A stretch of DNA of 64,000 nucleotides from contig NZ_FRAY01000003.1 in assembly GCF_900142475.1 (NCBI RefSeq), positions 1 through 64,000 of the forward strand, in the 5' to 3' direction. Numbering within the stretch: position 1 is the stretch's first letter; each line of letters opens with the position of its first letter. The notes beneath the pieces were generated by a model. The model made no database searches. It was given only the letters and a program-made list of their open reading frames with translations, and was not told where the DNA came from. The DNA comes from Fibrobacter sp. UWH4 (lineage in GTDB: Bacteria; Fibrobacterota; Fibrobacteria; Fibrobacterales; Fibrobacteraceae). Of this stretch, positions 1-64,000 are shown in pieces. The translations under genes were made by a program, and so were the position numbers.

Positions 1-84
1 CACCACCAAAATCAAGAGCGCTATCCCGAAGGTGTTCAGCACGTTACTGAAGAACTTCCAGCCGCCCTTCTCGTCGCCCGCCAC
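1..84 (-). CDS. N-terminal fragment of a putative membrane protein (runs off the window)
   Basis: An open minus-strand frame reaches the window edge. From a GTG at 82-84 it reads VAGDEKGGWKFF, then a hydrophobic run (NTFGIALLILVV) that looks like a first membrane segment. No ATG exists in this frame. The ATG carried by the flanking dispersed repeat (MSG...) is in another frame, and removing one G from the GGGG run at about 103-106 would join it as MSGIKPGYKVAGDEK. The true start is therefore uncertain, and the gene may be frameshifted. The family is not recognised. Confidence 0.35.
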   Translation of the reverse strand, partial: MAGDEKGGWKFFSNVLNTFGIALLILVV

Positions 85-106
85 CTTGTATCCGGGTTTT
101 ATCCCC

Positions 107-188
107 GCTCATAAAGAGCCCCTATAAGATCTACTTTCAGAATATACCTTTATTTATGCGGGTTCGCAAGCGGTTAGACGCTGGAAAA
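107..188 (-). repeat. Dispersed repeat copy A (promoter/RBS-like)
   Basis: About 80 bp nearly identical to 1577-1660; a shorter version lies at 749-783. Read on the minus strand it contains a TATATT box, then TCTTATAGGGGCTCTTT and an ATG, which looks like a promoter, Shine-Dalgarno and start codon. It lies just upstream of the partial minus-strand frame at the window start. Confidence 0.7.
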
Positions 189-205
189 ATCGTAAAACTG
201 GGTGA

Positions 206-307
206 TTACCTAGATGCAAAGGCGCTTTCCATAAAGGACTGCTCGTTACGGGAAATCCCGTTCTTTGTTGCGGTTTTACGCCAGTTTGTGCAGACGATTT
301 TTTTCAT
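206..307 (-). pseudogene. Remnant of the 3' end of a hipA-like toxin gene
   Basis: The last 33 codons of a frame read NWRKTATKNGISRNEQSFMESAF before the stop at 206-208 (written here as NWRKTATKNGIS then RNEQSFMESAF). This resembles the C-terminal W-R-x-x-A...GI-x-R-x-E-Q...M-x-x-AF pattern of HipA-family kinases. A full hipA is about 300-440 codons, so nearly all of it is missing. It lies directly downstream of and overlaps the 3' end of the hipB-like gene, the position hipA normally holds. The remnant call rests on motif recall, not on an alignment. Confidence 0.5.
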
Positions 308-644
308 TTCGGTAATGGTTGTTTTGGGGCGTGCGCTTCTCCGGGTGATATTTTTTCAGGAGTTCGATGTCGTGGAGTTTTTGGCCAAGTTCGTCGTCTG
401 CGGCGACCTTGAGAAGGTCGGTGTCCATGCCGCTTATGGCGTGGAGTACTGCTGCGTAAATGCCGATTGCCACTGCCGCGGAACCTTTTTCCACCGCCCA
501 TACCGATGCTCGGCTGACGCCCGCCCTTTCGGCAGCAAGCGCGACAGAAATTTTACGACGCATGCGTGCCAGACGGATTTGTTCTCCCATCTGTTCAAGG
601 ATTTTACCGGTTTTCGGCAGTAGAGTTACGCTTTTCTTACCCAT
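276..644 (-). CDS. HipB-like XRE-family transcriptional regulator / antitoxin
   Basis: This 122-residue protein has a Cro/CI-type helix-turn-helix at about residues 18-75 (MGEQIRLARMRRKIS...AAERAGVSRASVWAVEKG). The family usually acts as the DNA-binding antitoxin of HipBA modules: it represses its own operon and neutralises the HipA kinase. Here HipA survives only as a short 3' remnant, so the regulator seems orphaned. The last ~22 residues (from about HPEKRTPQNN) lack family character and may have arisen when the downstream gene was deleted. The ATG at 642-644 lies 10 nt from a perfect -10 box, so the transcript has almost no leader. Confidence 0.75.
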   Translation of the reverse strand: MGKKSVTLLPKTGKILEQMGEQIRLARMRRKISVALAAERAGVSRASVWAVEKGSAAVAIGIYAAVLHAISGMDTDLLKVAADDELGQKLHDIELLKKYHPEKRTPQNNHYRNEKNRLHKLA

Positions 645-646
645 GA

Positions 647-690
647 TGTCAATAAATATATATTGTTTTGATTAAATTGTCAATAAATAT
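647..690 (-). promoter_or_regulatory. hipB promoter with two 13-bp direct repeats (candidate HipB operators)
   Basis: On the minus strand TTGACA (678-683) and TATATT (655-660) are 17 bp apart. The 13-mer TGTCAATAAATAT (plus-strand reading) occurs at 678-690 over the -35 and at 647-659 over the -10, 31 bp apart, about three helical turns. That layout suggests autorepression by HipB (inference). Confidence 0.7.
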
Positions 691-748
691 TGACGGATTA
701 GCCTAATTTGAAGAATGGAGGGAATGAAATTTGAACTTTGAACGAGGT

Positions 749-790
749 TCTACCTCCGCTCATAAAGAGTTCCTATAAGATTCAAGGGGA
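749..790 (-). repeat. Dispersed repeat copy B (shortened)
   Basis: CTCATAAAGAG-T-TCCTATAAGA matches the core of copies A and C but lacks their ~45-bp distal part. A second CATAAAGAG half-copy follows at 801-810. The minus-strand reading again gives a start-codon-like ATGAGCGGAGGTAGAACC. Confidence 0.6.
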
Positions 791-854
791 CTCTTTCCGA
801 CATAAAGAGTGATGTTTCGTTTATCAGGGGAAAGATGGAAGCGCAAAAATAAGT

Positions 855-1349
855 CTAATTGCCATCGGATTCGGTGCAAAGATTTATCGCTCCACCTTTG
901 GTCATTCCAAGTCCGCCTCTACTCGGATGTTCCCACGCCTTTTCAAAACACCCTATAACGCTCGCGGCGCTGCTAGCTTGCGAACACAATCTAACTGCCT
1001 GTCCCCTAGTTAGACCTAAGCCATGTCTATTCGGATGTTCCCATGCGACAGCATAGCATTTAAGAACTTCAAAAGCATCATCGGCTCGTTTGCACAAGTC
1101 AACAGCCTGCCCCTTTGTCAGACCAAGTCCACCGTCGGCAGGATGTGCCCACGCGACCCTAAAGCACAAAATAACCTCGTTGGCATATCTTGCGCGATTG
1201 CAGATTTCCGTAGCCTGTCCTCTTGTTAAGCCAAGCCCACCATCAGCAGGATGCGCCCATGCTTTTTGAAAGCATTGGGTTGCTTGATTGGCGAAAATAG
1301 CCTGAACGCCAACAACAACCAAAAACGCTATTAGAGATATTCGCTTCAT
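855..1349 (-). CDS. Secreted protein of four tandem ~36-residue cysteine-paired repeats, unknown function
   Basis: A signal peptide (MKRISLIAFLVVVGVQAIFA) is followed by four back-to-back repeats of about 36 residues that fill the rest of the 164-residue protein. Each follows the pattern C-F/Y-x-x-AW-x-HP-x-x-x-GLG-(L/M)T-(R/K)-G-x-A-x-x-(L/I)C. Each repeat has exactly two cysteines about 24 residues apart, so one disulphide per repeat is likely after export. I recognise no named domain. The gene starts 5 nt after the stop of the small cysteine-pair protein upstream, with a GAGAG ribosome site between, so the two form an operon. A role in binding cell-wall or surface material would be pure inference. 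Confidence 0.8.
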   Translation of the reverse strand: MKRISLIAFLVVVGVQAIFANQATQCFQKAWAHPADGGLGLTRGQATEICNRARYANEVILCFRVAWAHPADGGLGLTKGQAVDLCKRADDAFEVLKCYAVAWEHPNRHGLGLTRGQAVRLCSQASSAASVIGCFEKAWEHPSRGGLGMTKGGAINLCTESDGN

Positions 1350-1354
1350 TTATT

Positions 1355-1534
1355 TCAACTCTCTTTTGAAAATTCTTCTTTCTTTGACTTATTTTTCGCG
1401 CCCTTGGGCCTTCCGCCCTTCTTGCCGTTCTCGGCGCTGGTGGGCTTGGGACGGCTCCCAATCATCTGCGAATGGATTGAACGCACTTCCGCGTTCGTAA
1501 GAATTTTTCCGCAATGCGGACACTTTGCTGGCAT
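1355..1534 (-). CDS. 59-residue CxxC / AT-hook-like small protein
   Basis: The ATG at 1532-1534 follows a good ribosome site (GGGAG). The peptide starts MPAKCPHCGK, a single CxxC zinc-knuckle half, and ends in a lysine-rich tail containing GGRPKG, close to an AT-hook core. With only one cysteine pair, zinc binding would need a dimer or a partner. It is the first gene of a two-gene operon with the four-repeat secreted protein (5-nt gap). Dispersed repeat copy C, with promoter-like features, lies ~40 bp upstream in the right orientation. Function unknown; a small DNA- or RNA-binding regulator is plausible from composition only. Confidence 0.7.
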   Translation of the reverse strand: MPAKCPHCGKILTNAEVRSIHSQMIGSRPKPTSAENGKKGGRPKGAKNKSKKEEFSKES

Positions 1535-1570
1535 AGGAATCTCCCGTTTTACCTAATCAAGATAGGTTTT

Positions 1571-1660
1571 ACCTCGGCTCATAAAGAGCCCCTATAAGAC
1601 CTGCTTTCTGAATATACCTTATTTTATGCGGGATCGCAAGCGGTTGGGCGCTGAAAAACG
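1571..1660 (-). repeat. Dispersed repeat copy C (promoter/RBS-like)
   Basis: Nearly identical to copy A over about 80 bp (CTCATAAAGAGCCCCTATAAG, then AATATACCTT and GCGGGATCGCAAGCGGTT). It lies upstream of the small CxxC gene on the minus strand and includes a TATATT box and an AGGGG-N7-ATG pattern. Confidence 0.7.
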
Positions 1661-1706
1661 CTGTTTCTTGTTGTGAAAAAATCAATGGTATTGGATTGTT
1701 GGGTGG

Positions 1707-1735
1707 TTGACGAATGGCTTAGGGGAGTATAAATT
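1707..1735 (+). promoter_or_regulatory. Candidate promoter of the GH43 gene
   Basis: TTGACG and TAAATT are separated by 17 bp and lie 32 bp before the GH43 start codon, so the 5' leader would be about 25 nt and would contain the GCGAGGA ribosome site. Confidence 0.5.
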
Positions 1736-1767
1736 TAGAGTGTGGTGTATGGGTAAAGCGAGGAAAA

Positions 1768-3672
1768 ATGAAATTCGGGATTGGCAAGGCTTCTGTCGTA
1801 ACGACTGCGGCGATACTTACTTTAGCTTGTTCGGCCTTTGCGGCCGATTGGTACGCGAAGGAGACGCGCTGGGCGGGGCATGACCCGGACATCATCCGTT
1901 ACGAGGACGGCTATGCGCTCGCGACGACGGACAACCACATGCTCATGCAGTTTTCCGAGGATGCGCTGAACTGGAAGAACGGCGAGCCCGCCATGCCGGA
2001 ATTTTCGAAGTGGCTTTACAAGTACGCGCCGAACATGATTGACATCTGGGCGCCGGACATTCATTACATCGGCGGGGAATACCGCATGTACTATTGCGGC
2101 TCCGAGATGGGCATCCGCTCGTCGGGCATGGGCTTTATGGCGAGCAAGGAAATCGACCCGACAAAACCCGGCTACGGCTGGACGGACATGGGCGAGGTGA
2201 TTCACACGGTCAAGAGCGACGCCTACAACGCGATTGACGCGGCGGTGCTCAAGGACAACGATGGCAAGGTCTGGATGGCGTTCGGTTCGTGGGGCACGGG
2301 CATCCACATTCTGGAACTGAACGAAGAAACAGGCAAGGTGAAAGACGGCGCGAAGATGATCAACATCGCAAACCGCGGCGGTTCGGGCATCGAGGGCGCA
2401 AGCCTCATCGAGCACGACGGCTACTACTACCTGTTCACGGCGTGGGACAACTGCTGCAAGAAGGGTGCCGATCTCGAGAACAATTCTTACAAGACGACGG
2501 TGGGGCGCTCCAACCGCATTGACGGCGGGTACGTGGACCGCAGCGGCAAGGCTCTATTGAATGGCGGCGGCACGATTCTTTTGAGCCGTTACGGGCGCTA
2601 CTACGGGCCTGCGGGCGGCGAGGCGTTCCAGGACGTGAACCGCCAGCGTTTCGTGAACCATTACTACGACAAGAACGACGGCGGTAACTCTTACATACAA
2701 GTTCGCGACATCGTCTATACCGACGACGGCTGGCCGGAACTGGGGCAGCCCTTCCTCGGGCGTTACCTGAGCGCCGAGGCGGAACATGGCGCCTTGACGC
2801 ACGTGGATATCTCGAGCAGCTCCGATGCATCGAACGGCGAGTTCTGTGCCTACATCAACTACGAAGACAGCAAGATTCGCCTGCCGATGATTATCCCGCA
2901 GGCGGGCGATTACCTGATTCGCTACCGCTACGATAACAACTGGACCGAAGACGGCGCGAACGGAAGTTCGCACTTCGTGAGCATCAACGGCAAGAACCAG
3001 GAAGTGGCGTTGCCGCTGACGGGCGCGTGGAGCGCATTCCCCGAGAAGTCGGTGGTGTACATCCCAGCAAAACTCAAGCGCGGTTCGAACTTCATCGAGA
3101 TTACGAAGGGCAAGCACTATGCGGAACTCGACCGCCTCGACTTCTTGCGCATTATCCGCGACACGATTCCCGCGAACGGCTTTGACAACGGCATCCGCGT
3201 GCGTTTGACGGCTGATGATGAGTTCGCCATCAAGGATGGCGGCTACGCGATTTTCGAGAACGTGATTACGGATTCCGTCGTGGGCCCGGGCGTGCTTGTG
3301 CAGGTGAAGAACGGAGTCGGCGGTACGCTTTCGCTGCGTAAGGAAAGCAAGAAGGGCGACGTGATTTCGAAATGCGATTTGCCCTCGGCAGGCGATGCCA
3401 CCAAGTGGGTTGACGTGCGGTGCACCAACCTGCCGGAACTCAAGGGCGTGCAGGACTTCTACCTGACGGCGGAAGGCCTCGGCGGCGAAACGCTCGTAGG
3501 CAATATCAAGTTTGACGAGGGCGCGAAGGATTCGACGGATGCAATCCGTCGCATCGATGGTCGCGATAATCGAGCCCTCCGTGCGGGCGACATGCGCGGC
3601 CAGAATAAAAAATACCGAGACCTGAAAGGCCGGCGGTATGATAAGCAAATCCCGTACAGGGTGATGTTCTGA
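1768..3672 (+). CDS. Secreted GH43 arabinan-degrading enzyme with C-terminal carbohydrate-binding domain(s)
   Basis: A 634-residue exported enzyme with a signal peptide ending near residue 26. Residues ~28-335 form a GH43 five-bladed propeller, with the expected acidic triad visible as D39 (HDPDII, general base), D156 (NAIDAA, pKa modulator) and E208 (GIEGAS, general acid). The overall pattern best fits arabinanases or arabinofuranosidases that cut alpha-1,5-arabinan. Residues ~345-465 look like a CBM6/35-type beta-sandwich (EAEHGAL...Y...NNW...LDRLDFLRI). A further ~115-residue beta domain (VRLTADDEFAIKDGG) resembles a second binding module. The tail is rich in Arg and Lys (KYRDLKGRRYDKQ), like the basic terminal domains seen on Fibrobacter hydrolases. 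Substrate specificity cannot be fixed from sequence. Confidence 0.88.
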   Translation: MKFGIGKASVVTTAAILTLACSAFAADWYAKETRWAGHDPDIIRYEDGYALATTDNHMLMQFSEDALNWKNGEPAMPEFSKWLYKYAPNMIDIWAPDIHYIGGEYRMYYCGSEMGIRSSGMGFMASKEIDPTKPGYGWTDMGEVIHTVKSDAYNAIDAAVLKDNDGKVWMAFGSWGTGIHILELNEETGKVKDGAKMINIANRGGSGIEGASLIEHDGYYYLFTAWDNCCKKGADLENNSYKTTVGRSNRIDGGYVDRSGKALLNGGGTILLSRYGRYYGPAGGEAFQDVNRQRFVNHYYDKNDGGNSYIQVRDIVYTDDGWPELGQPFLGRYLSAEAEHGALTHVDISSSSDASNGEFCAYINYEDSKIRLPMIIPQAGDYLIRYRYDNNWTEDGANGSSHFVSINGKNQEVALPLTGAWSAFPEKSVVYIPAKLKRGSNFIEITKGKHYAELDRLDFLRIIRDTIPANGFDNGIRVRLTADDEFAIKDGGYAIFENVITDSVVGPGVLVQVKNGVGGTLSLRKESKKGDVISKCDLPSAGDATKWVDVRCTNLPELKGVQDFYLTAEGLGGETLVGNIKFDEGAKDSTDAIRRIDGRDNRALRAGDMRGQNKKYRDLKGRRYDKQIPYRVMF

Positions 3673-3677
3673 TTTCC

Positions 3678-3685
3678 TATATTTG
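3678..3685 (+). promoter_or_regulatory. TATATTTG box 4 nt before thiS
   Basis: The sequence TATATTTG is followed by only TTCT before the thiS ATG. It matches the Bacteroidetes -7 element TAnnTTTG, so transcription would start at or next to the start codon. Confidence 0.5.
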
Positions 3686-3689
3686 TTCT

Positions 3690-3884
3690 ATGCTTACGAT
3701 TAATGGACAGAGTGTCGATGCGGCGGGCAAGACCGTTGCCGAATACCTTGCGGAAGCGGGGTACAATACCGTGCGCATCGCTGTGGAACGGAACGAGGAA
3801 ATTGTTCCGAAGGCAAAGTATGCCGAGACGGTGTTGGCTGACGGCGATGTCGTCGAGGTTGTGAACTTTGTAGGCGGCGGGTGA
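3690..3884 (+). CDS. thiS: Sulfur carrier protein ThiS
   Basis: A 64-residue ubiquitin-like protein ending in the diagnostic Gly-Gly tail (NFVGGG). ThiS is adenylated by ThiF at its C-terminal glycine, converted to a thiocarboxylate and used as sulfur donor by ThiG to make the thiazole ring of thiamine. It sits directly before thiF, with a 1-nt stop/start overlap (TGATG), so translation is coupled. No TPP riboswitch is visible upstream, and there is no room for a leader because a TATATTTG box lies 4 nt before the ATG. Confidence 0.92.
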   Translation: MLTINGQSVDAAGKTVAEYLAEAGYNTVRIAVERNEEIVPKAKYAETVLADGDVVEVVNFVGGG

Positions 3885-4546
3885 TGCAATCCGAAATTTC
3901 GCAGATGTGCGATTCCCGCGTGCCGACTCGCGAAGAGATGCTCGCTGCGCTAGAAAAGCGGCAAGGTGCAGATGCCGTACGCAAGTTGCAGGCTGCCACG
4001 GTTGCCGTTTGCGGCTTGGGCGGGCTTGGTTCAAATATCGCGATTTCTTTGGCGCGGGCCGGAGTCGGCAAATTGATTCTGGTTGATTTCGATTGCGTCG
4101 ATGTGACGAACTTGCATCGTCAGCAGTACAAGGCGAACCAGGTGGGTATGCCGAAGCCCGATGCCTTGCTTGCGAACTTGAAAGAGATTGCCCCGTACAC
4201 GGAATACGAAACTCACTTTGAAAAGGTGACTGCCGAAAATGCGGTCCCGCTCCTGGCCAAGGCCGATGTGGTTTGCGAGGCGTTCGACAATGCCGAGGCG
4301 AAGGCGATGCTTGTGAATACGGTGCTCGAAAATATGCCCGAAAAGTACCTAGTCGCAGCTTCTGGAATGGCCGGCTACGATAGCGGAAATTCAATTACGA
4401 CCCGCAAGGTGACCAAACGCTTTTATGTCTGTGGTGACGGCAAAAGCGATGTGAATGACGGAATCGGTTTGATCGCCCCGCGCGTGATGCTCTGTGCTGC
4501 CCATCAGGCCCTGACCGTTGTGCGTATCATTGTTGATTTTGCGTAA
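3884..4546 (+). CDS. thiF: ThiF-family ThiS adenylyltransferase
   Basis: A 220-residue E1-like enzyme with the nucleotide-binding loop CGLGGLGSN at about 43-51 and the following D-x-D-x-V-x-x-x-N-L-x-R-Q motif (VDFDCVDVTNLHRQQ), both typical of ThiF/MoeB. It activates the ThiS C-terminus with ATP. Length and absence of the paired zinc cysteines fit the shorter thiF family 2 rather than the MoeB-like type. The ATG at 3884 overlaps the thiS stop by one base; a GTG at 3881 is in frame but less likely. thiG lies 2.6 kb downstream and no thiH is in the window. Confidence 0.9.
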   Translation: MQSEISQMCDSRVPTREEMLAALEKRQGADAVRKLQAATVAVCGLGGLGSNIAISLARAGVGKLILVDFDCVDVTNLHRQQYKANQVGMPKPDALLANLKEIAPYTEYETHFEKVTAENAVPLLAKADVVCEAFDNAEAKAMLVNTVLENMPEKYLVAASGMAGYDSGNSITTRKVTKRFYVCGDGKSDVNDGIGLIAPRVMLCAAHQALTVVRIIVDFA

Positions 4547-4602
4547 GAAAAAGCGCAAGTCCCATTGACAATCCATCCATAGAAAGATGCAAAGAGCATG
4601 AG

Positions 4603-4632
4603 ATATCCCCTTTAAAAGGGGGTATTTTTTTT
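4603..4632 (+). terminator. Intrinsic terminator after thiF
   Basis: A TATCCCCTTT / AAAAGGGGGTA hairpin is followed by eight T. It separates thiSF from the downstream glycoside hydrolase. Confidence 0.75.
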
Positions 4633-4655
4633 ATTGGTGATTTTTGGAGATGTTT

Positions 4656-6383
4656 ATGAAAAAGATAAACAGTTTTGCTGCTATTTTGACTCTAGCCGCT
4701 TTTTCAGATGCGGCTGTGAACTTGAACGTTAGTTTAGGCGACAGCATTAAGCCGGTAACCCATGTGGCCACGGGCTCGCTTTACGGCCTTACTGAGACGC
4801 TTCCGAGCAATATCGAGAAGGACGTTGCGCCCCTGAAGCCGAACGTTTTTCTTTCGCCGGCTCGTAGCGGTAGCGGCCGCCAGCAGGGCATTGGTGGTGC
4901 GTTCCTCGTTGCTCCGCGTGTCGAAGGCATCGGTGCCAAAATCCAAATTCGCCTTGCCGACGTCTTGCCTGGTTGGCCCTACAAGTTCCAGAACATGGAC
5001 CACTGGAAAAACGAGGTGACTTCGGTCATTAACGACAAGCTCAAATCAAATAACAAGAATTTCGACGGTTACGAAATCTGGAATGAGCCGAACGACACCT
5101 GGAAGGTTTCGGGAATAGATTTCAATTCCGGTCTTTGGAAACAGACTTATGATTTGATTCGCAAGCTTGACCCGGGTGCAAAAATTATCGGACCTTCGTA
5201 TTCTTTTTACCATGCGTCCAAGATGGAAGAATTCGTGAAATACTGCTCGCAGAACAACTGCATGCCCGACGTGGTCAGTTGGCACCAGTGGGGTAGCGGC
5301 GGCTTTGTGGGCTCTGTCGAAACCTACCGCAATCTTGAAAAGAAATACAACGTCAAGCCGCGTCCGTTGAGTATCAATGAATATTCTTCGACGGAACATA
5401 GCGAAGAAGGCTGCCCGGGTCTGTCTGTTCCGTTTATCGCCAAATTCGAACGCCACGGTGTCGAAAGCGCTATGATTTCTTGGTGGTTTGTACCGCTTCC
5501 GGGACGATTGGGTAGCTTGCTCACCAAGAACAACGAACGCGGTGGCGGTTGGTGGCTGTATAAGTGGTACGGTGATATGAGCGGCTACATGGCTAAGGTT
5601 ACGCCGCCCAATGACAAGAGCGACGGCGTAGACGGCTTTGCCGCCCTTGACAAGAAGAAAGGCTTTGCAAGCATTGTGCTTGGAGGCAATACTTTGGGCG
5701 ATGTAAACGTGAATATCTCGGGGATTCCCGCTGCATTTGGAAACAAGGTGAATGTGACGGTGGAATATGTGGTATGGGAAGACAAGGACAAGGCTGTTCC
5801 ATCGACGACTCCGGTGTCAGACAAGGAATATGGTGTAAGTGACGGCAAGATTACGGTGCCGGTGAATATCACGAATACCAAGTACGGTTATCGTGTGTAT
5901 GTGACGCCGATTATTCCTCAGGCGCCTTATAAGGATGTTGCCGCTGCAATCCCGGGAAAAATTGAAGTCGAAAATTACGATGTCGGTGGCTCAGGCAAGT
6001 CATTCCTCGACAAGGATGACGATAACAAGGGCGGCGAGTACCGCGACGATGCTGTTGATATCGTAAAGGCGGGCAATGGCTACGCCATCGGCTACACGCA
6101 GGAAGGCGAATGGCTCGAATACACGGTGAAGGTAGCCGAAGCGGGTGAGTATGGCTTGTCCGTGAGCTACGCAACTTCTTCCGAAAATACTGGCGTTAAG
6201 TTGTATGTGGATGACAAGGTCATCAAGGACGATGTCGTTTTCCCGCAAGGCGCTGACTGGGAAACTTATTCTACATACGATGCGGGCAAGGTGAATCTTG
6301 ATGCGGGTGACCATGTGCTCAAACTTGAAATTGTGGGCAACTATGTGAACATCGACTGGCTGGAACTTTGTAAAACTGATTAG
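4656..6383 (+). CDS. Secreted clan GH-A glycoside hydrolase (GH39-like) with CBM6
   Basis: The third in-frame start is chosen because GGAG lies 6 nt before it and a signal peptide (MKKINSFAAILTLAAFSDAA) follows; the longer readings start at TTG 4644 or ATG 4650. Residues ~22-345 look like a clan GH-A barrel, with acid/base E144 in YEIWNEPN and the likely nucleophile E242 in SINEYSS. It is closest in style to GH39 and relatives, but the family is not certain. Residues ~435-575 are a clear CBM6 (IEVENYD...Y...GEWLEYTVKVAEAGEY...NIDWLEL). The frame ends at a TAG (6381-6383), beyond which the same frame continues into a sorting-type tail. Exported, probably xylan- or hemicellulose-active (inference). 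Confidence 0.8.
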   Translation: MKKINSFAAILTLAAFSDAAVNLNVSLGDSIKPVTHVATGSLYGLTETLPSNIEKDVAPLKPNVFLSPARSGSGRQQGIGGAFLVAPRVEGIGAKIQIRLADVLPGWPYKFQNMDHWKNEVTSVINDKLKSNNKNFDGYEIWNEPNDTWKVSGIDFNSGLWKQTYDLIRKLDPGAKIIGPSYSFYHASKMEEFVKYCSQNNCMPDVVSWHQWGSGGFVGSVETYRNLEKKYNVKPRPLSINEYSSTEHSEEGCPGLSVPFIAKFERHGVESAMISWWFVPLPGRLGSLLTKNNERGGGWWLYKWYGDMSGYMAKVTPPNDKSDGVDGFAALDKKKGFASIVLGGNTLGDVNVNISGIPAAFGNKVNVTVEYVVWEDKDKAVPSTTPVSDKEYGVSDGKITVPVNITNTKYGYRVYVTPIIPQAPYKDVAAAIPGKIEVENYDVGGSGKSFLDKDDDNKGGEYRDDAVDIVKAGNGYAIGYTQEGEWLEYTVKVAEAGEYGLSVSYATSSENTGVKLYVDDKVIKDDVVFPQGADWETYSTYDAGKVNLDAGDHVLKLEIVGNYVNIDWLELCKTD

Positions 6384-6626
6384 TGCGGAGTATCCGATTC
6401 AACAGGGGATTCAACAACTGTGATTGGAAATCGTCCGACTCTATTGGGTTCACCTAGCGTATCGAACTACAATGTATTCGACATGCAGGGACGTTTGATT
6501 GCAAGGTTCTCTGATACTGAGCTAGTAAACATTCAGGTGAAAATGACCGCCCTGGTCAAGCGTCCTGGTTCTTACCTGGTCAAGCCTCAAGAGGGTGGAC
6601 GGATCTTCCGCATTGTGATCAAGTAG
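6384..6626 (+). pseudogene. Detached C-terminal sorting-type tail of the GH-A/CBM6 enzyme
   Basis: Directly after the TAG at 6381-6383 the same frame stays open for 80 codons. A Ser/Thr linker (SDSTGDSTT) leads into a typical ~65-residue tail: NYNVFDMQGRLIARF...LVKRPGSYLVK...FRIVIK. The GH74 and GLUG proteins here end in similar V-F-D-M-x-G domains. The tail belongs to the upstream enzyme and has lost its connection through one base change, unless the amber codon is read through. A separate start at GTG 6420 has no ribosome site. Confidence 0.75.
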
Positions 6627-6659
6627 CCTTTATTCCATAAAATTTCTAAATTACCTGCC

Positions 6660-7064
6660 ATGAAAACGATTGAAGTCGTGGCGGGTATTATTTGTGATGG
6701 CGATCCGCGGTTGGCGGGGACTAGGATGCTCGCTACCCAGCGCGGTTATGGCGACTACAAGGATTACTGGGAATTTCCCGGTGGAAAGATGGAGTCCGGC
6801 GAAATTTCAGAACAGGCGTTGGTTCGCGAACTTAAAGAAGAACTAGCCGTCGATGTCCTTGTCGGTGATTTTGTCTGCACCGTGGAATATGATTATCCTG
6901 CTTTTCACCTGACCATGCATTGCTATCTATGTACGATTGCGGGCGGAAAGGCTCCGGAACTTCTGGAACACGAAGCTTCTAGATGGCTTTCTCAGGCAGA
7001 GTTGCGTACTGTGGATTGGCTCCCTGCTGATTTGCAGGTGGTGGAGGCATTAGAAAGCCGTTGA
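6660..7064 (+). CDS. Nudix hydrolase, MutT-like
   Basis: A 134-residue protein with a full Nudix box at ~41-63: G42-x5-E48-x7-R56-E57-x-x-E60-E61. The N-terminal VVAGIICDGD and WEFPGGK context is that of MutT/NudG-type pyrophosphohydrolases, which clean oxidised or unusual nucleoside triphosphates such as 8-oxo-dGTP from the cytoplasmic pool. It lies 47 nt before thiG on the same strand and could share its transcript. Substrate is inferred from family. Confidence 0.88.
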   Translation: MKTIEVVAGIICDGDPRLAGTRMLATQRGYGDYKDYWEFPGGKMESGEISEQALVRELKEELAVDVLVGDFVCTVEYDYPAFHLTMHCYLCTIAGGKAPELLEHEASRWLSQAELRTVDWLPADLQVVEALESR

Positions 7065-7111
7065 GAAATTCTAAATTTTATTTTGGAATAGGTGGATAAA
7101 GGTAAAGTATT

Positions 7112-7888
7112 ATGGACGAAAAGAAAGATGCTCTTGTTATTGGCGGTCACGAATTCAGTTCCCGTTTCATTTTAGGTTCCGGCAAGTATTCCCTTAAGTT
7201 GATTGAAGCAGCGGTGCGCGATGCCGGGGCACAGATTGTGACCCTCGCGGTGCGCCGTGCGAATACCAAGGACCACGAGAATATTTTGGACTATATTCCG
7301 AAGGGCGTGACCTTGCTCCCCAATACCTCCGGCGCACGCAACGCCGCCGAGGCGGTGCGCATCGCGCGCCTTTCCCGCGAACTCGGCTGCGGTGATTTCG
7401 TTAAAATCGAAATCATGCGCGACACCAAGTACCTTTTGCCCGACAACTACGAAACCATCAAGGCGACTGAAACCTTGGCGAAAGAGGGTTTCGTAGTGAT
7501 GCCTTATATGTACCCGGATTTGAATGTGGCGCGCGACCTCGTGAACGCAGGTGCCGCAGCCGTGATGCCGCTCGCCGCTCCGATTGGAAGCAACAAGGGG
7601 CTTTCGACTCGCGAATTCATCCAAATTCTCATCGATGAAATCGACCTTCCGATTATCGTGGATGCGGGCATCGGCAAACCGTCTGAAGCTTGCGCTGCCA
7701 TGGAAATGGGCGCCGCTGCGATTATGGCGAATACAGCACTTGCAACCGCCGGTGACTTGCCTATGATGGCGCAGAGTTTCAAGCTTGCCATCGAAGCGGG
7801 CCGCAAGGCTTACCTCGCTGGCCTTGGCCGCGTACTGACCCGCGGCGCTTCTGCCTCCGACCCGCTCACGGGATTCTTGAGAGACTAA
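7112..7888 (+). CDS. thiG: Thiazole synthase ThiG
   Basis: A 258-residue TIM-barrel enzyme of normal length that condenses deoxyxylulose 5-phosphate, dehydroglycine and the ThiS thiocarboxylate into the thiamine thiazole. Conserved stretches are [10 protein letters not shown] near the N-terminus, [34 protein letters not shown] for phosphate binding, and [20 protein letters not shown]. It is separated from thiSF by the GH-A enzyme and the Nudix gene. A plausible ribosome site (AAAGGTAAAG) precedes the ATG. Confidence 0.96.
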
Positions 7889-7893
7889 ATATA

Positions 7894-7925
7894 TCTAAGC
7901 TCTAAGTTCTACCAACTAAGCTCTT
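7894..7925. repeat. Degenerate heptamer array between thiG and the DUF748 gene
   Basis: TCTAAGC TCTAAGT TCTACCA ACTAAGC TCTT: four consecutive 7-bp units. The array fills almost the whole gap between two convergent genes and recurs as a near copy at 51450-51477. Confidence 0.7.
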
Positions 7926-10187
7926 TTATTGCACATCAATCTGCACCTTGTACATCGCCTTTTTCGGCGTGAGTGCGCTGCGCGGGGCTGTTGTCACGGT
8001 CACGTTCTTCTTGGTGACTCCGGGCTGTTGCTGTAGGGTCTTGAGCAGTTCTTGGTTGCGGGCCTCGGCCATATCAAGGATTTCTTTTTCGAGAGTCTTG
8101 CGGTCGAGTTCCTTGGCGTGTGCGTCGGCGTAGGCGGCGTATGCGCTGTCCTTGTCGGCGATAGCCTGGATGGCCTTTTCATCGAGTTCGTTGAGCGTCG
8201 CCTTGTTCTGCGTTGCCTTGTAGAATTCTGTTTTCAACTTGCGCGTCTTGTAGGCGTCAACGGTTCGCTTCAGGTTGAAGCTCTGAACGAAGTTTAATTT
8301 GAGCTTGCTGTCCTTGGCGAGCGCTTCAGTCATCTTTTGTGCCTTGGCGTACTGTTCGCTGCTGAATGAACTGGCGAGAGGATCGATGCGTATTTCGTCA
8401 TTCTTGCCGAGGTCAAGTCCGACAATTCCTGCACCGGTCGCGGCGACATTTCCGACAACCTTGAACGGAGAAAGCGCAACCTTAACGAGCAGGTTCATCA
8501 CGGTCTTCCATACGATTTTTAGGTAAGAAAATTCGGGATCCTTCACGTTGCCTTTCACGGGGACGTCGAACTGAATCTTGTCGTTTTTGTCCTTGAGAAT
8601 GTAGAGGCCGACTTTCATCGGAACGGTGTATTCCGGGTCGGTTTCTGAATCCTTGTCGCCCACGTCGATGTTGTAGATGTCAATCGTATTCTTGCTTTCG
8701 ATGTTCCATCCGCTCATCTTGTTTTCGCTCGCAAACGCCATGGTACCCGAACTGATGGGGTAGCCTGTGTAGTGGTGACTATACGGCGAAAAGTGCTTGA
8801 GCGCGAGGTTCTTCACGCTGATGTAGGCGTCCATCGTGCTGATGTCGGAAAGTGCGCCCTTGTACTTGAGCGAAAGCGATCCGCCTTCGGGGAAGGAGGC
8901 TGTTACGTTGATGGCGCAGGGGGTGTTGAAATTGATGTTTGAACCGTTGACGGCGATGTTGCTCACCTTGTAGTTGAACGGCTGCTTGGGCGTGTGGTCC
9001 GTGGCCGTAACGGTGGTGTTGATGACGGCGAGCTTGTTTACAACCGCCTTGAGCGGCTTGGATTTTTCGTTTGATTTCGGCTCTTCGGCAGCGGTTGTAT
9101 CGGAAGAGTTGTTCTTGGCGGGTTTCATGATCGGTTCTAGCAGGACGTCGATGTTGGTTTTGCCATCCTTGAACAGGTCGAGGTGTGCGGATGCTCCGTC
9201 TACGATAACCGAGTCGACGCGGAAATCCATCTGGTCCAGGTTCGCCTTGGCGATGCCCACGCCCACGTGCGAAACGCCGATGACCTTGCCGCTGGTTTCG
9301 GTGAGCTTGATGCCGTCTACGGCGACGGTTCCGCTTACGTTCGAGGCGAGAATCTGGTTGACATTGCCTGCGACGTTTAGGTTCACGCCGAGCGAGCCTT
9401 CAAAATCCTTGTAGTTGATAAAGTCTTTGAGGTAGGGCTTGGCAATGGCGAGCGCGAGCTTGTTGAGCGTCACGTTAACGCCGAAGTCCTGCGTCTTCAT
9501 ATTGAATTGCACCTTGACGCCCAGGTCGCCGCCGTTCGCGAACTTGAGGTTCACGCCGATGTCGGTGTTCTTGTTGCTGAAGTACACGGCGGGAATGGCG
9601 ACGGAGAAATCTTCCAGGTGAATCTTGGAGCCGACCTTGAGGTCTTCGTAAATGATGTTGCCTTTTTCGAGAGTGATGTTTTCGAGGGCGACGCTGAAGC
9701 CGATCATTTCGTTCGGGTCAAGATTCAGGGCTTGAGTCGTGTCTGCGGCTTGCGCCTGCACAGTGGCTGCCTTGGCATTTGCTGCGGTGGAGTCGGCGGT
9801 GCTGTCGGCTGCGAATTTGTCTAAAATGTCGCTGAAGTTGAATTGGTCGCCTTTCTGCGTGACTCGCGTATATAGGCCTTTCAGGTAGATTTCGCTCACG
9901 CTAATCTCTTTTTTGACGAGACGCGTGGGGTTCACGTTGATGCGGAACTTTTCGAAAGCGACGAATGGTGTGGTGCCGTCGCTTTCGTAGATGGCGAAGT
10001 CATCGACGGTGACAGTGAAAGAAAACGGGCTGAAGTCCACGTTTTCGATTTTCATCTTGCGTCCGATGAGTTCCTCGGAGTGGTCGACTACATAGTTCTT
10101 GGCTATGTTGGGGCCGACTTTGAGAGCAACGACGAGGAGGATGCAGAGAACTGCGAGAACGATAAGGGCTATGTAACGCTTCTTCAT
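7926..10187 (-). CDS. DUF748/AsmA-like envelope protein
   Basis: A 753-residue protein with one N-terminal membrane anchor (residues ~5-27, YIALIVLAVLCILLVVAL) and a long beta-rich periplasmic part. The opening (IENVDFSPFSFTVTVDDFAIYESDG...FEKFRINVNPTRLVKKEISVSEI split over ~45-105) is typical of DUF748 proteins of the AsmA superfamily. Larger members of that superfamily bridge the two membranes and help move phospholipids. A low-complexity Ala/Asp/Thr linker lies at ~130-155, and the C-terminus is helical and charged. The role here is inferred from family only. A TATTTTTA box lies 4 nt before the ATG. Confidence 0.75.
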   Translation of the reverse strand: MKKRYIALIVLAVLCILLVVALKVGPNIAKNYVVDHSEELIGRKMKIENVDFSPFSFTVTVDDFAIYESDGTTPFVAFEKFRINVNPTRLVKKEISVSEIYLKGLYTRVTQKGDQFNFSDILDKFAADSTADSTAANAKAATVQAQAADTTQALNLDPNEMIGFSVALENITLEKGNIIYEDLKVGSKIHLEDFSVAIPAVYFSNKNTDIGVNLKFANGGDLGVKVQFNMKTQDFGVNVTLNKLALAIAKPYLKDFINYKDFEGSLGVNLNVAGNVNQILASNVSGTVAVDGIKLTETSGKVIGVSHVGVGIAKANLDQMDFRVDSVIVDGASAHLDLFKDGKTNIDVLLEPIMKPAKNNSSDTTAAEEPKSNEKSKPLKAVVNKLAVINTTVTATDHTPKQPFNYKVSNIAVNGSNINFNTPCAINVTASFPEGGSLSLKYKGALSDISTMDAYISVKNLALKHFSPYSHHYTGYPISSGTMAFASENKMSGWNIESKNTIDIYNIDVGDKDSETDPEYTVPMKVGLYILKDKNDKIQFDVPVKGNVKDPEFSYLKIVWKTVMNLLVKVALSPFKVVGNVAATGAGIVGLDLGKNDEIRIDPLASSFSSEQYAKAQKMTEALAKDSKLKLNFVQSFNLKRTVDAYKTRKLKTEFYKATQNKATLNELDEKAIQAIADKDSAYAAYADAHAKELDRKTLEKEILDMAEARNQELLKTLQQQPGVTKKNVTVTTAPRSALTPKKAMYKVQIDVQ

Positions 10188-10249
10188 ACTTTAAAAATAG
10201 AATTGTTGCTTTGGAACGGCTTGTTAATTTTTTTTAGAGATGCATTTTC

Positions 10250-10257
10250 TATCTTTG
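10250..10257 (+). promoter_or_regulatory. TATCTTTG box 3 nt before the nucleotidyltransferase start
   Basis: TAnnTTTG-type element followed by TTT and the ATG at 10261. It favours 10261 as the true start over the upstream in-frame codon at 10240. Confidence 0.45.
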
Positions 10258-10260
10258 TTT

Positions 10261-11154
10261 ATGATGGAAAACGATTCCCTGAATGTGTTGATCTTGGCGG
10301 CGGGCCTCGGAACGCGGCTTCGCCCGCTGACAAATGACGTGCCGAAACCGCTCGTCCCTGTGGTGGATGCCTCAATTTTGGATTTGCAGGCCCGAAAGGC
10401 CCGTGCGATTGGTAACATTCGGTTACACGCAAACGCACACTATCTGGCGGACCAGTTGGTGGCGGCAGGGAAAAAGCTTGGCTTTGAGAAGGTTTGGGTG
10501 GAGTTGCCCGAAATTCTTGGAACGGCCGGTCCGCTCAAGCGTGTTTATAATGAAGGCTACCGCGGCGGCCTCTTGATTATGAATGGGGACGCCTATTGCG
10601 ATTTTGACTTGAAGGCATTTGTTCGAAATGCGCTGGCGTTGGCGGCTCAGCCGAACGGTCCGCAGGTGGCCTTGCTCGCGGTGGATTTTCCGAAGGTGAA
10701 TACCTTCCGCGTGGGGGCTGATGGCCGCTTGGCGGGCATTGCCGGGAGGTTCGGCGCTACAGAAGGTGCGCCCGCGACGTTCTCGGGCGTTTCGTGGTAC
10801 AGCGACGAGGCTCTTTCGCGAATCCGCGACGGGGAATTCGATATCCGTGAATTCTGGAAGCAAGAAATTGCGGCGGGGCGTGCTCCGTTCGTGGACATGA
10901 CGCAGCTGCATGCGACCTGGATTGATATGGGTTCGCCCGAAGGCTTGATGTCGGCGGTGGAGGCCCGCCTTAAGGAACTTGGCCGTGACCCGAACGAAGC
11001 TGTCGTTGAACCGGGCGTAGAACTGCCCGCAGGTGTGAAAATCCGTCATTCCGTCATTTATGCCGGCGCGGAAATCGCCGAAGGCGAAACAATCGAAAAC
11101 GAAATCCGTGGCAAGGGTTTCAAGTGGAACGTCCCTCCAACCCCTGTTTACTAA
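10261..11154 (+). CDS. Sugar-1-phosphate nucleotidyltransferase (MurU/HddC/RmlA-like)
   Basis: About 297 residues with the hallmark N-terminal loop LILAAGLGTRLRPLT and PKPLVPVVD, and the metal-binding aspartate in MNGDAYCDFD. Such enzymes couple a sugar 1-phosphate to a nucleotide for cell-envelope polysaccharide or peptidoglycan recycling. The C-terminus carries a short segment resembling the start of a left-handed hexapeptide region (VELPAGVKIRHSVIYAGAEI). The exact sugar and nucleotide cannot be read from sequence. Four heptamers bridge its stop to the trmJ start. Confidence 0.8.
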   Translation: MMENDSLNVLILAAGLGTRLRPLTNDVPKPLVPVVDASILDLQARKARAIGNIRLHANAHYLADQLVAAGKKLGFEKVWVELPEILGTAGPLKRVYNEGYRGGLLIMNGDAYCDFDLKAFVRNALALAAQPNGPQVALLAVDFPKVNTFRVGADGRLAGIAGRFGATEGAPATFSGVSWYSDEALSRIRDGEFDIREFWKQEIAAGRAPFVDMTQLHATWIDMGSPEGLMSAVEARLKELGRDPNEAVVEPGVELPAGVKIRHSVIYAGAEIAEGETIENEIRGKGFKWNVPPTPVY

Positions 11155-11178
11155 CCACTAATCACTAACCACTCACTC
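11151..11178 (+). repeat. Heptamer array, exactly four units, ending at the trmJ start
   Basis: CTAACCA CTAATCA CTAACCA CTCACTC followed immediately by the trmJ ATG. The first unit contains the stop codon of the preceding gene, so the array is the whole intergenic gap. Confidence 0.75.
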
Positions 11179-11964
11179 ATGCGTAAATTCAGAGTTGTAC
11201 TTGTTGAACCGGAACATCCGCACAATGTGGGCTTTGTGGCCCGCGCCATGCACTGCTACGCCCTCGATGAACTTTATATCGTTTACCCGAAGCGCGACAA
11301 GGTGATTGAAAATTCATACCACACGGCACCGAACAGTCACGAGGTCCTGGACAAGGCGACCATCGTGCACAAGTTCGAAGATGCCATCGGTGATTGCGCC
11401 TGCGCAGTTGCCTTCAGCCGCCGCATTTACGGGTCTGCCATCAAGCACACGATGATGCCTGGGCTTTCGGAATTGTTGCCCGAGAATGGCACGATTGCTC
11501 TTGTGTTTGGTCGAGAATCTTGTGGCCTCGAAACCGAAGAGGTGAATGCCTGCACGTACCAGTGCGAAATCCCGGTGCCGGGACTTATGAGTTTGAACTT
11601 GGCGCAGGCGGTGACGGTGGGCCTGTACGAACTTTGCCGCAGCGGAGCGCTCGCCAATGGCGAAGGTCGCGCGAAGCGTGGAAGCAAGGGTGCCTGCGAA
11701 ACGGCTCCGGCGACGATTGACCAAATTGACAGCTTCAAGAAGTTCCTGGACCGCTACTTGACTGGCCAGTATCACGACCAGTCGTGGCGTGACAACTTCC
11801 TCAATACGCTTTTGCAGCGCCTGCACCCGACCCGCAACGAACTTTCGGCGATGTTCGGACTTATTCGTAATCTTGCGAAAAAGCCCGCCCGCCTGGAACA
11901 GGCTGCCGACAAGGCCGCGGCACAGAAAGCCGCTAAGGCTGCCGAAACGGCAACAGACAAATAA
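11179..11964 (+). CDS. trmJ: tRNA 2'-O-methyltransferase, TrmJ-like (SpoU/SPOUT)
   Basis: A 261-residue SPOUT methyltransferase. The start VVLVEPEHPHNVGFVARAM and the knot motifs VFGRESCGL and EIPVPGLMSLNLAQAV are those of the TrmJ/TrmH family, which methylates the ribose at position 32 of tRNAs using S-adenosylmethionine. The C-terminal ~90 residues are helical and charged, ending in an Ala/Lys-rich tail, as in TrmJ. There is no ribosome site; the heptamer array abuts the ATG. Confidence 0.85.
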   Translation: MRKFRVVLVEPEHPHNVGFVARAMHCYALDELYIVYPKRDKVIENSYHTAPNSHEVLDKATIVHKFEDAIGDCACAVAFSRRIYGSAIKHTMMPGLSELLPENGTIALVFGRESCGLETEEVNACTYQCEIPVPGLMSLNLAQAVTVGLYELCRSGALANGEGRAKRGSKGACETAPATIDQIDSFKKFLDRYLTGQYHDQSWRDNFLNTLLQRLHPTRNELSAMFGLIRNLAKKPARLEQAADKAAAQKAAKAAETATDK

Positions 11965-11985
11965 AAGTCGTAAACACTGTTTCTG

Positions 11986-12093
11986 TGTCATTGCGCAAGC
12001 GCATGACGGCGTCGGTTCTGCAAAGTATATGCAAGCATTTGCTTTGATAACCTAGCAACGTCATTGCGAGGAGCGTAGCGACGAAGCAATCTA
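11986..12093. repeat. Two REP-like palindromes
   Basis: GTCATTGCGCAAGCGCATGAC at 11986-12007 and CGTCATTGCGAGGAGCGTAG followed by CGACGAAGCAATCTA at 12059-12093. The second is a member of the GTCAT(T/C)... family found in most larger gaps of the window and ends 9 nt before the next gene. Confidence 0.65.
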
Positions 12094-12102
12094 TAGATAA
12101 AT

Positions 12103-12465
12103 ATGGAAATAGAGTACAACATCGCCGGGCGAATTTTGGCCAAGGAAGGCACGCGCGTCATAACGCTTGCCGAAATCCTTGCGTCGCCCTTGGTGGTGAA
12201 TGGGGCTGCGGGTGCCGCGACTTGTGCCGCCGACCTCACTGAAGACATGCTTGCCGCATACTGCAAGTCTGTTTCCGCGCAGAATGCCTGCAAAGTCTAT
12301 CTGTGGAAAGATCGCGAGGAATACGGCAATGCGAACGTGTTCAATGGCGGCTCCGATTACGAAGTCGTGAACGAAATCTGCTTCCTGTGCATCTACGATT
12401 GTGGAAACGAAGTGGCCCGTGAAACCACGGACCACTGGAACGAAAAAATTGACGCCGTTATTTGA
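12103..12465 (+). CDS. Hypothetical 120-residue cysteine-containing protein
   Basis: No family is recognised. It is acidic and soluble, without signal peptide or membrane segment, and has six cysteines (for example ATCAADLTEDMLAAYC and CFLCIYDCG). The gene begins just after a REP-like palindrome and ends 5 nt before the stop of the convergent XRE/zinc-ribbon gene, so no separate terminator is present. Codon use resembles neighbours, which supports a real gene. Confidence 0.6.
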   Translation: MEIEYNIAGRILAKEGTRVITLAEILASPLVVNGAAGAATCAADLTEDMLAAYCKSVSAQNACKVYLWKDREEYGNANVFNGGSDYEVVNEICFLCIYDCGNEVARETTDHWNEKIDAVI

Positions 12466-12470
12466 GGCGT

Positions 12471-12917
12471 TTAGCCTGCCCAATGCTTCAATTGCGAAAG
12501 GTGCGAGTCGAAGAACTTGCGCCTTTCCGCATCTGGCGTATTTTCCGGATTAGGCATGTGCGAAAGCAAAAAGTCCAGCAGCGTATTCTTGTCGGTGTAG
12601 GCGAACTTGCCGTCGGCATAGCACCACTTGCAGTAATCCTCGTTGAAGTTGCCATCGACTTCGCGGCTGATCATCGCGTCGTCGCCGAGGGGCATGCCGC
12701 AACACTGGCAAAAGAGCTGACGTGGAGCGCCGAGCAACGTATTGATGGAAACATTGAATTCCTTTGACAATACCTTGAGCATTTCGGTGTTCGGCTGTGT
12801 TTCGCCGGTCTCCCAGCGGCTTACGGCCTGCCTGGTCACGTGAATGCGTTCGGCCATCTGGTCTTGGGTGAGATTGTGCTTTTCGCGGATGTTCTTCAAA
12901 ATATCTTGGGTCGTCAT
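12471..12917 (-). CDS. XRE-family regulator fused to a zinc-ribbon domain
   Basis: 148 residues. Residues ~4-60 are a classic helix-turn-helix (LTQDQMAERIHVTRQAVSRW). Residues ~68-110 hold two cysteine pairs (FCQCCGMPL...EDYCKWCYADG), a putative zinc ribbon common in regulators of this build. A strong ribosome site (AAAGGAGA) precedes the ATG. Target genes are unknown; the dUTPase gene starts 166 bp away in the opposite direction. Confidence 0.85.
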   Translation of the reverse strand: MTTQDILKNIREKHNLTQDQMAERIHVTRQAVSRWETGETQPNTEMLKVLSKEFNVSINTLLGAPRQLFCQCCGMPLGDDAMISREVDGNFNEDYCKWCYADGKFAYTDKNTLLDFLLSHMPNPENTPDAERRKFFDSHLSQLKHWAG

Positions 12918-13071
12918 AGAATCTCCTTTGTTCGATTACGGAGTCAAATATACTTACGGCCTGACACAAATGCAAGAAACAGGCTGTTGCGTTGTGTAAA
13001 AACTACTTTAGACAATCCTGTTTGTTTCGCCTAGTGGCTTATGCTTGAAATAGACTGTTTTGAAAACTATT

Positions 13072-13079
13072 TATATTTG
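13072..13079 (+). promoter_or_regulatory. TATATTTG box 4 nt before dut
   Basis: TATATTTG, then GCTT, then the ATG at 13084. Same arrangement as thiS; it decides against the upstream in-frame TTG at 13060. Confidence 0.5.
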
Positions 13080-13083
13080 GCTT

Positions 13084-13518
13084 ATGGCATCACAGACGAT
13101 TAAGATTCAGTACCTCGACGATTCTATCACGCGCCTCACGTATGTGGGCGGCAAGTCCGACTGGATTGACCTCGCGGCGGCGGAGACCGTGACGCTCAAG
13201 GCGGGGGATTTCCGCCTGATTCATTTGGGCGTTGCAATGAAGTTGCCCGAGGGTTACGAGGCGCATATCGCCCCGCGTAGTTCCACATTCAAGAATTTCG
13301 GCATCTTGCAGGCGAATTCCGTGGGCGTGGTGGATTCCAGTTATTGCGGTGCAAACGACTGGTGGAAAATGCCCGTGTACGCCACCCGCGACGTGACCAT
13401 CGAGAAGGGAAGCCGCATCGCGCAGTTCCGCATCATGGAGCAGCAGCCGACGCTTACCTTCGAGGAAGGCCCGCTGAACGGCGCAGACCGCGGCGGTTTC
13501 GGCAGCACGGGAATCTAA
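13084..13518 (+). CDS. dut: dUTP diphosphatase
   Basis: A 144-residue trimeric-type dUTPase that turns dUTP into dUMP and keeps uracil out of DNA. Visible motifs: APRSSTFKNFGI (motif 2), NSVGVVDSSYCG with the catalytic Asp and substrate Tyr (motif 3), GSRIAQFRI (motif 4) and RGGFGSTG (motif 5, closes over the active site). Motif 3 has YCG instead of the commoner YRG, a variant also found in other bacterial dUTPases. The MASQ start at 13084 is preferred over TTG 13060. Confidence 0.93.
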   Translation: MASQTIKIQYLDDSITRLTYVGGKSDWIDLAAAETVTLKAGDFRLIHLGVAMKLPEGYEAHIAPRSSTFKNFGILQANSVGVVDSSYCGANDWWKMPVYATRDVTIEKGSRIAQFRIMEQQPTLTFEEGPLNGADRGGFGSTGI

Positions 13519-13539
13519 AATTTCTACATTTGTCTGCGT

Positions 13540-14097
13540 ATGCAGATTCTTGAAAGTTTGGATTATTGGTTTTGGATTCCGGTATTTTTTTGGATCGGAC
13601 TGTACTTTTGGTTTTATCGCGTCACCTATCCGCGCTACATGAAAAAATTGGTCAGAAAAGGAATCAAATGGGCGTATGTCCCTGCGTGGCGTGGTTATTG
13701 GCTTCCGTTGGATTTTCTTTTTACACTTCTGATGGCGTTGGTATCGGCGCTTCCGGCTGTCTGGGTGTTTTTCAAGTGGCTTGATTACCCTTGGTACTAC
13801 GGTTTTGCTGTATCGCCGCTGTTCTTTATCGTCGGAGCGGTTCTTTGCCGTACCGCCAAGAGCAAGACAGCAGAACTTTATCAGTCCGCTTATTTTTTGG
13901 AGTATCGTAAGGTTCGTTACGAATCCGAAATCAGGGGCAATTTCCGCAGCGAGAGCGATGTCCATAACCATACCATCTGGAGCTTTACCAAGAAGCTGAA
14001 AAATGCAGAAGCTCACGGTCGCTTGTGGAAATACGTGAATGCGATGGCGAAGACGAAAAAGATTCCGCCCGATGTTTACGCAGAGACGATGTACTAG
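13540..14097 (+). CDS. Hypothetical inner-membrane protein
   Basis: 185 residues, aromatic-rich, with about three hydrophobic segments: ~8-27 (YWFWIPVFFWIGLYFWFY), ~58-82 (LDFLFTLLMALVSALPAVWVF) and ~88-107 (YYGFAVSPLFFIVGAVL). A soluble charged C-terminus follows. No known family is recognised. A TACATTTG box lies 7 nt before the ATG. It ends 9 nt before the squalene/phytoene-synthase gene, so the two are probably co-transcribed. Confidence 0.7.
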   Translation: MQILESLDYWFWIPVFFWIGLYFWFYRVTYPRYMKKLVRKGIKWAYVPAWRGYWLPLDFLFTLLMALVSALPAVWVFFKWLDYPWYYGFAVSPLFFIVGAVLCRTAKSKTAELYQSAYFLEYRKVRYESEIRGNFRSESDVHNHTIWSFTKKLKNAEAHGRLWKYVNAMAKTKKIPPDVYAETMY

Positions 14098-14106
14098 GAG
14101 CCTTCA

Positions 14107-15228
14107 ATGATGTCCAATATCCTAGATTCAATTGGAGTAGGCGAAAACGTCCTCGATGGCCGCGCGGCATGGAAGTATGCCGAAGAGATTCTCTTGCAGG
14201 TCTCGAGAACTTTTGCGCTCAACATCAATGTCCTGAAGGGAAAACTTCACAAGAGTATCTTGCTTGCCTATCTGTATCTGCGCATTGCCGATACGGTAGA
14301 AGACGATCCTGATATGAAGGCTTCCGAGAAGGAAATTGTCTTGGGCCTGCTTGCCGACATTTTCAGGACGGCGGACCTGCCTGAAGAGGCTGTTGCAAAA
14401 TTTGAACGCTCGCTCCCGGAAAGTTGGCGTAAGTCGGAACACCCGTACATGAACTTGTGCCTGCATACGCACGTGGTGGTTCCGCTGCTGAAGGAATTGC
14501 CTGAAGTCTATGCGGCTCCGGTGCGTGCGGTGACGATTGAAATGTGTCATGGCATGGCGAAGTTTGCGCTCAGGCAAGAGGCGGCGCTCAGTTCCGGCTG
14601 GTTTACGCTGGAGAGTGTCGCCGACCTCGACGAATACTGTTACTATGTGGCGGGTATTGTCGGCAAACTTCTGACGAATCTTTTTGCCGCGGACACTTGC
14701 CTGATCGGTGATGCTCGCAAGGCCGAAATGCAGAAACTCGATGTGAGTTTCGGGCTTGCGTTGCAGGTGGCGAACATCGTGAAGGACTGCATCGAAGATT
14801 CGTCTCGCCGAGTCTGCTTTGTGCCCGAAGAAATTTGCCGTAGGCATGGATTCGCTCATTCATATGAAATGTTCAATGTCCCGACGGATGCCGCTGCGAA
14901 GGTCGATTTTGACAAGCGCCGCGCCGCCGTCATGGGTGAACTCGTGAAAAAAGCCTGGGGACACCTGGACGATGCGATTGCCTATACCAAGCTGATTCCG
15001 AATGTCAAGATGCGCACGAGGCTTTTCTGCCTATGGCCGCTCTTTATGGCCGCCGAGAACATGAAATTGATTGGCGACGGTTCGAGCCTCTTTGCTTCCG
15101 AGAAAAAGGTCAAGATTACCCGCGATACCGTGAAGCGGATTATCAAGTCGACCACATTGCATTTCTATTCGGATCGCTGGATTGAAAAGTCTTACGCTAA
15201 ATTGAAGAGCGAGGCGCAAACCTTATAA
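14107..15228 (+). CDS. Squalene/phytoene synthase family protein
   Basis: A 373-residue head-to-head prenyl synthase. It shows SRTFALNI at 33-40, the first Asp-rich motif D62-T-V-E-D66 in RIADTVEDD, and the second in NIVKDCIEDSSR. Such enzymes join two C15 or C20 diphosphates to squalene, dehydrosqualene or phytoene, starting hopanoids or carotenoids. No partner genes (cyclase, desaturase) are nearby, so the product is open. An AGGAG ribosome site lies before the paired ATG codons at 14107/14110. The protein is somewhat longer than the usual ~280-350 residues. Confidence 0.85.
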   Translation: MMSNILDSIGVGENVLDGRAAWKYAEEILLQVSRTFALNINVLKGKLHKSILLAYLYLRIADTVEDDPDMKASEKEIVLGLLADIFRTADLPEEAVAKFERSLPESWRKSEHPYMNLCLHTHVVVPLLKELPEVYAAPVRAVTIEMCHGMAKFALRQEAALSSGWFTLESVADLDEYCYYVAGIVGKLLTNLFAADTCLIGDARKAEMQKLDVSFGLALQVANIVKDCIEDSSRRVCFVPEEICRRHGFAHSYEMFNVPTDAAAKVDFDKRRAAVMGELVKKAWGHLDDAIAYTKLIPNVKMRTRLFCLWPLFMAAENMKLIGDGSSLFASEKKVKITRDTVKRIIKSTTLHFYSDRWIEKSYAKLKSEAQTL

Positions 15229-15230
15229 AC

Positions 15231-15263
15231 GTCATTGCGAACCCCATAGGGGCGAAGCAATCC
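15231..15263. repeat. REP-like palindrome
   Basis: GTCATTGCGAACCCCATAGG GGCGAAGCAATCC, a member of the dispersed GTCAT family, sits 3 nt after a stop codon and 10 nt before lspA. Confidence 0.65.
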
Positions 15264-15273
15264 AAAGAAGAAT

Positions 15274-15843
15274 ATGAAAAAATTTGATTTTATAAATAAG
15301 TGGCCGTTCCATTTGGGCGTTATTCTTTTTAGCATTGTTGCCGATCAGCTGACAAAGCTATGGGCGCTTGTGCGTTTTACGAACGAGACCGGAGCGCCGA
15401 ATCACGACGTCATCAACGTTGTCGGTGAACTGGTTCGCTTTCAGTTGGTGTTTAACAAGGGTGCTGCATTCAGCAGTCGTCCGCAAGATCTGATGCCTTT
15501 CTTGCCTCCGTGGCTGTTTTTCTTGCTGATTTCGGTTGTGGCGACGATTGTACTTTTGTGGTTCTACAAGTCCATTGATAAGCGCGATTGGATGAGCCGT
15601 CTCGGTGTAGTGATGATTTTGGGCGGTGCCGTCGGTAACTTTATCGACCGTATGCGCCTTTCGATGGTGGTTGATTTTATCGACTGCGATTTTCCTGATT
15701 TTATCATGACTCGTTTCCCGACGTACAATGTTGCCGATTCTTTTGTAACGGTCGGTGTCGCCATTGTGATTCTTTCACCCATTATTTTGAAGAAAATCCA
15801 TCAAGAAATTAAGAATGAAAAAGAGCATAGAACCGAAACGTGA
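15274..15843 (+). CDS. lspA: Lipoprotein signal peptidase LspA
   Basis: A 189-residue polytopic membrane peptidase with four membrane segments. It cleaves prolipoprotein signal peptides after lipidation. The catalytic aspartates are visible as D125 in GNFIDRM and D155 in YNVADS, and the family motif NKGAAFS is at 61-67. The tail is charged (KKIHQEIKNEKEHRTET). Its substrates include several lipoproteins in this window. A weak AAGAAG ribosome site lies before the ATG. Confidence 0.95.
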   Translation: MKKFDFINKWPFHLGVILFSIVADQLTKLWALVRFTNETGAPNHDVINVVGELVRFQLVFNKGAAFSSRPQDLMPFLPPWLFFLLISVVATIVLLWFYKSIDKRDWMSRLGVVMILGGAVGNFIDRMRLSMVVDFIDCDFPDFIMTRFPTYNVADSFVTVGVAIVILSPIILKKIHQEIKNEKEHRTET

Positions 15844-15850
15844 CCCCCTG

Positions 15851-15900
15851 CGTCATCCTGGAGCGCAGCGACGGGATCCACCCTTCGATCGAGAATGACT
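15851..15900. repeat. REP-like palindrome (GTCATCCTGGAG...GGGATCC type)
   Basis: CGTCATCCTGGAGCGCAGCG ACGGGATCC followed by a second half TTCGATCGAGAATGAC. It lies between lspA and rluD. Confidence 0.65.
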
Positions 15901-15908
15901 TGATTTAA

Positions 15909-15928
15909 CCTCCTACTTCCTACTGCTT
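15909..15928 (+). repeat. Short heptamer array before rluD
   Basis: CCTCCTA CTTCCTA CTGCTT(A), three 7-bp units running into the rluD start codon. Confidence 0.55.
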
Positions 15929-17212
15929 ATGAATTACCTAGTAGACGAAAAGCATTCCGGTGAACGCATCGACAAGTTTCTTGTGGGTGTCATGGAAAAT
16001 GTTTCCCGCACCGATATCCAGAAACTGATTGCCGCTGGCGAAGTCAAGGTGGGCGGTGTTGCCTCTCCCAAGAATTTCCGTGTCGAGGCGGGAATGGTCG
16101 TGGTGGTGGAAAAGGTTCCCGAAAAAGAAGCGAGTACGCTTGAACCGGAAAACATTCCGCTCGATATTGTCTACGAGGACGACGATATTGTCGTGCTGAA
16201 CAAGCCGCGAAATCTAGTGGTGCATCCTGGCAACGGTGTGCAGAATGGAACGCTTGCTGCAGGTCTCCTGTATCATTTCAAGGAGAATTTGTCAGCGGTC
16301 AACGGTCCGTTACGCCCGGGCATTGTCCATCGTCTGGACAAGGATACACCAGGGCTTATGGTGGTCGCCAAGAACGATGCCGCGCACCGTCACCTGGCTC
16401 ACCAGCTGGAAACGCGCACCTTGCACCGCACCTACAACGCCCTGGTGTGGGGGCATCCCCGCGACTTGGAAGGCACAATCGATGCCCCTATCGGGCGTAA
16501 TCCGAAGAACCGCCTCAAGATGGCGGTCGTAAGCGATGGTAAGCCTTCCCGTACGCATTTTGTGGCTAAGAAATTCTTCGCTTTTGCGACGCTTCTGGAA
16601 TTGCAGCTGGAATCCGGCCGTACGCACCAGATTCGCGTGCATAGCCGTTACATGGGACACCCGGTGGTGGGCGACCCGCTGTACGATGGTCGCGACGGCT
16701 GCTTGAACCGCGTGTCTCCTTTGATGAAGGATGTTGCGGCGAAGGTTCTCGAAATCGCTCCTGCACAGCTGTTGCAGGCGGTCAAGATTGAGCTCATTCA
16801 CCCGACGACGGGCAAGAAGATGAAGTTCAAGGTCCCGCTAGAAAAGCCTTTCGAACAAGTTCTCAAGCTTCTCAAGAAGGAATGCCCGATGGATGCTCCT
16901 GTCTTTGATGAAGAAGACGAGGGCTTCCGCGACTTCGATCCTGAAATGCGCTTTACCGAAGGCGATGAGGCGGACGAAATGGACAACGAATCGCTGGATG
17001 TGTTTGACGAAGGCGTTTTCCCTGAATTGAAGGAACGTAAGACGCGCGCCCAGCGCTTTGCCGAACGTGCCGCCCGTGCGGCGAACCGTAAGGCGAAGGC
17101 CGCGGAACGCAAGCGAATCAAGCAAGAAAAGGCCGCGCGTAAGCGCGGCGTCGCTCCCGAGGATTTCGTCCAGCCCGGATACGAACCGACGATTGACCCT
17201 AATTTGTTGTAG
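15929..17212 (+). CDS. rluD: RluD-type 23S rRNA pseudouridine synthase with long charged C-terminal extension
   Basis: Residues 1-75 form an S4 RNA-binding domain (GERIDKFL...LIAAGEVKVGG). Residues ~80-300 form the RluA/RluD catalytic domain with the signature HRLDKDTPG, catalytic D137, and later ESGRTHQIRVH. The enzyme isomerises uridines in 23S rRNA (helix 69 for RluD itself). At 427 residues it is ~100 longer than E. coli RluD. The extra part begins acidic (EEDEGFRDFDPEMRF) and ends in a strongly basic Ala/Lys/Arg stretch (RAQRFAERAARAANRKAKAA). That tail may add RNA or ribosome contacts (inference). Confidence 0.9.
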   Translation: MNYLVDEKHSGERIDKFLVGVMENVSRTDIQKLIAAGEVKVGGVASPKNFRVEAGMVVVVEKVPEKEASTLEPENIPLDIVYEDDDIVVLNKPRNLVVHPGNGVQNGTLAAGLLYHFKENLSAVNGPLRPGIVHRLDKDTPGLMVVAKNDAAHRHLAHQLETRTLHRTYNALVWGHPRDLEGTIDAPIGRNPKNRLKMAVVSDGKPSRTHFVAKKFFAFATLLELQLESGRTHQIRVHSRYMGHPVVGDPLYDGRDGCLNRVSPLMKDVAAKVLEIAPAQLLQAVKIELIHPTTGKKMKFKVPLEKPFEQVLKLLKKECPMDAPVFDEEDEGFRDFDPEMRFTEGDEADEMDNESLDVFDEGVFPELKERKTRAQRFAERAARAANRKAKAAERKRIKQEKAARKRGVAPEDFVQPGYEPTIDPNLL

Positions 17213-17310
17213 TTCGGATTTCGGAATTGTGAATTCGGAATAGGTTAGTTTGTTTTAATTCTGAACTCCGAATTCCGAATTCTGAATTTCATTAATGCCG
17301 TTGGCATTAA
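17213..17310. repeat. Inverted heptamer array plus hairpin between rluD and alr
   Basis: Eleven in-phase 7-bp units (17213-17289) begin right after the rluD stop: TTCGGAT TTCGGAA, then TTGTGAA TTCGGAA, and after two spacer units TTAATTC TGAACTC, CGAATTC CGAATTC. The two halves are roughly reverse complements, so RNA from either strand can fold. A perfect TTAATGCC/GGCATTAA hairpin (17292-17310) follows and covers the alr stop codon. It may serve as a bidirectional terminator. Confidence 0.7.
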
Positions 17311-18530
17311 CGAAGAGGGTATTCCTTGTAGTCCTTGACACCGAATTCCTGGCGCAGGTAATCCCAGCGGACCAGGCGGTTCTTCCAGTAATACTTACGA
17401 TACAGGCGGCGTGCGACGCGGCTTGTTAATTCGTACGGAATCGTGTGGTGGTCATCGGCGACACTTTCCATCGAAATGCGAAAGTCGAGTTCTCCGTTCA
17501 CCACGTCGACGGTTTCGCCGACTTGTACATCAGGAATGTGGCTTACATCGACCATGGTCGCGTCCATGCATACGCGTCCGAGAATCGGGCAGAGTTGTCC
17601 ACGGATAAAGACGAAACCCTTGTTGTATTCACCGCGCAGGTAACCGTCGCCGTAGCCGATGGCGATGGTTGCGATGCGCGTGGGCTGTTGCGCCATCCAG
17701 TAGCCGCCGTAGCTCACCGTTTCGCCGGGCTTCACGTCGTGGATGTGGCGGATGGTTGACTTGATTTTCATAACGGGCTTGATCGGCCACGGGGAAGGGG
17801 CTGCGCCCATGCAGTTGTAACCGTAAAGGGCGAGGCCTGGGCGAACCATGTCGAAATGGCTTTCGGGATGGGTGAGGGTTCCCGCCGAACTGCTGCAGTG
17901 GCAGATTTCGGGGCGGAGTCCTTCGGCTTCCAAAACATCGACTAGGCGTGTAAAACGCTGAATCTGAATTTCGGTTTTCGGATTCCCCGGCATGTCGGCA
18001 GTGGCCAGGTGGGTGAACATTCCTTCGAAACGCAGATTCTTGAGGCTGAGCGCCGCACGGATGTTGTTGAAGTCTTCGGCGTCAAAGCCGTAGCGGTTCA
18101 TGCCGGTATCGATGGCGAGGTGGGCCTTGCAGGTGGTTTCCGTTTCGCGTAGGAATTGGTCGAATGCCATGGCGGTGCGGATATCCGTAATGGCTGCGGT
18201 CAGCTGGAATTCAACAAAGTAGGCGAAGTCCGCCGGTGTGCAGGGGCCGAGTACCAGAATCGGCAGATCCATTCCGTACTGGCGGAGCAGCATGCCTTCG
18301 CTAATGTGGGCGACTCCGAGGTAGTCGGCACCACCAAACTTGGCTGCAAAGGAGCAGGCGAGACTGCCGTGGCCGTATGAATCCGCCTTTACGGGCAGAA
18401 GGATCTTTGTGTTGGCAGGAATCTGGCTCCTGATAAATTGAATGTTGTTGCAGAGGGCGTCTAAGTTGATTTCAATCCAGTTCGGGCGCGCAATCTTATT
18501 TAAGTCGGGGGGTGTTGCTAAAAGTTTCAT
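17307..18530 (-). CDS. alr: Alanine racemase
   Basis: A 407-residue fold-type III PLP enzyme that makes D-alanine for peptidoglycan. The PLP lysine is K48 in LLPVKADSYGHG. The tyrosine base region GETVSYGGYWMA and the IAIGYGDGYLRG motif are present, as are HLATADMPGN and the HCSSSAGTL phosphate-region motif. It is longer than the usual ~360-380 residues because of N- and C-terminal extensions (RKYYWKNRLVRWDYL). A TATATTTT box lies 7 nt before the ATG. Confidence 0.95.
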   Translation of the reverse strand: MKLLATPPDLNKIARPNWIEINLDALCNNIQFIRSQIPANTKILLPVKADSYGHGSLACSFAAKFGGADYLGVAHISEGMLLRQYGMDLPILVLGPCTPADFAYFVEFQLTAAITDIRTAMAFDQFLRETETTCKAHLAIDTGMNRYGFDAEDFNNIRAALSLKNLRFEGMFTHLATADMPGNPKTEIQIQRFTRLVDVLEAEGLRPEICHCSSSAGTLTHPESHFDMVRPGLALYGYNCMGAAPSPWPIKPVMKIKSTIRHIHDVKPGETVSYGGYWMAQQPTRIATIAIGYGDGYLRGEYNKGFVFIRGQLCPILGRVCMDATMVDVSHIPDVQVGETVDVVNGELDFRISMESVADDHHTIPYELTSRVARRLYRKYYWKNRLVRWDYLRQEFGVKDYKEYPLR

Positions 18531-19092
18531 GATAGTGAAAATATAGGTAACTCCTAACTTTTTTTATCAAAATTCGTAAAGAAATGCTTTCAAAGAGCGC
18601 TAATTTAGGGCTAATTGTAACGGATGCGATACGAACGGAACCTTCAAAAGCCTTGGTACTCTAAGTTGGAATAAACCAGGTTGACATGTTTTTTGTAAAA
18701 AGTCTTCGTTCTCCAAAGAGGTTCGAATTTTGATGCGGCCCCATAACGACGGCATTTCTGTTCTTTTGTTCGAATTTACAATTTGCTCGATGAAAAATTG
18801 TTTACCGTTTCCGGTGAATCCGTTTGATTTTTTGTTTGTAGTTTTCTAGTGAAGAAAGATATGAGCCATTCTAATTCTGAATAAAGGAACAGATGTAGAA
18901 TGGATTGCGAATAAAATAATTTCTTTATTTTGTCGTTCTGATTCCCTGACATATTTGACTTTGTGTAATGGGCTTGCTTTTAAAGTCCCGTTCCGAAGTC
19001 TGCCTAAAGGCAAGAATAATGCCCCGTCATAAGGGGTAGTGTCCCTGCCTGTATCTCAAAACACCAAAACCCTGCAAAGGGAGGATAAAATC
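18531..19092. other. 560-bp intergenic region between divergent alr and the AgmX/TonB-like gene
   Basis: No coding frame of any quality on either strand. It is AT-rich and holds the alr promoter box (18538-18545). A TTGACA lies at 18681. A CATATTTGAC stretch near 18950 could be a plus-strand promoter. Two small hairpins lie close to the downstream start: TGCCTAAAGGCA near 19001 and CCCCGTCATAAGGGG near 19022. The leader of the downstream gene may therefore be over 100 nt and structured. No known RNA class is recognised. Confidence 0.5.
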
Positions 19093-20031
19093 ATGACAGC
19101 AGTCATACAAACCCCGGAAACGTTCATCGCGTCCTTGATGCCGGATTCCGATAAGAAGATGGTGCGCATTGCAGGCGTATCGCTTCTGGTCGCGATACTC
19201 TTGTGCTTCTGGGCCACGACGTACGAGGTGCTGATTGACGATTCCATTTTTGTGGATACGCCAACCACCGAAATGCAAGCAACCATGAACATCATCGACA
19301 AAAAGGAGGAAAAAAAGCCCGACAAGAAACCGGAACGAAAACCTCAAGATATCCAACGCAAAAGGCCTGGCACTGGCGGAAAACCCGTAGGGCGAGGAAA
19401 CCCTCGAGCCCCGCTTAATCGTGGCGTTATTCATGCGCTAGAGGCTCAAACTGCAAATGCTTCGGCTGCCGCTTACGACTTGATCAAGCAAAGCTTTGCC
19501 AAGGATATCGATAAGGTCCTCAAGAATACGAATGGCTTGCAGGTCACGGGTAAAACAAAAATTGGCGAAGTCCGTGGAAAAATTTCAGACGGTTTTAACC
19601 AAGGCATGTTTGCTGGTGGCAGCGGTGGTATCGGCGACGATATCTCGAACCTGGTCAGTGGCTCTGCTGGAGCTATATCGACCAAGGCAATGGGAAATAT
19701 AAAGGCTCCCAAGGAAACGGATATCGAGTGGGGCTCCGGTCCGTCATCCCGTTCCGCTGCAGATATCATGAAGGTTGTCCGTCAGCGTACTCCGGGGCTT
19801 CGGCATGTCTACAATAAATACCTCAAAAAGAAGCCGGGGTTCCAAGGAAAGGTAACGCTCAAGTTCACGATTGCTCCAGGTGGCGAAATCATCAGTATGT
19901 CGCTGGTGTCGTCCACGACGGATTACAGCGAATTCGACAATGAAATCAAGAAATCGGTCGGTCGCTGGACATTCAGCAAGGTGAAATCAGGCAATACCAC
20001 GGTGACAATCCCGTTTACATTCACGGAATAA
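19093..20031 (+). CDS. AgmX/TonB-like membrane-anchored protein
   Basis: The start at 19093 is chosen for the GGGAGG ribosome site just before it. The 312-residue protein has one membrane segment at about residues 26-45 (VSLLVAILLCFWATTYEV) and then a Lys/Pro/Glu-rich stretch (KKEEKKPDKKPERKPQ), as in TonB proteins that span the periplasm. A Gly-rich middle follows. The C-terminal ~95 residues (IMKVVRQRTPGLRHVYNKYL...GKVTLKFTIAPGGEI...FTFTE) have the AgmX/PglI-type TonB-like fold. Members act with ExbB/ExbD-like motors in gliding or transport; no such partner is next to it. Confidence 0.75.
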   Translation: MTAVIQTPETFIASLMPDSDKKMVRIAGVSLLVAILLCFWATTYEVLIDDSIFVDTPTTEMQATMNIIDKKEEKKPDKKPERKPQDIQRKRPGTGGKPVGRGNPRAPLNRGVIHALEAQTANASAAAYDLIKQSFAKDIDKVLKNTNGLQVTGKTKIGEVRGKISDGFNQGMFAGGSGGIGDDISNLVSGSAGAISTKAMGNIKAPKETDIEWGSGPSSRSAADIMKVVRQRTPGLRHVYNKYLKKKPGFQGKVTLKFTIAPGGEIISMSLVSSTTDYSEFDNEIKKSVGRWTFSKVKSGNTTVTIPFTFTE

Positions 20032-20060
20032 ATTATTTCGCCGCGGCTGTTACGTATTCT

Positions 20061-20096
20061 CGTCATCGCGAGGTGCGTAGCGCCGTGGCGATCTCC
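20061..20096. repeat. REP-like palindrome
   Basis: CGTCATCGCGAGGTGCGTAG CGCCGTGGCGATCTCC, a GTCAT-family member, 38 bp before the aminopeptidase start. Confidence 0.6.
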
Positions 20097-20133
20097 TTTT
20101 GCTATATTATAGTCTGCAAATAGGAGTATAGAA

Positions 20134-21252
20134 ATGACAGATCCTCGCGTTACAAAGCTAGCTGAAAATTTGATTAACAACGCCATTGCCCTTAAGGCAG
20201 GCGAAAACATTCTTATCGAAACCACCGACACGCCCGACGAAGTCACGACTGAACTCGTGAAGGCTGTCGCCAAGGTGGGCGGTAACGCATTCGTGCATAA
20301 CTACCGCGGCCGTGTCCGTCGCGAAATGATCAAGTCGGCATCCATCGAACAGATGCAGCTGCAGGCTGACCTTGCGATGGCTGAAATGCAGAAGATGCAG
20401 GCCTACATCGCCATCCGCGGCGCCGAGAACGCTCTTGAAAACTGCGATATCGACGGTCGCCAGATGATGAATTACCGCAAGATTACGGAGCCCGTGCTGA
20501 ATTACCGTGTCGATAAGACTCGTTGGTGTGTACTTCGCTGGCCGAACCCCTCCATGGCGCAGGGTGCCAAGATGAGTTCCGAGGCGTTCGAAGACTTCTA
20601 CTTCGAAGCTTGCCTTGCCGACTATCCGAAAATGGCAAAGGCCGCGCAGAACCTCGTAGACCTCATGAACCGTACCGACAAGGTCCGCCTTGTGGCAAAT
20701 GGTACCGATTTGACCTTCAGCATCAAGGACATTCCGGCGATTCCGTGCTGCGGTAACATGAATATCCCCGATGGCGAAGTCTATACCGCACCGGTGCGCA
20801 ACAGTGTGAACGGCGTGATTCACTACAATACGCCGACCCTTTATGATGGCAAGTACTTCAGCAATATCCGCCTGGAATTCAAGGACGGCAAGATTGTGAA
20901 CGCCACTTGCGAATCCGGCGACAACGTGGCCCTGAACGCTCTCTTCGATACTGACGAAGGTGGCCGTTACGTGGGCGAGTTCGCCATCGGCTTCAACCCG
21001 TTCGTGAACGCTCCCATGTGCGATATCCTCTTCGACGAAAAGATTGCTGGCTCCATCCACTTTACGCCGGGCCGCTGCTACGAAGAAGCCCCGAACGGCA
21101 ACATCAGCGCTATCCACTGGGACCTGGTGCTCATCATGCGCCCGGAATACGGTGGCGGCGAAATCTGGTTCGACGACAAACTCATCCGCAAAGACGGCTT
21201 GTTCGTTATAGATGAACTCAAGTGCCTGAACCCCGACCAACTGGGAAAATAG
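20134..21252 (+). CDS. M29-family metalloaminopeptidase (AmpS/PepS-like)
   Basis: 372 residues, the usual size of M29 enzymes, which trim N-terminal residues using two metal ions. Likely metal ligands lie in NIPDGEVYTAPV, the GEFAIGFNP segment, GSIHFTPGRCY and ISAIHWDLVLIM, in the family's order. The start MTDPRVTKLAENLINNAI is typical. Cytoplasmic; no signal peptide. AGGAG lies 9 nt before the ATG and a TATATTAT box at about 20103-20110. Confidence 0.88.
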   Translation: MTDPRVTKLAENLINNAIALKAGENILIETTDTPDEVTTELVKAVAKVGGNAFVHNYRGRVRREMIKSASIEQMQLQADLAMAEMQKMQAYIAIRGAENALENCDIDGRQMMNYRKITEPVLNYRVDKTRWCVLRWPNPSMAQGAKMSSEAFEDFYFEACLADYPKMAKAAQNLVDLMNRTDKVRLVANGTDLTFSIKDIPAIPCCGNMNIPDGEVYTAPVRNSVNGVIHYNTPTLYDGKYFSNIRLEFKDGKIVNATCESGDNVALNALFDTDEGGRYVGEFAIGFNPFVNAPMCDILFDEKIAGSIHFTPGRCYEEAPNGNISAIHWDLVLIMRPEYGGGEIWFDDKLIRKDGLFVIDELKCLNPDQLGK

Positions 21253-21274
21253 ATTTTCATAAGAAGGAGGAAAT

Positions 21275-23602
21275 ATGTTGAAAAAACTCTCCATTTTTTG
21301 GGGGGGCTTGCTGGCTGTACCATGCTTGGCTACAAATGGTAAAATGGCTGGTGCAGGAACCGCAGAAAGTCCTTGGCAGGTCGCTGATTACGAAGACCTT
21401 AAGGCTGTAGGTATTGGTGACTACAGCATGAACGGTCATTATGTGTTGACTGCCGATATCGATGCGTCTGCTTCCCGGAACGAAAAGAATGCCGCCGATT
21501 CCACCGCCGGTTTCCAGCCTATTGGTGTAGCATATTACGGAACGGAACAGTCCGTTTTTGATGGAGTATTTGACGGCGCGGACCATATCATATCGAATCT
21601 TTATTCGATGTCGACGGATACTCGTTCAACGGCCATGTTTATGGCTGTAGGCCCTAATGGTGTTGTCAAGAATCTGAAAATGTCCGATTGCTTTATTTCG
21701 GTAAAGTTTGTCTGGGCAGCTGGCTCTGTGGCCGTAATGAATTTTGGCTTGATTGAAAATGTTGAGCTCAAGCGTGATACGGTGCGCGCCCCGGTTAGTA
21801 CAGGTGGTGTGGTGGGTATTAATGAAAACGGCATCATTCAAGATGTAGACTTTAGTGGCGTCGTTTATGGCATTAATGATCGTGTAAGTGTCGGCGGTAT
21901 TGTCGGTAGCAATACCGGAACAAAATCGGTTATTCGTAACGTGAAAGTCGATGCCGACATGCGGTCTACTTATTACGGACAAAAACTTGGTTTAGTTGCC
22001 GGTGACAATGAAGGCCTGATTGTTTCTGCAGAAATCAATGGAATTCTTGAACATGGAAACCGTTATCTGGGCGGTGTGACCGGATATAATACGGGAACGA
22101 TTGATTCGTGTGTTTCTCATGGTTCAATTTATTCGATGAATGAAAATTCGGCTGGCCTGGTTGGGTATAATAGCGGAACCATCAAGAATTCCAGTGTCGA
22201 TGCCGATACGGTTTTTGGTGAATACCGTGGTGCGGCTGGTTTTGTTGGAACGAACGATACGACTGGGGTCATCGAAAACGGCTTTGCCAAGACGAATGTT
22301 CATTCCGATAGTTCTGGCGGTTTCGTTGTTCACAATGCTGGTATCATCAAGAATTCCCGTATGGAAGGCACGGTTTCTGCCGATTCTTTCCCTGGGAGAC
22401 TTGTGTCTGGTTTCGCATTGAATAACGTCGGCACTATATTAAATTCGTATTCGAAGGCAAATGTTGATGCGTTCAACAATTTGGCAGGATTTGTATTCCG
22501 CAATAGCGGCAAAATCGATAGTTGCTATGCGACGGGCCATGTGAATAACGGTAATAAGGGATCCGGTGATACTTATGGTGGCTTTGTCGGTCAAAATGAC
22601 TCTACCGGTATTATTTCGAATAGTTTCGCAAGCGGGGAAGTCGTTGGTGGCATGCATGCTGGCGGCTTTGTGGGAGTAAATAAAGGAAAAATTCTCAATT
22701 GCTATGCGACGGGTGATGTGCATTCGTATTCTGTTTTTGGCGGCTTTGTCGGCGTGAACAAGGGCAATATCTACTATTGCTATGCGACTGGATCTCTTGA
22801 AAGAATCACAGGTTATGATGAGTCGTATACGGCGGGCGGCTTTGTCGGTTCCAATGAAGGTCAAATCAATAATGCCTACGCTACGGGAAATGTCACCAGT
22901 GAATACACAGGCGCTGGTTTCGTTTCGAGTAACAGTGGAACCATTTTGAATGCCTATGCTACGGGAAAGGTTTCTGGTAAGGTTGAACCTGCTGGATTTG
23001 TCGGTACGAATAGAAAGAATATAGAAAACGTATTCTTTGCTGGAAAGACTGTTGCAAGCGGCGCTGAACTTTATGGTGCCGGCTGCTTTGTGGCAGGAAA
23101 CGACGGATCTGTAAAAAATGCCCTTTACAATAAGGATGGCTGCGGGTTTGGAGCGGATTCAACGGTAGACGGCGTTGCGTTTACTGAAATGAAGAATGCG
23201 TCTCTATACAAGAACTGGACTGATTTCGACAAGTATTGGACTTTGAACGATACGATGTCGTATCCGCAGTTTGTGTTTACCGCGGGCGTTCTTCCCGAAA
23301 TTCCTATTGACGATCCTCCTATAAAGGTAAAGTCCAACATGGTCGTAGCGAAGGGCGCAAATGGACTGAAGCAGTATGGAAACCGCCGAAACCTGCAGGC
23401 AACGGTAACGCTTTCCCGTTCGGGATTGACAAACGTCAAGGTCTACAATTTGAAGGGTATCCTGCAGAAGACCGTGTCTTTGGGCGATCTTCACGAAGGT
23501 GTGCATCAAGTGAATTTGAATGGTGCTGTTGAAGCTCGTGGCGTGGCGTTGATTGTTCTGGAACAGAACGGCAAGGCTCTGTCGAAAGCCCTGCTTCGCT
23601 AG
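21275..23602 (+). CDS. Secreted GLUG-repeat surface protein with C-terminal sorting-type tail
   Basis: A 775-residue exported protein with signal peptide MLKKLSIFWGGLLAVPCLA and a strong GGAGG ribosome site. From ~110 to ~630 it is made of about a dozen GLUG-type repeats of ~22-45 residues (pattern GGFVG-x-N-x-G-x-I-x-N-x-YATG), expected to form a right-handed beta-helix. The last ~70 residues (NVKVYNLKGILQKTVSLGD...ALSKALLR) form a tail like that of the GH74 enzyme. Proteins of this build are probable adhesins; the ligand is unknown. A bidirectional terminator follows. Confidence 0.85.
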   Translation: MLKKLSIFWGGLLAVPCLATNGKMAGAGTAESPWQVADYEDLKAVGIGDYSMNGHYVLTADIDASASRNEKNAADSTAGFQPIGVAYYGTEQSVFDGVFDGADHIISNLYSMSTDTRSTAMFMAVGPNGVVKNLKMSDCFISVKFVWAAGSVAVMNFGLIENVELKRDTVRAPVSTGGVVGINENGIIQDVDFSGVVYGINDRVSVGGIVGSNTGTKSVIRNVKVDADMRSTYYGQKLGLVAGDNEGLIVSAEINGILEHGNRYLGGVTGYNTGTIDSCVSHGSIYSMNENSAGLVGYNSGTIKNSSVDADTVFGEYRGAAGFVGTNDTTGVIENGFAKTNVHSDSSGGFVVHNAGIIKNSRMEGTVSADSFPGRLVSGFALNNVGTILNSYSKANVDAFNNLAGFVFRNSGKIDSCYATGHVNNGNKGSGDTYGGFVGQNDSTGIISNSFASGEVVGGMHAGGFVGVNKGKILNCYATGDVHSYSVFGGFVGVNKGNIYYCYATGSLERITGYDESYTAGGFVGSNEGQINNAYATGNVTSEYTGAGFVSSNSGTILNAYATGKVSGKVEPAGFVGTNRKNIENVFFAGKTVASGAELYGAGCFVAGNDGSVKNALYNKDGCGFGADSTVDGVAFTEMKNASLYKNWTDFDKYWTLNDTMSYPQFVFTAGVLPEIPIDDPPIKVKSNMVVAKGANGLKQYGNRRNLQATVTLSRSGLTNVKVYNLKGILQKTVSLGDLHEGVHQVNLNGAVEARGVALIVLEQNGKALSKALLR

Positions 23603-23632
23603 TTTGAACTTGCTGTAAAATTGCTGAATACA

Positions 23633-23662
23633 AAAAAGTCGTCCCGCAAAGGACGACTTTTT
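23633..23662. terminator. Bidirectional intrinsic terminator
   Basis: A perfect 12-bp stem, AAAAAGTCGTCC/GGACGACTTTTT, with a 6-nt loop, between the GLUG gene and convergent asd. Confidence 0.9.
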
Positions 23663-23674
23663 AAATGTGCGTTT

Positions 23675-23727
23675 GGATCCTATCAGTCCTCTGTCGCTGC
23701 GCTCCAGAGTCCTTCCAGGATGACAGT
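23675..23727. repeat. REP-like palindrome
   Basis: GGATCCTATCAGTCCTCTGT...CTTCCAGGATGACAG, an inverted-orientation member of the GTCATCCTGGA...GGATCC family. Confidence 0.65.
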
Positions 23728-23744
23728 GGGGAAAACTCCCGGGA

Positions 23745-24767
23745 TTACACACCCTTAGCGAGAATCTCACCAATCTGCACGGCGTTGAGTGCAGCGCCCT
23801 TGCGGATCTGGTCACCGGTGAGCCACAGCGTGTTGCTGTTCTCGTCGGCCAGGTCCTTACGGATACGGCCTACGAACACGTTGTCCTTGCCGGCGCTTTC
23901 GAGCGGCATCGGGTACACATAGTTCTGCGGATCGTCCTTGAGGGTCACGCCCGGAGCGTTCTTCAAGGCATTGCGAATTTCTTCGACAGAAACCGGACGT
24001 TCGGTTTCGAACCACACGGATTCGGAGTGAGAACGCAGCGAGCTCACGCGCACGCAGGTGGCGCTCGTGCGAACGTCAGAATGCATGATCTTGCGGGTTT
24101 CGTTGTACATCTTCATTTCTTCCTTCGTGTAGTCGTTTTCCGTCATCTTGTCGATCTGCGGAATCACGTTGTAGGCGAGCTGGAAGGGGAACTTGTTGAT
24201 GTGCGTAGTCGTACCGGTTTCGAGGATGTCCTTGTACTGCTGCTTCAGTTCTTCCATGGCGATGGCACCTGCACCGCTTGCGCTCTGGTAAGAAGAAATG
24301 TGAATCTTCTTGATGTGGGAAATCTTTTCGATCGGGTTGAGCACCACAACCATCATGATGGTCGTGCAGTTCGGGTTGGCAATAATGCCCTTGCCGCCGT
24401 TCTCAGCCTTGTAGAGCTTGATGTCTTCGGGGTTCACTTCCGGGACAACCAACGGCACTGCCGGGTCCATGCGGAAGAAGCTGGTGTTGTCGACAACCAC
24501 GGCGCCGTTTTCGACGGCGATCGGAGCGAATTCCTGGGAAATCGCTGCACCAGCGGAGCTGAGCACCAGGTCGACACCCTTGAAGGAGTCCTTGTTCAGG
24601 ACTTCGCACTTGAGGGTTTCGCCCTTGAACTTGAATTCTTTGCCTGCGCTACGTTCGGAGGCGAGGAGCTTCAGGCTCTGCAGCGGGAAATTGCGCTCTT
24701 CGAGGATGGAGAGAATTTCTTGGCCCACGGCGCCGGTTGCGCCCATAATGGCTACGTTGCGAATCAT
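23745..24767 (-). CDS. asd: Aspartate-semialdehyde dehydrogenase
   Basis: 340 residues. An NADP-binding start (VAIMGATGAVGQEIL) and the catalytic cysteine in IIANPNCTTIMMV identify Asd, with the substrate-site segment SYQSASGAGAIAMEEL. It reduces aspartyl phosphate to the semialdehyde for lysine, diaminopimelate, threonine and methionine synthesis. It is the last gene of a minus-strand operon after ssb and a membrane protein (9-nt gap). AAAGG lies before the ATG. Confidence 0.96.
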   Translation of the reverse strand: MIRNVAIMGATGAVGQEILSILEERNFPLQSLKLLASERSAGKEFKFKGETLKCEVLNKDSFKGVDLVLSSAGAAISQEFAPIAVENGAVVVDNTSFFRMDPAVPLVVPEVNPEDIKLYKAENGGKGIIANPNCTTIMMVVVLNPIEKISHIKKIHISSYQSASGAGAIAMEELKQQYKDILETGTTTHINKFPFQLAYNVIPQIDKMTENDYTKEEMKMYNETRKIMHSDVRTSATCVRVSSLRSHSESVWFETERPVSVEEIRNALKNAPGVTLKDDPQNYVYPMPLESAGKDNVFVGRIRKDLADENSNTLWLTGDQIRKGAALNAVQIGEILAKGV

Positions 24768-24776
24768 AATTAACCT

Positions 24777-25730
24777 TTATTGTTCGGTTTGTTGTTGATT
24801 GTTTGATTGTAAAACTTCAGTGGCGTTCCAGAAACGCTTCAGGTAGATTTTCATCTGGGCAATCTGGTCTCTGGACTGTCGGTAAAGAATCAGCTGCTGT
24901 TCCGGGTTTTCCTGGAGCGTGTAGCTGTAGAGTGCGTATGCGGCAAGACGCACGCATTCGCTCGCCTGAATCAGTTCCGTGTGCGCCTCGCTAGATTCGT
25001 GCGGGTGGAAAAGCCCGAGAACCTTCTTGTTCAAGGCAACGGCATTGTTGTTGATGGCGAGCGCCTGGCTGCTGCGCTGTTCGCGTTCCGCTTCAGAAAT
25101 GTTCGAGGCGAGAGGTTCGAAATTGTCGATGGCGTTGATGATGTCGGTCATGCGCTTGATGACGGTCTCCGCATCGACAAGGTAGCTTTCCATGCGGCTC
25201 AGCGAGCCGTCTTCCCGGTTCTTTTGGGCTGATGCTACCGAGGAGGCTGCCTTTGCAGAAGTTCTGGACTTGTTCGGCAGGATCTTTCCGCCTTCACCGT
25301 TCTCGAACGAGGCGATGTAGTCCTGGTACTGGGAATTCATCGCAGCAAGTTCAGCGGCGGTGTAGTCCGAAGTGGGAATGAAGGTCGGACGGTCCCAGTA
25401 GGCGATACCCATGAAGGCGGACAGCATGAAGAAGGCGAGGAAAATGTTTCCGGCCTTGGCAGCTCGGTCTTCGAAACGGATAAAGCTGATGATGGCGAAA
25501 AAGAACAGACTCGCGAATGAAAGCAGAAGTCCGCCGTCGCAGTTGTAGGTGATGAACGAGTTCTTCGCAAAGTAGAAGATGCAGTCCATGGCTACAATCA
25601 GGATCGACAAAAACACACCCAACATCTTCTGGGTGCGTGTGTCCGCAGATACGGACATGAGTATCGCCGTAAAGGTGATGCCCAGCGGGAGCACCATCAT
25701 CAAGGCGATATCAGCAATCTGTTGGTTCAT
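24777..25730 (-). CDS. Hypothetical four-TM membrane protein with helical cytoplasmic domain
   Basis: 317 residues. Four hydrophobic segments lie in the first ~115 residues (IALMMVLPLGITFTAILM, MLGVFLSILIVAMDCIFYF, GLLLSFASLFFFAIISFI, IFLAFFMLSAFMGIAYW). They are followed by ~200 residues of charged, probably helical sequence rich in Ser/Ala/Glu/Gln, ending in NNQQQTEQ. No known family. It is sandwiched between ssb (3-nt gap) and asd (9-nt gap), so all three share a transcript. Function unknown. Confidence 0.75.
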   Translation of the reverse strand: MNQQIADIALMMVLPLGITFTAILMSVSADTRTQKMLGVFLSILIVAMDCIFYFAKNSFITYNCDGGLLLSFASLFFFAIISFIRFEDRAAKAGNIFLAFFMLSAFMGIAYWDRPTFIPTSDYTAAELAAMNSQYQDYIASFENGEGGKILPNKSRTSAKAASSVASAQKNREDGSLSRMESYLVDAETVIKRMTDIINAIDNFEPLASNISEAEREQRSSQALAINNNAVALNKKVLGLFHPHESSEAHTELIQASECVRLAAYALYSYTLQENPEQQLILYRQSRDQIAQMKIYLKRFWNATEVLQSNNQQQTEQ

Positions 25731-25733
25731 TTT

Positions 25734-26195
25734 TTAGAAAGGAAGGTCGTCATCCACGCCTTCGGGTGCGGGTGCATCGTAGGTGGGAGCGCTAGCCTGG
25801 TTATAGTTGCTGGACTGGTTGTAGGAGTTGCCTCCCTGGAAATTGCCACCGTTCTGGCCACGCGGGGTCAGAAGCTGGAACGTATCCAGGTTGACTTCGG
25901 TGCTGTAACGCTTCTGGCCGGTCGTCTGGTCGGTCCAGCTGCGGTTGGTGAGGGAACCTTCAACATAAAGGGTCATGCCCTTGTGGACACCGAGCGTTTC
26001 CATGGTGTCGGCAATCTTGCCCCAACCCACGATATTGTGCCAGTCCGTCTGTTCCTTCTGTTCACCATTGTTATCGCGATAGCGACGGCTGGTAGCAAGG
26101 GAGAACGATACGCGCTTGCGACCTGCTGCGCTTGCGCTAATGACGGGGTCCTTGCCGATATTGCCGATAAGCATCACTTTATTCAAATATGCCAT
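25734..26195 (-). CDS. ssb: Single-stranded DNA-binding protein
   Basis: 153 residues. An OB-fold (~1-105; NKVMLIGNIGKDP, FSLATSRRYRDN, HNIVGWGKIAD) is followed by a Gly/Asn/Gln-rich linker and the acidic tip DDDLPF that recruits repair and replication partners. It coats single-stranded DNA during replication and repair. It is first in the operon with the four-TM protein and asd. AGGATG lies before the ATG. Confidence 0.96.
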   Translation of the reverse strand: MAYLNKVMLIGNIGKDPVISASAAGRKRVSFSLATSRRYRDNNGEQKEQTDWHNIVGWGKIADTMETLGVHKGMTLYVEGSLTNRSWTDQTTGQKRYSTEVNLDTFQLLTPRGQNGGNFQGGNSYNQSSNYNQASAPTYDAPAPEGVDDDLPF

Positions 26196-26378
26196 AATTC
26201 ATCCTATTTGTTTTTTTTGTTCTATGGTAAAAAATAAAAAATTCCGACTGTCATTTTGTGCCATTTTGTGAAAATTTTGCATTTTGCAAACAATGTTTGT
26301 CATTTTCAGGGACGAATGTACACTTTTTGTTGCTTTTACGTTTGTTTTCATTTATATTTTGATTGATTCTTCGATTTT

Positions 26379-26421
26379 AACTTCTAACTCCGAATTCCGA
26401 AATCTGAATTCCGAATCTATT
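26379..26421 (+). repeat. Heptamer array before the NamZ-like gene
   Basis: AACTTCT AACTCCG, AATTCCG AAATCTG, AATTCCG AATCTAT, then T and the ATG: six in-phase 7-bp units of the AATTCCG type also seen at 17257-17289 and 53177-53211. Confidence 0.75.
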
Positions 26422-27519
26422 ATGGTCACACTCGCTCTCTCTCGCTTCGAAAAGGCTTTTCCAGCAAACCTCAAGGGCAAGCGCCTTGGCGCAGTCCTCC
26501 ACCCGGCATCGGTTCTCCCGGATTTGCACTATACCCTCGATTTACTCAAGGAATACGACGGCAAACTCTTTAAGCTTTCTGCCCTTTTTGGCCCCCAGCA
26601 CGGTATCAAGGGGCATACCCAGGACAACATGATCGAATGGGAAGGTTACACCGACCCCGAACTGGGCATTCCCGTTTATAGCCTTTACGGCGAACACCGC
26701 GAACCTACTGCCGAAATGCTCAGTCACGTGGATATGATGCTTGTGGACTTGCAGGATGTCGGTGCCCGCTACTACACGTTTATCTGGACTCTGTTCCTTT
26801 GTATGAAAGCCTGCGAAAAGGCCGGAATCCCTGTGATCGTGGTGGACCGTCCGAACCCCATCAACTGTATCGATGAAGAAGGCCCGGTGCTGGACTTGAA
26901 TTACACGAGTTTCGTGGGACTCCACAGCATCCGCACGCGCCACGCAAAGACGATTGGCGAACTGGCGGTGCAGTTCAAGGAAGAACGTTTTCCCAAGTGT
27001 GAACTCTACGTGCTCGGCATGGAAGGTTACGATAAAAAGATGTGGTACGACCAGACGGGTCTTCCGTGGATTCTGCCGAGCCCGAACATGCCGACGCTCG
27101 ATACCGCGATCGTTTACCCGGGCATGTGCCTGTTCGAGGCCACCAACGTGAGCGAAGGCCGCGGCACCACGCGCCCCTTCGAAATTTTCGGAGCCCCGTT
27201 TATCGATGCGGTCAAGCTCTGCAAGTACATGAACGGACTCAAGCTCCCCGGCGTGTATTTCCGCGAGAATTACTTCCAGCCCACATTCCATAAGGGCGCA
27301 GGTCAGATTTGCGGCGGTGCGCAGATTCACGTGCTCGACCGTGACAAGTTCCGCAGCTTTGACATGGCGGTAAAGTTGTTGCAGTATATCTTCAACGAGT
27401 ACCCGAAGGATTTCGCCTGGAAACAGCCCCCTTACGAATACGAATTCAAGAAGTTGCCCATTGACATCTTGCTCGGCAACGGCACCTTTAGACGAGATTA
27501 TATAGAGACAAGTATTTAA
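26422..27519 (+). CDS. NamZ/DUF1343 family exo-beta-N-acetylmuramidase-like protein
   Basis: About 365 residues from ATG 26422, which follows the heptamer array and removes a hydrophobic, non-homologous upstream stretch. Family motifs: LFGPQHGIKG, VDLQDVGARYYTF, VVDRPNPI, LPWILPSPNMPTL and FEATNVSEGRGTTRPFE. DUF1343 members such as NamZ (GH171) release MurNAc from peptidoglycan fragments during cell-wall recycling. No signal peptide is seen from this start, so a cytoplasmic role is possible although characterised members are often exported. Confidence 0.85.
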   Translation: MVTLALSRFEKAFPANLKGKRLGAVLHPASVLPDLHYTLDLLKEYDGKLFKLSALFGPQHGIKGHTQDNMIEWEGYTDPELGIPVYSLYGEHREPTAEMLSHVDMMLVDLQDVGARYYTFIWTLFLCMKACEKAGIPVIVVDRPNPINCIDEEGPVLDLNYTSFVGLHSIRTRHAKTIGELAVQFKEERFPKCELYVLGMEGYDKKMWYDQTGLPWILPSPNMPTLDTAIVYPGMCLFEATNVSEGRGTTRPFEIFGAPFIDAVKLCKYMNGLKLPGVYFRENYFQPTFHKGAGQICGGAQIHVLDRDKFRSFDMAVKLLQYIFNEYPKDFAWKQPPYEYEFKKLPIDILLGNGTFRRDYIETSI

Positions 27520-27609
27520 CAGATGTGAAGTGTGAGATGTTTAGTGAGTAATTATAATTTCTCATTTTTCATTTCGCATTCCACATTGCACATTACACAC
27601 CATACATTG
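27519..27609. repeat. Thirteen-unit heptamer array between the NamZ-like gene and sod
   Basis: In phase from the last base of the stop codon: ACAGATG TGAAGTG, TGAGATG TTTAGTG, AGTAATT ATAATTT, then CTCATTT TTCATTT, CGCATTC CACATTG, CACATTA CACACCA, TACATTG. The last seven units share CAT or CAC at positions 3-5. The first half resembles the reverse complement of the second. This is the longest array in the window. Confidence 0.8.
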
Positions 27610-27638
27610 CGGCATAGCCGCGAAGAAGGAAATTCATA

Positions 27639-28238
27639 ATGATTCAACCAATCAATGGAAAATTTGAAATGCCCGCGCTTCCTTACGCAGCGGGAGATCT
27701 CGCTCCGGTGCTCAGCCAGGAAACCATCGAATTCCACTATGGCAAGCATCTGCAGACTTACCTCAACAACTTGAACGCCGCTCTTCCGGGTAGCGCATTC
27801 GAAGGCAAGTCTATCGCTGAAATCGTGAAAACGGCCGAAGGCGGCGTGTTCAATAATGCGGGACAGTTCCTGAATCATTACATGTACTTCATGCAGTTCA
27901 AGGCTCCGTCTGCGGGCAATGTTCCGACAGGCAAGATTGCCGAAGCAATCGCGCGCGATTTTGGCTCCTTCGAAAAGTTCCAGGAAGAATTCCAGGCGAA
28001 GGGTGCAGGCCTCTTCGGTTCCGGTTGGGTATGGCTTTCTGCCGATGCGCAGGGCAAGCTCGTGATTACGCAGGAAGGCAACGCCCAAAATCCGCTCACC
28101 AAGGGCCTCAAGCCGCTGTTGACCTTCGACGTGTGGGAACATGCCTACTACATCGACTACCGCAACCGTCGTCCGGACTACCTCAAGGGACTCTGGCAGA
28201 TTGTGGACTGGAACGTAGTCAACAACCGCCTTGCATAA
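27639..28238 (+). CDS. sodB: Superoxide dismutase (Fe/Mn)
   Basis: 199 residues. Metal ligands are visible in order: His33 (EFHYGKH), a His in QFLNHYMYF, and Asp and His in FDVWEHAYYIDYRNRRPDY. The GSGWVWL segment and overall length fit the iron type, though the metal cannot be fixed from sequence. It converts superoxide to peroxide and oxygen in the cytoplasm, which helps an anaerobe survive oxygen exposure. A GCGGCATAGCCGC hairpin and AAGAAGG lie just before the start. Confidence 0.94.
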   Translation: MIQPINGKFEMPALPYAAGDLAPVLSQETIEFHYGKHLQTYLNNLNAALPGSAFEGKSIAEIVKTAEGGVFNNAGQFLNHYMYFMQFKAPSAGNVPTGKIAEAIARDFGSFEKFQEEFQAKGAGLFGSGWVWLSADAQGKLVITQEGNAQNPLTKGLKPLLTFDVWEHAYYIDYRNRRPDYLKGLWQIVDWNVVNNRLA

Positions 28239-28258
28239 GGTTGACATAAACGAATATG

Positions 28259-28293
28259 AAAAAATCCGCTGGGTTTTCCCAAGCGGATTTTTT
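28259..28293. terminator. Intrinsic terminator after sod
   Basis: AAAAAATCCGCT GGG TTTT CCC A AGCGGATTTTTT: a long stem with one bulged A, with T runs in both directions. It serves sod and the convergent minus-strand gene. Confidence 0.9.
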
Positions 28294-28327
28294 GATTCCG
28301 TTCGCCACTTCGTGGCTCTAGGTTTTC

Positions 28328-28876
28328 TTAAGGATGGGGGTGCTCCTGCTCAAAAGGCGGGCGCGGCGGCATCTTCGACATCGCAATCTTGATGATAATC
28401 GGCTCGAAGATGAAAATGAGAACCTGTGCCACGACAAAGCAGATGACCTGCGAGCTGATGAACATCGGCAGGTACGGCGGCTTGTGTCCAGGGGGAATCA
28501 AGAAGAAATACACGAACGTGACCATGACGGTTGTCATGAGCGGTGTATAGATCAGGTTCGATACGATGGATTCCACGATATGGGCCTTGAGCGTTCTCGG
28601 CTGCAGGTGGAACTTGCGTCCCAACGCCGCATTTACCTTGGGCATCGGAACAACGAGACCGATTCCGAAACTGACGGCAAAACTAAGGACGAAACTTTCC
28701 AGGAATCCGATGATAATCGCAATCATCGGCATTTCAGGCGGATGTTCGGCGGTCAGGTTTCCGGTAAGTGAAAGCGCGAAACTAATCATGAGCGCCATCA
28801 TGAAAGAAATCTTGAGGCCGACCTTTTTCATCTGTTTTTGAATTTCGGGTGGCATCGGGGGAGTTTGATTCGTCAT
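28328..28876 (-). CDS. Four-TM membrane protein, DUF2798-like
   Basis: 182 residues with about four membrane segments (~23-42, ~50-75, ~110-130, ~140-162) and Pro/His-rich ends (PPEIQKQ; PPRPPFEQEHPHP). The duplicated SF-x-x-S...N-x-x-T pattern resembles DUF2798 membrane proteins of unknown role. Its start overlaps the stop of the upstream EAL gene by 4 nt (ATGA), so the two are translationally coupled, which suggests a link to c-di-GMP-controlled envelope behaviour (inference). Confidence 0.65.
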   Translation of the reverse strand: MTNQTPPMPPEIQKQMKKVGLKISFMMALMISFALSLTGNLTAEHPPEMPMIAIIIGFLESFVLSFAVSFGIGLVVPMPKVNAALGRKFHLQPRTLKAHIVESIVSNLIYTPLMTTVMVTFVYFFLIPPGHKPPYLPMFISSQVICFVVAQVLIFIFEPIIIKIAMSKMPPRPPFEQEHPHP

Positions 28877-31161
28877 AGGTTACCTTTATTTTTATCGCAA
28901 AGTTTTTCAAAGTCAGCGACGGACATGGGTTTTGCAAAGAAATATCCCTGGAACAGCTGACAGCCTATTTCGTTGAGCATCTTGTACTGGTCTTCGGTCT
29001 CGACACCTTCGGTAAGCGAGAACAGTCCGAGATCGTTCGAAAGCCTGAGTACGTTGCGCAAGATAGTTGTTGCACGGTGGTTGTCTGCGGCCTTGCTCAG
29101 GAACTTCATATCGATTTTTAGAACGTCGAGCGGCATGTCCTTGAGCTGGTTTAGGGAAGAATATCCGCTGCCGAAGTCGTCCATTTCGACGACAAATCCC
29201 GATTTGCGGAATTTGCTCAAGATGGCCATGCGGCTTTCGGCTTCGGTCATCATCACCGTTTCGGTAATCTCAATACGGAGTCGCGACGGTTCTATCTTGA
29301 ATTCCTCGATAAGCGCCATGATTTCGGCATAGACATCCATGAAGTAGAAGTCTTTGGGCGAAATGTTCACGGAGATAAACAGGTTGGATTTTTCGTCTTT
29401 CCACGAAGAAAGAATTTCGCAGGCGCAACGCCAAATGTACTTATCTACCAGGGCGATCATCCCGTTCTTCTCGAATACGGGGATGAACTTGAACGGAGGG
29501 AGGAATCCTTCGTCGGGGTGGAGCCAGCGGACAAGGGCTTCGGCGCCGATGATGGATCCATTATTGTTTACGATAGGCTGCAGATAGGGAACAATCTGCC
29601 GATTTTTGATGGCCGCTTCCAGTTCCGTGGATATTTTTTGATTCCAGAGCACCTGGTCGCGCATATTGTCGTCGTAGATGGCGATATGTACGTTGAATTC
29701 GTTCTTGATGGTGGTGAGGGCCAAGTGGGCTCGGTCGAACATGATGGATATGTCGATGCTGGGATCGGTTACGTTGTATATGCCCACATGCATCAGAATG
29801 TGCTGATCAATAGATCCGTTCGAAATGACGAACTTCGAAAGTCGTTGTTCGACGACATCTAGCCTTGCGGAGCCTGTCGGATAGCAGATGCCGAACGCGT
29901 CCCCTGAAAGTCTTCCGAAAATCCACTCCTCGGTTGCGTTTTCCCTGATCCAGTTTGCCACCCTTTTGAGGACTCCGTCACCCACCTCGTTACCAAAGAT
30001 GTCGTTTATCATCTTGAAATCCTTGATGTCAAGGAGAGCGATGGAATAGGAAGAGTCCTTATCGGTTGCGACCTTGTTCCGAATCAGGTTGAACAGGTGC
30101 TCCTTGGTAAAGAGTCCCGTGAGCATGTCGTGGGTGGCTTCGTAAATTTCGCGCTGGTGGTTGAGGATATCTTCTGTATTGTCTTGGATGCTTAAGAAGT
30201 AGCCGATTTTCTTGTTCTTTACATCAGTTACCAAATGTTTTTCGATTGCGTAGTGCTTTGCAGCTTTCCCGAATCCGATGGTTTGTTTTGTACTCCAGTT
30301 ATCTTCGCCTGTGTCAACGATGTTGAACCAGCTGGTCAAACGCTTCTTGACATGCTCAAAATTGTCGGAATGAATGTTCAGTATTTTTCGGGCTTTCCCG
30401 TTAATCCAAACGCAGCGGTCGCTTGCGTCAAAGAATACGACTGCTTCGGGTAATTTGGACGCGATATTTGCAAGCATTCGGTCGAGAAGTCTGAATGGTC
30501 TGTAGAAAAGCGAAAAATAGAAAATGAGAAAACTGCAAATGGTAAAACCGATCATTGAACTGTCTATGGGCGTTCTTGAGATAATGTAGTAGGTCTGCCA
30601 TATTCCACCTAAACTCAAGGCGAACAAAATGACGTAGTATTTTTCGGCGTAAATTCGCGGGACTTTGATTGTTTTTACAATGAAAAAGGCTAGTGACGTT
30701 GCATAAGCTAGGTAGACGATGATGCGGTGACAGAATTGCCCTGCATAGGGAACGAGCCTATAGTAAAGCGTACCGTCGACCGTGATGGCTTCCATGCCAA
30801 AGGCGTGGCCGAAAAAAGGGTTGAAAAAATACTGGATGATATCGATGGTCAGAATGGAATAGAGAATCATGCATTTCTTTTTGTGGTTTCTCCAAGAAAT
30901 GCCACAATAAGAAAGAGAGAAATCGAACAGGCACATGACCATAAGGTCCATGCCTATAGAATAAATGTAGCTGCCAATAGTCGAGAGAAATTCGTTCTCG
31001 GAAAGGACAAGTATCAAATTTCCGACGATGGGGACAATGAAGGTAAATTGCAAATAAGAAACAGGCTTCGCGACGCTCTTGCTTGACCGTCGTGAAATCG
31101 TCCCAAATAGTCCGAGAAGGATTATTAGTAGTATATATATAATTGCAAATGTTTCTCGCAT
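28873..31161 (-). CDS. Membrane c-di-GMP phosphodiesterase: 7TM-PAS-(degenerate GGDEF)-EAL
   Basis: 762 residues. About seven membrane segments fill the first ~225. A PAS-like sensor at ~230-340 (LPEAVVFFDASDRCVWINGKAR) follows, then GGDEF at ~350-505 and EAL at ~510-760. The GGDEF signature is SGDAF, so cyclase activity is doubtful. The EAL domain keeps EALVRW, the Asn of SVNIS, RIEITET, MDDFGSGYSS, LKIDMKFL and EGVET, so it should hydrolyse c-di-GMP. The start is taken at ATG 31161 after AAGGTAAAG; TTG 31167 is the longer option. It is coupled to the downstream four-TM gene. Confidence 0.88.
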   Translation of the reverse strand: MRETFAIIYILLIILLGLFGTISRRSSKSVAKPVSYLQFTFIVPIVGNLILVLSENEFLSTIGSYIYSIGMDLMVMCLFDFSLSYCGISWRNHKKKCMILYSILTIDIIQYFFNPFFGHAFGMEAITVDGTLYYRLVPYAGQFCHRIIVYLAYATSLAFFIVKTIKVPRIYAEKYYVILFALSLGGIWQTYYIISRTPIDSSMIGFTICSFLIFYFSLFYRPFRLLDRMLANIASKLPEAVVFFDASDRCVWINGKARKILNIHSDNFEHVKKRLTSWFNIVDTGEDNWSTKQTIGFGKAAKHYAIEKHLVTDVKNKKIGYFLSIQDNTEDILNHQREIYEATHDMLTGLFTKEHLFNLIRNKVATDKDSSYSIALLDIKDFKMINDIFGNEVGDGVLKRVANWIRENATEEWIFGRLSGDAFGICYPTGSARLDVVEQRLSKFVISNGSIDQHILMHVGIYNVTDPSIDISIMFDRAHLALTTIKNEFNVHIAIYDDNMRDQVLWNQKISTELEAAIKNRQIVPYLQPIVNNNGSIIGAEALVRWLHPDEGFLPPFKFIPVFEKNGMIALVDKYIWRCACEILSSWKDEKSNLFISVNISPKDFYFMDVYAEIMALIEEFKIEPSRLRIEITETVMMTEAESRMAILSKFRKSGFVVEMDDFGSGYSSLNQLKDMPLDVLKIDMKFLSKAADNHRATTILRNVLRLSNDLGLFSLTEGVETEDQYKMLNEIGCQLFQGYFFAKPMSVADFEKLCDKNKGNL

Positions 31162-31350
31162 GAACAATCTTTACCTTAACCACATAATACATTATTATAG
31201 GAAATGCGTGAGAAAATTTTTACAAAATGATATTCCAAGTTGGAATAATTGGGGGTGAAAATGGCTCAATAATACCCCTAAAACCCGAGAAGTTTCCCGT
31301 TCAATGGAGCGGCTGTTTTTTATCGGGCATTTGGCGCTTCGCAGTTCTCG

Positions 31351-31788
31351 TTATAACGATTTCGTCATCCGGGTGCATTCGAAAACGCCTGACTGGTGAG
31401 TTTTGGCGCCGACACTCTTGTAACCGAGTTTCTCGTAAAAGCCGACCGCCTCGATGCGGCTGTCGATGACAATCTGCTTGTAGCCGCATTCAGCAATCCA
31501 CTTTTCGGCTTCGCGCACGGCCATGGCGCCGAGCTTCTGTCCGCGATATTCCGGCAGAACGACCACGCGGCCGATGGTTGCCGTGTCTGCGTCAATTTCA
31601 TAGAAACGGCAGGTGGCAACCGGATATTCGTCATCCAGCAAGACAATGTACTTAGTGCCGTCGCCGTCGTGCTCGTCGAACTCCTCGCGGAGCGAAATGT
31701 GGTGCTGCCGGTTCATGCCCTGGATGCGCACGCTGTACGCACCCGCACGTTGCCATTCTTCTGTTGCTCGGAGAACTTTGATATCCAT
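31351..31788 (-). CDS. GNAT-family N-acetyltransferase
   Basis: 145 residues. The acetyl-CoA loop is visible in IGRVVVLPEYRGQKLGAMAVREAE (residues ~72-95; R/Q-x-x-G-x-G/A pattern in YRGQKLGA), followed by the beta-bulge and GFYEKLGYKSVG near the C-terminus. It resembles ElaA/YjcF-type acetyltransferases of small molecules or proteins; the substrate is unknown. The gene stands alone between unrelated genes on the minus strand. The 190 bp between it and the EAL gene hold no further feature. Confidence 0.85.
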   Translation of the reverse strand: MDIKVLRATEEWQRAGAYSVRIQGMNRQHHISLREEFDEHDGDGTKYIVLLDDEYPVATCRFYEIDADTATIGRVVVLPEYRGQKLGAMAVREAEKWIAECGYKQIVIDSRIEAVGFYEKLGYKSVGAKTHQSGVFECTRMTKSL

Positions 31789-31823
31789 AGTAGATTAAGG
31801 TAGGAACTTAAAGAGGAATCATT

Positions 31824-33059
31824 TTACTTAAAGAGCCCAAGGCCAAGCCCGACAAATGCCCTGATGGCGATGACATCGGCGGCATACATATTTACATCGA
31901 AACCGAAATTGATTGTCGCGAAAACGGCGTCATGCAGGAGTCCTTTACGATAGTCCTCCTTTTCGACGGGGGCGTTGACAGTATATTCGTAACGGATTCC
32001 CAGGGAATAGAAAAACTGCTTGTGTGTATCGTCTTCTGCCGGGATAGATTCATCCCCAGAACTGCCGCTGTAGTAGCATAATTTGACCGTAGGGGCAATC
32101 CTGTGGTCCATATTGTCTAAAACCGGATAACCGTAGGAGATGTACGGAGCCACGCCGCCCGCGGTTTCCCCGCCCTTGTGGTAGATGTCTTCGTAGTGGA
32201 TGTCGTCCCCTTCATTTTTTCCGAATCCGACGCTAAATCCTAAACCGAAGTCCCCTTTCGACGTTATTACCTTTGCGGAAATATCCCCGCCGTAGAACCT
32301 GATTTTGTTGAAGGACTCGTCAATGGTTGGCATCGCCATAAAGAAGGAAAGATCGAATGCGAAAAATCGACGTGGTGTATAATACCCTAACTGAGATCTC
32401 CCGTACAATCCCAGATGGTAGTCCATTGCAACGGAGTCGACTTGTTGGTCTATAAGTTGTGCGAGTTCCCTACGTTCTTTTTTGGATAAAGAATCCCGCT
32501 TCATCCGGTATGTTAGTTGTGAGAGAGCACTTTGTACCCTATGGCGGATATTTGGTTTTTGCTGTGCTACAGTTGAATCGATATGTTGCTTTTGCTCAAG
32601 GTATATTCGGTAATACGATGTATCTGGAAGTTTTGAGAAAAATTGGTCAATTCCTTCTTCATCATTATATTCAAAAAACTGAAATTGTCCTCGCGATATG
32701 TAAAAACCGCTCCCTATGGGCTTTCGTGAGTAACAATGTAGCAGGTACCGGCATGACCAATTAAGTAAAACCTCTTGCCGAAGTGAATCCAGCGGTTCTT
32801 CTGGATGTTCCGTATAAAAAAGAATAAGGCTGTCCCGGATGGGGTTAAAGACCGTCTTGAAAGAATAGAAGTCGCTTGCGGCTTGTATCAGGGATGAATC
32901 GGGCAATGAAAAGAGTTTTGTAACGGAATCCGCTATGATTGGCATTGAGTCAATGCTTGCTTCGTATGCATCCGGATCAACACCGTCAAAATACATGTGT
33001 GGGGAGTCCGCAAGAACTTGCGCAACTAGGATAAATATGATTAGGACGGTCGCCTTCAT
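31824..33059 (-). CDS. Secreted protein of unknown function, possibly outer-membrane
   Basis: 411 residues with signal peptide MKATVLIIFILVAQVLA. No known domain. The first half is charged and helical (QSALSQLTYRMKRDSLSKKERR). The second half alternates polar and aromatic residues in short strands (GDISAKVITSKGDFGLGFSVGFG; FATINFGFDVNMY; FVGLGLGLFK), with an aromatic residue close to the end, which suggests an outer-membrane beta-barrel. A TATATTTA box lies 4 nt before the ATG. AT-richer than its neighbours. Confidence 0.65.
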   Translation of the reverse strand: MKATVLIIFILVAQVLADSPHMYFDGVDPDAYEASIDSMPIIADSVTKLFSLPDSSLIQAASDFYSFKTVFNPIRDSLILFYTEHPEEPLDSLRQEVLLNWSCRYLLHCYSRKPIGSGFYISRGQFQFFEYNDEEGIDQFFSKLPDTSYYRIYLEQKQHIDSTVAQQKPNIRHRVQSALSQLTYRMKRDSLSKKERRELAQLIDQQVDSVAMDYHLGLYGRSQLGYYTPRRFFAFDLSFFMAMPTIDESFNKIRFYGGDISAKVITSKGDFGLGFSVGFGKNEGDDIHYEDIYHKGGETAGGVAPYISYGYPVLDNMDHRIAPTVKLCYYSGSSGDESIPAEDDTHKQFFYSLGIRYEYTVNAPVEKEDYRKGLLHDAVFATINFGFDVNMYAADVIAIRAFVGLGLGLFK

Positions 33060-33126
33060 ACGGTAAATATAGTTTTCCGCTGTGGAAACTTGTTTTGATG
33101 GCTTATGTAAAATTTTTGTACGCCCC

Positions 33127-33155
33127 TTGCCAAAAAATTAAAACTTAGGTACAAT
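33127..33155 (+). promoter_or_regulatory. Strong sigma-70-type promoter of the attenuator/small-gene transcript
   Basis: TTGCCA and TACAAT are exactly 17 bp apart. Transcription would start near 33162, giving a leader of about 133 nt before the ATG at 33295. Confidence 0.7.
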
Positions 33156-33167
33156 TTCCGCATCCCC

Positions 33168-33242
33168 GAACGCATCTCGTCTAAGGAAAGGCGAGGTGCG
33201 TTCTTTTTAATTTGGGTTTCACGGCCCTTTGCGAAAGAACGC
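33168..33242 (+). promoter_or_regulatory. Predicted transcription attenuator (terminator / antiterminator)
   Basis: Segment 1 (33168-33181, GAACGCATCTCGTC) pairs over 14 bp with segment 2 (33190-33203, GGCGAGGTGCGTTC), followed by TTTTT: an intrinsic terminator 6 nt after the predicted start site. Segment 3 (33234-33242, AAAGAACGC) is a perfect complement of GCGTTCTTT (33198-33206), so 2:3 pairing would destroy the terminator. A further perfect hairpin, GGTCGCA/TGCGACC (33258-33274), precedes the ribosome site. The signal sensed is unknown. It could also simply make a ~45-nt terminated RNA. Confidence 0.6.
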
Positions 33243-33294
33243 CTCTAAAAATCAATCGGTCGCAGCTTGCGACCATAACAACGGAGGCTATAAT

Positions 33295-33519
33295 ATGAGT
33301 CGCAGTTACAAGAAACCGTTTGTGAAAATGGCAAAGGATGTTGAATTTCAGAAAATGGCGAATCGAGAGTTTCGTCGTAAGGCAAAAAATGTCCTGCGGG
33401 GTTCTGCCGATCCCGAGCGCCACATGCCGGAAAAGAACCGCAAAGAGGGGGATTGTTGGGGCTGGCCGTCCGAAGGTGTCAAACTGCCTATTCCTAACCC
33501 GGAGGGCATTAGGAAATAG
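33295..33519 (+). CDS. Small basic protein of the MSRSYKK type, unknown function
   Basis: 74 residues; the start at 33295 is fixed by ACGGAGG 8 nt upstream. It is very basic at the N-terminus (MSRSYKKPFVKMAK) with FANREFRRKAKN-like helices (ANREFRRKAKN) and a Trp-containing end (CWGWPSEG). Small proteins starting MSRSYKK are widespread in bacteria and phages and uncharacterised; the composition suggests RNA or ribosome binding (inference). It is controlled by the upstream terminator/antiterminator leader. Confidence 0.75.
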   Translation: MSRSYKKPFVKMAKDVEFQKMANREFRRKAKNVLRGSADPERHMPEKNRKEGDCWGWPSEGVKLPIPNPEGIRK

Positions 33520-33550
33520 TGAAAATCGCTCGAAAAAAGCTAAATGATTT

Positions 33551-33588
33551 ACAAATGTATTGACAAATGTGTGTACAATAATTATATT
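33551..33588 (+). promoter_or_regulatory. Promoter and repeat operators of the toxin-antitoxin pair
   Basis: TTGACA (33560-33565) and TATATT (33583-33588), 17 bp apart. ACAAATGT occurs twice (33551-33558 and 33564-33571), flanking and overlapping the -35 box with 13-bp spacing, a likely site for autorepression by the antitoxin. Confidence 0.7.
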
Positions 33589-33602
33589 AAGAGGTAGAAT
33601 TC

Positions 33603-33872
33603 GTGGCTAGATGGAATTCTGAGAAAAATGAATTGTTGAAGGTGACGAGACATGTTTCCTTCGAACAAATCGAAGAAATTATGCGGAACAAAGAGGTCCT
33701 GGATGATTACGAACACCCGAATCAGGAGAAGTATCCAGGGCAGAGAATTATGGTTGTTAGGATTGAAGGCTACTGTTATGTTGTTCCTTACAAGCCTGAA
33801 CCTGATGGAGATATTTGGCTTAAGACTATTGTGCCGAGCAGAGTCGCGCAGAGAAAATATGGAGGTAAGTAA
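33603..33872 (+). CDS. BrnT-like toxin (DUF497 type)
   Basis: 89 residues. The WNSEKNELLK start, VSFEQIEEIM helix, DDYEHPNQEKYPGQRIMVV strands and SRVAQRKYGG end match the DUF497/BrnT group, ribonuclease toxins of the RelE-like fold. The start is GTG, 8 nt after GAGG. It overlaps the following antitoxin gene by one base (TAATG). Toxin-first order is typical for brnTA. Activity is inferred from family. Confidence 0.75.
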   Translation: MARWNSEKNELLKVTRHVSFEQIEEIMRNKEVLDDYEHPNQEKYPGQRIMVVRIEGYCYVVPYKPEPDGDIWLKTIVPSRVAQRKYGGK

Positions 33873-34183
33873 TGTTGTCTTTTAAGGAACATGCGAAAAA
33901 GTTCAATCTGGACGAAGAGGAACAAGAAATCCTTGCCGATTTCGAGGCGAACCATGCCGGCAAGCCTCAGATTACCGAAGAACGCAAAAGAGAACTCGCG
34001 TCGTTGGCTAATGCCTCCTACAAGTTTAGGGCCTCGGCAAAGAAACCTTATACGATTCGTCTGCACTCTGGAGCTGTCGATGTCATCAAGGCTTTCACGG
34101 ACCGCTTTGGCGGGCACTACCAGACCCTTGTCGATGATGCTGTGATTGAACTTGCTGCCAAACTCAAAGCCGAGATGGTGTAG
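33872..34183 (+). CDS. BrnA/CopG-like antitoxin
   Basis: 103 residues. An acidic N-terminal half (FNLDEEEQEILADFEANHAG) should wrap the toxin. The C-terminal half (KKPYTIRLHSGAVDVIKAFTDRFGGHYQTLVDDAVIEL, residues ~58-95) has ribbon-helix-helix character with a short strand (YTIRL) and YQTLVDDAV. It is translationally coupled to the toxin by a 1-nt overlap and probably binds the ACAAATGT repeats in the shared promoter. It ends 6 nt from the convergent L,D-transpeptidase gene. Confidence 0.72.
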   Translation: MLSFKEHAKKFNLDEEEQEILADFEANHAGKPQITEERKRELASLANASYKFRASAKKPYTIRLHSGAVDVIKAFTDRFGGHYQTLVDDAVIELAAKLKAEMV

Positions 34184-34189
34184 GGCTGT

Positions 34190-34630
34190 TTAAGGCTTGA
34201 TGGTTATCGGGGTGCCGTCCTTGACGGCATCGTAGATTTCTTCGATTTCGTCGTTCGTGACGGCGATGCAGCCGGCAGTCCAGTCTTTCCCCCTGTGCCA
34301 ATATTTGAAAAGAAACGCAGGAACCTTGTTCGGATAGCCGTGGATCATGATGTCTCCGCCGGGCTCGTAATTGCCTTCTTTCGCGGCATTGATTTGCTCC
34401 GCATTCGGGTACGAAATTCGGAGCGATAAATGAAACTTGCTTTTGGGGTTGTGAAGCACGATGGTGTAGTCGCCCTCTGGCGTCTTGTTGTCACCGGACT
34501 TGACCTTTGCACCCACGGGATTCTTGCCCAACGAAATTCTGTACGTCTTGACGACATTCTCGCCGTTGCGCAAGTGCATTTGGCGTTTCGCCTTTTCTAC
34601 GAGAATGTTGTCGATGGGTGAGGGGAGCAT
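34190..34630 (-). CDS. L,D-transpeptidase (YkuD) domain protein lacking a signal peptide
   Basis: 146 residues. YkuD catalytic pattern: IMIHGYPN with H97, and DWTAGCIAVTNDE with C121 as nucleophile. Related proteins cross-link peptidoglycan or attach lipoproteins to it. KTYRISLGKNPVG and KTPEGDYTI are typical. No export signal precedes it: the upstream in-frame extension back to a stop is only ~17 codons and not hydrophobic. Either the N-terminus has been lost or the start lies elsewhere. Confidence 0.8.
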   Translation of the reverse strand: MLPSPIDNILVEKAKRQMHLRNGENVVKTYRISLGKNPVGAKVKSGDNKTPEGDYTIVLHNPKSKFHLSLRISYPNAEQINAAKEGNYEPGGDIMIHGYPNKVPAFLFKYWHRGKDWTAGCIAVTNDEIEEIYDAVKDGTPITIKP

Positions 34631-34738
34631 GAGTTTCTGAATCCTATCCGCCCTAAAACTTGGAGTAATCCCGAGAGACCTCTATTGTTTTTGTGTAGAT
34701 GTCGTTATCGAATTAATGAAATGATGTTGGCTAATGAG

Positions 34739-34990
34739 TTAATGTCGGCAATTTAGGATTTCTTCTGAAGTATATCTTTTGGTGGATTCCTGTGCCTGTA
34801 GTTCGGCTTCATGTAACTTGGCATAGATTTCATTTTCAATTTGAAAATGCGCGAACGCTTCCATGCTCATAAGAACCATGTTGCCATAGCCGTCTTTAGT
34901 CAAGAACACAGGCTGTCCAGATTCGTGGACGGTCTTGGAAATGTCTTCGAGACAATCTTGCAAGTCTGAAACGGGTCTTATGGCATTCAT
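34739..34990 (-). CDS. Phd/YefM-type antitoxin without visible toxin
   Basis: 83 residues with the Phd/YefM fold: NAIRPVSDLQDCLEDISKTV, then PVFLTKDGYGNMVLMSMEAF. Such antitoxins bind DNA through the N-terminus and the toxin (RelE, Doc) through the C-terminus (here AQESTKRYTSEEILNCRH). The ~100 bp downstream on the minus strand hold no RelE/ParE- or Doc-like frame, only fragments with stops, so the module seems orphaned. Confidence 0.78.
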   Translation of the reverse strand: MNAIRPVSDLQDCLEDISKTVHESGQPVFLTKDGYGNMVLMSMEAFAHFQIENEIYAKLHEAELQAQESTKRYTSEEILNCRH

Positions 34991-35041
34991 ATAAACCTCA
35001 CCGGTATAAGCATAATATATACAATTTTGCGCGAGAGGGTA

Positions 35042-35158
35042 GGGGGAAGCCTCCCCACCACCTAAAGGTGGCCATGTACACTAAGGCCTAAAGGCCAAGT
35101 GTCCAAAGGTCGCTACAGCCTTGCCCTTCTGTCACCCTGGAGCGGAGCGATAGGGCCC
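35042..35158. repeat. Cluster of small palindromes and a REP-like element
   Basis: Three hairpins in a row: GGGGGAAGCCTCCCC (35042-35056), CCACCTAAAGGTGG (35058-35071) and ACACTAAGGCC-TAAA-GGCCAAGTGT (35078-35102). Then GTCACCCTGGAGCGGAGCGA TAGGGCCC (35131-35158), a GTCAT-family member. No coding frame in 34991-35198. Confidence 0.6.
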
Positions 35159-35198
35159 ATGGCAAGTCTTCCGCTTCCCCTACGCCTAGGGCTCCGCC

Positions 35199-35492
35199 CT
35201 AAAACCAAAAAAACTTATGCTCTACGAATGTAAGCGATACAGAATCTAGCTTTGAGTTTGAAATCCACCCTTGGCATCTTGAACCGTTTTCATAGTTTTT
35301 TTGATACAGGAGAGATGATGAATCCGTTGATTTTAAAATGTAAACAGAATCGTTAGTTTGCAAGTAACAGTGTACATCTAGAAGTTCTTTTTCTTGATAT
35401 AGGCTGATTGCCCCTTCCTTACTTGCATAATTTTGTGCACAGCAAGTTAGTATTAGTGTTGTAATAATCAATGCAATAAATTTGATTTTCAT
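35199..35492 (-). CDS. Small putative lipoprotein of unknown function
   Basis: 97 residues. A hydrophobic leader (MKIKFIALIITTLILTCCAQ) has two cysteines at the lipobox position, so lipidation is plausible though LTCC is not a perfect lipobox. The mature part is short, polar and unrecognised. AT-rich compared with neighbouring leuCD, and placed in the accessory stretch after the toxin-antitoxin genes, so recent acquisition is possible. Confidence 0.5.
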   Translation of the reverse strand: MKIKFIALIITTLILTCCAQNYASKEGAISLYQEKELLDVHCYLQTNDSVYILKSTDSSSLLYQKNYENGSRCQGWISNSKLDSVSLTFVEHKFFWF

Positions 35493-35530
35493 TTATATAG
35501 ATTTTGTCAAAACTTTTATTATAAATATAA

Positions 35531-35560
35531 AAAACGCCCAGGCTTTGAACTGGGCGTTTT
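35531..35560. terminator. Intrinsic terminator
   Basis: AAAACGCCCAG ... CTGGGCGTTTT, an 11-bp stem with an 8-nt loop and T/A runs on both sides. On the minus strand it lies downstream of leuD. Confidence 0.8.
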
Positions 35561-35571
35561 GTAATGCCTGT

Positions 35572-35659
35572 GGATCCTATCGCCGCTTCGCGGCTCCAGG
35601 ATGACGATTTGTGGGAGATCCTTCGACTTCGGGCTGGCGCCCTTCGCTCAGGATGACAC
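35572..35659. repeat. Two REP-like palindromes after leuD
   Basis: GGATCCTATCGCCGCTTCGC GGCTCCAGGATGAC at 35572-35606, and GATCCTTCGACTTCGGGCTG ... CTTCGCTCAGGATGACAC at 35617-35660. Both belong to the GTCATCCTGGA...GGATCC family in reverse orientation. Confidence 0.65.
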
Positions 35660-35665
35660 TGCGTG

Positions 35666-36268
35666 TCACTTCAAGAACTGCATATACGGCAGCTTGCTAG
35701 CGAGTTCCTGCACCTTGTCGGCGTTGGCCATGAGGGCGGAGCGTGCGTGCCAGGAACCGTCGAGGAACTGACCGCGGGGGCCGTCGGCGAGCGTGAGCTC
35801 GATGGTTTCGTCACCCATCTTGAGCGTGCGGCTTTCGGTGCTGGTCACAAGTTCTTCGCTCGGGTGTGCTTCGATCCAGGCGAGGATCTTGTCAGCCACT
35901 TCGTGGCTTACCTTGTAGCAGGGAACGCCGATAGCGACGCAGTTACCGAAGAAGATTTCGGAGTAGCTTTCGGCGATGATGGCGCGGATGCCCCAGCGCT
36001 TCAGGGCCTGCGGAGCGTGTTCACGGCTGGAACCGCAACCGAAGTTCTGGTTCGAGACGAGAATGGAGCCGTTCTTGTAGGCCGGATCGCGGAACGGGTG
36101 GACCTTGCCCTGGGCGGCGAGGCCTGCGATATCGTCGGCGAAGGCGTTGTCGCCGAGGCCTTCGAACGTGACGCACTTGAGGAAGCGTGCCGGGATGATA
36201 CGGTCAGTGTCGATGTCGTTGCCGCGTACAGGAACGCCGGAACCTTTAACAATGTCGATAGAATTCAT
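35666..36268 (-). CDS. leuD: 3-isopropylmalate dehydratase small subunit
   Basis: 200 residues, the swivelling aconitase domain 4 (GNDIDTDRIIPARFL; NFGCGSSREHAPQALK; CVAIGVP). With LeuC it converts 2- to 3-isopropylmalate in leucine synthesis. It follows leuC by 19 nt with a strong AAGGAGA ribosome site. Slightly longer than typical because of a C-terminal Phe/Leu/Lys-rich end. Confidence 0.96.
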   Translation of the reverse strand: MNSIDIVKGSGVPVRGNDIDTDRIIPARFLKCVTFEGLGDNAFADDIAGLAAQGKVHPFRDPAYKNGSILVSNQNFGCGSSREHAPQALKRWGIRAIIAESYSEIFFGNCVAIGVPCYKVSHEVADKILAWIEAHPSEELVTSTESRTLKMGDETIELTLADGPRGQFLDGSWHARSALMANADKVQELASKLPYMQFLK

Positions 36269-36287
36269 TTTTTAAATCTCCTTAGCG

Positions 36288-37697
36288 TTACTTGATGTAC
36301 TTGCGGACGTCGGTGACACAGCCTTCGATGGCGGCGGCGGCCACCATGGCGGGGCTCATGAGGATGGTGCGGCCCGTGGGGCTGCCCTGACGGCCCTTGA
36401 AGTTACGGTTACTGGAGGAGGCACTCACCTGGCGGCCCTTGAGCTTGTCTGGGTTCATGGCGAGGCAGAGCGAGCAGCCCGCTTCGCGCCATTCGGCACC
36501 GGCTTCCTTGAAAATCTTGTCGAGACCGAGAGCTTCGGCTTCCACCTTGATCTTCATGGAGCCCGGAACGACCCACATCTTCACGGTCGGGGCGACCTTG
36601 TGGCCCTTGATGATTTCGGCGGCGGCCTGCAAGTCGCTGAGGCGGCCGTTGGTGCAGCTACCCACGAAGGCGATGTCGATGGGGCGGCCAATCATCTTGG
36701 AACCTTCTTCCCAGCCCATGTATTCGTAGGCTTCGGAGATGACCTTCTTTTCGCTGCCGGTAAATTCATCAATCTTCGGCATGTTGCCGTTCAGCGGGAT
36801 GGCCTGGGCCGGAGTGATACCCCAGGTGACCATCGGTTCGAGGTTGTCGCAGTTGATTTCGACTTCGTCGTCAAACTGGGCGTCGGCGTCGGTAGCCACG
36901 GACTTCCAGTATGCGACTGCTTCGTCCCACTTGTCGGCCTTCGGGGCGTACGGACGGCCCTTGAGGTATTCGAAAGTCTTTTCGTCGGGGTTGCAGTAAC
37001 CGACGCGGGCGCCGCCTTCGATAGCCATGTTGCAGACCGTCATACGGCCTTCCATGCCCATTTCTTCGATGACCGGACCGGCAAATTCGTAAGCGTAGCC
37101 AACGCCACCGTTCACGCCGAGCTTAGCGATGTAGGCAAGAGCCACGTCCTTGGCGGTTACACCCGGCTTGAGCTTGCCGGTGAACTTGATGCGGCGAGTC
37201 TTCAAGGGGCTCATGGCGAGGGTCTGGGTGGCGAGAACGTCTGCCACCTGGCTTGTGCCGATACCGAATGCGATAGCGCCGAATGCACCGTGGGTTGCCG
37301 TGTGGGAGTCACCGCAGGCAACGGTCATGCCCGGCTGGGTCACGCCTTCTTCGGGGCCCACGATGTGGATTACGCCCTGTTCGGCGGTGGCGGGGCCAAA
37401 GAACTTGATGCCGTTGTTCTTGGTGTTGTTTTCGATATGGGAGAACATCTCTTCGGAAATGCCGTCCTTGAGCGGGCGGTTACGTTCCGGGAAGGTAGTC
37501 GGAATGATGTGGTCCACCGTGGCGAACGTGCGTTCCGGGAACAGAACCTTCTGGCCTTCTTCGCGGAGCTGCGCAAAAGCCTGCGGGCTCGTGACTTCGT
37601 GGCAGAGGTGGAGCCCGATAAAGAGCTGGCACTGGCCGCTCGGGAGCTTAGCTACCGTGTGGCTTTCAAAAATCTTCTGATAGAGTGATTTTCCCAT
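36288..37697 (-). CDS. leuC: 3-isopropylmalate dehydratase large subunit
   Basis: 469 residues with the 4Fe-4S cysteines in [12 protein letters not shown] and [12 protein letters not shown], and the substrate motifs [20 protein letters not shown] (residues ~127-146) and [11 protein letters not shown]. It forms the LeuCD isomerase. Its likely TATATTTG promoter lies ~215 nt upstream, so unlike many genes here it has a long leader, carrying two REP-like palindromes. Confidence 0.97.
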
Positions 37698-37731
37698 AGT
37701 TTTGTCTCTTTTTGTTCCCGCTGAATTCTTT

Positions 37732-37878
37732 GGTCCCTATCGCTTCGCTCCAGGGTGACAGAAAAGAGTGTCATTCCTCTTCGAGGCTTGACTGCTGCGG
37801 TTATCCAATGCGAGTGCAAGCACCCGCGCTGTCTAACCTTGCATGTCATTCTGGAGGGCCGAAGGCCCGATAGAATCC
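37732..37878. repeat. Two REP-like palindromes in the leuCD leader
   Basis: GGTCCCTATCGCTTCGCTCC AGGGTGACA (37732-37760) and GTCATTCTGGAGGGCCGAAG GCCCGATAGAATCC (37845-37878), in opposite orientations. Both would be transcribed ahead of leuC if the promoter at 37912-37919 is used. No leucine-rich leader peptide was found. Confidence 0.65.
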
Positions 37879-37911
37879 ATCAGGATTGTTTTTACTATTT
37901 GTAATGCGGCA

Positions 37912-37919
37912 CAAATATA
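37912..37919 (-). promoter_or_regulatory. TATATTTG box upstream of leuCD
   Basis: Minus-strand TATATTTG directly after the terminator of the upstream lipoprotein gene; the best candidate for the leuCD start site. Confidence 0.45.
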
Positions 37920-37920
37920 G

Positions 37921-37951
37921 AAAAAGAGCCCGCAGCTTTTCAACTGCGGGC
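37921..37951 (-). terminator. Intrinsic terminator of the lipoprotein gene
   Basis: GCCCGCAG/CTGCGGGC stem with 8-nt loop, followed on the minus strand by CTCTTTTTC. Confidence 0.8.
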
Positions 37952-37979
37952 GTCTCTCTCTCGTAAAATTGGTTGATTC

Positions 37980-38429
37980 TTAGTACTGTTCGAGCTGAGT
38001 GTCGAAATGGTACTTTTCGTGGTAGTAGCTGAGCATTTCGCTTGTGCTGGTGAAGGCGCCCGCACGGATAGCGTTGCGGACTTCGGGGTCGTTGCGGGAC
38101 ATTTCGATAATTTTTGCATCTATGTCCTTGAACAGCAACTTGTTAGATGCCATAGCCACGTGGTTCTGGTTGTAGTCCAGGTGGTAGCTGCGTTCCAGCA
38201 TCTGGAAAAGCTCCGCCTGGCATGCGTTTTCGGGAGGGTTCTTCTTGACGATAGGCATATAGCACTTGTTGATGTAATCCTGCTTGTACGAAATAATCAT
38301 CTCGTCGATGGCAGGAATGTTGTGGTCCGAATCGTGGCTAGCGAGTTCTGCTTTGGGAGTGACAACACCGGAACATCCGGTAAGAAGGGCGGCGGTTATG
38401 GTTGCAAGAGCCAAAACTCTAAACTTCAT
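37980..38429 (-). CDS. Lipoprotein of unknown function
   Basis: 149 residues from ATG 38429, chosen because it gives a proper lipoprotein signal peptide (MKFRVLALATITAALLTGC, lipobox LTGC); a longer reading from 38480 adds a non-signal stretch. The mature part is helical and polar with two cysteines (NKCYMPIV, ENACQAEL) and no recognised domain. It stands alone, with its own terminator. Confidence 0.7.
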   Translation of the reverse strand: MKFRVLALATITAALLTGCSGVVTPKAELASHDSDHNIPAIDEMIISYKQDYINKCYMPIVKKNPPENACQAELFQMLERSYHLDYNQNHVAMASNKLLFKDIDAKIIEMSRNDPEVRNAIRAGAFTSTSEMLSYYHEKYHFDTQLEQY

Positions 38430-38627
38430 TTTATTTATCCTTTTTCTTTGTTGAAGCCAATTCCCTAATTCCGAAAACAAAATTATTTAAATGTCAATTT
38501 TTTGGCGAGGGGTCGGATGTAACAAATAGCTTACAACTGACCTAAAAAAACACTTAGAGAACACTTTTTGAGTGAGTTTGTGATGAGTGTCACTTGCGTC
38601 GAAGTGTTGTGTGTTTTTCAACAGGGG

Positions 38628-40160
38628 TTATCGATTCCGTACGGCATCGGCTGTGGGCTTGAACATGTAGAACCACTTAATCGGGTCGATTACTTTGTAT
38701 TGAACATTGCCGATAGACTTGTTCCCGTTACGGTCGATGATTCCCGTGACAACGTGGGCGTGGGGGCCTGTCGTGTGCCCTGTGAGGCCGACTGTTGCGA
38801 TGGGATCTCCGGCCATGACTTCTTGACCGTCCAGATAAAGTAACTGGTCGCAGTGCATGAAAATGACGACATCTTTTTTGCGCACAAGACCGATGACGAT
38901 TCCTCCGCGTTCATCGCGGGCGGTCCATGCCTTGGCGGCAAACGGCGCGAGTATGCGTGCTCCCTGACGGCTTGCTACATCGATGCCGTTGTGCTGTCTA
39001 AAATTCGCTGTGGCTTGGGGGTGGTAAAATTCCGTAATGTAGGCGACGCTGTCCGACACGATCGATGTCCAGTATTTCCAGGCGGCGCCGATGGAATCCG
39101 ATGCGGTGTTGCCGATGTAGTCGGGCCTCGAAAACTTGACGATGGTCCCTTCGGGAGGAACGTTTAATTTGTTCTTTTTCCAGGCGTTGGCAGGGTAGCC
39201 GTTTTCTTCGAGTGTTACCTTGATGTACTGCTGCACCATGCGCTCGTTGGTGATGATGGCGCTGAACCTTCCGATGGCGTAGCGGGCAATGCGTTGCAGG
39301 GTTTCCTTGCCGTCAAAGGTGTATTCGAACGAAGGCGCTATGGAAAGCTTATCGCGTTCGTGGATGCGGTTGCGCATGTTCGAAATTCCGGGTTCCGTTT
39401 CGGTCACGAACAGGAAGGGGAGCGCAATCACAAGTAAAAGCAACAGCGGGAAAATGGTCCTGAATACCTTGGAGGATCCGTCTAGCGGATTCTTCTCGAT
39501 AATTGAAATCTTGTGGAGTTGCTCGATAATCCGGGTGAATGCTTCGGGACTTGTTCTCCAATCGCAAAGCCTGATTTCCTTGTAGAAGGAATGGCTTCTA
39601 CGGACGGCTCGGTAGGCGTGGTAGAATTTCTTCTTGTTCGGTTTTTGCGGCAGGAGCCAAAGCAGGTTCGCCTTGTTAAAGTGGGGAAGGTCTTCGAGGT
39701 ATGCTGAAGCCTCGCTTACACTGTCTCCGTCGATCACGATCAGCCTTGAAATCAGCTTGGCGTAGTAGGCTTCTTCGTCGTTGATGTCCAGGGGTAAGAT
39801 GACGACGATTTGCGCGATGGCTTTCTTGATGTGCTGCAGATTGTGGTAAAGGTTCCGGAACTGGTCGTCGTCCTTGGGGAACGCCCTGGAGCCGGTTACG
39901 GTCCAACTTGAAGATTCTGAATTTAGTTTGTTCAGAATTTCCTGCGGAAGGGGCTTTTCGAAAAGAGCCTGGACCTCAATGGGGGCGTCACCTTTGAGGT
40001 GATTCTTTCCCGAAAAGTCTATGACCATAAAACGAGCGCCGGCATTCAATGCCAGCGCAAGATTTTGCAGAGGCTCAAGCGGAATCTCGTTTTCGCCGGG
40101 GAATGCGAAACTAGTTACTCCGCCTTGCCTGTACAGGTCGTTCAGGACCTTTCTCTGCAT
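38628..40160 (-). CDS. Single-pass membrane protein with periplasmic M23 (LytM) peptidase domain
   Basis: 510 residues. The ~240-residue N-terminal region is soluble and presumably cytoplasmic (FAFPGENEIPLEPLQNLALAL start). One membrane segment follows (~245-265, IFPLLLLLVIALPFLFV), then a periplasmic linker. An M23 domain at ~385-500 has HNGIDVASRQG (zinc His and Asp) and HAHV (catalytic HxH). The fold cuts peptidoglycan cross-links or, when inactive, activates amidases. A cytoplasmic sensor-like domain on an M23 protein is unusual. It is co-transcribed with the small gene 9 nt upstream. Confidence 0.8.
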   Translation of the reverse strand: MQRKVLNDLYRQGGVTSFAFPGENEIPLEPLQNLALALNAGARFMVIDFSGKNHLKGDAPIEVQALFEKPLPQEILNKLNSESSSWTVTGSRAFPKDDDQFRNLYHNLQHIKKAIAQIVVILPLDINDEEAYYAKLISRLIVIDGDSVSEASAYLEDLPHFNKANLLWLLPQKPNKKKFYHAYRAVRRSHSFYKEIRLCDWRTSPEAFTRIIEQLHKISIIEKNPLDGSSKVFRTIFPLLLLLVIALPFLFVTETEPGISNMRNRIHERDKLSIAPSFEYTFDGKETLQRIARYAIGRFSAIITNERMVQQYIKVTLEENGYPANAWKKNKLNVPPEGTIVKFSRPDYIGNTASDSIGAAWKYWTSIVSDSVAYITEFYHPQATANFRQHNGIDVASRQGARILAPFAAKAWTARDERGGIVIGLVRKKDVVIFMHCDQLLYLDGQEVMAGDPIATVGLTGHTTGPHAHVVTGIIDRNGNKSIGNVQYKVIDPIKWFYMFKPTADAVRNR

Positions 40161-40169
40161 GGTTTCTGG

Positions 40170-40580
40170 TTATGCCTTCTGGAAACCGCGGGGATAGCTG
40201 AAACCTGCCGGAGGTGCGGCGACGAACTTGTCTACCTGGAGGTAGAGTTCTTCGGCGGAAGAGGCGGGGTTAAAGTAGATTTCCTGGTTCCTGTTCTGGG
40301 TGCGGCCCTTGAGGGGTTCGCCGCGGCGGGAACGGCTCACAATGCCGAGCGGAAGCACTTCAAGAAGCGGAAGAAGGCCGAAATAGCGGAACAGGCTGAA
40401 ATTTTTCTGCCAAGTGGTGCGTTCGGCGAGAACGGCGAACGTGCCTTCGAAAATGGACTTCGTCTGAAGCAGTTCGTCAGAGGTCATTGTCACCAGTTCG
40501 TGGTTGGTGGGAAAGTTGTTCACGAAGTTGACCATGTCGCCTTTGAGGTAGTTGGCGTCGCAAAGGAATACGAATTTCAT
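40170..40580 (-). CDS. Hypothetical protein, first gene of the M23 operon
   Basis: 136 residues, no signal peptide, no recognised domain. It begins like a small alpha/beta protein (MKFVFLCDANYLKGDMVNFVNNF) and contains a hydrophobic patch (FRYFGLLPLLEVLPLGIV) and a Pro/Gly-rich end. The start follows AGGTA. With the M23 protein's cytoplasmic N-terminus next to it, it may be a cytoplasmic partner of that protein (inference). Confidence 0.6.
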   Translation of the reverse strand: MKFVFLCDANYLKGDMVNFVNNFPTNHELVTMTSDELLQTKSIFEGTFAVLAERTTWQKNFSLFRYFGLLPLLEVLPLGIVSRSRRGEPLKGRTQNRNQEIYFNPASSAEELYLQVDKFVAAPPAGFSYPRGFQKA

Positions 40581-40986
40581 TTTTTACCTAGCCTGTTTTG
40601 TTTGTTTAGATAAAAAATAGTTTTTGGGCAAATGATTGTCATCGGGCGAGACTGGCAAAATTGCTAAAAATGGAACTTTTTGTTCCGATTTAATGTAAAA
40701 TGTTTGTAAATTTTTTTGCAGACTCATAAAAATTGAAAAATGTGTAATAAAGGAAAATTTGGCCTTGAATTGCTAACTTGTTGATTGTCAATAAGTTACA
40801 AATATGAAAATTTTTCTTGCCGAATCAGGTTGCGTTTTTTTACGAAAAATCGGCTTTTTGACGCTTTTGGGCAGATAAAATCATTATATTTGACCTCGTA
40901 AAATTGCGCTCGGACTAGCGGGTGCGGTTCTCTATTTTGTGAAAGCAAAAGGTGAAGTTGGAAGAAGTTTTTATGGGAGATCATAA
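40581..40986 (+). other. 406-bp AT-rich promoter region of the giant repeat protein
   Basis: No coding frame. A TATATTTG element at 40885-40892 with TTTTTG about 24 bp upstream (40855-40860) is the best promoter candidate, giving a leader of ~85-90 nt with GGAAGAAG/GGGAGA near the ATG. The far half supplies the divergent M23 operon. Nothing else recognisable. Confidence 0.5.
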
Positions 40987-43900
40987 ATGAAACGAAAAAA
41001 TAGATCTGTAGCAGCAATATTGGCGTCTGTCAGTTTGCTGGCATCAGTGGGTGTAGCCCAGGAGGCGGAGAACTCTGCTCCTTCCGTGATGGGTATTCCG
41101 GGTGAATCCATCGATGAAGGCAAGAAATTTGCCCCGATTAAGTTGGACAAGTATGTTACCGATGAGGACAAAGCCGAAAAGATTAAGTGGTCCGTGTCCG
41201 GCAATAAGCAACTCAAGGTTTCTATTTCGCCTGAACGCGTAGCGACTATTGAAATTCCGGACCAGTATTGGAACGGTTCTGAAGATATCACCTTTATTGC
41301 AACTGATACCAAGGGCGCCTCGGGTTCCGAAACGGTGAACTTCAACGTGGAATCCGTAAACAACCCGCCTGAAGTCAAGCAGATTCCGGACCAGACCGTC
41401 GATGAAGGAAAGACCTTCGCGAAGATCAAGCTCGACGATTACGTGACCGACCCCGACCATCCGAAGAACCAGATTCTCTGGGAATTCGACATCTCTCCGA
41501 TTGGCAAGGACCAGGCCGACGGCGACCTGAACGTGGAAATTGACCCGAACCGTGTGGCTTCCGTGATTATTCCGGATCCGAACTGGTACGGCTCTGCAAA
41601 GATCAAGTTTACGGCTACCGACGGCGAATACGCTAGCGCCTCTACGGCCGCAAACTTTGTGGTGAAGCCGATCAACGATGCTCCGGTGCTCCAGAAGATT
41701 CCGGACCAGACCATCGAAGAAAAGAACGAATTCGAATCCATCAGCCTGACCGATTATGTAGCAGACGTGGATGACGATGTCATGAAACTCAAGTGGACCA
41801 TTTCGGGCAACAAGGACCTGAAGTTCGACATCGACAAGTATGGTTCTGCAAACATCAAGATCCCGAATGAATTCTGGAACGGCTCTGAAACCGTGACCTT
41901 CACGGCGACTGACCCGGACGGTGCGTCTGCCAAGGCGACCGCCAAGTTCACGGTCAAGTCCGTGAACGATGCTCCTGAATTCGTGCAGGAAGTCCAGGAT
42001 CAGACCATCGACGAAAAGCAGGAGTTCAAGCCCATTGAACTGGACAAGCTGGTCAAGGATCCCGATCATCCTTTCGAACAACTTAAGTGGACTGTTTCGG
42101 GCAACAAGGATCTCGCCGTCAATATCGCCGGCAAGAACGCCACCATCAAGATCCCGAACAAGATGTGGAATGGTTCTGAATCCATCAAGTTCAAGGTCTG
42201 CGACCCGGCCGGTGCTTGCGCCGAATCCGAAAACAGCTTCACGGTGAACTCCGTGAACGACGTGCCGCAGCTCGTGAAGCAGATTCCGAATCAGACCATC
42301 GACGAAAAGAAGACCTTCGCGAAGATCAAGCTCGACGAATACGTGAAGGATGCCGACCACAAGAATTCCGAACTCTCCTGGGAAGCTGACGTGAAGCACC
42401 AGGGCAAGGAACCGCAGTCCGGTACTTTGTCTGTAAATATCGGTGACGACCACGTTGCATCTATTGAAATCCCGGATCCGTACTGGAACGGCGCTGCTGT
42501 CGTGACCTTTACGGTGTCTGACCCCGAAGGCGCTTCTGTCAAGCAGGCTGTGACCTTCACGGTCAAGTCCATCAACGATATTCCTGTGTTCAAGAAGATT
42601 CCGGACCAGGCTATCGAAGAAAAGAACGAATTTGCCTCCGTGATGCTCGACGATTACCTCTCCGATGCCGATCACGATCTCTCCCAGTTGAAGATCGACA
42701 TTACGGGTAACAAGGACATCAAGGTCAACCTGAATAACAAGACTCGTGAAGTTTCTTTCAAGACTCCGAACGAACTCTGGAACGGTTCTGAAACCATCAC
42801 CTTTACTGCTACTGACCCCGATGGCGGCAAGGCTTCTACCCAGATGAAGCTTTCTATCAAGTCCATCAACGACCCTCCGACCATGAAGGACATTGCTGAA
42901 CAGTCCATCAAGGAAAAGGGCGAATTCAAGCCGGTTGAACTCGACAAGTATGTCGAAGACCTCGACCACACCAAGGCCCAGCTCAAGTGGACCGTGACGG
43001 GCAACCGCGAACTCAAGGTGTCCATCGACGGTAACCGCGTGATGAAGGTGACTCCGCCGTCTCCGCAGTGGAACGGTTCCGAAACGCTTACCATCAAGGT
43101 GAGCGACCCCGAAGGTGCTACCGATGAACGCTCTGTCGCTTACACCGTGGAATCCGTGAACGACGTTCCGGAATTCATCAAGCAGGTCGCTCCGCAGACT
43201 ATCAAGGAAAAGGGCCAGTTCCAGCCGATCAAGCTCGGTGAAATGGTTCGCGACCTCGACAACAAGCTTTCCGACCTCCAGTTCACGGTTGACGTGAAGT
43301 CTACCAAGGGCAAGGAAGCTGGTCTCACTGTTGAAGTTGATGCCCAGCATGTGGCCAACATCAAGATTCCGAACAAGTTCTGGAACGGTGCCGATGAAAT
43401 TACCTTTACGGTGACCGACCCGGAAGGTGCCAAGGCTGTGTCCAAGGCTCTCTTCACTGTGCAGTCCGTGAACGATGTGCCGACTCTCAAGAAGGTTCCG
43501 GACCAGATGATCGAAGAAAAGCATGAATTTGCTTCCGTCAACCTCGCCGAACTTGCTTCTGACCCCGACCACGCCTTTAAGGATCTCAAGTGGACGGTTT
43601 CTGGCAACAAGCAGCTCAAGATCGATATCGATAAGAACGGTGTCGCAACGATCAAGATGCCGACCAAGATGTGGAACGGTTCCGAAAAGGTGACCTTCAC
43701 GGTGACCGACCCGGAAGGCGCTTCTGCCAAGTCTGACGCCGTGTTCACGGTGAAGTCTATCAACGACCCGCCGGTTATGAAGGATATTGCTAACCAGACC
43801 ATCAAGGAAAAGGGTGAATTCAAGTCGATTGAACTTGACAAGTACGCCTCTGACGAAGACCACGATCAGTCCAAGCTCAAGTGGACCGTATCCGGCAACA

Positions 43901-46900
43901 AGCAGCTCAAGGTTGTGATCGACCCGAAGCATGTCGCTACGGTTACTGCCCCGAACAAGTTCTGGAACGGTTCCGAAGACATTACCTTCACGGTGACCGA
44001 CCCGGAAGGGGCATCCGACAAGCGTACGGTGAAGTTTACGGTGGAATCCGTGAACGACCTGCCTGAATTCGTGAAGCCCATCAAGGACCAGAGCATTCCT
44101 GAAAAGCGTGAATTCGCGATTATCAACTTGAACGATATCGTGAAGGATGCCGATCACAAGCCCGACCAGCTTTCCTGGAGCTTCGACGTGAAGCCGGCGA
44201 AGGGTGCACCGAAGAGCTACACTCCGCAGCTCAAGGTGACTGTGGATGGCCAGCGCATGGCTAAGATCGTGATTCCGGACAAGTACTGGAACGGCTCCGA
44301 AGAAATTACGTTCAAGGTGGAAGATCCGGATGGCGGCAAGGCCCATTGCACGGCTACCTTTACGGTGCAGTCCGTGAACGATGCTCCGACCATCGGCAAG
44401 ATCAACGACCAGATGATAAAGGAAAAGGAAGAATTCAAGTCTTTCAACCTGAAGCAGCTTATCAAGGATCCTGACCACGCCTATGATCGCTTGAAGATTG
44501 AAGTGACTGGCCAGAAGGATCTCAAGGTCTCTATTTCCAAGGACGGCGACGTTTCTATCAAGGCACCGAGCCCGCTCTGGAACGGCAACGAAAAGATCAC
44601 CTTCACGGTGACCGACCCGGAAGGCGCAACCGCCAAGGCGACTGCCGCATTCTCTGTGCAGTCTATCAACGATCCTCCGGTCATGAAGGATATTGCTAGC
44701 CAGACCATCAAGGAAAAGGGTAGCTTCAAGTCTATTGCTCTCGACAACTATGTCGAAGACCTCGACCATCCGAAGAACAAGCTGAAGTGGAAGATCGAAG
44801 GCGCCAAGGAACTCAAGGTCGCCATGGATGCTAGCCACAATGTGTCTGTGTTGCCGCCGAACCCGAACTGGCACGGCAAGGAAGCCGTCAAGTTCACGGT
44901 GACCGACCCGGAAGGTGCTTCTGATAGCCGCTCCGTGACCTTCACGGTGGAATCGGTGAACGATGCTCCGCAGTTCGTGCGCGAACTCAAGGATCAGTCC
45001 ATCGACGAAAAGAAGCAGTTCCAGCAAATCAAGCTCGACGATCTCGTGAAGGATCCGGACCACAAGAATTCCGAACTCAAGTGGACCTTCGACGTGAAGG
45101 CAAAGTCTGCCGCCGCTCCTGCCAAGGGCAAGAAGGGCGCTGCCGCTGAACCGGCTCCGTCTGCCAAGGATGGCCTGAGTGTCAAGGTGGACAACAACCA
45201 TGTTGCAACAATCGTGATTCCGAACAAGTTCTGGAACGGTGCTGCCGACATTACCTTCACGGTGACCGACCCGGAAGGTGCAAAGGCTTCCAAGACCGCC
45301 CATTACGAAGTGCGTTCCATCAACGACGCTCCGGTGATTTCCGCAAGCGCTCCGAAGGGTGAAACCATCCGTGAAAACGGCGTGTTCAGGACCATCGACC
45401 TTTCGAACCTCGCTACCGACCCGGACCACAAGACTGCCCAGCTCAAGTGGACTGTCTCTGGCAACAAGTTCCTCAAGGTGAATATGCGTAAGGACAACAC
45501 CGTCCAAATCGCTGTGCCGGATCCGCAGTGGAACGGCAAGGAAACGGTGACCTTCACGGTGACCGACCCAGAAGGTGCTTCTGCCAACCACAAGATGCAC
45601 TTCGAAGTGACCCGCGTGAACGACGCTCCGGTCATCGCCAAGAAGATTCCTGACCAGAAGATCAAGGAAAAGCAGCTCTTCAAGCAGATCAAGCTCGACG
45701 AATACGTGAAGGACCCGGATGACAAGCCGAGCGAACTCAAGTGGACCGTGACGGGCAACAAGCTCCTGAAGGCTGAAATTTCTCCGAGCCGCGTGCTTAC
45801 GGTTACGGCTCCGGACAAGAATTTCTGGTGCGCTCCGGAATCCATGGTTCTTATCGTGAAGGACCCGGATGGTGCCGAAACTTCTCAGATGGTGACCTTC
45901 GAAATCACCTCTGTGAACGACGCTCCGGTGCTCAAGAATATTCCTGACCAGAAGATCAAGGAAAAGGGCACGTTCAAGGAAATCGACCTGAACAAGTTCG
46001 TGCACGATCCTGACCACAAGCTCTCTGAATTGGTGTGGACGGTGAAGGTTGACAAGGTGAATGCCGCTCCGGCTGCAAAGCCTGCCAAGAAATCGGCCAA
46101 GAAGTCCGCAAAGAAGGGCAAGAAGGGTAAGAAGGAAGAAGAGGCCGAAGAACAACCGGCTCCGGCTCCTGTTGACGAATTCCAGGTGGAAATTGACAGC
46201 AAGAACATTGCTCGCGTGAAGATCGCCAACAAGTTCTGGAATGGCGAACGCAATGTGACCTTCACCGTGAAGGACCCCGAAGGCGCCTCTGATTCCAAGA
46301 CGGTGAACTTCAAGGTTGAATCTGTGAATGATGCACCGGAAATCAAGCCGATCGCCATCCAGAGCGTCCAGGAAAAGGAACGCTTCAAGCCGCTCGACCT
46401 CGCTCAGTACATCTCTGATCCGGACCACCAGCTGTCCGCTCTGAAGATTGAAGTGGCTCCGACCCGCGCCCTCAAGGCTTCTATCAATGCCAAGAAGGAA
46501 CTCGTCGTTTCTACTCCGAACAAGTTCTGGAGCGGAACCGAAAAGATCAAGATTGACGTTTATGACCCCGAAGGTGCTCGTGCTACTCAGCAGATCACCT
46601 ACGAAGTGGTGCCTGTGAACGATCCTCCGGTCATCAAGCACATTGCCGGCCAGAAGATCAAGGAAAAGGAAAAGTTCGAAATTGTCGATCTCTCCAAGGC
46701 TGCCGAAGACCCGGATAACAAGCCCAACGAACTCCACTGGACCGTGTCCGGCAATAAGGACCTCAAGGTGGATATCAAGGGGACGCGTGCCCAGGTGCTG
46801 ACTCCGAACCCGAACTGGTTCGGCAAGGAAACCCTCACCTTTACGGTGAAGGATATCGCCGGTGCATCTGCTTCCGCCAAGGCTACTTTCGAAGTCACTC

Positions 46901-48264
46901 CGGTGAACGACGCTCCGACCCTCAAGCCGGTACAGCCGTTCGTGATCGAAGAAAAGAGAACCTTTGCTCCGGTTGACTTCAGCAAGATGGTGAACGACCC
47001 TGATAACTCTCTCGAAGAATTGACCTGGACGCTCGACAACGATGTTCCGAATGTGAAGGGCAGGAAGGGTAAGGACGGTCCGGCCGTGAAGCATGAAATC
47101 AACTTCATGATTAACGAAAAGGGCCTGCTCCAGGCAGAAACTCCGAGTCCGTACTGGAACGGTATGGAAACGGTGACGGTGAACGTGTTCGACCCGGCTG
47201 GCGAAAAGGCTTCTGTCCAGGTGAAGTTCACGGTGAAGCCGGTGAACGACCCGCCGGTCGTGAAGAAGATTTCTGACCAGGAAACTCTGCAGGGTTCTGC
47301 CTTCAAGCCGATTAAGCTCGACCATTATGTTTCTGATCCGGATCACAAGAACACCGAAATCAGGTGGGCTGCTGCCGGTGCCAAGAATCTTGCTGTGCAG
47401 ATTAACGGAAGCCGCGAAGCCATCGTGAAGCCGAAGAAACCGGATTGGTTCGGTGAAGAAACCATCATCTTTACCGCTAAGGATCCGGCCGGCGCTTCCG
47501 ACAAGGCGATGGTGAAGTTTGTCGTAAAGCATGTGAACGCCGCCCCGATTATGCGCGACATTCCGGATGCAACGATCAAGGAAGATGACAACAATGGTGT
47601 AATCGCCGTGATCAAGCTTGACCAGTACGCACGCGACAAGGATCATCGTTTCGACGAACTCAAGTGGTCTTTCACTGGCAACAAGTTCCTTGAAGTGAAG
47701 TACGACAAGTACAAGAAGACCGCTACGGTTGCCCAGCCGCACCCGAACTGGAATGGCAAGCCGGAAAGGATTACCTTCACGGTGACCGACCCGGATGGCG
47801 CCAAGGCTTCTAAGTCTGCTCTGTTCACTGTGATTGCCGTGAACGATCCGCCGGTTGCTACTGCACAGACCTACATGACTCAGGAAGGTGAAGAACTCAA
47901 GGTGAGCGCCGCCGAAGGTCTGATGGCCGGTGTGACGGATGCCGATGGTGAAAAGCCGGTGTCTGTGCAGCTGGTGCAGAAGCCGCGCAACGGTAAGATC
48001 AACCTGAACGAACGTGACGGTTCCTTCACCTACATGCCGAACAAGGGCTTCAGCGGCCTTGACGAATTCAGCTTCAAGGTTCGCGATCCGGGTGGACTCG
48101 CCTCTCAGGTGACGACAGCCGAAGTCAATGTTTCCTTCAAGATGAAGGATCTCCGCGGTGGCGACACCAAGAAGAAGGCTGAACCGAAGAAGGAAGAGCC
48201 GAAGGAAGAGGAAAAGGCCCCGGCTAAAGGCAAGAAGAGGGGCAAGAAGGGCAAGCGCCGCTAA
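40987..48264 (+). CDS. Giant secreted Ig/cadherin-like repeat protein (22 repeats, triplet-organised)
   Basis: 2425 residues. Signal peptide (MKRKNRSVAAILASVSLLAS...VAQ), then 22 repeats of ~97-100 residues, each with P-x-x-x-x-I-x-DQ-x-I-x-EK, LD-x-Y/LV-x-DPDH, LKWTVSGNK, (N/D)-x-x-WNG-x-E and FTVTDPEGA...SVND. The acidic DPDH and DPEGA loops suggest calcium binding. A final tandem-95/cadherin-like domain (~2295-2390, GFSGLDEFSFKVRDPGGL) is followed by a Lys/Glu-rich tail (KKAEPKKEEPKEEEKAP...GKKRGKKGKRR). Repeats 2, 5, 8, 11, 14, 17 and 20 carry a loop insertion, longest and Lys/Ala/Pro-rich in 14 and 17. Likely a very long surface filament or adhesin; no sorting tail or membrane anchor is seen. 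Confidence 0.88.
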   Translation: MKRKNRSVAAILASVSLLASVGVAQEAENSAPSVMGIPGESIDEGKKFAPIKLDKYVTDEDKAEKIKWSVSGNKQLKVSISPERVATIEIPDQYWNGSEDITFIATDTKGASGSETVNFNVESVNNPPEVKQIPDQTVDEGKTFAKIKLDDYVTDPDHPKNQILWEFDISPIGKDQADGDLNVEIDPNRVASVIIPDPNWYGSAKIKFTATDGEYASASTAANFVVKPINDAPVLQKIPDQTIEEKNEFESISLTDYVADVDDDVMKLKWTISGNKDLKFDIDKYGSANIKIPNEFWNGSETVTFTATDPDGASAKATAKFTVKSVNDAPEFVQEVQDQTIDEKQEFKPIELDKLVKDPDHPFEQLKWTVSGNKDLAVNIAGKNATIKIPNKMWNGSESIKFKVCDPAGACAESENSFTVNSVNDVPQLVKQIPNQTIDEKKTFAKIKLDEYVKDADHKNSELSWEADVKHQGKEPQSGTLSVNIGDDHVASIEIPDPYWNGAAVVTFTVSDPEGASVKQAVTFTVKSINDIPVFKKIPDQAIEEKNEFASVMLDDYLSDADHDLSQLKIDITGNKDIKVNLNNKTREVSFKTPNELWNGSETITFTATDPDGGKASTQMKLSIKSINDPPTMKDIAEQSIKEKGEFKPVELDKYVEDLDHTKAQLKWTVTGNRELKVSIDGNRVMKVTPPSPQWNGSETLTIKVSDPEGATDERSVAYTVESVNDVPEFIKQVAPQTIKEKGQFQPIKLGEMVRDLDNKLSDLQFTVDVKSTKGKEAGLTVEVDAQHVANIKIPNKFWNGADEITFTVTDPEGAKAVSKALFTVQSVNDVPTLKKVPDQMIEEKHEFASVNLAELASDPDHAFKDLKWTVSGNKQLKIDIDKNGVATIKMPTKMWNGSEKVTFTVTDPEGASAKSDAVFTVKSINDPPVMKDIANQTIKEKGEFKSIELDKYASDEDHDQSKLKWTVSGNKQLKVVIDPKHVATVTAPNKFWNGSEDITFTVTDPEGASDKRTVKFTVESVNDLPEFVKPIKDQSIPEKREFAIINLNDIVKDADHKPDQLSWSFDVKPAKGAPKSYTPQLKVTVDGQRMAKIVIPDKYWNGSEEITFKVEDPDGGKAHCTATFTVQSVNDAPTIGKINDQMIKEKEEFKSFNLKQLIKDPDHAYDRLKIEVTGQKDLKVSISKDGDVSIKAPSPLWNGNEKITFTVTDPEGATAKATAAFSVQSINDPPVMKDIASQTIKEKGSFKSIALDNYVEDLDHPKNKLKWKIEGAKELKVAMDASHNVSVLPPNPNWHGKEAVKFTVTDPEGASDSRSVTFTVESVNDAPQFVRELKDQSIDEKKQFQQIKLDDLVKDPDHKNSELKWTFDVKAKSAAAPAKGKKGAAAEPAPSAKDGLSVKVDNNHVATIVIPNKFWNGAADITFTVTDPEGAKASKTAHYEVRSINDAPVISASAPKGETIRENGVFRTIDLSNLATDPDHKTAQLKWTVSGNKFLKVNMRKDNTVQIAVPDPQWNGKETVTFTVTDPEGASANHKMHFEVTRVNDAPVIAKKIPDQKIKEKQLFKQIKLDEYVKDPDDKPSELKWTVTGNKLLKAEISPSRVLTVTAPDKNFWCAPESMVLIVKDPDGAETSQMVTFEITSVNDAPVLKNIPDQKIKEKGTFKEIDLNKFVHDPDHKLSELVWTVKVDKVNAAPAAKPAKKSAKKSAKKGKKGKKEEEAEEQPAPAPVDEFQVEIDSKNIARVKIANKFWNGERNVTFTVKDPEGASDSKTVNFKVESVNDAPEIKPIAIQSVQEKERFKPLDLAQYISDPDHQLSALKIEVAPTRALKASINAKKELVVSTPNKFWSGTEKIKIDVYDPEGARATQQITYEVVPVNDPPVIKHIAGQKIKEKEKFEIVDLSKAAEDPDNKPNELHWTVSGNKDLKVDIKGTRAQVLTPNPNWFGKETLTFTVKDIAGASASAKATFEVTPVNDAPTLKPVQPFVIEEKRTFAPVDFSKMVNDPDNSLEELTWTLDNDVPNVKGRKGKDGPAVKHEINFMINEKGLLQAETPSPYWNGMETVTVNVFDPAGEKASVQVKFTVKPVNDPPVVKKISDQETLQGSAFKPIKLDHYVSDPDHKNTEIRWAAAGAKNLAVQINGSREAIVKPKKPDWFGEETIIFTAKDPAGASDKAMVKFVVKHVNAAPIMRDIPDATIKEDDNNGVIAVIKLDQYARDKDHRFDELKWSFTGNKFLEVKYDKYKKTATVAQPHPNWNGKPERITFTVTDPDGAKASKSALFTVIAVNDPPVATAQTYMTQEGEELKVSAAEGLMAGVTDADGEKPVSVQLVQKPRNGKINLNERDGSFTYMPNKGFSGLDEFSFKVRDPGGLASQVTTAEVNVSFKMKDLRGGDTKKKAEPKKEEPKEEEKAPAKGKKRGKKGKRR

Positions 48265-48324
48265 TCCATAAGTGGCCTCGCTCTGCGAGCTTCTACCATA
48301 AATTTGAGTAAAGCTTAATAAGTG

Positions 48325-48352
48325 AAAATCCCGCTCTTTGAGCGGGATTTTT
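48325..48352 (+). terminator. Intrinsic terminator after the giant gene
   Basis: AAAATCCCGCTC TTT GAGCGGGATTTTT, a 12-bp stem with a T run. Confidence 0.9.
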
Positions 48353-48514
48353 GCGTTTTTTGGGAATTTTTCTCCCGAAGTGGCTGTTTGGTGTTGAAAG
48401 GTTCAAAACGGAAAAAACTTGCAGAAGGCTTTTTTGCATCGTTTTTTGCCCCTGAAATATATTTTTGAATTGGATGCAAGGGCCTGTTGCCCATTGTAGT
48501 TTAGGGATGAATTT

Positions 48515-51382
48515 ATGAAAAAAGGATTGTTTGGTGCTTTTGGACTTAGCCTGGCCGCTATCATCGGCATGCAGGCGACTGCCGCATACTCTGCTGAAAA
48601 GGCGGCAGATTTCAGCTGGAGCAACGTGAGCATGGGCGGGGGCGGATTCGTCTCCGCCGTGATCGCTTCTCCGGTCGACAAAGGGCTGTTCTACGCCCGT
48701 ACCGACGTGGGCGGCGCGTACCGCTGGAACGAATCGACTGCCCGCTGGGAATCGATGATGGACTGGGTCGATGTTTCCGAGCGAGGCCTTTTGGGCATTG
48801 AAGCCATTGTCGTTGATCCGCAGGAATCGGGCGTTGTGTATATGGTGGCGGGAACCAGTTACTGGAACAACGGCCGTACGGCGTTCCTCCGCAGTAGCGA
48901 CAAGGGTGAATCTTGGGATGTCCTTTACACTTGGGACGAAGACGGTGCCAAGGGGGCGAAAGTGGCACGCTTTGGCGCACACGGTAACGGCATGGGCCGC
49001 GGAAACGGTGAAGCCTTGGCGGTCGACCCGAACGATTCCAAGATTATGTTCTACGGCTCCAAGAACAAGGGCCTCTGGAAATCGACGGATAACGGAACGA
49101 GCTGGAGCCATGTGGATGCTTGGACCAAGGCCGCCGGGAGCGATACGACCTGGAATGGTTCGGGATTTAGCTTTGTGCAGTATGCTCCGGGCAGCTCCAA
49201 GGTGCTTTACGCCGGATTCCTACGTGAAGGGACGACGGCCAAGGGCACGTTCGAAAACGTGTTCACCTCGACCGACGGCGGTGCAAGCTGGCAGGCGCTC
49301 CCGATTCCGGATTCATTGCGCAGCACGGCCGGCGGGAGCATTGTGCGCCTGATGCCGCAGCGTGCGGTGGTTTCGGGCGACGGAAAAACGATGACGGTGA
49401 CCTTTGCCGATGGCGCCGGGCCGCATTCCATGATGTGGGACGAAGGCTGGGGCATGATTTACGATGGTTTTGGTCGCGGTGCGGTGCTGCAGCTTGATGT
49501 GGCTTCGGCGACTTGGTCCGACGTTTCTCCGGAAAACTTCCTGGACGAAGGCGGTGACGCCAAGTACGACAAGGTGGACGTGAAAGGCATGGTCGACTGC
49601 GAAGCGACTGGCGGCAAGACTTGCGAAGATTATTACCCCTACATTGCTCCTTATGGCGGCATTGCTATCAATCCGAAAAATGCCAACGAAATGGTGGTGA
49701 CCACTGAAGGTTACCGCGGTCCGCAGTTCTGGTACACGGCTACAAGCGACACCAGCGGCAAGTGGAGCGACCAGTGGGGTACTAACATTTACCACACGAC
49801 CGATGGCGGCAAAACCTGGATTGCAAGCTTCAAGTACTATTGGATGGAAGGTGGTTTCTACCCGACGACGAAGCAGATGGATGCCAACGGAATTGGCTGG
49901 ATGCATAATGGTTCTATTCACTGGTCCGGTAGCGTTGCCATGGATCCGTTCGACAACAACCGCGTCTTTGTGACTTCGGGTAACGGTATTTTCCGCTGCG
50001 ACAACCTGAGCGATTATGTGTACAAGGAAGCGGAAAATTCTTGGGAAGAACCGCAGCTCACCATGAACCAGGTGTGGCATTTCTCGGCGCATGGCGTCGA
50101 AGAAACGGTGCCTTTCGAAGTGGTGAGCATTCCGGGTGGCCCCATGATTTCGATTATCGGCGACTACGACGGATTCCGTCACGATGACATTGCAAAATAT
50201 CCGGCATTCAGGCACAAGACGAATGTTGGCGGCGATTATGTATCGTTGGGTACGACGCAGGGCCTTGCTTATGCTCCCAAGAGTGGCAAATTGGCCAAGG
50301 TGGCTGACAAGCGTGCCTACGAGGGCCAGTACAATGACATTCCCATTGCTCCGGTGCAGTATTCCCTTGACTCGGGCAAGACTTGGACGGTGGAAACCTA
50401 TACAGGACCTGACAAGAACGCTGCCAAGGGTACTGTGGCTCTTTCGGCAAAAGGTACATACACCATCTGGGTTCCGATGGAAGGAACGACCGATGTCTAC
50501 CGCAATTACAACGGCACGACTTGGGAAAAGGTGACGGGAATCGATAACACCGCCTACGTGGTGGGCGATCCTGAAAACGACGACGTGTTCTACGCCTACG
50601 CCAAGGCGGACGGCAAGTTCTACAAGAGTACCGATGCGGGCGCAAGTTTCAAGGCAGTGAGTACGCCTGGTGAAAGCGCGTTCAAGAAGTTCCGTGCCAT
50701 TCCGGGCTACGAGGGTGACTTGTGGTTGCCTGTCGCTATTCAGGATCGGTCGAACGGAACGCCGGCAAGCGGAAAACTTTTGCATTCGACCGATGGCGGT
50801 GCTACCTGGGCTGCGGTTGAAGGCGTCGGTTACTGCGAAGCGGTGGGTTATGGCGCACCCAAGGAAAAGGGTGGCTACCCGGCAATTTACGTTTTCGCAA
50901 CAGTCGGTAAAGTGACGGGTGTGTTCGGCTCTGACGATAAGGGTAAAACCTGGACTCGCGTCAATGACGACGGTCACGAATACGGCGGCCTTGCAAACGG
51001 CGAATTCGTGATGGGCGACATGAATACTTATGGCGTTGTGTACATGAGTACGGCTGGCCGCGGCATTGCAGCTCGCGTGCCGAGCGACTGGAACATGGGT
51101 TCCTCGAGTTCTGAAGGAAATACGAAGATTGCTCCGTCTGCTAAGGTGATTGCTTCGGCCTCGGTAACTTATGCAAACGGTAACCTAGAACTGCACTTGA
51201 ATGCAACCGTTGCTCGCGTGAGCGTGTTCGACATGCGTGGCAAGAAGATTTCTAGCCGCTATTACAGCAGCTCTGCCTCGGTGCCGCTCAAGGAACTGGT
51301 GCGTGCCAAGGGCAGCTATTTTGTTCGAGTCGATAACGGCAAGAAGGTGCTGTTCGCAAACCGCGTGATTGTGACGCGATAG
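48515..51382 (+). CDS. Secreted GH74 xyloglucanase with C-terminal sorting-type tail
   Basis: 955 residues. Signal peptide (to ~27), then the GH74 tandem seven-bladed propellers (~32-860). The start SWSNVSMGGGGFVSAVIASP and LFYARTDVGGAYRW are diagnostic; D64 in TDVGG is the likely catalytic base, and a candidate acid is in the GDYDGFRHDD segment. BNR/Asp-box turns recur (SSDKGESWDVL, STDNGTSWSH, TTDGGKTW, SDDKGKTW). GH74 enzymes cut the glucan backbone of xyloglucan. The last ~75 residues (VSVFDMRGKKISSRYYS...VLFANRVIVTR) form a sorting-type tail. It has its own terminator. Confidence 0.94.
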   Translation: MKKGLFGAFGLSLAAIIGMQATAAYSAEKAADFSWSNVSMGGGGFVSAVIASPVDKGLFYARTDVGGAYRWNESTARWESMMDWVDVSERGLLGIEAIVVDPQESGVVYMVAGTSYWNNGRTAFLRSSDKGESWDVLYTWDEDGAKGAKVARFGAHGNGMGRGNGEALAVDPNDSKIMFYGSKNKGLWKSTDNGTSWSHVDAWTKAAGSDTTWNGSGFSFVQYAPGSSKVLYAGFLREGTTAKGTFENVFTSTDGGASWQALPIPDSLRSTAGGSIVRLMPQRAVVSGDGKTMTVTFADGAGPHSMMWDEGWGMIYDGFGRGAVLQLDVASATWSDVSPENFLDEGGDAKYDKVDVKGMVDCEATGGKTCEDYYPYIAPYGGIAINPKNANEMVVTTEGYRGPQFWYTATSDTSGKWSDQWGTNIYHTTDGGKTWIASFKYYWMEGGFYPTTKQMDANGIGWMHNGSIHWSGSVAMDPFDNNRVFVTSGNGIFRCDNLSDYVYKEAENSWEEPQLTMNQVWHFSAHGVEETVPFEVVSIPGGPMISIIGDYDGFRHDDIAKYPAFRHKTNVGGDYVSLGTTQGLAYAPKSGKLAKVADKRAYEGQYNDIPIAPVQYSLDSGKTWTVETYTGPDKNAAKGTVALSAKGTYTIWVPMEGTTDVYRNYNGTTWEKVTGIDNTAYVVGDPENDDVFYAYAKADGKFYKSTDAGASFKAVSTPGESAFKKFRAIPGYEGDLWLPVAIQDRSNGTPASGKLLHSTDGGATWAAVEGVGYCEAVGYGAPKEKGGYPAIYVFATVGKVTGVFGSDDKGKTWTRVNDDGHEYGGLANGEFVMGDMNTYGVVYMSTAGRGIAARVPSDWNMGSSSSEGNTKIAPSAKVIASASVTYANGNLELHLNATVARVSVFDMRGKKISSRYYSSSASVPLKELVRAKGSYFVRVDNGKKVLFANRVIVTR

Positions 51383-51406
51383 TGGAAATAGATAATTGGT
51401 TGTCTG

Positions 51407-51446
51407 AAAAAAAGTCCCGCTGGGTTTAACCGAGCGGGACGTTTTG
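51407..51446. terminator. Bidirectional intrinsic terminator
   Basis: GTCCCGCT ... AGCGGGAC stem with A7 on the left and GTTTTGTT on the right, between GH74 and the convergent ABC-F gene. Confidence 0.88.
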
Positions 51447-51449
51447 TTG

Positions 51450-51477
51450 TCTAAGTTCTAAGCTCTACCAACTATTT
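51450..51477. repeat. Heptamer array at the 3' end of the ABC-F gene
   Basis: TCTAAGT TCTAAGC TCTACCA ACTATTT, four 7-bp units, nearly identical to the array at 7894-7925 although 43 kb away. It overlaps the ABC-F stop codon. Confidence 0.75.
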
Positions 51478-53064
51478 CTTCTTCTTCTTGCTTTCGAGCC
51501 ATTCGTCGAAGGTGATGCTGCGGTCGATGACGCCGTTCGGGGTCAGTTCGAGCACGCGGTTCGCGATCGTCTGCACGAATTCGTGGTCCTGGGAACAGAA
51601 GATAATCGGGCCCTGGAAGGCGGTGAGGCCGTTGTTGAGGGCGGTGATGGCTTCCAAGTCCAGGTGTGCTGTCGGTTCGTCGAGCAAGAGGCAGTTCGCG
51701 TTGCTGAGCATCATGCGGCTGAGCATGCAGCGCACCTTTTCGCCACCGCTAAGCACGTTCGCGCTCTTGAGGGCTTCTTCGCCGGTAAAGAGCATGCGGC
51801 CGAGGAACCCGCGGATGAAGGTTTCGTCCTGTTCCTTGCTGTACTGGCGCAGCCAATCTACGAGGGAGAGGTCGCAGCCGAAGTAGGCGTCGTTGTTTTT
51901 GGGGAAGTAGCTGTAGCTGATGGTGTTGCCCCACTTGAGCACTCCATCGGGTGCCTTTGTTTCTTCGGCGATGAGCTGGAAGAAGGCGGTCTTGAGCGTG
52001 TCGTATTCACCGACGAGTGCGACCTTGTCGCCGCTGTTCAGGCTGAAGTCTAAGTTCTTGCAGATGATGCCGTCGCCGCCATCGATGGTGGCGTTTTTGA
52101 CTTCGAGCACGATCTTGCCCGGTTCGCGGTCCATCTTAAAGTTGACCCACGGGAACTTACGGCTGGATGCCGGCATTTCTTCGACGGTCATCTTGTCGAG
52201 GAGTTTCTTACGGCTGGTTGCCTGCTTGGCCTTGGCGGCGTTAGAGGCGAATCGGCGGATGAACGCCTTGAGTTCTTCGATCTTTTCTTCGGCGCGGCGG
52301 TTCTGGTCCTTGCGCTGCTTCTGGGCGAGCTGGCTTGCTGCATACCAGAATTCGTAGTTACCGCCGTAAATGTTGATCTTGCCGTAGTCGATATCGCAGG
52401 TGTGAGTGCAGACCGCATTGAGGAAGTGACGGTCGTGGCTCACCACGATGACGATGTTTTCGAAGCGTTCGAGGTAGTCTTCGAGCCAGCCGACGGTTTC
52501 CAAATCCAAGTGGTTCGTCGGTTCGTCAAGCAACAGAATATCCGGGTTGCCGAACAGCGCCTGGGCGAGGAGCACGCGCACCTTGAGGCCTGCGTCCAAG
52601 TCGGCCATGAGGCTGTAGTGGAATTCTTCGGGAATGCCGAGGCCCTTGAGGAGCACAGCTGCGTTGGAGTCGGCTTCGTAACCACCGATTTCACCGAAGC
52701 GGGTTTCGATTTCCATGGCCTGCATACCCTGTTCTTCCGTCATTTCGGGGAGTGCATAGAGTTCGTCGCGCTTCTTGCCCAGCTCGTAGAGTTCGGGGAA
52801 GCCCATCATGACGGTTTCGAGAACGGTATTCTGTTCGTAGGCGAAGTGGTCCTGCTTCAGGACGGCGATGCGTTCGCCCGGGTCCTTGGTGACTTCACCG
52901 GTGTTGGGTTCGAGTTCGCCCGAAAGGATTTTCAGGAAGGTGGACTTTCCGGCGCCGTTCGCGCCGATGACTCCGTAGCAGTTGCCGCGCTTGAAGGAGA
53001 GGTTCACTTCCTTGAAGAGGACGCGGCTACCGTATTGAAGACTGACATTAGAAACGTTGAGCAT
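51472..53064 (-). CDS. ABC-F family ATPase, YbiT-like
   Basis: 530 residues, two ATPase domains in one chain with no membrane part; members act on ribosomes. Domain 1 has a good P-loop (GANGAGKST) and Walker B (ILLLDEPTNHLD), but its signature is LDAGLKVR rather than LSGGQ, as in YbiT. The inter-domain linker is Arg/Lys-rich (RRFASNAAKAKQATSRKKL). Domain 2 has a poor P-loop (GEYDTLKT, the second Gly replaced by Leu) yet a normal signature (LSGGEKVR) and Walker B (LLLDEPTAHLD). It ends in a Lys run (ESKKKKK). Confidence 0.9.
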   Translation of the reverse strand: MLNVSNVSLQYGSRVLFKEVNLSFKRGNCYGVIGANGAGKSTFLKILSGELEPNTGEVTKDPGERIAVLKQDHFAYEQNTVLETVMMGFPELYELGKKRDELYALPEMTEEQGMQAMEIETRFGEIGGYEADSNAAVLLKGLGIPEEFHYSLMADLDAGLKVRVLLAQALFGNPDILLLDEPTNHLDLETVGWLEDYLERFENIVIVVSHDRHFLNAVCTHTCDIDYGKINIYGGNYEFWYAASQLAQKQRKDQNRRAEEKIEELKAFIRRFASNAAKAKQATSRKKLLDKMTVEEMPASSRKFPWVNFKMDREPGKIVLEVKNATIDGGDGIICKNLDFSLNSGDKVALVGEYDTLKTAFFQLIAEETKAPDGVLKWGNTISYSYFPKNNDAYFGCDLSLVDWLRQYSKEQDETFIRGFLGRMLFTGEEALKSANVLSGGEKVRCMLSRMMLSNANCLLLDEPTAHLDLEAITALNNGLTAFQGPIIFCSQDHEFVQTIANRVLELTPNGVIDRSITFDEWLESKKKKK

Positions 53065-53069
53065 AAATT

Positions 53070-53211
53070 ATTTCAGAATTCGGATTTCAGATTTATGAAT
53101 TATTAAGTAAAAATGTGCGTTCAAAAAAGATTAAGTTTGGAAAACAGAATCCAGAATTCAAAATAGTTTGTTTAACAACTCCGAATTCCGAACTCTGAAT
53201 TCCGAATTAAT
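53070..53211. repeat. Inverted pair of heptamer arrays between the ABC-F and BadF-type genes
   Basis: Left array 53070-53104: ATTTCAG AATTCGG, ATTTCAG ATTTATG, AATTATT. Right array 53177-53211: AACTCCG AATTCCG, AACTCTG AATTCCG, AATTAAT, overlapping the stop codon of the next gene. The right array reads as the reverse complement of the left type (CGGAATT). Confidence 0.7.
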
Positions 53212-56200
53212 TCTGATTTGCTTTTTCTAGTTCGCGGGCGTTGATGATGAGCATCTGCAGGCGGTTTTCGATGTTCGCGAAGCTCGTATCCGGGTCGTAG
53301 TCGAGGCTCAAAACCTGGATGTGCGGGCAACGTTCCTTCACGGCCTTGGTAAGGCCACGACCAGAGATATGGTTGGCAAGGCATGCGAACGGCTGCAGAA
53401 TGATGTAGCTGTTGATTCCGTGCTTCGAGTTGTACAGGATTTCGCCCGGAATCATCCAACCTTCACCCGTGTTGTAGGTGGGGTCGATGATGTCGGACAC
53501 GTAGTCCTTGAGTTCCACGCAGTCTGCGTGATGTTCGTACAGCTTGAACTTGTGCATGGACTTGCGGGCGGTTTCTACAGCGTGCGTATAGACCTTGGAG
53601 GTCACGCCGCCTTCCAGACGGTCCATCATCGGGTTTGCAGAGAATCCGCGTTTGATCTTTTCTTCGCGTACCACTTCGTCGACGCGGAAGAAGTCTGTCA
53701 TACCCGGCAGGTAGACTTCCATGCCGTTGTTCATCAGGTAGTTTTCCACAAAGCCGTTTGCACTCGGGTGGTAGTTCATCAAGATTTCGCCAAGCACGGC
53801 AACGCGCGGCTTGCGGATGCCCTTCTTGCGTTCTTCGGTGATTTCGATACCGTTGAATGCTTCGATGCACTGTTCAAAGACTTCGATGAGCTTGGAGGGA
53901 CGCACGAGTTGCATGGTGGAGAGGTGGCCTGCAACGCCAATCACCTTCGGCATCCATTCGTCGTAAACCTTCTGGGTGTCGCCGGCGTTCACTTCGTACG
54001 GGCGAACGGCACGGTACATGGTTTCGATAGCGTCCATGGTCACAAGGCCCCACAGCATGTGGAGTCTAAAGTCCAGACCCAGCTGGAAGCCCGGATGCAT
54101 GCCCTTGTAGTCCACACCGGTCGTAATGATGGTCACGTCCTTGAAGCCCGCTTCGTCCAAAGCCTTACGGGCGAGCACGGCGTACTGCACGGCGCGGCAG
54201 TTTTCGCAGTTCTTCGCCAAGCACATGGAAACCTGGTTCTGCGGAACTTCGGGGTGATCGACGAGCCAGTGGAGCGCTTCGCCGATGTTCACCTGGCAGG
54301 GGAAGCAGATGTCGTTATGCACGTACTTCTTGCCGAGTTCGATTGCCTTCTTGTCTGCCACGGGCAGGTATTCGGCGATGAATCCTTCGCGCTTCATGTA
54401 TTCGCTCGCGAGCACGGAGAAGGCGGGGGAGAGGTTCGGCGTCAGAATGCGACGGCGCTTCTTGTCTTCGGGCAAGAACGGCGTATGGAACAGCGGTTCG
54501 TTGCTTTCGGGCTTGTCGGGCAGGTTCGCTGCACGGCGTGCCTTTACCGTTTCGATAAAGCTCTTGACGCGGATTCCCACGGGGCCGCGGGCATCGCCTT
54601 CGTCGAGCTTGAGCATGAGCATTTCCTTGTTGGAATCAAGGTGCAGCATGCGCATCATTTCGTCGGTCAAAATCGAGTCGTGTCCGCAACCGAAACTTAC
54701 GATCTGAGCAAGTTCGATGTTCGGATCCTTCGCGGCAATCATGGTGGCACCAATCATGCGCAGGTGGAAGGTGTTCTTGATTTCGATACGGGTGTGGCTC
54801 GGCACATCTTGGTCGAAAACGCCGGGGAGCGATTCGGTGGTGAGCACCGAAATGCCCATGGCGGTAAAGTGGCTTGCGATGTTGTGGTTGATGAGCGTGT
54901 CCGCATGGTAGGGGCGGCCTGCAATCACCACGGCAAAGGAGTTCTTTGCGCGTACATCGTCGAGGATCTTCTGGCCTTCTTCCAAAAGCGTGGTGCGGTA
55001 GTTGTTGAGCGCCTTTTCGCCTTCGGTAACAGCCTTGTCCAAAAGCTTCTTGTCCAGCTTCCAGTTTTCGTGGAACCAGTCGATGGTCTGGCTGCGACGG
55101 AGCTTGGCGTTGAACCAGTGGAAAATCGGCTGGTCCATGGGAACGCCGTAGTTCTTTTCGGGCTCGTCGGTGTTCTTGCACACGTTCGGGTAGGCCTGCA
55201 CCACGGGGCAGACGGACGTTGCCGTGAACTTGGTGTGGTCGCTGGGGACCGCCACCATCATGGGGAAGAAGATTCGGTCCACCTTCTTTTCAATGAGGCT
55301 GAGCACGTGTCCATGTACAAGCTTTGCCGGGAAGCAAACCGTGTCAGAGGGCACGCTGTGGAGGCCCGCTTCGAACATCTTGTAGTCGCTCTGGCGGCTC
55401 ACCACGACGGTGTAGCCGAGGCTCGTAAAGAAGGCCTTCCAGAACGGGAGCGAAGCCCAGAATTCCAGCACGCGGGGAATACCGATGGTCTTGCCGTTGT
55501 TTTCGACGAGCTTTGCCGGAGCGTAGTCCTTGACCAACAGCTGGTTCGTGCGCTTAATCATGTCGGGCACGGACTGCATCTTCTTGTTGATTTCGGCGAT
55601 GAGCGCCTTGGTCTTCGGATCGTTGGGGTCGGCGGTGACTTCGCCGCGTTCGCAGCGGTTACCCGTCACGAAGCTTTGGCCGTCGCTGAAGGTCACGATG
55701 GTGCGCGAGCAATGGTTGGTACAGTACTGGCAGAGCTGACCCGGCTGGTTGTGCCAGCTGAAGGTCTTCATGGCGTCAAGCCCGATAAAGCGGCTCTTGA
55801 GTTCCGGTTCGGTCTTGCGCTTTTCTTCCATGAATTTCTTGGTAAGGAGAGCGATACCGATAGCACCCATTTCACCCGGGCGTTCCGGACGGATAGGCTT
55901 AAGGCCTGTGTACTGTTCGAAGGCGCGGAGCACCGCGTTGTTCTTGAACGTACCGCCCTGCACCACGACCTTCTTGCCGAGTGTGTTGAGGTTACGGATA
56001 CGAATCACCTTCGTAAACACGTTGTTGATGATGGAGCGGCAGATACCTGCGATAATGTCTTCGGGCTGCTTGCCGTCGCGCTGCTCGGTGATGATGGAGC
56101 TGTTCATGAACACGGTGCAGCGGGAACCCAACTGAGAGGGGCTCTTGGCGTTGAACGCGAGTTCTGCAATCTTTTCCATGGGGATGCCGAGGCTGCGGGC

Positions 56201-57640
56201 ATACGTTTCGATGAACGAACCGCAACCGGAAGAGCATGCTTCGTTCAGAATGATACCCGTGACCACGCCGTCTTGCACGGAGATGGCCTTCATGTCCTGG
56301 CCACCGATGTCGAGGATAAAGCTTACGTCGGGGCAAATCTTCTGGGCGGCGTTTGCGTGTGCGACCGTTTCCACCGTGTGGAAGTCGGCATGCACGGCCT
56401 TCGCAAAGAGCTGTTCGCCGTAACCGGTGGTTCCGACACCCAAGATGTTGAGCTTGCAGCCGTATTCTTCGTAGCGGTCGCTGAGTTCGTTGAGGGCGTT
56501 CTTGAGCACCTGCAGCGGTTCGCCGTTGTTGCTCGCGTAGAAACCATCCACGATGTTTTCTTGTTCGTCCATGAGCACAAACTTCGTGGTGGTAGAACCC
56601 GCGTCAATACCCAGGTACACGTTGAGCGTGGAGCCCGATACGGGCTGCGGGTAGTGGTTGCCGGCCATCTTGTGTTCTTCGAGGAACATCTTGTATTCGG
56701 CTTCGTTCTTGAAGAACAAGTCGGCGGCGGCCTTGGCCTTGTTTTCGGCCTGGCGGGTTTCGTTAAAGTGGATGAGCGCGTCCAGGGAGCCTTCCTTGCG
56801 GTAGAAGCATTCCTGGTCGGCAAACATGGAACCCAAGGAAAGGGCTGCACCCATGGCTACGAGCACTTCGGAGTGTTCCGGCACAATGGCCTGTTCGTCG
56901 TTAATGCCCAGGCGTTCCTTGAAGGCGCGGACAAGCGTCGGGTTAAAGGTGAGCGGGCCACCTTCGAATATCACGGGCGGCTTGATTTCCATACCCTGGG
57001 CAAGGCCACCGATGGTCTGCTTGGCAATGGCATGGAAGCTGGAAAGGGCGATGTCTTCCTTGGCGATGCCGTTGTTGAGCATCGGCTGGATGTCGGTCTT
57101 GGCGAATACACCGCAACGGCCCGAAATTTCGTAGACCTTTTGGCCACGCTTGGCAAAGCCTTCGAAGGCTTCGGTCTTGATGCGCAAAAGTTCGGCCACC
57201 TGGTCGATAAATGCACCCGTACCGCCGGCGCACACGCCGTTCATACGCATGTCGGAGGCAATCAGCTTGCCGGTAGTCTTGTCTTTTTCGAAGAACACCA
57301 CCTTTGCATCTTGTCCGCCGAGTTCAATGGCGACCCTGGATTCCGGATAAGTCGCACGCACCGCAAGGGCGTTTGCCACGACTTCTTGTACAAAGAAGGC
57401 GTGGGTGGCTTCGGCGAAGGGCTGACCGCCACTGCCGCAGAAGGCGACCCTGAAATTTTTATCGGGGAAAAGTCCGTGGGCCTCACGCAGCACCTCGAAA
57501 ACCTTCTGTGCCTGCATGGCGTTGTGGCGCTGGTAGGTATAATGCAAAAGCTTGTTGGTCTCTGGATCGACGACCGCAATCTTCACGGTGGTGGAACCAA
57601 CGTCCACGCCGACCCATAAATCGTTCTTCAAATTGCTCAT
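53207..57640 (-). CDS. Giant 2-hydroxyacyl-CoA dehydratase activator-type protein (two BadF/BadG ATPase domains fused to HgdB-like domains)
   Basis: 1477 residues from ATG 57640; a longer open frame upstream crosses the suf terminator and is not used. Domain 1 (~5-300) and domain 2 (~375-650) are both ASKHA ATPases of the BadF/HgdC type (GVDVGSTTVKIAVVD; GIDAGSTTTKFVLMD), each with an IELGGQDAK- or LDIGGQDMK-type motif and cluster-type cysteines (NGVCAGGTGAF; NEACSSGCGSF). Next come a Cys-rich stretch (CQYCTNHCSR) and DUF2229- and HgdB-like regions (CFPAKLVHGH; GCGHDS; CFPCQVNIGEALHW). Such fusions occur in anaerobes, have Fe-S clusters and lack a firmly assigned substrate. A TATTTTTG box lies 8 nt before the ATG. 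Confidence 0.88.
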   Translation of the reverse strand: MSNLKNDLWVGVDVGSTTVKIAVVDPETNKLLHYTYQRHNAMQAQKVFEVLREAHGLFPDKNFRVAFCGSGGQPFAEATHAFFVQEVVANALAVRATYPESRVAIELGGQDAKVVFFEKDKTTGKLIASDMRMNGVCAGGTGAFIDQVAELLRIKTEAFEGFAKRGQKVYEISGRCGVFAKTDIQPMLNNGIAKEDIALSSFHAIAKQTIGGLAQGMEIKPPVIFEGGPLTFNPTLVRAFKERLGINDEQAIVPEHSEVLVAMGAALSLGSMFADQECFYRKEGSLDALIHFNETRQAENKAKAAADLFFKNEAEYKMFLEEHKMAGNHYPQPVSGSTLNVYLGIDAGSTTTKFVLMDEQENIVDGFYASNNGEPLQVLKNALNELSDRYEEYGCKLNILGVGTTGYGEQLFAKAVHADFHTVETVAHANAAQKICPDVSFILDIGGQDMKAISVQDGVVTGIILNEACSSGCGSFIETYARSLGIPMEKIAELAFNAKSPSQLGSRCTVFMNSSIITEQRDGKQPEDIIAGICRSIINNVFTKVIRIRNLNTLGKKVVVQGGTFKNNAVLRAFEQYTGLKPIRPERPGEMGAIGIALLTKKFMEEKRKTEPELKSRFIGLDAMKTFSWHNQPGQLCQYCTNHCSRTIVTFSDGQSFVTGNRCERGEVTADPNDPKTKALIAEINKKMQSVPDMIKRTNQLLVKDYAPAKLVENNGKTIGIPRVLEFWASLPFWKAFFTSLGYTVVVSRQSDYKMFEAGLHSVPSDTVCFPAKLVHGHVLSLIEKKVDRIFFPMMVAVPSDHTKFTATSVCPVVQAYPNVCKNTDEPEKNYGVPMDQPIFHWFNAKLRRSQTIDWFHENWKLDKKLLDKAVTEGEKALNNYRTTLLEEGQKILDDVRAKNSFAVVIAGRPYHADTLINHNIASHFTAMGISVLTTESLPGVFDQDVPSHTRIEIKNTFHLRMIGATMIAAKDPNIELAQIVSFGCGHDSILTDEMMRMLHLDSNKEMLMLKLDEGDARGPVGIRVKSFIETVKARRAANLPDKPESNEPLFHTPFLPEDKKRRRILTPNLSPAFSVLASEYMKREGFIAEYLPVADKKAIELGKKYVHNDICFPCQVNIGEALHWLVDHPEVPQNQVSMCLAKNCENCRAVQYAVLARKALDEAGFKDVTIITTGVDYKGMHPGFQLGLDFRLHMLWGLVTMDAIETMYRAVRPYEVNAGDTQKVYDEWMPKVIGVAGHLSTMQLVRPSKLIEVFEQCIEAFNGIEITEERKKGIRKPRVAVLGEILMNYHPSANGFVENYLMNNGMEVYLPGMTDFFRVDEVVREEKIKRGFSANPMMDRLEGGVTSKVYTHAVETARKSMHKFKLYEHHADCVELKDYVSDIIDPTYNTGEGWMIPGEILYNSKHGINSYIILQPFACLANHISGRGLTKAVKERCPHIQVLSLDYDPDTSFANIENRLQMLIINARELEKANQN

Positions 57641-57718
57641 AGTGGGCACAAAAATAGAAAATTGTAAACTTTTTAAACTGCTTTTTATCGGCTGAAATTG
57701 CCGAAAATCAAGAAAATG

Positions 57719-57744
57719 AAAAAAACGACTCGCAAAACGAGTCG
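57719..57744 (-). terminator. Intrinsic terminator after sufD
   Basis: CGACTCG TTTTG CGAGTCG followed by seven T on the minus strand. It isolates sufCD from the giant gene, which therefore needs its own promoter. Confidence 0.85.
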
Positions 57745-57792
57745 AGTTAGCGAGGCCGAGGTCGCATCTTGCAAATCTCGATTTGGGAACCT

Positions 57793-58788
57793 CTAAATTA
57801 CCTGCATCAGGCGTTTTTTGGCGGGGCCTTCGGGCAATTCCAGGAACAGTTCCTTTGCAAAAGCCTTGGTGAGCATGGCACGGGCCTTGTCGGAGGGAAT
57901 TCCGCGGCTCGTCAAGTAGAACATCTGATCCTTGTCGAGTTCGCCCACGGTATTGCCATGCGTGCATTCCACGTCGTCGTGGTAAATCTTGAGCACCGGC
58001 TTCACCGAAACGCTCGGGCCGTCGCTCAAAAGAATCGTATTTACCAGCTGGCTCGAATTCACCTTGCTGCAACTGTTGCCCACGACCACATGGCCGTCGT
58101 AACTGGCGTAAGCGTTTTCGTCAAGAATGTTACGAACAAATTGCGTGCTCACCGTTTCTGGGGCGTTATGCAAAATCGTCAGGCGTTGGTGTTTTGAAGC
58201 CGTACCCTTCAGAATGTTCAGGCTGCGGTAATCGAAGTTGGCGCCTTCGCCGTTCAATTCGACGCATGCACTGATGCGGCCAATGCCTGCGTCTTGCAAG
58301 ACGTTCGCGAAATGCACCGTAGAATGCGCGGCCTGCTTGATGTCGAAATGCCTAAAGGTCAGCGGCAAGTCGTTTGCGGGGTTTGCAAAAAAGATTTCGA
58401 GCTCGGCGCCTTCGGCAACATTGATGTCGAAGCGCTCGGCGCAAATTTCGTGCATCACCTTGTTGTCAAGGATTTCGATGCTTGCCTTCGCATTCTTGCC
58501 GATGTTCAAGACCGTGCGGCCGAAGTCGTTGTTGCACTTGAGCATCGCCATTTCGTTTTCGCCGTCATCAATCGTCTTCACGAGCTCACGGGCGTTGCAT
58601 ACAATCGGCAAAAGGGCGGCAAAGTCTTCTTCGTATGTGAAGTCTTCGTTGCTGGAGCATACGTCTGCGATGCGGCAATTCTCGTCCGCACTCAGAATGT
58701 TCGGAATCTTGTTGACCGGGAAAAACGTCCACAATTCGTTATTGCGACGCGGCATTCCCAATTGTTTAATGCGGGTAATGGCGTCCAT
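57793..58788 (-). CDS. sufD: Fe-S cluster assembly protein SufD-like
   Basis: 331 residues, shorter than E. coli SufD (~420) mainly at the N-terminus. The C-terminal signature ECTHGNTVGELDKDQMFYL is that of SufB/SufD, with the conserved His. With SufB and SufC it forms the scaffold on which Fe-S clusters are built. It overlaps the sufC stop by one base. No sufB gene lies in the window, so this SufD may pair with a SufB encoded elsewhere or act in its place. Confidence 0.85.
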   Translation of the reverse strand: MDAITRIKQLGMPRRNNELWTFFPVNKIPNILSADENCRIADVCSSNEDFTYEEDFAALLPIVCNARELVKTIDDGENEMAMLKCNNDFGRTVLNIGKNAKASIEILDNKVMHEICAERFDINVAEGAELEIFFANPANDLPLTFRHFDIKQAAHSTVHFANVLQDAGIGRISACVELNGEGANFDYRSLNILKGTASKHQRLTILHNAPETVSTQFVRNILDENAYASYDGHVVVGNSCSKVNSSQLVNTILLSDGPSVSVKPVLKIYHDDVECTHGNTVGELDKDQMFYLTSRGIPSDKARAMLTKAFAKELFLELPEGPAKKRLMQVI

Positions 58789-59534
58789 TAGTTTTCCTCG
58801 ATCCAGTCGTAGCCTTGTTCTTCGAGCTTAAGCGCGAGTTCCGGGCCGCCACTCAGGATGATTTTACCGTGGCGAAGCACGTGCACGTAAGTCGGCTTGA
58901 TGTAGTCCAGAAGTCTCTGGTAGTGCGTCACCAGAATCACCGCCTTTTCGGGCGACATAATCTGGTTGATACCGTGAGCCACAATGCGGAGAGCGTCAAT
59001 GTCGAGGCCCGAGTCCGTTTCGTCGAGGAACGATACCTTCGGGTCCAGAATCGCCATCTGCAAAATTTCGTTGCGCTTCTTTTCGCCGCCGCTAAAGCCG
59101 TCGTTCACGCCGCGGTCGCGGTAACGGTCGTCCATTTCGAGCATGGCCATCTTTTCTTCGCAAAGCTTCTTGAAGTCGGCGTCGGCGAGCGGTTCAAGCC
59201 CCTGGTAAGCGCGCTTGGAGTTGAGCGCCATCTGCAAGAATTCCACGTTGTTCACGCCCGGAATTTCGGTGGGGTACTGCGTGCTGATGAAGAGACCCGA
59301 ATTGGCGCGGTCGCAGATTTCCATCGAGAGCAGGTCCTTGCCGTCGAGAGTCACGGAACCTTCGTTCACGGTATAGGCGGGGTGGCCTGCGATTACCTTT
59401 GAAAGCGTACTCTTGCCAGACCCGTTCGGGCCCATGATGGCGTGAACTTCACCCGGTTTGACTTCCAGGTTGATACCCTTCAAAATTTGGGTTCCGTCTT
59501 CGATACTTGCTTTCAGGTTCTTGATGGACAGCAT
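58788..59534 (-). CDS. sufC: Fe-S cluster assembly ATPase SufC
   Basis: 248 residues, a soluble ABC-type ATPase: P-loop GPNGSGKST, signature FSGGEKKRNEI, Walker B SFLDETDSGLD (SufC-typical DETDSGLD), and the late His in VTHYQRLLDYI. It powers SufBCD Fe-S scaffold changes. A strong GGAGGT precedes the ATG, and a TAAATTTG box lies ~43 nt upstream. It is coupled to sufD. Confidence 0.96.
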   Translation of the reverse strand: MLSIKNLKASIEDGTQILKGINLEVKPGEVHAIMGPNGSGKSTLSKVIAGHPAYTVNEGSVTLDGKDLLSMEICDRANSGLFISTQYPTEIPGVNNVEFLQMALNSKRAYQGLEPLADADFKKLCEEKMAMLEMDDRYRDRGVNDGFSGGEKKRNEILQMAILDPKVSFLDETDSGLDIDALRIVAHGINQIMSPEKAVILVTHYQRLLDYIKPTYVHVLRHGKIILSGGPELALKLEEQGYDWIEEN

Positions 59535-59577
59535 ATTACCTCCGGCGCTTTTTGCGCTAGAATCAATTTTTACGGCA

Positions 59578-59585
59578 CAAATTTA
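59578..59585 (-). promoter_or_regulatory. TAAATTTG box of sufCD
   Basis: Minus-strand TAAATTTG 43 nt before the sufC ATG; here a normal leader with a Shine-Dalgarno follows. Confidence 0.45.
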
Positions 59586-59638
59586 GAAAAACTTGCGGCT
59601 CGTGTCTTATCAATTTTTCTTATAATCAGACGAACGGT

Positions 59639-61840
59639 TTATCCGAAGTCGTCAAAGTCTTCGTTGAAGTTGTCGTCATTGCCGTAGGAGTAGGCTTCCT
59701 CGTCGTCATCGGAGGGCGGGGGAGGCTCGAAACCTTCGGGCGGTTCGTCATTGTTCGTGGCAGGCTCGTTTGCAGACATTTGCTCTTCGGCGTATTCTGC
59801 AGGGACCTGCTGGGGTTGCGGGGCGACAAACGGTGCTGCGCTAGGCTGCGTATTTTGCGGTGCTGCAGCAGGTGCGGCGACCTGCGTGGGAATGGACGGG
59901 GCAACTTCGGTCTGAACGGGTTCGCCGCTTTGAATGGCGGCCTGGAATTGCATCAGGGGAGTCCTGCTGCGTACTACCTGGTCGGCAAAGGCGTCGATGT
60001 TGATTTTTTCGGCGTTGAACAGGTTGTTCAGTTTCTGCATTCCCTGCGTAAACTTGGACATCTGCATACGCACCGAGACGGCCTCGTTGGTGTTCAGCGG
60101 AATCTGGTGCTTTTGACGGTCGCAGAGCTTGGTCGAAAGAACGGTGAGCGTCTGGTAGAATTCAACAATTTCCTGGGGCGGTTTCCACTTTTCTTCGGGA
60201 AGCCCTTCCAGGAACAGCTTGAGCGTGGGCGACACGTTGTCGTAAAGCAGCTGGGGCGACATGGCTCCCGTTTCGGCGTACAGGGCGATTGCGGAATTCA
60301 CGAATTCTTCGACTACCGGAGATTCGAACATCTGGATTCCGCTTGCGGCCCAGTCCATATCGAAGTATTCCAGGGCGCGGTCCATCAGCGTCGGGTTGCG
60401 GAGCACCAGGTTTGCAAAGCGGATTTCCATCGGGGGAATTGAGGCCCAGTTTAGGGTTGCCGCTTGTTCCAGCTGCGGGATGACCTCTGCGTTTTCGCCG
60501 TTTGCGTTAGGAGTGCCGTTTCCGTGGGCGGGGCGACGTTCATCAAAACTTTTTTGTGGCTTTAGGGCCTTTACCTGCGAGAGTGAACGGTCCGTGTTGA
60601 ATCGTTCCGAAATCAGTTTCACGTACTGGTTGCGCAGTTCGTGGTCGGGGATGCTCTTGACAAGCGACTTCGCGAAGGTGACGAGCTTTGCGCGTTCTTC
60701 GGGACTTTCCATGTCGCGAATTCGCATCAGGTAAGAAAGCCAGTCCTCGGATCCCTTGAGGGCTTCTCTGAATGCATCTGCTCCAAACTCGTTTACAAAG
60801 TTGTCGGGATCGATCTTGGTCCCGTCTGGGCGCGAAAGTGCAAAAATGCGTGGAGCGATTCCCTTGGGGAGTACGATAGCTAGGCTGTTGAAAGTCGCTT
60901 TTCTACCTGCCTCGTCACCGTCGAATACAAGGTATGCCTTTTCGGCGTAGCGGGCGAGAATGCCTGCGTGCAGGTCGGTAAGGGCGGTTCCCGAGGCGGC
61001 CACCACGTTGGTGACGCCCCCCTGAAAAAGGCTGATCATGTCAAAGTAGCCTTCGACAATAATCACTTCGCGTTCTTTGGCGATGCTTTGTTTGCTATGG
61101 TACAGCCCAAAAAGGATGTCTCTCTTGAGATAGAGCTCTGTTTCGGGGCTGTTCATATACTTGGCGTGGCTTTTCCCAGAGAGGTCGCGGCCGCCGAATG
61201 CAACGATGATGCCCGACATATTCTGGATGGCGATCATCAGGCGGTCACGGAACTTGTCCGAGATGCCACCATTTTCCTTTTGGACCGCAAGCCCCGCTTT
61301 CACGCAGTCTAGCGGAGAAAAACCGTTCTTCACGGCGTAACTGATAAAGCCTTCTCGTCCGTCGGGAGCGTATCCGATATGGAATCGCTTGCGAGTCTCG
61401 TCGGTAATGTGTCGGCTTGAAAGGTATTCGAGAGCCTTGGGAGAACGTGAAAGTTCCTGTTCGAACCATTCGCAGGCGAGTTCATTTAGCCTGCGGACCA
61501 TGGCGCGTTCTTCGGTCTTTTCGTTGTTTTCGGGGGCGCCTAGCTGGGGGAGGGCAAAGCCGGTAAAATTGGCGACCCATTCAACAGCTCCCTTGAAGTC
61601 CATCTTTTCGTGTTCCTGTACAAACTTGAACACGTCGCCACCCGCGCCGCAGGCAAAGCACTTGTAAATGCCGAGGCTCGGGTTTACGTTCATCGATGGG
61701 CTGCGGTCGTCGTGGAAGGGGCAGACGCCAAGGAAGCGTCCGTTACCCGAACGTTTCAGCGGTACAAAGTTCTCGATGACCGATGCGATGTCTGCATGGG
61801 CCTTGAGCTGCTGAATGATTTCGTTTGAGTAGAACGCCAC
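59639..61840 (-). CDS. dnaG: DNA primase DnaG
   Basis: 733 residues. N-terminal CHC2 zinc finger (CPFHDDRSPS ... YKCFACGAGGDVF), a catalytic core with TOPRIM motifs VIIVEGYFDM and VFDGDEAGRKA, and a less conserved helicase-binding C-terminus. It makes RNA primers for replication. The last ~120 residues are Pro/Gln/Ala-rich and end in an acidic tail (NDDNFNEDFDDFG), longer than in E. coli (581 residues). The start is GTG at 61840, with a TACATTTA box only 5 nt upstream. Confidence 0.96.
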   Translation of the reverse strand: MAFYSNEIIQQLKAHADIASVIENFVPLKRSGNGRFLGVCPFHDDRSPSMNVNPSLGIYKCFACGAGGDVFKFVQEHEKMDFKGAVEWVANFTGFALPQLGAPENNEKTEERAMVRRLNELACEWFEQELSRSPKALEYLSSRHITDETRKRFHIGYAPDGREGFISYAVKNGFSPLDCVKAGLAVQKENGGISDKFRDRLMIAIQNMSGIIVAFGGRDLSGKSHAKYMNSPETELYLKRDILFGLYHSKQSIAKEREVIIVEGYFDMISLFQGGVTNVVAASGTALTDLHAGILARYAEKAYLVFDGDEAGRKATFNSLAIVLPKGIAPRIFALSRPDGTKIDPDNFVNEFGADAFREALKGSEDWLSYLMRIRDMESPEERAKLVTFAKSLVKSIPDHELRNQYVKLISERFNTDRSLSQVKALKPQKSFDERRPAHGNGTPNANGENAEVIPQLEQAATLNWASIPPMEIRFANLVLRNPTLMDRALEYFDMDWAASGIQMFESPVVEEFVNSAIALYAETGAMSPQLLYDNVSPTLKLFLEGLPEEKWKPPQEIVEFYQTLTVLSTKLCDRQKHQIPLNTNEAVSVRMQMSKFTQGMQKLNNLFNAEKINIDAFADQVVRSRTPLMQFQAAIQSGEPVQTEVAPSIPTQVAAPAAAPQNTQPSAAPFVAPQPQQVPAEYAEEQMSANEPATNNDEPPEGFEPPPPSDDDEEAYSYGNDDNFNEDFDDFG

Positions 61841-62131
61841 GGGGATAAATGTAAAAAAAATTGATTTTTTTTCATAAAAATAAATTGAAAAGGCTGCCCG
61901 ATGAATAAAGTTGTTGAAATAATACAGAAAAGGCTACTTGCTGCTGTTGTTGCTTGAGTGTGCATGTGTGGCTGTTCTGACGGGACAGAGTGGAATAAGG
62001 GTTTCGGCGGGGTGGAAGTGGTTGGTTTTATTGATGCCTGCGACCAGATATGAACATCGTTATGCGATGATGGAAGAAGCATAGGAATTGAAGACTGTTA
62101 TTACTCAGAAGATTGCATCTTTCAATCTGGC

Positions 62132-62181
62132 TTGACTTTGTTCTAAATATTGGATATATTTATGTGTGATAAAAATCACAC
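62132..62181 (+). promoter_or_regulatory. Consensus promoter with a perfect CRP/FNR-type palindrome at the start site
   Basis: TTGACT (62132-62137) and TATATT (62155-62160), 17 bp apart. At 62164-62181 lies GTGTGATAAAAATCACAC, an 18-bp perfect palindrome containing TGTGA-N6-TCACA. It covers the expected start point, so a bound CRP/FNR-family protein would repress. The 61841-62131 stretch upstream holds only the dnaG promoter box and no gene. Confidence 0.7.
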
Positions 62182-62191
62182 CGGTGCTATT

Positions 62192-63115
62192 ATGAAAGAA
62201 AGTTGTAAAGAGATTTCATCCATGATTGGAAAGTTTTGGCCGCTTACGGCCTTGATTCTCGCACTCGCATGCGTTTGCTTGTGTGGGTGCGAATATCTTG
62301 GGGAAGAGCCGAAACTCGTTGAATCGGGGTCGGCAAAGGATGAAAGTTTTGTCATGGTTAGTGATACGACCGCGCTTTTGGCGGTGCATTACTATGAACG
62401 TTACGAATGGAGCAGTGGAGCTGACAGGGAAGATTGTACCAAGATGGGAATGCGATTGGTAGATACGCGAGAGACGGAATATAATTATTGGGAAGGACTT
62501 ATTGATTCGTGCTCCGGTTTGAAGATTGAGCCGCTGAGTGATTCCACAGTATTGTATTTGGGTAGAAATGGAAATGAGTGGCTTGAATATTATGTTTGGA
62601 AAATAAAAGAGAATCCTGTTCTGAAAAAGGCTAAATGGGTGAACGGACGATTGCCTATATCCCTTCACGCTGCGTTTATGCGCACTTGGGAAAATGGTAA
62701 GTTCCTATTTAAGTATTATGACAAATTTGCCCTGCTAGACACAGCTGCGAAAACTATCACGCAGATTACGAAAGAAGAGGCCGGTTGGCCCGATAGTGTG
62801 CAGGATGCACAATATTTTAAGGACGATTTGATGACTCTCAACTTTATCTCGGAGAATTACTGTGAATTTGGCATCATGAGAAACCAGACGGATACGGTCG
62901 CTGTGCATAGGGAAGATTCTTGCGAAGAGGAGTTTTATTCGACAAGATTTAATGGAAAATACATAAATGCAGGATATTCGAATTTTGAGGAAAAATACAA
63001 TGCTTACCGCACGAACGATTTGATTTTTTCCACCGATAGTAATTGGCAGATTTCGGAAAAACCGGTAGCCAGATATCGCGATCAACGTTATTTTGCCCCT
63101 TTAAATCAAGAGTAA
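62192..63115 (+). CDS. Lipoprotein of unknown function under CRP-like control
   Basis: 307 residues from ATG 62192, which lies after the promoter; the earlier in-frame codon at 62150 is upstream of the start of transcription. ATG 62222 is an alternative. The leader (IGKFWPLTALILALACVCLCGC) ends in lipobox LCGC. The mature part is rich in Tyr, Trp and acidic residues with scattered cysteines (DREDCTKMG, SCSGLKIE, EDSCEEEFYS) and has no recognised domain. AT-richer than the core genes around it. Confidence 0.7.
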   Translation: MKESCKEISSMIGKFWPLTALILALACVCLCGCEYLGEEPKLVESGSAKDESFVMVSDTTALLAVHYYERYEWSSGADREDCTKMGMRLVDTRETEYNYWEGLIDSCSGLKIEPLSDSTVLYLGRNGNEWLEYYVWKIKENPVLKKAKWVNGRLPISLHAAFMRTWENGKFLFKYYDKFALLDTAAKTITQITKEEAGWPDSVQDAQYFKDDLMTLNFISENYCEFGIMRNQTDTVAVHREDSCEEEFYSTRFNGKYINAGYSNFEEKYNAYRTNDLIFSTDSNWQISEKPVARYRDQRYFAPLNQE

Positions 63116-63122
63116 AACAAAT

Positions 63123-63424
63123 ATGAAAAAGAAAATAATCACCCTGTTCGCCCTGGTTCTGGCAAACAGCCTGTATGCCTCTTGGCCCATGGAAAGCGTG
63201 GACAGGTACAATATAGTGCTTGTCCACGGTGCCGCAGACAGATGGCAAGGACCTTTTCCCTTTTCTGAACGACGAATTTTTTGAACCCCCGAATGCTGCT
63301 TATCTCCAGCGACCCTTCGTGAATCCGGCGGTTTCCCCGGCGAACAATGCCGATGAAATCGGCAAGTCAGACTAATGTCTTCTATCCCAAATATGAGCGT
63401 TACTGGCAGTTTTGTGCCGGCTAA
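63123..63424 (+). pseudogene. Decayed secreted alpha/beta-hydrolase (lipase/PGAP1-like) gene
   Basis: Frame 1 from ATG 63123 gives a signal peptide (MKKKIITLFALVLANSLYA) and DRYNIVLVHGAADRW, the start of an esterase with its oxyanion loop. It then runs into a stop near 63285. A second frame picks up with DLFPFLNDEFF and YLQRPFVNPAVSPANNADEI and stops near 63375. A last piece reads VFYPKYERYWQFCAG. No GxSxG nucleophile segment remains. The pieces fit a much longer secreted hydrolase that has been frameshifted and internally deleted. The 170 bp after it hold no gene. Confidence 0.6.
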
Positions 63425-63597
63425 GTAGCACTTTGGAGTTGAAAGGCCGTTTTACGTTTAATTTTTTAAACAAAAGGACTGCGACAGGTCGTTCAACCAT
63501 TCCTTATGCCAAATCCTGTTCACATTCCTTCCACAACACGAAAGTCATACTTTTCCTTAGCTATATTGCACATCCGTATATCATATAGGAGCGCTTG

Positions 63598-64000
63598 ATG
63601 GCAAACATTGTAGATGGTGCAGTTCTTGATCGTGAATTAAACCCGGAGCAGGCGGCGGCTGCCAAGAAAATTGACGGGCCGATGCTGATTTTGGCGGGTG
63701 CAGGTTCGGGAAAGACGCGTTGCATTACCTATAAGATTGCCCACCTCGTTTCGCAACACGGGGTTGAGGCGGACCGTATTTTGGCGGTGACGTTTACGAA
63801 CAAGGCCGCGCGTGAAATGAAGTCGCGTATCCAGAAGTTACTTGATTGTAATATGAACTTCAGTTGGATGGGGACTTTCCACTCCGTGTGCCTGCGCCTG
63901 TTGAAGCTTTGCCTTTCGAAGGAATCGGTGGTGGCCGCCATGGGCGGTCAGTGGTACGATGGCAATTTTTCGATTTACGACGATGACGACCAGAAACGGA
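63598..64000 (+). CDS. UvrD/PcrA-type DNA helicase, N-terminal part (runs off the window)
   Basis: 134 codons from ATG 63598 (AGGAG nearby) to the window end without a stop. Superfamily 1A motifs: LNPEQAAAAKKIDG (Q motif), ILAGAGSGKTRCI (Walker A, with the ATP-binding lysine), VTFTNKAAREMKSRI (motif Ia) and MGTFHSVCLRLL (motif Ib). The enzyme unwinds DNA in repair and rolling-circle replication. Walker B and the C-terminal half lie outside the window. Confidence 0.92.
   Translation, partial: MANIVDGAVLDRELNPEQAAAAKKIDGPMLILAGAGSGKTRCITYKIAHLVSQHGVEADRILAVTFTNKAAREMKSRIQKLLDCNMNFSWMGTFHSVCLRLLKLCLSKESVVAAMGGQWYDGNFSIYDDDDQKR

Follow-up and report, generated by a model that had tools for sequence, protein, structure and literature searches.

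The trp leader of Bacillus subtilis, together with TRAP, governs two steps of gene expression: transcription termination and, in the read-through RNA, sequestration of the Shine-Dalgarno sequence. The antiterminator of this leader lies upstream of the terminator and its ligand is known. A different layout is found in type III toxin-antitoxin loci such as ToxIN and AvcID, where a promoter is followed by a short RNA, a terminator and then the gene. The vmlR leader of B. subtilis is reported to combine transcription and translation attenuation ahead of a protective gene and to prevent leaky expression, its driver being ribosomes that stall on an upstream ORF (PMC9226507).

How bacteria silence costly defence and toxin-antitoxin genes and then release them jointly is little understood. 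Here we analyse a leader at positions 33106–33288 (forward strand, like all window features given below) of a 64,000-nt stretch of the Fibrobacter sp. UWH4 genome, hereafter called the window. We found no description of this leader in the listed literature, mainly open-access, on Fibrobacter regulation, toxin-antitoxin attenuation, dual attenuation, DUF1016 and defence islands. On the basis of sequence comparison and modelled folds we propose, with a probability of roughly 0.6, that it would act as a dual-output, default-off RNA switch in which a third segment passes on to the ribosome site whether the first hairpin is intact, and that this unit has spread before defence-type genes.

Promoter and segments of the window leader

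The promoter named in the initial annotation, TTGCCA-N17-TACAAT, is indeed present at 33127–33155 (score 10/12), and RNA would start at about 33162. Upstream of it lies an AT-rich element, TGTAAAATTTTT (33106–33117), which is common to the promoters of the leader family described below. Of 129 distinct leaders, 118 have a match to this element within the preceding 200 nt, and −35 and −10 hexamers of the window type, with the same spacing, are found in 108 of the 129. The exact upstream element plus −35 hexamer occurs at three places in the 3.70 Mb genome (control: 0); at the third, it precedes an AlbA_2 gene whose terminator-like leader is of another kind. We also noticed a second dispersed leader class, for example at L175:1498–1630 (G000:C1:326770–326902) and in L222, L207 and L208. 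It has a similar promoter, carries a hairpin and U-run directly before the Shine-Dalgarno sequence and stands ahead of AlbA_2 and DUF1016 genes. In 80 genomes this class gives 25 matches that span at least 117 bases with at least 85% identity, and these include places just ahead of two DUF1016 genes in the window's genome.

Segment 1 (33168–33182) and segment 2 (right arm 33189–33203, U-run 33204–33208) form the two arms of a predicted terminator-like hairpin, which is also seen in helix covariation. Earlier described as a 14-bp hairpin with a T run, it is present with that run and turns out to be slightly longer: 33168–33203 holds 15 pairs including G-U, followed by TTTTT. Its energy is −25.8 kcal/mol with a z of −5.95, and 0 of 200 shuffles were equally stable; the whole window leader has a fold z of −4.67. 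A small apical hairpin (33214–33227) is predicted between segments 2 and 3. This element is variable in sequence and closes most of the 2:3 folds that were inspected across copies.

Segment 3 (33234–33246), assigned from fold and covariation, comprises AAAGAACGC (33234–33242) and CTC (33243–33245). More specifically, AAAGAACGC is perfectly complementary to GCGTTCTTT (33198–33206), as had been claimed, and CTC can pair with GAG (33193–33195), so that segment 3 is the alternative partner of segment 2. The same segment contains a putative anti-Shine-Dalgarno sequence. GCCTCT (33241–33246), which overlaps AAAGAACGC, pairs in the predicted leader fold with the Shine-Dalgarno sequence GGAGGC (33283–33288) and thereby encloses the third hairpin. 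That hairpin, stem 4 (GGTCGCA/TGCGACC, 33258–33274), appears in the predicted fold exactly where it had been placed before. It is optional in the family, being missing from copies such as L083–L086 and L172–L174, and has two-sided changes in six of its seven pairs among 101 copies. The initial annotation mentions neither the pairing of GCCTCT with the Shine-Dalgarno sequence nor the repetition of the leader across the genome and the genus, ahead of other genes.

Rfam 15 gives no match at gathering score in the window, and in the leader region only a chance-level match to SCARNA7 (E 4.9, 33503–33600); 12 relative loci give no Rfam match at E ≤ 0.5. No tRNA is found in the 64,000-nt window. Resemblance to integron attC sites was judged by eye only, and no matching core site was recognised. 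CsrA-type binding was likewise set aside, as GGA is present in some loops and missing from others when inspected by eye.

A dispersed leader family and the genes behind it

Our searches indicate that the window leader belongs to an RNA family dispersed through the genus Fibrobacter. With a covariance model made from 19 copies we obtained 245 matches (table sum) in 68 of 80 genus genomes, with at most 10 per genome, a count in which strict filters may lose weak matches and copies with inserts may be counted twice. At phylum level, matches occur in 77 of 167 genomes; they are nearly all in Fibrobacter and two sister genera, with single weak ones in two more distant genera. DNA search with 33100–33310 matched 64 of the 80 genus genomes, short promoter-only matches included, and many of the longer matches stop just short of the start codon; the copies stand ahead of differing genes. 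The genomes compared are related and often incomplete. The exact leader pattern has 0 matches in viral contigs. One occurrence, L184 (JAEEHV010000059.1), lies in a contig labelled Gastranaerophilales, which is perhaps a mis-binned Fibrobacter contig or the result of transfer.

We also took 100 further genomic places of model matches, hand-picked for spread (L075–L174). In eight of these loci a second leader of at least 39 bits stands more than 300 bases off within the same stretch of about 2.9 kb, and the units therefore cluster. Palindromic inserts of about 60–75 nt interrupt the leader in L022, L044, L094, L103, L129, L164, L165, L166, L168, L169 and L171, where they form a second terminator-like hairpin followed by U. 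Similar-looking inserts are located at the −35 region in L118–L120, L131, L158 and L164. The Rfam search of the 12 relative loci gave no match for the palindromic inserts either.

According to family assignments, the leader heads many unrelated toxin-antitoxin, DNA-damage and candidate phage-defence genes, with DUF1016/YhcG, DinD, Schlafen-AlbA_2, ORF6N and toxin-antitoxin genes dominating. A first ORF of at least 30 aa follows 117 of the 129 distinct leaders, and these ORFs fall into about 32 clusters. The tallies are family names and not tested functions, and Pfam families may overlap on one protein: DUF1016_N (32), YhcG_C (29), SLFN_AlbA_2 (17) and Bro-N (15), followed by the rarer ORF6N (8), RhuM (2), Fic (2), RelB (1) and BrnT (1). 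NCBIfam names DinD in 21 cases and a HigA-type antitoxin in four, among others, and 33 first genes match the PADLOC candidate defence family PDC-S02. Judged by coordinates, only three of the eight DUF1016_N matches in the window's 3.70 Mb genome lie just behind this leader, so that many genes of this kind lack it. Genes of known or candidate defence types (CRISPR-Cas, restriction, Sacsin-like) were found in four of five neighbourhoods examined, which had been picked for holding arrays and not at random. These are Cas1, Cas5 and CT1975-like Cas genes in G000, a cytosine methylase with LlaJI endonuclease in G062, LlaJI in G058 and a Sacsin/NOV-type ATPase in G060; the neighbours in the fifth, G054, fall outside this count.

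In the window itself, the first gene behind the leader is an ORF for a basic 74-residue protein, MSRSYKK... (33295–33519). The view that the leader is dedicated to this protein is not supported: its gene comes first behind only 4 of 117 copies. Matches to the protein occur in 10 of 111 family genomes, some of them interrupted by a stop or break, and it has no Pfam family. It gives a weak match to phrog_20038 (a PHROG of unknown function, E 0.0021) and one weak phage match, in an Enterococcus phage. Among relatives, the gene is broken by a stop in L010, L012 and L022 (G086, G039), and in G086 the BrnT/BrnA-like genes behind the broken gene remain open. Corresponding genes in the window are located at 33603–33872 (GTG start; PF04365, BrnT, E 3e-4) and 33872–34183 (PF14384, BrnA, E 0.0043). 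Both Pfam matches are below the curated cut-offs (21.5 vs 34.5 bits for BrnT and 17.9 vs 26.1 bits for BrnA), and on these scores we call the genes at 33603–34183 BrnT/BrnA-like only. A strong promoter-like site (33560–33588, score 11/12) stands directly ahead of the BrnT-like gene. Therefore the leader need not control the toxin pair of the window, which may be expressed independently of it.

Conserved helices and the proposed switch

Alignment of the copies indicates that three helices are conserved and covary across 101 distinct copies: 1:2, the alternative 2:3, and the pairing of segment 3 with the Shine-Dalgarno sequence. In the smaller alignment (MAFFT, 19 of 25 leaders, six with long inserts left out) the OFF structure, i.e. 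1:2, 3:Shine-Dalgarno and stem 4, has 96.4% of cells paired and six pairs with two-sided changes. For the ON structure (2:3 and stem 4) the values are 96.1% and seven pairs, and stem 4 supplies four of the two-sided pairs to each. Slid controls on this alignment had 35–51% of cells paired. The large alignment, with 105 matches (101 distinct) from 100 sources and most tandem-insert copies left out, has 93.5% of cells paired in the OFF helices, with two-sided changes in 15 pairs and 218 cells; slid versions give 38–50%. This alignment was fitted to OFF and not to 2:3. The 2:3 helix alone is 92.8% paired, as against 50–69% in slid versions, and has 76 two-sided cells; such cells count sequences and not independent events. 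The covariation score of 2:3 exceeds all 500 shuffles. Two of the five 2:3 measures fail against the shuffles, the observed value being reached in 92 of 500 for two-sided pairs and in 291 of 500 for further pair types, and one G-C pair in the GAG:CUC part fails in 39 of 99 rows. By covariation, the strongest support for 2:3 is provided by the tail pairs just past hairpin 1:2. Columns 55/118 and 56/117 occur in UA, UG, GC and CG forms, and columns 55 and 56 are partnerless in the OFF fold.

The anti-Shine-Dalgarno pairing is kept in 96.4% of cells among the 101 distinct copies, with a C-G to U-A change in two of them. In the DinD-type leaders L031 and L038 both strands are co-changed, GTCTC being found with GAGAC. 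Conserved unpaired sequence is sparse; it consists mainly of AA-GG in the first loop and a run that follows segment 3. Conservation of the second pairing had been put forward in the initial annotation as its own test, and 2:3 is conserved and covarying in both alignments. Judged by these comparisons, the leader structure is under selection.

We suggest that the leader works as follows. Hairpin 1:2 would form first on the emerging RNA; in prefix folds of the window copy it is complete by 44 nt of RNA and persists to full length. In copies with a good U-run it would end most transcripts early. In a read-through RNA with 1:2 intact, segment 3 would be free to pair with the Shine-Dalgarno sequence, a structure indicated by covariation, and translation would presumably be prevented. 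If 1:2 is prevented or undone, read-through would be followed by formation of the long 2:3 hairpin and the ribosome site is predicted to tend to open. Segment 3 would thus serve as a relay: only RNAs in which 1:2 is actively prevented would get both extended and translated. With 2:3 reporting this prevention to the ribosome site, leaky read-through would stay silent, making the switch leak-proof. The candidate blocker of segment 1 is a protein, RNA, helicase or nuclease. The helices are read from sequence comparison; that the leader terminates, represses and releases, and that it has a trigger, we infer.

Predicted openness of the Shine-Dalgarno sequence, computed on 124 of 129 leaders (five without a recognisable Shine-Dalgarno sequence were excluded), has a median of 0.02 at full length, 0.47 without segment 1 and 0.02 without segment 2. 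When segment 1 is merely blocked, the leaders whose minimum-energy fold pairs at least 3 of the 4 Shine-Dalgarno bases drop from 105 to 43 of 111. As these 43 still pair, the model predicts only a partial release. Compared with the segment-1-blocked fold, OFF is more stable by a median of 14.5 kcal/mol (111 leaders), which argues that the leader would be off by default and that the ON state would need an outside agent.

The most serious competitor is a purely translational switch in which 1:2, as a 5′ structure, keeps segment 2 occupied, the U-run plays no part and regulation concerns access to the Shine-Dalgarno sequence alone. Near-universal pairing of the Shine-Dalgarno sequence would fit it well. 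So would the state of the tail, as the longest U-run is at most 4 in 51 of 114 copies (counted on 114 of 116 simple leaders), usually because a G or C interrupts it and pairs with segment 3. We take the breaking of the U-run while 2:3 is kept to mean that 2:3 is selected more strongly than a flawless terminator tail. With such imperfect U-runs, termination may be weak or absent in many copies. However, 5–8 U are found within the 9-nt tail in all 114 copies, and the copies with palindromic inserts bear a second hairpin followed by U. On balance we consider control at translation only to be unlikely, but well ahead of the other alternatives.

The initial annotation saw here the logic of an attenuator or riboswitch of no known class. 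Taken as a classical attenuator under a ligand, the leader would have segment 3 draw segment 2 away from segment 1 early enough to prevent termination. Part of this is supported: the pairings are mutually exclusive, 2:3 is conserved and covarying and Rfam is negative. Segment 3 as the usual antiterminator is not supported. It lies (33234–33242) downstream of the U-run (33204–33208) and is made about 30 nt past it, when 1:2 is already complete; it is therefore too late for the alternative fold to remove the terminator at the termination decision. A classical attenuator thus appears quite improbable, and segment 3 is better explained as a relay acting on the ribosome site.

Somewhat less probable still is a role in trans for the short hairpin RNA once released, either as a regulator or as an antitoxin like those of type III toxin-antitoxin systems. 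The element is multi-copy, a terminator-like hairpin directly follows its promoter and toxin-antitoxin genes are among those behind it, but no repeat array is seen in the leader, no ToxN-like family is found among the 25 most frequent first-gene matches, and the conserved partner of segment 2 is in cis.

Ribosome-mediated attenuation via a leader peptide starting at an ATG or GTG in the right arm must be ranked lower again. The initial annotation saw no leader peptide; the window copy does have a GTG start in the right arm (33197, VRSF-stop). An ATG or GTG is found there in 98 of 114 copies, and in 20 of these 98 the frame is open up to the gene start. Nevertheless, no conserved leader ORF was found across the copies when the 98 were checked for frame, and the would-be peptide differs greatly between copies in both length and frame. 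The start is absent from 16 of 114 copies in which the helix is kept by compensatory changes, and it would lie within the hairpin, and within the polymerase, at the termination decision.

Least probable is a DNA repeat spread by recombination whose palindromes merely resemble RNA structure: the copies are dispersed, mosaic and sometimes tandem and can hold palindromic inserts, but three mutually exclusive helices, the Shine-Dalgarno pairing among them, have compensatory changes, and the position directly ahead of the start codon and the fixed promoter spacing also speak against it.

Comparison with known leaders

A wider role of the dual-output switch can be suggested only tentatively. In Fibrobacter, defence-type, DNA-damage and toxin-antitoxin genes scattered over the genome might form an arsenal that shares one RNA switch and one type of promoter. 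One signal, for which infection is a conceivable cause, would free all of them together by stopping the first hairpin, and leaky transcripts would never be translated because of strand exchange. A conserved leader common to unrelated gene families would give a handle on joint release in a genus with few genetic data, and its trigger would be searchable with one reporter.

Compared with the vmlR leader (PMC9226507), the Fibrobacter leader differs in having no conserved upstream ORF. Its relay logic, by which the ribosome site would be informed of the terminator state, offers a simple way to build a leak-proof control.

The order of promoter, short hairpin RNA and gene resembles the layout of ToxIN and AvcID. 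Unlike these loci, the Fibrobacter leader lacks a repeat RNA antitoxin and stands ahead of genes from many families. A close parallel to the proposed joint control of termination and the Shine-Dalgarno sequence is the trp leader of B. subtilis with TRAP. Unlike in the trp leader, segment 3 of the Fibrobacter leader is located downstream of the terminator, and both decisions would be linked by strand exchange.

Follow-up and report, generated by a model that had tools for sequence, protein, structure and literature searches.

We found that the open reading frame at 40987-48264 (+) of the window, the whole 64,000-nt stretch of Fibrobacter DNA that was analysed, encodes a giant array of 23 domains. 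The results show that its three-domain super-repeat was duplicated several times before the order diverged and was later deleted once as a unit. The architecture is real and deeply conserved across an order, with a period of three and one clean super-repeat deletion. Giant repeat proteins usually change their length quickly. In this array, length and register become testable functional traits in a plant-fibre-degrading gut bacterium, and the envelope proteins that Fibrobacter uses for fibre contact are still poorly understood. In the literature covered, which was partial, we found no published description of this protein or of such a three-domain super-repeat, and the genome, proteome and transcriptome papers on strain S85 did not name it under the terms searched.

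The protein has 2425 aa, a mass of 267.8 kDa and a pI of 5.6, and the nearest public contigs were those of Fibrobacter succinogenes and Fibrobacter sp. MAGs. A signal-peptide-like segment is followed by 23 tandem-95/Big_9 domains and a Lys-rich tail. The protein is a member of the tandem-95/Big_9 group, with scores above the curated profile cut-offs: the NCBIfam tandem-95 repeat NF012211 matched 22 stretches with 652 bits (cut-off 90), and Big_9 (PF17963) matched 20 stretches with 571 bits (cut-off 23.6). The preliminary description counted 22 repeats; segmentation and profiles gave 23, the last being a divergent, classic Big_9 domain. The only other clear multi-domain tandem-95 protein of this genome (L085, G000 contig 5, about 135,400-136,600, minus strand) has 938 aa and a few such domains. 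The features of the gene are as follows.

40858..40887 (+), promoter-like site TTGACG-18-CATTAT (consensus match only)
40987..41061 (+), putative signal peptide (MKRKNRSVAAILASVSLLASVGVAQ...), from the translation, judged by eye with an approximate cleavage site; same kind of N-terminus in orthologs
41071..41961 (+), triplet 1, repeats 1-3 (segmentation; Big_9/tandem-95 matches)
41962..42864 (+), triplet 2, repeats 4-6 (segmentation; structure model)
42865..43758 (+), triplet 3, repeats 7-9 (segmentation)
43759..44664 (+), triplet 4, repeats 10-12, missing from the 20-repeat clade (ortholog comparison)
44665..45615 (+), triplet 5, repeats 13-15 (segmentation; structure model)
45616..46614 (+), triplet 6, repeats 16-18 (segmentation; structure model)
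46615..47532 (+), triplet 7, repeats 19-21 (segmentation)
47533..48126 (+), repeats 22 and 23 (segmentation; profile match)
48157..48261 (+), C-terminal tail, basic and of low complexity, net charge +9 (translation; ortholog comparison)
48322..48354 (+), strong terminator-like hairpin directly 3' of the stop codon, 15 pairs and a T-run (sequence)

Because a promoter-like site precedes the start and a terminator-like hairpin follows the stop, the gene looks like a single-gene transcript. A 2232-aa antisense ORF at 41044-47742 (-) was rejected as a gene: the sense-strand codons TTA, CTA and TCA occur 0, 0 and 1 times, respectively, and their near-absence, which leaves no antisense stops, explains its length. 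Three divergent genes lie upstream at 37980-40580 (-) and encode a 136-aa protein (highly conserved, 62-96%, without a Pfam match), an M23 peptidase and a small lipoprotein-like protein; they stay beside the giant gene in most genera of the family. Downstream, 48515-51382 (+) encodes a BNR/sortilin-type (GH74-like) protein with a T9SS sorting domain. It adjoins the giant gene in close relatives and in few other loci, and functional coupling of the two genes was not supported.

The period of three was most visible in the loops. Loop length was counted as the residues between the D-x-D and W-x-G motifs, relative to loop-less repeats. Repeats 2, 5, 8, 11, 14, 17 and 20 carried 8, 8, 6, 10, 23, 40 and 16 extra residues, respectively, and the other repeats -1 to +1 residue, in agreement with the earlier claim that loops are confined to these seven. 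The loop coordinates given before agreed to about 5 nt with the measured midpoints (41510, 42410, 43310, 44210, 45136, 46115 and 47068), and the markers described with them, MKDIA in repeats 7, 10 and 13 and K[IV]PDQ...EEK in repeats 3, 6 and 9, were present. If 7 loops were placed at random among 22 repeats, the probability of all sharing a single phase of three would be 6e-5.

41494..41526 (+), loop of repeat 2, SPIGKDQADGD, acidic, sequence-conserved, 8 aa extra (7-10 in orthologs)
42394..42426 (+), loop of repeat 5, KHQGKEPQSGT, neutral, extended hairpin
43297..43323 (+), loop of repeat 8, KSTKGKEAG
44191..44229 (+), loop of repeat 11, KPAKGAPKSYTPQ
45097..45174 (+), loop of repeat 14, Lys/Ala/Pro-rich, predicted disordered
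46051..46179 (+), loop of repeat 17, Lys/Ala/Pro-rich with KKGKKGKK, predicted disordered
47038..47097 (+), loop of repeat 20, basic

All 58 measured orthologs, of which 54 are distinct and which come from the sister family and seven genera of the family, had loops in phase 2 only, and fragments from two further genera agreed. In orthologs, loops 2, 5, 8 and 11 are short and of near-constant length, and the sequence is also kept in loop 2 (GKDQADGDL) and loop 5 (KHQGKEPESGTL). Loops 14, 17 and 20 are long (22-50 residues in the measured segment), variable in length and sequence, Lys/Ala/Pro-rich and basic. The loop-bearing domain is itself Big_9, since repeat 5 alone scored 35.6 bits (cut-off 23.6). 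The Gly of the GNK turn is almost invariant (98-100%) in phase-1 and phase-3 domains, which also share the invariant Glu (E73) of WNGSE, whereas in phase-2 domains the Gly is lost where the loop enters and the Glu is mostly lost. The super-repeat therefore consists of at least two structural subtypes of domain, one with the tight GNK turn and Glu (phases 1 and 3) and one with a protruding loop (phase 2).

The triplet was also detected in the repeat cores. Loop-free core identity at lags 3, 6 and 9 was 0.494, 0.473 and 0.452, respectively, compared with about 0.43 at other lags, and 0/20,000 label shuffles reached the observed modulo-3 contrast. When the contrast was averaged over 15 proteins of the order, with the columns around the loop removed, it was strong in repeats 1-14 (p 0.0002) and absent in repeats 14-22 (p 0.38). 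A tree of 195 repeats, built on only 79 columns and hence with low support on single forks, had 16 phase-label changes where shuffling gave a mean of 31 (12 versus 24 for repeats 2-14, 5 versus 5.7 for repeats 15-22). The expected grouping of repeats by position modulo three was therefore strong in repeats 2-14 and not measurable in repeats 15-22. Repeat similarity, the repeat tree and the natural loss of exactly one triplet all support the idea that duplication proceeded by triplets. Of the "about seven" duplications proposed, the first five triplets are borne out; in repeats 15-22 the loops are in register without detectable core grouping, and loops 17 and 20 could come from an older duplication or from later insertion.

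The array is old. DNA identity between triplets is 51-67%, at which no TRF array would be expected, and TRF detected none in the giant gene. Codon identity at identical residues hardly differed with distance (0.651 at lag 3, 0.646 at lag 1), and recent gene conversion among the repeats was rejected; silent sites are saturated, which indicates that no recent homogenisation took place.

Matches were obtained in 59/61 Fibrobacter genomes searched, some of them partial or merely another, weakly similar protein. Outside Fibrobacter, other genera of this family and one sister family had the giant gene; the matches in another three families of the class were all weak. Within the family, no giant-gene match was found in the genomes of genera g4 and g2, though SprA was present, which suggests loss or a different envelope. 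SprA matched in all 126 genomes of the class, and T9SS co-occurrence was therefore uninformative as a clue. Most orthologs, those of the sister family and of outgroup genera among them, have 23 repeats (one is truncated, with 22 repeats recognised), and 12 have 20; in this comparison between species, no other number was found. In the two 20-repeat proteins mapped in detail, repeats 1-9 correspond to 1-9 and repeats 10-20 to 13-23, so repeats 10-12 are missing. On a tree rooted on the sister family, the 12 proteins form one Fibrobacter clade (support 100) with one change. These results indicate that 23 repeats is the ancestral state and that this clade lost repeats 10-12. The comparison of triplet number between relatives, proposed with the first description, thus showed across species that the unit lost was one whole triplet. 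Many ortholog sequences came from MAGs, in which short-read assembly could collapse repeats; we consider this unlikely because many species agree, one genome (G104) is a single contig, and triplets with 51-67% identity are separable by assemblers.

Could all this be the neutral outcome of one early triplet array, in which loops mark phase 2 by ancestry and the Lys/Ala/Pro tracts are low-complexity drift? The wide differences in length and sequence among loops 14, 17 and 20, together with the background level of codon identity at matched residues, would fit. However, loops 2, 5 and 8 hold their length and partly their sequence across genera, the charge trend described below recurs in all genera, and in 58 proteins neither phase 1 nor phase 3 ever acquired a loop. 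We therefore regard a neutral origin as improbable.

The predicted fold of the protein is a tandem beta-sandwich, cadherin-like rod. The AlphaFold2 model of repeats 4-8 (m8bc568c0cce1; pLDDT 90.6) showed five beta-sandwiches, with loops 5 and 8 as longer hairpins, and in the model of repeats 13-18 (mca29bc53fba4) loops 14 and 17 had pLDDT under 50. The predicted interdomain geometry (pTM 0.41) was too low in confidence to place the loops on one face of the rod. The top PDB fold matches were cadherin and protocadherin ectodomains (best VIA Z 11.9 over 286 residues, rmsd 9.9). Acidic junction motifs (E, DxD, DPEG, VND) were found in nearly every repeat.

Charge was distributed only partly as first described. 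The mean net charge of the loop segments from loop 2 to loop 20 was -1.8, 0.1, 1.9, 3.3, 3.4, 3.2 and 5.1, respectively (58 proteins), with a per-protein median Spearman coefficient of 0.83, whereas the corresponding segments of phase 1 and phase 3 gave -0.17 and 0.06; loop length accounts for part of the trend. Core charge was -5 to -7 at repeats 1-6 and between -1.7 and +0.9 at repeats 14-19 and 21-22, with two exceptions: repeat 20, which lies in the basic third, had -5.9, and repeat 23 had -2.2. The tails of orthologs add +4 to +12. This shift from an acidic N-terminal to a basic C-terminal part recurs in every species of all genera. "Charged patches at regular intervals" was only half right: loop 2 is acidic, loop 5 is neutral, and charge rises towards the C-terminus as a gradient. 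The pattern is a polarity along the rod rather than a series of regular patches.

Such polarity might let the protein assemble with itself, the acidic N-terminal half of one molecule pairing with the basic C-terminal half of its neighbour and the triplets setting the stagger. In all species the two halves tend to opposite charge, and the whole-triplet deletion keeps the register; both agree with this. An electrostatic gradient would also suit envelope docking, however, and we think self-assembly unlikely.

We tentatively favour, at somewhat less than even confidence, a cadherin-like filament of the envelope that has a fixed length, is stiffened by Ca2+ and docks with its basic C-terminal part on an anionic envelope polymer. 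After Sec export, the protein would form a filament of the cell envelope or surface of nearly fixed length, roughly 100 nm if each of the 23 domains spans about 4-4.5 nm. As in cadherins, the acidic residues of the E, DxD, DPEG and VND motifs would bind Ca2+ at each junction and make the rod stiffer. In the basic C-terminal third, the tail and the long, disordered, Lys-rich loops may attach it electrostatically to LPS, peptidoglycan or capsule; this third and the tail would be the likeliest docking part, and anchoring by positive charge is plausible. The acidic N-terminal two thirds would protrude or form bridges, and the folded short loops may serve as contact sites at every third domain, about 13 nm apart. 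A DNA pattern for KGKKGKK matched one other gene with a similar tail. This gene (L089, G000 contig 4, about 208,300, minus strand) encodes a 190-aa membrane-anchored protein with nearly the same tail (PAKAAKGKKGKKGKKR), which hints at a shared, putatively envelope-binding tail.

No match to the T9SS C-terminal sorting domain (TIGR04183/PF18962) was found in the giant protein with Pfam and NCBIfam profiles, and a periplasmic location is possible. No lipobox or LPxTG was detected, and Pfam and NCBIfam gave no ligand-binding or anchoring module, although binding is still possible without such a match. The label "adhesin" is therefore unproven.

A surface adhesin or stalk, with the rod projecting from the cell and its loops or N-terminal domains binding plant cell wall or other cells, is possible but rather doubtful. 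Giant proteins built of tandem Ig-like or cadherin-like domains commonly act as adhesins, and cellulose contact is essential to F. succinogenes. Foldseek also matched an RTX adhesin extender (6xi1), and VIA-align matched the binding region of SraP (4m00). Two other "cadherin" proteins, FSU_2931 and FSU_2932, were found in the F. succinogenes envelope proteome (PMC4619616); at 22 kDa and at 318 kDa with pI 4.7, respectively, neither corresponds to the giant protein (268 kDa, pI 5.6). However, the profile search detected no carbohydrate-binding or lectin domain, no conserved CAZyme is linked (the downstream GH74-like gene was found in 5/42 flanking loci, many with a short 3' flank), and the length is almost fixed across the order, unlike that of the length-variable "periscope" proteins (PMC8201768).

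The near-fixed domain number and its change by whole triplets suggest that length and register matter, as they would in a scaffold or ruler whose loops must stay in register. The conserved pattern and length speak for a structural ruler or scaffold built into the protein, more than for an adhesin that is free to vary. A bacterial counterpart of a titin-like ruler, a polar rod of nearly fixed length whose triplets space its contact loops periodically along the envelope and which changes only by whole triplets, has in our view a low probability.

Among known systems, the repeats belong to the domain group of tandem-95 (NF012211) and Big_9 (PF17963) proteins. To our knowledge, tandem-95 proteins have not been described with a triplet that carries phase-specific loops, with an almost constant number of repeats or with a gradient of charge. 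Like cadherin and protocadherin ectodomains, the giant protein has beads-on-a-string beta-sandwiches with acidic junction residues; it differs in its low identity (about 11-19%) and in that no cadherin-type membrane anchor was seen, and its Ca2+ binding is only predicted. The basic terminal domain of Fibrobacter enzymes (BTD/FPm-1) is also a basic C-terminal region, which was proposed to anchor them to the cell surface and has since been proposed as a T9SS signal (PMC6851124, PMC3079729). That region is longer and overlaps the T9SS signal TIGR04183, whereas the tail of the giant protein is of low complexity, about 35 aa long and without a TIGR04183 match. Bacterial rods are also known from SasG, whose E-G5 array alternates repeats of two types, and from the "periscope" surface proteins, whose length varies between strains (PMC4458895, PMC8201768). 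The giant protein, in contrast, keeps 23 (or 20) repeats across species and genera, with one change on the tree. The A-band of titin contains 7- and 11-domain super-repeats in register and has been argued to be a molecular ruler (PMC7427331). Titin differs in domains, organism and partner, the giant protein being without a known periodic partner, but in both a higher-order domain pattern is held in register.
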